Source of the DNA: Gammaproteobacteria bacterium
GTDB taxonomy: Bacteria > Pseudomonadota > Gammaproteobacteria > Pseudomonadales > Pseudohongiellaceae
Length of the DNA: 13,389 nucleotides
NCBI GenBank assembly: GCA_003451715.1
Contig: DMJN01000177.1
Span: forward strand, 1-13,389
Direction: 5' to 3'
The notes below the pieces were generated by a model that saw only the letters and a list, made by a program, of their open reading frames with translations, had not been told where the DNA came from and ran no database searches. Below, piece after piece: positions 1 through 13,389 of the stretch (within the stretch, counting starts at the first letter, position 1; each line of letters opens with the position of its first letter). A program made the translations under genes and the position numbers.

Positions 1-381
1 GGTGTCCGGGAAGTCGTGCTGCAAAGAAACCCGCAAGGTCACTATGTCTCCGGCGGAAAGATCAATGGTGTACCGGTCACTTTTTTGTTAGACACTGGAG
101 CGACGGATGTGGCAATTCCTGCCCGCATAGCACAAGCCGCCGGCCTGGAGCGCGGCTACGCCACCCAGGCGGCCACCGCCAACGGCGTGATCACCGTGTA
201 CTCCACAAAGGTCGATGAGCTGTTGCTGGGTAACATCCAGCTGCATGATATTTCAGCCAGCATTACTCCTAGCATGGGAGGCGAGACCATCCTGTTAGGC
301 ATGAGCGCACTGCAGCAGGTTGAGTTCGCGCAACGGGGCTCTCAGCTGACACTACGATACCACCCGGGCTCCCTGAACTAA
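1..381 (+). CDS. retropepsin-like aspartic protease (clan AA), 5'-truncated by window edge
   Basis: The frame is open from the first base, so the N-terminus, probably including a membrane anchor, lies outside the window. A GTG at 16 is available, but the conserved domain already begins before it. The visible part carries the Asp-Thr-Gly-Ala-Thr active-site motif at nucleotides 91-105, preceded by the family's typical hydrophobic strand (VTFLLDTGAT). The second conserved patch, ILLGMSALQQVEFAQRG, lies near the C-terminus. This is the single-domain bacterial retropepsin-like family (TIGR02281 type), which is expected to act as a homodimer with one catalytic Asp per chain. Its substrate is not known to me. 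The stop codon overlaps the nadC start by one base (TAATG), which indicates co-transcription and translational coupling with nadC. Confidence 0.85.
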   Translation, partial: GVREVVLQRNPQGHYVSGGKINGVPVTFLLDTGATDVAIPARIAQAAGLERGYATQAATANGVITVYSTKVDELLLGNIQLHDISASITPSMGGETILLGMSALQQVEFAQRGSQLTLRYHPGSLN

Positions 382-1214
382 TGGCTATATCATTACCTAA
401 GGACATTGCTGTCATTGTACGAAACGCCCTGGCTGAGGATGTAGGCAGCGGAGATATCACCGCAGAGCTGATCCCAGCAGAGAAACCGGCAAGCGCCAGG
501 CTGATCAGCCGAGAAGCCGGAATTTTGTGTGGTATCCCCTGGGCCGATGAGGTGTTCTCACAACTGGACAACACCGTGACTCTTCAGTGGCAAGTTCAGG
601 AAGGTAGTAGATTCGAGGCGAACCAATTACTCGCCCGACTGAGTGGGCCCGCCAGGGCGCTGTTGAGTGGTGAACGAACTGCCCTGAATTTCCTGCAAAC
701 TCTGTCCGGCACGGCAAGTTATACACATTACCTGGCTTCCCTGGTGGCTCACACCGAAGTGCATCTGCTGGATACCCGAAAAACCCTGCCTGGACTGCGT
801 AGCGCGCAAAAATACGCCGTTCGAACAGGAGGTGGCTACAACCATCGCATGGGATTATTCGATGCTTACCTTATTAAGGAGAACCACATCGCAGCCTGTG
901 GCAGCATCGAAGCGGCAATAAGCGCTGCACGTGAACTGAATCCAGAATTGCCCCTGGAAGTCGAAGTGCAGGATCTGCCGCAGCTGCAACAGGCTTTGCA
1001 GGCAGGCGCCGACATAATCCTGCTGGATAATTTCGAATTGATGCAATTAACCGAAGCAGTTGCCACCAATCACGGTCAATGTAAACTGGAAGCATCTGGC
1101 AGTATCGATAAAGACTCACTGGTCAAGATTGCAGAAACTGGCGTAGACTATATTTCGATTGGTGCCTTGACCAAACACTACCGGGCGATTGACCTGTCGA
1201 TGTTATTGGATTGA
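381..1214 (+). CDS. nadC: nicotinate-nucleotide pyrophosphorylase (quinolinate phosphoribosyltransferase)
   Basis: NadC converts quinolinate and PRPP to nicotinate mononucleotide, CO2 and pyrophosphate in cytosolic de novo NAD synthesis. The 277 residues match the usual family length. Visible signatures are EDVGSGDIT near the N-terminus, GERTALNFLQTLSG, the DTRKT substrate-binding motif at residues 131-135, HRMGLFDAYLIKENH at 155-169, EVEVQDL, ILLDN, LEASGSI and the C-terminal VDYISIGALT barrel strand. The start overlaps the preceding stop by one base and has no clear Shine-Dalgarno sequence, so translational coupling is likely. In enterobacteria and pseudomonads nadC lies beside the pilin gene. 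Here about 6 kb of other genes separate the two. Confidence 0.97.
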   Translation: MAISLPKDIAVIVRNALAEDVGSGDITAELIPAEKPASARLISREAGILCGIPWADEVFSQLDNTVTLQWQVQEGSRFEANQLLARLSGPARALLSGERTALNFLQTLSGTASYTHYLASLVAHTEVHLLDTRKTLPGLRSAQKYAVRTGGGYNHRMGLFDAYLIKENHIAACGSIEAAISAARELNPELPLEVEVQDLPQLQQALQAGADIILLDNFELMQLTEAVATNHGQCKLEASGSIDKDSLVKIAETGVDYISIGALTKHYRAIDLSMLLD

Positions 1215-1272
1215 GTCACTTGAAGGACTCCGAAAGAGAGTCATACTACGAGCCTGTACCTGAACCGAATTC

Positions 1273-1280
1273 GGGAGGGA
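1273..1280 (+). promoter_or_regulatory. ribosome binding site of the HNH nuclease gene
   Basis: GGGAGGGA lies a few bases before ATG 1283. It is the strongest Shine-Dalgarno-like sequence near this gene, and it decides the start against the in-frame TTG at 1211, which overlaps the nadC stop. Confidence 0.7.
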
Positions 1281-1282
1281 AT

Positions 1283-1981
1283 ATGTACGGAAAATCCTGC
1301 TTGACAAGTGTCAGTGCCATCTGCCTGTGGCTGCTGCCGACGGTATTATTCGGGCATGCGGGCAGCCTCGATCTGAATGGTGGTCATTATTATGGCCCCT
1401 CCTACCATTGCCACATGACTGCCTGTGAAATGCCTGATACGTTCAATATCGGCCGCAGTAGCCGGGATAGCCTGCTCACGGATTACCGGAGCAGGGAAAA
1501 ATTCTTCAATGAGGATGATTGGTCGTTCGAAGAGGATTTCGATGAGGACTGTCAGTCGACGCGACAGGAAATGCTCATCCTTACCAGTAAATCAGAAGTG
1601 AGATACACAAACCCGAGAAATTGTGTGGTACGCACCGGGGAATGGCTGGATGAGTATACCGGTGAGACGTTTACGGTAGCCGTGCAGATCGATATCGATC
1701 ATATTATTCCCCGCATGTATGCACATACTCACGGTGGTGATCGCTGGATGCCGGAAAAGAAACTCATGTTTGCCAACGATCCTCTCAACATGGTGCTCGT
1801 GGAAAAACGTGAAATCAGGCGAAAACGAGACCGGGGGCCGAATCGCTATCTACCGCGTGATGAATTTCAATGTGAATATGTGACACTGTGGGAAGCCCTG
1901 GCGGAGAAATATGATTTGCAACTGGAATCCGGCGACCTCAGCGCAATCAGCCGTGTAAAGAGAGACTGTCCTGAGGAGTAG
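1283..1981 (+). CDS. secreted HNH-family nuclease (DUF1524 / GmrSD C-terminal type)
   Basis: I chose ATG 1283 because it follows a strong GGGAGG (1273-1278) and yields a signal peptide: residues 1-26 are hydrophobic and end in a plausible FGHA cleavage site. An upstream in-frame TTG at 1211 would bury that signal. The 232-residue product has a Tyr-His-Cys-His motif at 41-44, after GGHYYGPS, resembling the YHYH/YHCH segment often found in secreted bacterial nucleases. Its C-terminal half carries the ββα-metal nuclease core: IDHIIP with D139 and H140, then FANDPLN at 163-169, and a basic segment REIRRKRDRGPNRYLP. Three further Cys may form disulfides. It probably cleaves DNA or RNA in the periplasm or outside the cell, but the substrate is inferred from family only. 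It follows nadC closely and ends at a strong terminator. Confidence 0.82.
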   Translation: MYGKSCLTSVSAICLWLLPTVLFGHAGSLDLNGGHYYGPSYHCHMTACEMPDTFNIGRSSRDSLLTDYRSREKFFNEDDWSFEEDFDEDCQSTRQEMLILTSKSEVRYTNPRNCVVRTGEWLDEYTGETFTVAVQIDIDHIIPRMYAHTHGGDRWMPEKKLMFANDPLNMVLVEKREIRRKRDRGPNRYLPRDEFQCEYVTLWEALAEKYDLQLESGDLSAISRVKRDCPEE

Positions 1982-2005
1982 GGACGGACTGATTTTGCTC
2001 CAATC

Positions 2006-2038
2006 AAAAAAATGCCGAACAATGTTCGGCATTTTTTT
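2006..2038. terminator. bidirectional rho-independent terminator
   Basis: Two perfect 15-nt inverted arms, AAAAAAATGCCGAAC at 2006-2020 and its exact complement at 2024-2038, flank a 3-nt AAT loop. The GC-rich core is followed by a T7 run on the plus strand, and the A7 run provides the same on the minus strand. It sits between the convergent nuclease gene (stop 1981) and cytochrome gene (stop at 2051), so it can end transcription from both sides. Confidence 0.93.
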
Positions 2039-2050
2039 AATAGTCGAGTT

Positions 2051-2443
2051 TTACGGAGACTGGATGTTGATTAAATCCATCCCATTATCGGGATCCAGTT
2101 TAGTCTCACCAGCAGGGAAACCATTCTCCGACAGGATATAGGCAATGACGTCAGTGTACTCATCCAGCATCAGTGATCCTGGATTATCGGCCGGCATTGT
2201 GCCCATGATAGATTCCCAGAGATAGAGCAGCGGTTGATTATTCCAGGATTTCAGGGTATCCGTATAGAAGCGCATGTTGTGGCAGGTCGAACACTGTGCT
2301 TCATAAACCACCTCTCCAGAGGTGACCTGAGCTTCGGTAAACACGCCATCATTTACTGTCTTGTGCTGCGCCAGAGCAGCCTGTCCCGATAACAAGCACA
2401 TCAGCAAACTTACAAAACCTACTAATTTTACCGAATTTTTCAT
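2051..2443 (-). CDS. periplasmic monohaem cytochrome c
   Basis: The 130-residue protein starts with a clear Sec signal peptide (basic MKNSVK, hydrophobic 7-19, cleavage likely after ALA at 23-25). It has one haem-attachment motif CSTCH at residues 51-55. The probable distal axial ligand is Met83 in the IMGTMPADNPGSL segment, followed by a helix LDEYTDVIAYILSENGFPAG typical of class I cytochrome c domains fused to or paired with periplasmic dehydrogenases. It is expected to carry electrons in the periplasm, but no partner dehydrogenase is visible in the window. The start is preceded by AGAGGA at good spacing. It is transcribed alone and converges on the nuclease gene across the shared terminator. 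Confidence 0.9.
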   Translation of the reverse strand: MKNSVKLVGFVSLLMCLLSGQAALAQHKTVNDGVFTEAQVTSGEVVYEAQCSTCHNMRFYTDTLKSWNNQPLLYLWESIMGTMPADNPGSLMLDEYTDVIAYILSENGFPAGETKLDPDNGMDLINIQSP

Positions 2444-2811
2444 GATTCATTCCTCTGTAGCAGAACTCTGTCGTCCTATACTACTGCCCTGATTCGATTA
2501 TCTAAAAACACTGTTCCTGTGCCGCATCATCATGCCCTGATTTGCTCCGACTAAAACCGGCGTAAACATAAACCACATACACCACTTTATCAAGTCTAAG
2601 CCCTCGGATCGCGGCCATGTGTGTGATTTTTTGTTACTTATTTCAATCATTTAAGTTGTGGCTTCAGAATAACTTCTTGCAAATGAACCCGAGCTTAATC
2701 AAATCGACACCACGCAGAAGAATGCAATCTCCCACCAATTTCCCAAGATTCGTTATACCCTTTCCCAGGCCTCCCCTATAATGCGGCATGCGCTGAAGGC
2801 AGGAGAAATGA
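2444..2811. other. 368-bp divergent intergenic region
   Basis: This spacer separates the minus-strand cytochrome gene from the plus-strand methyltransferase gene and must hold promoters for both. It is more AT-rich than the flanking genes in its middle part (about 2620-2700). I see no convincing gene, tRNA or long repeat. The only recognisable element is a TATAAT box near the methyltransferase end. Confidence 0.6.
2777..2782 (+). promoter_or_regulatory. possible sigma-70 -10 box for the methyltransferase/flippase-like pair
   Basis: A perfect TATAAT lies 30 bp before the ATG at 2812, and an AGGAG ribosome site (2801-2805) lies between them. No good TTGACA match exists at 16-18 bp spacing; the nearest is TTATAC at 2753-2758. 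The call therefore rests on the -10 sequence and its position. Confidence 0.4.
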
Positions 2812-3441
2812 ATGGCGTTTGATAAAGAGACTGCCACACCTGAAGAACTATGGAAGTTCTATATGGGAAAGTACCAGAACCCGAATCCAGCCGCCAAGTG
2901 GCTGACGGAAGGGTTCTTCAGCGCCTTAGGACGACTGCTAAAAGACCTGCCCCAGGACTCCCGCATTCTCGAGCTTGGTTGTGGTCCCGGGATCTCCACC
3001 CGACGAATTCTCGAATTGATACAGGATCAGTACCTGGAAGCTTCTGAATTTGAACAACGCCTGGTAGACCTGCTCCTCAAGAACGGTTTTCCCGTAACCC
3101 TGTCACAGGAATCTGCATACGAGATGCACCGCGCGGATGATGAGTTCGACTGCATACTCCTTCTGGAAGTACTGGAACACCTCGAAAACGTCGATCTTGC
3201 CCTATCCGAAATATTTCGGGTGGCCCGGCAAACAGTCATTATCTCTGTACCCAATGAGCCGCTGTGGCGAATATTGAATTTTATGAGGGGAAAATATTGG
3301 AGAGAATGGGGGAACACGCCAGGTCATATCAACCACTGGTCAAAAAAGCCACTGGTCAAACTACTTGCCCAGCATGGAAACATCAAAGCTGTTCTAAGCC
3401 CTACTCCGTGGACGATCGTGCAAGTGGATATGCATGATTGA
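2812..3441 (+). CDS. class I SAM-dependent methyltransferase
   Basis: The 209-residue protein has the Rossmann-type SAM-binding motif ILELGCGPG around residues 47-55, an acidic segment in strand 2 (YLEASEFEQ), and the post-core strand DCILLLEVLEHLENVDLAL typical of Methyltransf_11/25-like enzymes. TVIISVPNEP then marks strand 5. The acceptor is unknown. Similar enzymes beside glycosyltransferases often methylate sugars, lipids or quinones, but nothing here decides. The start is ATG 2812 with AGGAG six bases upstream; an overlapping ATG at 2808 opens only a 4-codon frame. The gene overlaps the next one by 8 nt, so the two products are probably made together. Confidence 0.85.
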   Translation: MAFDKETATPEELWKFYMGKYQNPNPAAKWLTEGFFSALGRLLKDLPQDSRILELGCGPGISTRRILELIQDQYLEASEFEQRLVDLLLKNGFPVTLSQESAYEMHRADDEFDCILLLEVLEHLENVDLALSEIFRVARQTVIISVPNEPLWRILNFMRGKYWREWGNTPGHINHWSKKPLVKLLAQHGNIKAVLSPTPWTIVQVDMHD

Positions 3442-4390
3442 TTCGAAGAGCAAAGCGGGTTTAATACGAGCCACAATTATCGTTGTACTGATGATGTGTC
3501 TGTGCGTGGCGGCACTATTTCTGGTCAATTCTTATTCTTTGGCCGACATCGGCCTGATCCTGGAAAGCGAACTCTTGCTTCCGGCGGTACTGCTGCAGAT
3601 CATATCAATTATGCTGTTCATTCAGGCCTGGAAATTTTTACTCTCGATGGACACGCGCATTAGATTCAGTTTCCTGGAATGCACATCTCATATCGGCGTA
3701 ACACTCATGGGAAAATATATACCAGGAAAAATTTGGGGTCTGGTGGGTCGGAGTTATTTGTTAACGCGCCGTGGGCACAGTAAAAGCGATGCTGTAAATC
3801 TATTAGTTGCCGACCAGTTTCTGACATTTTACTCCGGCATTGCCGTAGGAACTATCGTGCTGCTGGCCTACTTCTCTGGCGTTACAGCGATCGCCACGTT
3901 GCTGGTCTTCGTTGTATGCTCCCCGTACATCATCAAGAGCTATGACTCGATCATTCAAAGAGTGTTTAGATGGAGTAAATTGTTTCTTAAGAGGCTGTCT
4001 GCAGAAATAGAACCCGAGGTAATCACGATACACCGAACATTTTTTGGCATCAGCCTGCTGAGTTACCTCATACATTGGCTGCTGATATCGTTGGTGCTGT
4101 GCCTGCTTTTCTATCCGGTGATAGCTTTCGATTTGCCGAGAAACTCATTGTTGATTGTCGCGGCTATTCCACTGGCTATGTTGTCGGGTTTCATTGCGTT
4201 GTGGGCGCCAGGAGGAGTCGGCGTACGCGAAGCGGTAATCGTGCTAATTTTGAGTCTTAATCTGCCCGTCAAGATCGCGCTGAGTGTGGCTATTACCTAT
4301 CGCCTGTTATGTGTGTTGAATGATCTTTGCACGGGGTGCTTTGCCGTGTACTTCTTCTCTCGATCGGGCTCTTCTCTAATCGAAAAGTAA
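3434..4390 (+). CDS. flippase-like integral membrane protein (LPG synthase TM / AglD-like family)
   Basis: The 318-residue protein is almost entirely hydrophobic, with about eight predicted membrane spans. It carries the two signatures of the lysylphosphatidylglycerol-synthase transmembrane (UPF0104/AglD-like) family: GKYIPGKIWG at residues 93-102 and LWAPGGVGVRE at 256-266. It lacks the cytosolic aminoacyltransferase domain, so it is the membrane-only version. In other organisms such proteins are linked to export or flipping of lipids and lipid-linked sugars and are often encoded beside glycosyltransferases. The precise activity is not established for this protein. It overlaps the methyltransferase gene by 8 nt and converges on the GT2 gene with only 5 bp between stops. 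Confidence 0.8.
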   Translation: MIDSKSKAGLIRATIIVVLMMCLCVAALFLVNSYSLADIGLILESELLLPAVLLQIISIMLFIQAWKFLLSMDTRIRFSFLECTSHIGVTLMGKYIPGKIWGLVGRSYLLTRRGHSKSDAVNLLVADQFLTFYSGIAVGTIVLLAYFSGVTAIATLLVFVVCSPYIIKSYDSIIQRVFRWSKLFLKRLSAEIEPEVITIHRTFFGISLLSYLIHWLLISLVLCLLFYPVIAFDLPRNSLLIVAAIPLAMLSGFIALWAPGGVGVREAVIVLILSLNLPVKIALSVAITYRLLCVLNDLCTGCFAVYFFSRSGSSLIEK

Positions 4391-4395
4391 ATTCA

Positions 4396-5253
4396 TCATT
4401 TCCTATCACTGTCTTTATAGATGAGGACAGTAATCTGTTCCGACACCAGGCCTATCAGGAATACAACAATAGCCGTCATAAATAGCACAGCACTCATATT
4501 GGTAAACCTGCCCTGGGTAGTATACGTGTACATATAATATGCGAATCCAGTGAAGAAGAATCCAGCGGAGGTAGGCAGGAAGATTTTCAGCGGTGAGTAA
4601 AGAGATCCAACCTTAAAAATTATAACCAGGAATCGGATGCCATCCTTAAGCAACGATATATGACTCTCTCCCAAGCGTGTTTCAGTCTGAATCGGTACGT
4701 AGCCCACTGAATACCCGGCCCTGAAGAAGGCCATGGTGCAGGTGGTGGGATATGAGAATCCATTTGGTAATAAGTAAAGAAATTCCCGAAATTTTTCTGC
4801 TTTGACTGTGCGAAATCCTGAAGTCAGATCCTGTATTTTATGCCCGGTGATAGTGCTTGCGAGCTTGTTGTAGATTCCATTGGCGATTGCACGATAGGAG
4901 TCTGCCTGGGATTTATTATCCCGGGCTCCAACTACCATGTCATAGCCTTTCTCCAATTCCTTTAACAGCTGCGGTATATCCTCCGGTTTATGTTGCGCGT
5001 CTCCATCCAGGAACACAATTACCTCTCCATTTGCAATCTTGGCTCCGGTTTTAATGGCGGCACCATTCCCTTTGCTATAGGGATGGGAGATAACCGTGAC
5101 TCCATTTTCCTCACAGACTTGTTGCGTATCATCCGTTGAACCGTCGTTCACCACTATGCATTCGGCTTCACCGATCACAGCCTTCAAGCGAGGCAAGAAT
5201 TGCTGGAGATTCTGTGCTTCATTTTTGGCTGGAATTACTACGGATAAGTTCAT
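4396..5253 (-). CDS. family 2 glycosyltransferase, polyprenyl-phosphate hexose synthase-like
   Basis: The 285-residue protein starts with the GT-A fold signature NLSVVIPAKNEAQNL. Nucleotide-binding VVNDGSTDDT follows at 34-43, metal-binding FLDGDAQH at 81-88, and the DLTSGFRTV segment at 142-150 that is typical of dolichyl-phosphate mannose/glucose synthase relatives. Two membrane spans follow (about 222-245 and 253-276). Such enzymes transfer a sugar from a nucleotide donor to undecaprenyl phosphate on the cytosolic face; the sugar cannot be read from the sequence. No Shine-Dalgarno is evident, but the N-terminus is canonical. It lies 32 bp downstream of the GT-C gene on the same strand, so one could make the lipid-linked donor that the other uses. 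Confidence 0.88.
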   Translation of the reverse strand: MNLSVVIPAKNEAQNLQQFLPRLKAVIGEAECIVVNDGSTDDTQQVCEENGVTVISHPYSKGNGAAIKTGAKIANGEVIVFLDGDAQHKPEDIPQLLKELEKGYDMVVGARDNKSQADSYRAIANGIYNKLASTITGHKIQDLTSGFRTVKAEKFREFLYLLPNGFSYPTTCTMAFFRAGYSVGYVPIQTETRLGESHISLLKDGIRFLVIIFKVGSLYSPLKIFLPTSAGFFFTGFAYYMYTYTTQGRFTNMSAVLFMTAIVVFLIGLVSEQITVLIYKDSDRK

Positions 5254-5285
5254 AATGTTTACAAATAATGATTTACTATTTTGGA

Positions 5286-7226
5286 TCAGTTCGCCACATC
5301 GAGTCGCTGAAAGTCATTTTCCAGCCTGCTGATTTCACTCATAACAGAAGGCAGCAATGGATTACGAGATTGATCGGCTAGCTTGGCCCGCTCTAAAAAT
5401 ACTAGGGACTCACCATAATTACCAGCCGAGGCAGAGAGTATTGCCTGACGAATTGGGATCTGAGGCACAGGATTGAGCTCAAACGCCCTTGTTAAACTAA
5501 TAAGAGCCTGGTTCAGCATCCCATAAAATACATACAAATCCGAAAAAAAGACTTGGTAGCTGGACCGTCTGGGAGTAGAGAGGGAAAATTCCCCGATGCG
5601 GGTAAACAGCTTGACCAGGGTCTGCAGATCTGGGTAATCACATCTTCGACTGATCAAGTTTTCCAGAAGGATGCGCAGATGATGGTTGATATCGTCTCTG
5701 TAATATTCAAGATCAGGATTCGCTGAGATATCAGCCAGGGAATACGTAACAGTAAGGCCACTCTCGCAGGCATAATTCCATTGATTCAGTAGTACAGTCA
5801 CCTCATTCGGATGGTAGCTTCGCGCGATTTCAATCCGCTCCATGGCGGCTTCGGGCAAATCCACTACGCGGAGGTATTCTGAATAAGTTAGTTGGGCACG
5901 AATTGAATCGGGCCGCTGTTCCGCCCAGTAGGAGTAAAGTACCGCCGCCTCACTCCACAGATTGGTCAGAGCCCAGGTCGACCAGGCAGCCAGGAAGGCA
6001 ATTACAGCCAGAAGAATTCGTAGGGATTGTTTCAGATGTTCGGCAATATTCGAGGATAGCCCTTGCCTGAAATACCATGCGACGGCAAATATTGGACCCA
6101 CCATTGCCAGATAATTTCTATGCTCGAAGTAAATCTCCAAGGGCATATAGCTGGATTCCAGCAGGTGCATCGGAAAAAACCACAATACGGCAAAGCTGTA
6201 AACGGGAATTTTACGACGCCAAATGAATGCACTGCTGAGAAGCGCTGCGATAAACAGCAACGATGGTAAAGTCGTTATAGGATCGAGCAGGCTTCTGGAA
6301 ATCGCGAAATTGTCATAAAACAGCCCGTTACCGAATGCGGTAGGCACCAGTATCTTCCATAGATACGCCGACAGTACCCGGGTCTGCGTCAGTAATCGCT
6401 CTCCCAGATGAAAATCTCTCGTTTCATATAAGACCAGGCTGTCCGGTGCGCTAACTGCGAGATAGGCAACCACTATCAGCAGCGGAAGCAACACACCAAC
6501 CCTGTACCACCAGCGATGAAGCCCGATTAGAGGCTGCTGCCAGAAAAATAACAGCTCCATCGATACGATTAGCAACAACAACAGAGCCCCGTTTTCCTTG
6601 CTGAGTAGTGATAGTAGTGCAAAGGGGAACAGCGCGAGGCATAACAATGCAGTGGCAGCCCTCGGGCTATACTCAATCACCCGCCGGGCACTCAAGTAGC
6701 ACACCAGTGAGAGGCTGGCGAACAGAGCCATGAGCTGCGTCATCCGTTGGATCACGTAGAGTGTGGTACTGGTGTTTAATGGGTGCAGTAACCACAAAGC
6801 GGTGACTAGCAATGCCAACTGGCCGCTGTGGGCTTGCGACATGTTCAGATGTTGAGCCAGAAGAAAGCAGAACCAGCAAATGGCAAGCCCGCAGAGGCAA
6901 TGGATCATCAGGTTGGTGTATTTCATGGCCGGTGGGTAGGGGGGCCAATCCTGGGCATCGATAAGAAAGGACAGCATCGACACAGGTCGTCCGGTGGGTC
7001 CGGCGCTGTTACTAAACACAAACTGCCGCAGTGTCTCCAGGCTGTTCACTCCCCCATTTTCGCCCAAGGGTCTCAGATTCGAAATATCATCCAGTAGCAA
7101 CGGGCTGGTCATGCCGGGCCAATAGAGTGCCAGGGTGAGCAAAACCAACACTGCCAGCCCAATCCCGAAATAGACTTCAGTACCAGCGGGGCGACTAAAA
7201 AAGCTCAAGTAATGCTTGTTTTCCAT
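5286..7226 (-). CDS. GT-C glycosyltransferase with TPR-like C-terminus (TMTC/PMT-like)
   Basis: The 646-residue protein has about ten membrane spans in residues 18-425, then a soluble, helix-rich tail of about 220 residues that looks like degenerate TPRs. Several motifs match the TMTC/PMT-like GT-C layout. An acidic pair LLLDD at 43-47 sits in the first periplasmic loop, where GT-C enzymes place catalytic or metal-binding residues. GRPVSMLSF follows at about 79-87, then HPLNTSTTLYVIQRM at about 148-162, LSKENG at about 209-214, and EHRNYLAMVGP at about 369-379. Enzymes of this type use lipid-phosphate sugars on the outer face of the membrane to glycosylate proteins or glycans. It is the first gene of a minus-strand pair with the GT2 and is divergent from the pilins. 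Its acceptor is unknown. Confidence 0.78.
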   Translation of the reverse strand: MENKHYLSFFSRPAGTEVYFGIGLAVLVLLTLALYWPGMTSPLLLDDISNLRPLGENGGVNSLETLRQFVFSNSAGPTGRPVSMLSFLIDAQDWPPYPPAMKYTNLMIHCLCGLAICWFCFLLAQHLNMSQAHSGQLALLVTALWLLHPLNTSTTLYVIQRMTQLMALFASLSLVCYLSARRVIEYSPRAATALLCLALFPFALLSLLSKENGALLLLLIVSMELLFFWQQPLIGLHRWWYRVGVLLPLLIVVAYLAVSAPDSLVLYETRDFHLGERLLTQTRVLSAYLWKILVPTAFGNGLFYDNFAISRSLLDPITTLPSLLFIAALLSSAFIWRRKIPVYSFAVLWFFPMHLLESSYMPLEIYFEHRNYLAMVGPIFAVAWYFRQGLSSNIAEHLKQSLRILLAVIAFLAAWSTWALTNLWSEAAVLYSYWAEQRPDSIRAQLTYSEYLRVVDLPEAAMERIEIARSYHPNEVTVLLNQWNYACESGLTVTYSLADISANPDLEYYRDDINHHLRILLENLISRRCDYPDLQTLVKLFTRIGEFSLSTPRRSSYQVFFSDLYVFYGMLNQALISLTRAFELNPVPQIPIRQAILSASAGNYGESLVFLERAKLADQSRNPLLPSVMSEISRLENDFQRLDVAN

Positions 7227-7335
7227 CTTTGATTTAGCGGCTCTGGCCAGTGAATCCGTAGTATAATGAGGTCAGTGCTTGCCGGGTAACCCGACACCGT
7301 GCCCCGGCAAAGCCATTCGGCAAAGATTGCTCCAA

Positions 7336-7354
7336 AGTGACAATTATTGTCACT
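7336..7354. promoter_or_regulatory. perfect 19-bp palindrome, candidate operator
   Basis: AGTGACAATTATTGTCACT has 9-nt perfect arms around a single central T (7345). It lies in the 255-bp divergent region, 109 bp from the GT-C start (7226) and 127 bp from the pilA1 ATG (7482). The size and symmetry suit a dimeric transcription factor. There is no T-tract, so it is not a terminator. Which regulator binds is unknown. Confidence 0.5.
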
Positions 7355-7481
7355 AACTACCCTGAAAAGAACTGGCAGAATTCGGGGTGTATACCTGGCA
7401 AGCGTGTACGACTTTAGACATTACACTTACAACAACAGACAAGCATACTCATTGAAATTGATAGAAACTGGAGATAGACAA

Positions 7482-7907
7482 ATGAAGAAAATACAGAAAG
7501 GTTTTACCCTAATCGAATTGATGATCGTTGTTGCGATTATCGGAATCCTGGCTGCAGTAGCTCTGTCCGCATATCAGAACTACTCTAACCGTGCTGCGTT
7601 CTCTGAACTGGTACTGGCCGTAACACCACTCAAGACTGCGGTTGAACTGGCTATCCAGACTCGTAGTCCTGCTAATACTGGCGCTCTCGAAGCAGCCGCA
7701 TTGGGTATTCCGGCTAACGTAACTGCTGGGGCAGATGTTCATGGATCTTCCGTAGCAAACGGTTTAATCACCATGACTTGGCGTGCTACCTCTGGCGGAT
7801 CTGCTGAGGCAATGGCTGGCGTAACCTACACACTAACAGCAGGCGGTATAACTCCTCCTGTGCAGTGGACTGAAGGTGGCACCTGTCTGGCTAATGGTTT
7901 TTGCTAA
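7482..7907 (+). CDS. pilA: type IV pilin, first of two tandem copies
   Basis: I chose ATG 7482 because it follows TGGAGA (7469-7474) and gives a standard short prepilin leader, MKKIQKG, cut before Phe by PilD. An in-frame start at 7347 would add 45 residues with no leader character. The mature 134-residue chain begins [16 protein letters not shown] with Glu5 kept, followed by a variable globular domain. Its C-terminus, [10 protein letters not shown], suggests a small disulfide loop at the very end. Position 22 is Ser (codon TCC) where type IV pilins almost always have Pro. Codon choice is rich in GCT, GTA, CGT and CTG, as in highly expressed genes, so this is probably the major pilin. It is transcribed away from the GT-C gene. 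Confidence 0.95.
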
Positions 7908-8133
7908 GACTGTGTAGTTAATCTGGAATTAGCAGCATCTAAGCCCCTAGAAAGGCGAGTGCTGCCAACCAGACAACCACAAGAAAGCGCAGCAAGAACA
8001 AATAGATACAGACTATCCCTCAGAAGACAAATAAAATTCGATCTTTCCGGCTTGACTCTAAATTGACAATATCGCTACTCTCTACCGACAACTGACGACT
8101 AAACTCTCACAGATGCTACACAAGGTCTAAGCC
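7908..8133 (+). other. spacer between the two pilin genes
   Basis: This 226-bp stretch contains no gene. A 6-bp inverted repeat, GCAGCA at 7932-7937 and TGCTGC at 7960-7965, with an inner TCTA/TAGA pair, could form a weak hairpin after pilA1, but it has no T-tract. At 8063-8074 is TTGACAATATCG, which holds a TTGACA -35 match without a recognisable -10 box at normal spacing. Whether pilA2 has its own promoter cannot be settled from this. Confidence 0.4.
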
Positions 8134-8550
8134 ATGATTCAGAAGAAGCAAAAAGGCTTTACACTGATAGAGCTGATGATCGTCACCGCCATTATCGGCA
8201 TCCTCGTCTCAGTAGCCCTTCCTGCCTATGATCTCTACCGCAACCGTGCCCGATTCTCAGAAGCGATTCTGGCGATAGGCTTCTACCGAGCCGCCATTCT
8301 GGTGCAGGCACATTCCGATCGATTCGGCACACTGGACGATGTAGATGCGGGCAGCAATGGAATACCGCCAATCCAGGCCCAGGCGACCAGCACACATGGG
8401 ATCGATGTTGTGAATGGTGTCATTACCGTGACCTGGATGGCGGACGGCACCGATTTGGCGGGGACCACCTATACCCTGGCTGCCCAGGGTGTGATCCCAC
8501 CGATACAATGGGTAACCGGTGGTAGCTGTGTAGTCGGCGGATACTGCTAA
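8134..8550 (+). CDS. type IV pilin, second tandem copy
   Basis: The 138-residue prepilin starts at ATG 8134 after AAGG (8122-8125), with leader MIQKKQKG cut before [16 protein letters not shown]. Glu5 and the conserved Pro22 (ALPAYDLY) are both present. Its tail, [10 protein letters not shown], mirrors pilA1, and both share a PPIQW/PPVQW strand before it, so the two are paralogues from a tandem duplication. The middle of the globular domain has diverged strongly. Codon choice favours GCC, ATC and CGC and looks ordinary rather than optimised, so a lower-abundance or conditionally used pilin is plausible. Its stop overlaps the stop of the opposite-strand TfpX/Z-like gene by 4 nt. Confidence 0.93.
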
Positions 8551-9290
8551 GGAATCTCTTCCCCGACAAGCTCTGCTGGTCTGACATACTGGTTATCATA
8601 GAACGCACCCAGTGACCTGCTGTCCCGATCGAAACACACGTAACCACTGGTCACCGCCGAGATAAAACGGGCAAAGGAGCAGGATTCCTGTAACTGGTTC
8701 AGCAGCTCTTCGCTTACCGTTGCCCTCACTGACTCCTCTTTACGAAATATTGCCATCAACTCCTGCTCAGACTCCGGCAGCGAGCGATAGCGTTCAGTCT
8801 GCATGTAGAGCGGGTCACCGGTAAACTGGCTACGGATTGAAACTATATCCGCCTGAATTTGATTTTCAGGGAGTTCGGTATGGATCAACTTGGGATAGGC
8901 TCCCGGATAGTCATTCAGTACGGACGGACTCTTCCCTAAATCCTCGTATTCCTGAGACGCGAGGCTGTAGATCGTGTCGTAAGCCAGTACCAGTGCAATA
9001 GGACGCTCTTCATAGACAATCCACATCCCGGCCGCCATGCAAATAACCTGGGCAGACGCGATATAGGTCAAGTCAAATTTCAGTCCGGGCTTACCGGCCC
9101 GGAACACGATAAGGGTCAACAGGGGTCCCAATACCAGATCCACTCCGATAATAATACGTAATCCAGTCCAGCCCCCATCGATACTGAACAAGATCCCTGG
9201 GCACCAGACAAATAGAATAATAGCCAGCAGTGCCAGGAATACCGCCAGGGATATTGAAAAGTGAATTGCAAATGCCTTCCACCGACTCAT
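8547..9290 (-). CDS. TfpX/TfpZ family type IV pilin accessory protein
   Basis: The 247-residue inner-membrane protein has three N-terminal spans (about 8-30, 44-64 and 74-93) and a periplasmic domain. The family hallmark is at residues 36-74: [19 protein letters not shown], then GPLLTLIVF and GKPGLKFDL. Two Cys in the periplasmic part (204 and 219) could form a disulfide. In Pseudomonas and Acinetobacter relatives these proteins are encoded next to particular pilin alleles and support pilus assembly, probably by acting on that pilin. An AGGAG (plus-strand 9298-9302) lies 7 bases before the ATG. The gene is unusual in being convergent with its pilin (stop codons share CTAA at 8547-8550) and divergent from pilB, rather than downstream in the same direction. 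Confidence 0.92.
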
Positions 9291-9309
9291 TGAATGGCTC
9301 CTAATTAGC

Positions 9310-9321
9310 GCAATATTGTCA
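9310..9321 (-). promoter_or_regulatory. TGACAATATTGC element in the accessory-gene/pilB spacer
   Basis: On the minus strand this reads TGACAATATTGC. It matches TGACAATATCGC at 8064-8075 before pilA2 at 11 of 12 positions, and its first seven bases equal the half-site of the palindrome at 7336-7354. It lies about 20 bp before the accessory-protein start, in the 111-bp divergent spacer. Matches this short can arise by chance. Confidence 0.25.
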
Positions 9322-9349
9322 TTTTTGGATCAGTTCTAGAATCCTAACC

Positions 9350-9355
9350 TATAAT
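9350..9355 (+). promoter_or_regulatory. possible -10 box upstream of pilB
   Basis: A perfect TATAAT lies 46 bp before the pilB GTG start. The best -35 candidate is TTGGAT at 9325-9330, which matches only three consensus bases at a long 19-bp spacer, so support is limited to the -10 hexamer and location. Confidence 0.35.
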
Positions 9356-9401
9356 CATAGGATCCACTTATGCCCATTTAAACTCAGCGAGTGTCATTAC
9401 A

Positions 9402-10904
9402 GTGTCAGCAAGCATGGGAGGTCTGGCTCGCAGACTGGTTTCCGACAAGCTCCTCGATCGATCCCAGGCGATTGCTGCTATATCATTAGCGGCAAAAGGC
9501 AACATACCTTTCGTCACGCAGCTCATCAGCAGTAAACAGCTCGATGGGTACTCGATAGCAGCTGCGGCTACTCGTGAATTCGGCCTACCATTGCTTGATC
9601 TACAAGCCTACGATTTACAGCGCTACCCCGAGAAGTTGATAGATTCTTCACTCATCAAAAAGCACAAGGTGCTACCTTTGTTGCAAAAGGGCAAAACCCT
9701 GTTCCTGGCCATGTCAGACTCCGCCAATCTAATTGCACTGGATGAAATCAAGTTTCACACCGGTCTATCTATTGAGATTGTGGTAGTCGAGGAAGACAAG
9801 CTTAGCAACGCAATCCTGGCCCTGGAAGACAATCGAGAACATACTGCAAGCGAGTTTATTGGGCTGGGAAAAAATCTGCTTCAGTCACCCGGCACTGTAG
9901 TAACCGCTGAACATCAGTCGAAGACGACAACGGCAGCCGATGAGGCTCCTATTGTACGATTCGTTAATGGCATGTTACTGAATGCCATCAAGAAAGAAGC
10001 ATCGGACATACACATCGAGCCCTATGAAAAAGTCTACCGAATTCGCTTTCGTATGGACGGCATTCTCCAACAAGTAGTTAGTCCCTCCATTAGTTTTGCA
10101 AGCCGTATCACTTCGAGGTTGAAGATAATGTCTCAGATGGATATTGCTGAACGTCGCATCCCTCAGGATGGTCGCATCAAGTTAAAACTCTCCAACTCGC
10201 GTGCCGTCGATTTCCGGGTTAATACCCTGCCGACACTTTGGGGTGAGAAAATCGTATTGCGATTACTCGATCCATCGACCGCACAGATGGGAATTGACTT
10301 GCTCGGTTTTGAAGAAAATCAGAAACAGCAATTTCTCAGGTCACTGCAATTGAGTCAGGGTCTGGTTCTGGTTACCGGACCAACGGGGAGTGGTAAGACT
10401 GTCTCGCTGTATTCCGGATTAAATATTCTAAATACCGTCGAACGCAATATCTCAGCAGCAGAAGATCCAGTGGAGATCAATCTGGAAGGCATTAACCAAC
10501 TAGCTGTCAATAACAAAGTAGGATTAGATTTTGCAGCTGCCTTACGGGCCTTCCTGCGCCAGGATCCGGATGTAGTAATGGTAGGCGAGATTCGGGATCT
10601 GGAGACTGCCGAAATCGCAATTCGAGCGGCTCAAACCGGTCACCTGGTGCTCTCTACTCTGCACTCTACCAGCGCGGCGGAAACCATCACCAGGCTGCAA
10701 AATATGGGAATTCCAGCTTTCAACCTGGCAACTTCACTGAGCTTAATCATCGCTCAGCGACTACTTCGCCGGCTCTGCAATCATTGTAAAGAAATCATGG
10801 AAATTCCCGAAAAAGTATTGATAGAAGAGGGTTTTAGGCCTGGCATGATCGACCAACTGAAGCTGTACAAAGCAGTCGGATGTAACCGGTGCAATGACGG
10901 CTAG
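9402..10904 (+). CDS. pilB: type IV pilus assembly ATPase PilB, interrupted by an in-frame amber codon
   Basis: PilB is the cytosolic hexameric ATPase that powers pilus extension. The first 500 codons contain an N-terminal MshEN-like domain, the ATPase core with Walker A GPTGSGKT at 326-333, an Asp-box/Walker B region ending PDVVMVGEIRD at 389-399, the His box GHLVLSTLHS, and the zinc-binding cysteine pairs CNHC (459-462) and CNRC (494-497). Codon 501 is TAG. The same frame then continues without another stop to 11096 and encodes the expected PilB C-terminus, giving 564 codons in total against a family norm near 566. The start may be GTG 9402 or the in-frame ATG 9414; neither has a strong ribosome site. 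Unless the TAG is a sequencing error or is read through, the product lacks 63 residues. Confidence 0.9.
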   Translation: MSASMGGLARRLVSDKLLDRSQAIAAISLAAKGNIPFVTQLISSKQLDGYSIAAAATREFGLPLLDLQAYDLQRYPEKLIDSSLIKKHKVLPLLQKGKTLFLAMSDSANLIALDEIKFHTGLSIEIVVVEEDKLSNAILALEDNREHTASEFIGLGKNLLQSPGTVVTAEHQSKTTTAADEAPIVRFVNGMLLNAIKKEASDIHIEPYEKVYRIRFRMDGILQQVVSPSISFASRITSRLKIMSQMDIAERRIPQDGRIKLKLSNSRAVDFRVNTLPTLWGEKIVLRLLDPSTAQMGIDLLGFEENQKQQFLRSLQLSQGLVLVTGPTGSGKTVSLYSGLNILNTVERNISAAEDPVEINLEGINQLAVNNKVGLDFAAALRAFLRQDPDVVMVGEIRDLETAEIAIRAAQTGHLVLSTLHSTSAAETITRLQNMGIPAFNLATSLSLIIAQRLLRRLCNHCKEIMEIPEKVLIEEGFRPGMIDQLKLYKAVGCNRCNDG

Positions 10905-11096
10905 AGAGGCAGAATCGGAATTTATGAAGTAGTTCCCATTACTGACTGCCTATCTCGGATTATCATGCAAGGTGGAAATTCGATACAGATTGCAGATCAA
11001 GCCCAGTCCGAGGGTTTTGACAATCTTAGACAATCGGCATTGCTGAAGGCAGGGGCTGGGCTGACCAGCCTGGAAGAAGCTAACAGGTTGACTTAA
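10905..11096 (+). pseudogene. pilB: 3' part of pilB, separated from the main frame by TAG
   Basis: In frame with pilB and directly after codon 501, this encodes RGRIGIYEVVPITDCLSRII, then an IQIADQAQSEGFDNLRQSALLKAG segment, and ends LTSLEEANRLT. These are the normal last 63 residues of PilB. Intact relatives read C-x-x-C-x-G-T-G-Y-K-G-R at this junction, so TAG replaces a Tyr codon (TAC or TAT). The fragment shows no decay: no frameshift and no further stops. It has no start of its own, so it is expressed only by readthrough or if the TAG is an error. Confidence 0.85.
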
Positions 11097-11170
11097 TGGA
11101 TATTTTTGTGGGACATGGTATAGTTGTTCGAGTCCTATTTAACACGCCCGAAAATTCGCTGAGGTGAGCT

Positions 11171-12388
11171 ATGGCAACTGAAGCCGTACAAAATATTTAC
11201 TTATGGCAGGGTACCGATAAGAACGGTAATAAGACTAAGGGTGATATACAGGGCAGCTCTCAGGCGCTCGTCAAGGCCCAGCTTCGCAAGCAAGGTGTCA
11301 ATCCTACCAGGGTCAAGAAGAAGTCGAAGGAAATATTTGGGAAGAAGAAGCAAAAGATTAAACCTGTCGACATCGCCGTGTTCACTCGTCAGCTGGCGAC
11401 TATGATGAAATCAGGCATCCCCCTGGTTCAGTCCTTCGAAATTGTCGGTGAATCTCTGGAGAACCCCTCCATGCGCGAGCTAGTTATGCTAATTCGCGAT
11501 GACGTAGCCGCTGGTAATAATTTCGCCGATTGTATTCGTAAACACCCACGTTACTTTGACGACCTGTTTTGCAACCTGGTGGACGCCGGTGAGCAATCCG
11601 GTGCGCTAGAGACGATGCTCGACAGACTCGCAACCTATAAAGAAAAATCTGAAGCCCTGAAGGCCAAAATCAAGAAAGCTATGAATTACCCGATCGGTGT
11701 CGTAGCGGTGGCTATCATCGTGACAGGAATCTTGCTGGTGAAAGTTGTACCGCAGTTTGCGGAAACATTTTCGAGCTTCGGCGCAGAATTGCCAGCCTTT
11801 ACCCTGATAGTACTCAACCTCTCCGATCTTGCGATCGCTCATTGGTGGAAAGCGCTAATCGGCCTGGCAGTGTTTGGTTTCATTTTTAAGGAAGCCCGCA
11901 TCAGATCGCCAGCCTTTGCACAAACCATAGAAAGAATGTCGCTTAAGTTGCCGATTGTAGGACCCATACTGAATAGCTCGTGCTATGCGCACTTTACCCG
12001 CACCCTTGCCACCACCTTCTCTGCAGGTGTGCAACTGGTGGACGCACTGGAGTCTGTAGCTGGAGCTACCGGCAACATTGTCTATGCCACGGCCACTCGC
12101 AAGATTAAGGACAATGTGACCACCGGCCAGCAACTGAACTTCGCTATCAAGAATACCACCTTGTTCCCAGTCATGATTACCCAGATGGTGGGGATTGGCG
12201 AGGAGTCCGGTGCTCTGGATTCGATGCTGGACAAGTGTGCCGTGTTCTATGAGGCGGAAGTGGATAATGCTGTAGACGGTCTGACGGCCCTTATGGAACC
12301 GATGATCATGGCAGTCCTGGGTGTCCTGGTGGGTGGCTTGATGATTGCTATGTACTTGCCAATCTTCCAACTTGGCGCGGTTATGTAG
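11171..12388 (+). CDS. pilC: type IV pilus inner-membrane platform protein PilC
   Basis: PilC (GspF family) is the inner-membrane platform that passes PilB's motion to pilin subunits. The 405 residues show the typical plan: a short N-terminal domain (YLWQGTDKNGNKTKG), a basic linker rich in Lys, and two T2SF repeats. The first repeat has FTRQLATMMKSGIPLVQSFE and DAGEQSGALETMLDRLA. The second has FTRTLATTFSAGVQLVDALE and GIGEESGALDSMLDKCA. Membrane helices fall around 172-192, 215-235 and at the C-terminus (MAVLGVLVGGLMIAMYLPIF). A good GAGGTGAG ribosome site precedes ATG 11171. It lies 74 bp after the pilB reading frame and 13 bp before pilD, in the standard operon order. Confidence 0.97.
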   Translation: MATEAVQNIYLWQGTDKNGNKTKGDIQGSSQALVKAQLRKQGVNPTRVKKKSKEIFGKKKQKIKPVDIAVFTRQLATMMKSGIPLVQSFEIVGESLENPSMRELVMLIRDDVAAGNNFADCIRKHPRYFDDLFCNLVDAGEQSGALETMLDRLATYKEKSEALKAKIKKAMNYPIGVVAVAIIVTGILLVKVVPQFAETFSSFGAELPAFTLIVLNLSDLAIAHWWKALIGLAVFGFIFKEARIRSPAFAQTIERMSLKLPIVGPILNSSCYAHFTRTLATTFSAGVQLVDALESVAGATGNIVYATATRKIKDNVTTGQQLNFAIKNTTLFPVMITQMVGIGEESGALDSMLDKCAVFYEAEVDNAVDGLTALMEPMIMAVLGVLVGGLMIAMYLPIFQLGAVM

Positions 12389-12401
12389 CACCCATTCCTG
12401 A

Positions 12402-13301
12402 ATGGCAATATTCGAATTACTCTCGACGAGCACGCCTATACTCATTACAGTCTGTGTCATCCTGGGAATGCTGGTAGGCAGTTTTCTGAATGTGGTCGTG
12501 TATCGAATGCCGATCATGTTGCAAAGAGACTGGAAACAACAGTGTTGCAAGTATCTGGAGATCGAGAACTCCCTCCCCGACAACAACGCCTCTTCCGCAA
12601 AATTTGAAGTCTTCAACTTACGCAAGCCTGACTCTCACTGCCCGAACTGCAACCACAAGATAAGACCCTGGGAGAATGTGCCGGTATTCAGCTACCTGTT
12701 CCTGGGCGGCAAGTGCTCAGACTGCAAGACCAAAATTTCCCTGCGTTACCCATCCGTTGAATTCATCAATGGTGTTATCTCCGGGCTGGTGGCCTATACC
12801 TTTGGCGCCACCTGGCTGACATTAGCCGTGTTGCTGCTGGCCTGGTGTCTGGTGGTACTGACGCTTATCGATTTTGATCACCAACTATTGCCGGATGACA
12901 TAACAATCCCTTTGTTATGGCTGGGACTGCTGGTTAATGCTGTCGATCTGGGATTTGGCGTCAGCCTGCGGGATGCTGTGATTGGCGCGATCGCCGGTTA
13001 TCTGGTGCTGTGGAGTATCTACTGGATATTCAAGCTCGCCACCGGTAAGGAAGGCATGGGCTATGGAGATTTCAAGTTGCTGGCTGCACTGGGCGCCTGG
13101 ATGGGGTGGCGGAGCCTACTGCCGATCATCATTCTGTCGTCGCTGGTGGGAGCCGTGCTGGGACTGGTCATGATAGTGGCTACGGGGAGAGATAAATCGG
13201 TACCGATGCCCTTCGGGCCTTTTCTGGCCGGTGCTGGCTTTATCATGTTGATCTGGGGTTCGCAGCTCAATTCATTTTATCTCAACACTGTGGTTGGCTA
13301 G
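12402..13301 (+). CDS. pilD: prepilin peptidase / N-methyltransferase PilD
   Basis: PilD cleaves prepilin leaders after Gly and methylates the new N-terminal Phe, at the inner membrane. The 299 residues include GSFLNVVVYRMP at 26-37 and the cytosolic zinc tetracysteine pairs CPNC (80-83) and CSDC (105-108), needed for the methylase part. The two aspartyl-protease catalytic sites are the LIDFDHQLLPDD region (around D157) and GYGDFK (D223). FGPFLAGAG at 271-279 closes the family pattern, and about eight membrane spans are present. Nothing looks damaged, so both pilins here can be processed. The start has no evident ribosome site and lies 13 bp after pilC, suggesting translational coupling. Confidence 0.97.
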   Translation: MAIFELLSTSTPILITVCVILGMLVGSFLNVVVYRMPIMLQRDWKQQCCKYLEIENSLPDNNASSAKFEVFNLRKPDSHCPNCNHKIRPWENVPVFSYLFLGGKCSDCKTKISLRYPSVEFINGVISGLVAYTFGATWLTLAVLLLAWCLVVLTLIDFDHQLLPDDITIPLLWLGLLVNAVDLGFGVSLRDAVIGAIAGYLVLWSIYWIFKLATGKEGMGYGDFKLLAALGAWMGWRSLLPIIILSSLVGAVLGLVMIVATGRDKSVPMPFGPFLAGAGFIMLIWGSQLNSFYLNTVVG

Positions 13302-13313
13302 GCTGCCGCACTC

Positions 13314-13389
13314 ATGTTCGTAGTTGGTCTTACTGGAGGAATCGGCAGCGGTAAATCAACCGTGGCGGAGTATTTCCAGGCACTGGGTG
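13314..13389 (+). CDS. coaE: dephospho-CoA kinase, 5' end only (cut by window edge)
   Basis: ATG 13314 opens a frame running to the window end: MFVVGLTGGIGSGKSTVAEY then FQALG. The P-loop GLTGGIGSGKST is diagnostic of CoaE, which phosphorylates dephospho-CoA in the last step of CoA synthesis. It lies 12 bp after pilD, the common pilBCD-coaE order in Gammaproteobacteria. Only 25 codons are visible. Confidence 0.93.
   Translation, partial: MFVVGLTGGIGSGKSTVAEYFQALG

Follow-up and report, generated by a model that had tools for sequence, protein, structure and literature searches.

The pilB gene of the window, by which we mean the whole stretch of 13,389 nucleotides that was analysed, is interrupted by a single in-frame amber codon. 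We consider it highly probable that this codon is a genuine, recent nonsense mutation whose product is very probably non-functional, in a lineage that has most likely ceased to extend type IVa pili. Contig C245, which is the window, belongs to a 68.8% complete genome of 2.69 Mb in 343 contigs, evidently assembled from a metagenome. Among named loci the nearest are from metagenome-assembled Pseudomonadales, and the listed homologues include Pseudohongiellaceae at 66-67% (PilB) and Pseudohongiella at 88% (PilC), which points only tentatively to the family. Two pilin genes (pilin 1, then pilin 2) come first among the pilus genes, followed by a TfpX/Z-like accessory gene on the opposite strand and by pilB, pilC and pilD, with these features:

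7482..7907, + strand: type IV pilin 1, open (ORF and profile match)
8134..8550, + strand: type IV pilin 2, open (ORF and profile match)
8547..9290, - strand: TfpX/TfpZ-like pilin accessory protein (126.8 bits, below the cut-off of 200)
9402..10904, + strand: 5′ part of pilB, 500 codons and the amber TAG, with MshEN and most of the T2SSE ATPase domain (ORF, TIGR02538, Pfam)
10377..10400, + strand: Walker A motif GPTGSGKT, kept in the short PilB
10776..10892, + strand: two Cys pairs of the zinc motif (codons 459, 462, 494 and 497), kept just 5′ of the TAG
10902..10904, + strand: in-frame TAG, pilB codon 501, in a column occupied by Tyr (101) or Phe (4) in the other 105 loci
10905..11093, + strand: 63 open codons 3′ of the TAG, the normal PilB C-terminus (TIGR02538 500-562; T2SSE 311-370)
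11094..11096, + strand: TAA, the ordinary pilB end (frame reading)
11171..12388, + strand: pilC, open, 405 aa, ending in TAG (ORF and profile match)
12402..13301, + strand: pilD (prepilin peptidase), open, 299 aa, ending in TAG (named from its position and its resemblance to ORFs of relatives; without an NCBIfam match)

The pilB frame starts with GTG at 9402, and the relative P0003 begins likewise with MSASMGGLARRLV. The 500-codon part matches profile positions 1-495 of TIGR02538 (type IV-A pilus assembly ATPase PilB) with 708.8 bits, by itself passing the whole-protein cut-off of 675.65 bits, while the 63 codons after the TAG match positions 500-562 (E = 1.2e-18). Pfam T2SSE (length 370) is divided in the same way, with positions 2-307 before the TAG and 311-370 after it. 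The reading frame and both profiles thus bear out what the earlier note had described, a TAG at codon 501 followed by 63 clean in-frame codons of the PilB C-terminus, and to judge from these matches the post-TAG frame is not a chance open frame. The markers of PilB are present, namely the Walker A motif and Cys 459, 462, 494 and 497, the last four forming a tetracysteine zinc motif whose role in PilB is treated in the accessible text of PMC11656802. The C-terminal ATPase part is not complete in a single reading frame, and the gene is therefore classed as broken. Around the stop the local sequence is C-N-R-C-N-D-G-stop-R-G-R, so that of the motif originally proposed, C-x-x-C-x-G-T-G-Y-K-G-R, the Cys pair just before the stop is there, while G-T-G is absent and the usual Lys is Arg.

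The residue that the stop replaces is conserved among homologues. Across 107 aligned loci, a set with some paralogues in it and with a few genes represented more than once, the column holds Tyr in 101 and Phe in 4, the remaining two being copies of the window itself, so the TAG does replace a conserved Tyr, as had been claimed. No stop occurs at this column in any of the 105 other loci, and the homologue is thus intact there in relatives and interrupted in the window lineage only, as expected of a pseudogene. A length of 555 aa or more is reached by 118 of the 120 listed PilB homologues; only P0001 (500 aa) and P0039 (510 aa) are shorter, and truncation at the C-terminal end is by this count rare. 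The lost C-terminal part is also covered by the best-matching PilB structures (6olj, 5tsg, 5zfr and 3jc8), and its conservation in length and structure supports a recent null mutation.

P0001 is the sole close match among the listed proteins; it ends at the same codon as the window PilB and differs from it by a single residue (T422S), and its longest contig is 5,818 bases. The next listed match falls to 70% identity, and none of the listed others is higher. Two non-identical sequences with a common end make a sequencing or assembly error unlikely, and the in-frame TAG is probably genuine. P0001 and the window may share one sample, and the P0001 cluster may hide a longer member, so the shared end is good but not final evidence for a real stop. 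Residue 422 is conserved in 117 of the 118 references, and a change there between the two short sequences is a further point in favour of a recent null mutation.

Elsewhere in the window, the frames of pilC, pilD and both pilins are all open, as first reported. A PilC identical to that of the window (P0121) is listed on 12 contigs, the longest of 113,762 bases, and a plasmid search returned only distant pilB matches in the 60-80% identity band. By eye only, the ORF at 1211-1981 has an HNH-nuclease-like look. We do not count pilT or pilQ as lost. No PilT-family match over the cut-off was found in the 68.8% complete genome, and the contig expected to border pilT begins inside yggS; the search for pilQ yielded just a C-terminal piece, located on a scaffold of doubtful quality; in both cases the absence may be a gap in the data. 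On that scaffold (G000:C122 8840-9720, L213) the pilQ piece is followed by an aroK-like frame, NN and the beginning of pilM, and some 24 bases are repeated on both sides.

The second extension motor of the same genome is broken as well. Six of its genes carry a T2SSE domain (seven rows, two of which are one gene), among them the following:

G000:C343 4693-6474 (L145): gene of a TfpB-like second extension motor, interrupted three times in frame (TAG, TAG, TAA), its neighbours having open frames

The pieces of this gene match the TfpB model best, with 486.7 and 291.7 bits, and its stop-free relatives in G012 and G011 reach 913.1 and 915.8 bits, over the model cut-off of 850 bits. GspE on C252 shows no stops over the compared part, and neither does C47. 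The genes on C240 (L144) and C277 (L147) are MshEN/T2SSE ATPase copies, 89.7% alike, each with one TAG and with frameshifts relative to an open 856-codon frame of G011; in both, the TAG lies at a Gln position of the reference. Across the T2SSE-family genes of this genome, pilB included, five of the six in-frame stops are TAG. As a control, 62 domain matches from the same genome (42 ABC-transporter, 7 RND-transporter and 13 AMP-binding; 14,081 codons) were free of in-frame stops, two of the 44 ABC-transporter rows, C240 and C277, having been left out because they are secretion-type ATPases. Damage thus affects four of six T2SSE genes, including pilB, versus none of 62 control matches (Fisher p = 1.8e-5), a comparison in which inspection was uneven, the ATPase genes being read beyond the domain and for frameshifts and the controls for stops within the matched domain only. 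A codon-usage scan for in-frame stops distinguished coding from other frames too poorly, and its 166 junctions, most judged noise or neighbouring genes though not one by one, serve as leads only.

The course of events we propose is as follows. The TAG at codon 501 would yield a 500-residue PilB whose T2SSE ATPase domain lacks its end, and such a protein is very probably non-functional. With TfpB lost too, both motor genes are broken, and extension of type IVa pili is most likely absent from the lineage. Three stops in tfpB versus one in pilB suggest that tfpB probably went first.

Lesions in pilB are found elsewhere in the genus. A PilB match over the cut-off was obtained in 33 of the 84 genus genomes searched, and we read 31 pilB loci, 30 from this search plus that of G020; four of these (the window, G020, G012 and G007) are broken, by different lesions, and the three breaks outside the window add to the case for a recent null mutation. 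In G020 the first 213 residues are missing and an internal TAG follows, with pilC open. What is left of its pilB, the 3′ part, lies directly against the end of a gene similar to the window ORF 5286-7226, and that stretch yielded neither a pilin nor an accessory gene; the junction (L168, G020:C23:2500-7000, within 1561-3657) looks like the result of a deletion, which is hard to explain as an assembly error. The pilB of G012 (L028), whose protein is P0039, the second short one listed, shifts frame around residue 475, where six A stand in a row (7432-7455), which may reflect slippage, error or mutation, and that of G007 (L171, G007:C126) does so near residue 103, at about 1059, with no long homopolymer there. 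Both frameshifts could be errors of metagenome assembly. In the other 27 genus loci the aligned part, which in many begins only at residue 13-59, is free of internal stops and changes of frame. Stops flagged in pilB of G074, G022, G094, G054 and G095 are natural terminators at the profile end and were dropped from the broken count. A PilT-family match of G003 (L214, G003:C6) was also flagged with one internal TAG.

Decay of the gene itself is not seen. The post-TAG part has a mean identity of 74.2%, with 41 of 118 references lower, and residues 171-500 have 72.9%, with 5 of 118 lower. This absence of extra divergence after the TAG fits a recent loss of pilB and is no proof of it; the 63 codons would look intact because there has been too little time for decay. 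Signs of relaxed selection on the rest of the gene were also considered. Of the PilB columns conserved at 98% or more, 8 of 200 are changed in the window (leave-one-out median 0, maximum 8, over 118 references), and its sister protein P0007 has 8 of 207 changed when near kin are left out. The ratio of PilB to PilC divergence has a median of 2.96 in ten pairs with the window and of 1.28 in 45 other pairs (range 0.84-3.99); against the same three close genomes it is 2.54-3.12 for G074 and 2.68-3.24 for the window. The window cannot be told from P0007 and G074 by these measures, and we therefore make no use of them as evidence of relaxed selection.

Several other explanations for the TAG have to be weighed. 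A sequencing or assembly error, which the earlier note had listed as an option, would suit a metagenome assembly that is fragmented, contains N gaps and has one or more doubtful scaffolds, yet we regard it as very improbable, given that the non-identical P0001 stops at the same codon, that the site is without repeats and that the 62 control matches of the same genome contain no stop. The lack of a repeat bears equally on phase variation, another suggestion made at the outset: no direct or inverted repeat was found in 10700-11100 at the settings used, so that slippage or inversion would have no visible substrate there. Readthrough or amber suppression would instead produce some full-length PilB, so that short and long motors coexist. 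The window does resemble known cases of stop-codon recoding, in which TAG is read as an amino acid, in having an in-frame TAG flanked on both sides by conserved coding sequence, and the frame 3′ of the TAG is intact. It differs from them in that, in the same genome, TAG terminates neighbouring genes: pilC and pilD, directly 3′ of pilB, end in TAG at their relatives' lengths. Since none of the 62 conserved matches contains an in-frame TAG either, TAG is, as far as the genome can be read, not recoded as sense genome-wide.

Release factors and tRNAs are less complete. RF2 was found and RF1 was not, in a genome 68.8% complete, while RF1 is over the cut-off in 21 of the 23 genomes searched. A bacterium usually carries about 40 or more tRNA genes. 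Here there were 14 matches, 13 of them confirmed as genes by ARAGORN, and none of the 13 has the anticodon CUA, most tRNAs being absent from the incomplete genome. A suppressor could therefore sit in the missing part, but suppressor-driven readthrough finds no positive evidence in the tRNA genes at hand. Programmed readthrough fares no better: the stop is unconserved, being absent from all 105 other loci, and the RNA fold downstream of the TAG is hardly better than shuffled sequence (z -1.30; 26 of 200 shuffles as good), which leaves a structure promoting readthrough unsupported. We accordingly hold it very unlikely that readthrough or suppression supplies full-length PilB. The same low probability attaches to a variant in which natural suppression or leaky termination would mix rare full-length PilB with short subunits, a brake on pilus extension in a lineage without TfpB. 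Finally, the 500-residue protein might itself be kept by selection as a working or dominant-negative motor. It retains Walker A and all four zinc cysteines, and the mutant PilB subunit D388A is likely dominant negative in Pseudomonas aeruginosa, according to the accessible text of PMC13170266. This reading is nonetheless exceedingly unlikely, because the C-terminus is kept in 118 of 120 listed homologues, the T422S change falls on a conserved position and the second extension motor is broken too.

A recent null mutation, which had been proposed among these options, draws its support from the shared end of P0001, the standard use of TAG and the broken tfpB; the open pilins, pilC and pilD and the lack of extra post-TAG divergence count against it. 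The nearest functional comparison is the two-motor system of Acinetobacter baylyi, for which the accessible text of PMC8213720 reports that, with pilT intact, visible pili occur in neither the single pilB and tfpB mutants nor the double mutant, that transformation is undetectable in the double mutant, and that a triple mutant also lacking pilT has no detectable pili. Genus relatives of the window likewise carry PilB and TfpB over the model cut-off, whereas both motor genes of the window's genome are interrupted by stops. In P. aeruginosa, pilus-targeting phage selects pilB loss-of-function mutants, and the available part of PMC13170266 lists a pilB frameshift that leads to a premature stop, together with nonsense changes in other pilus genes. 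Those mutants share with the window the loss of the extension motor through a pilB lesion. They were, however, selected in the laboratory, and the window lesion lies near the C-terminus in an environmental genome, is found in two public sequences and has no known selecting agent.

The window thus looks like a case of ordinary gene loss, not a new reading of the genetic code, and it serves as a warning that, when one isolated amber codon interrupts a frame of an environmental genome, decay is a likelier cause than recoding. It points to a lineage in nature that has open frames for its pilins, platform protein and prepilin peptidase but broken genes for both type IV pilus extension motors. The genus, in which pilB carries several different lesions, is a setting for studying the causes of pilus loss beyond the clinic, with phages and a settled life as possible examples.
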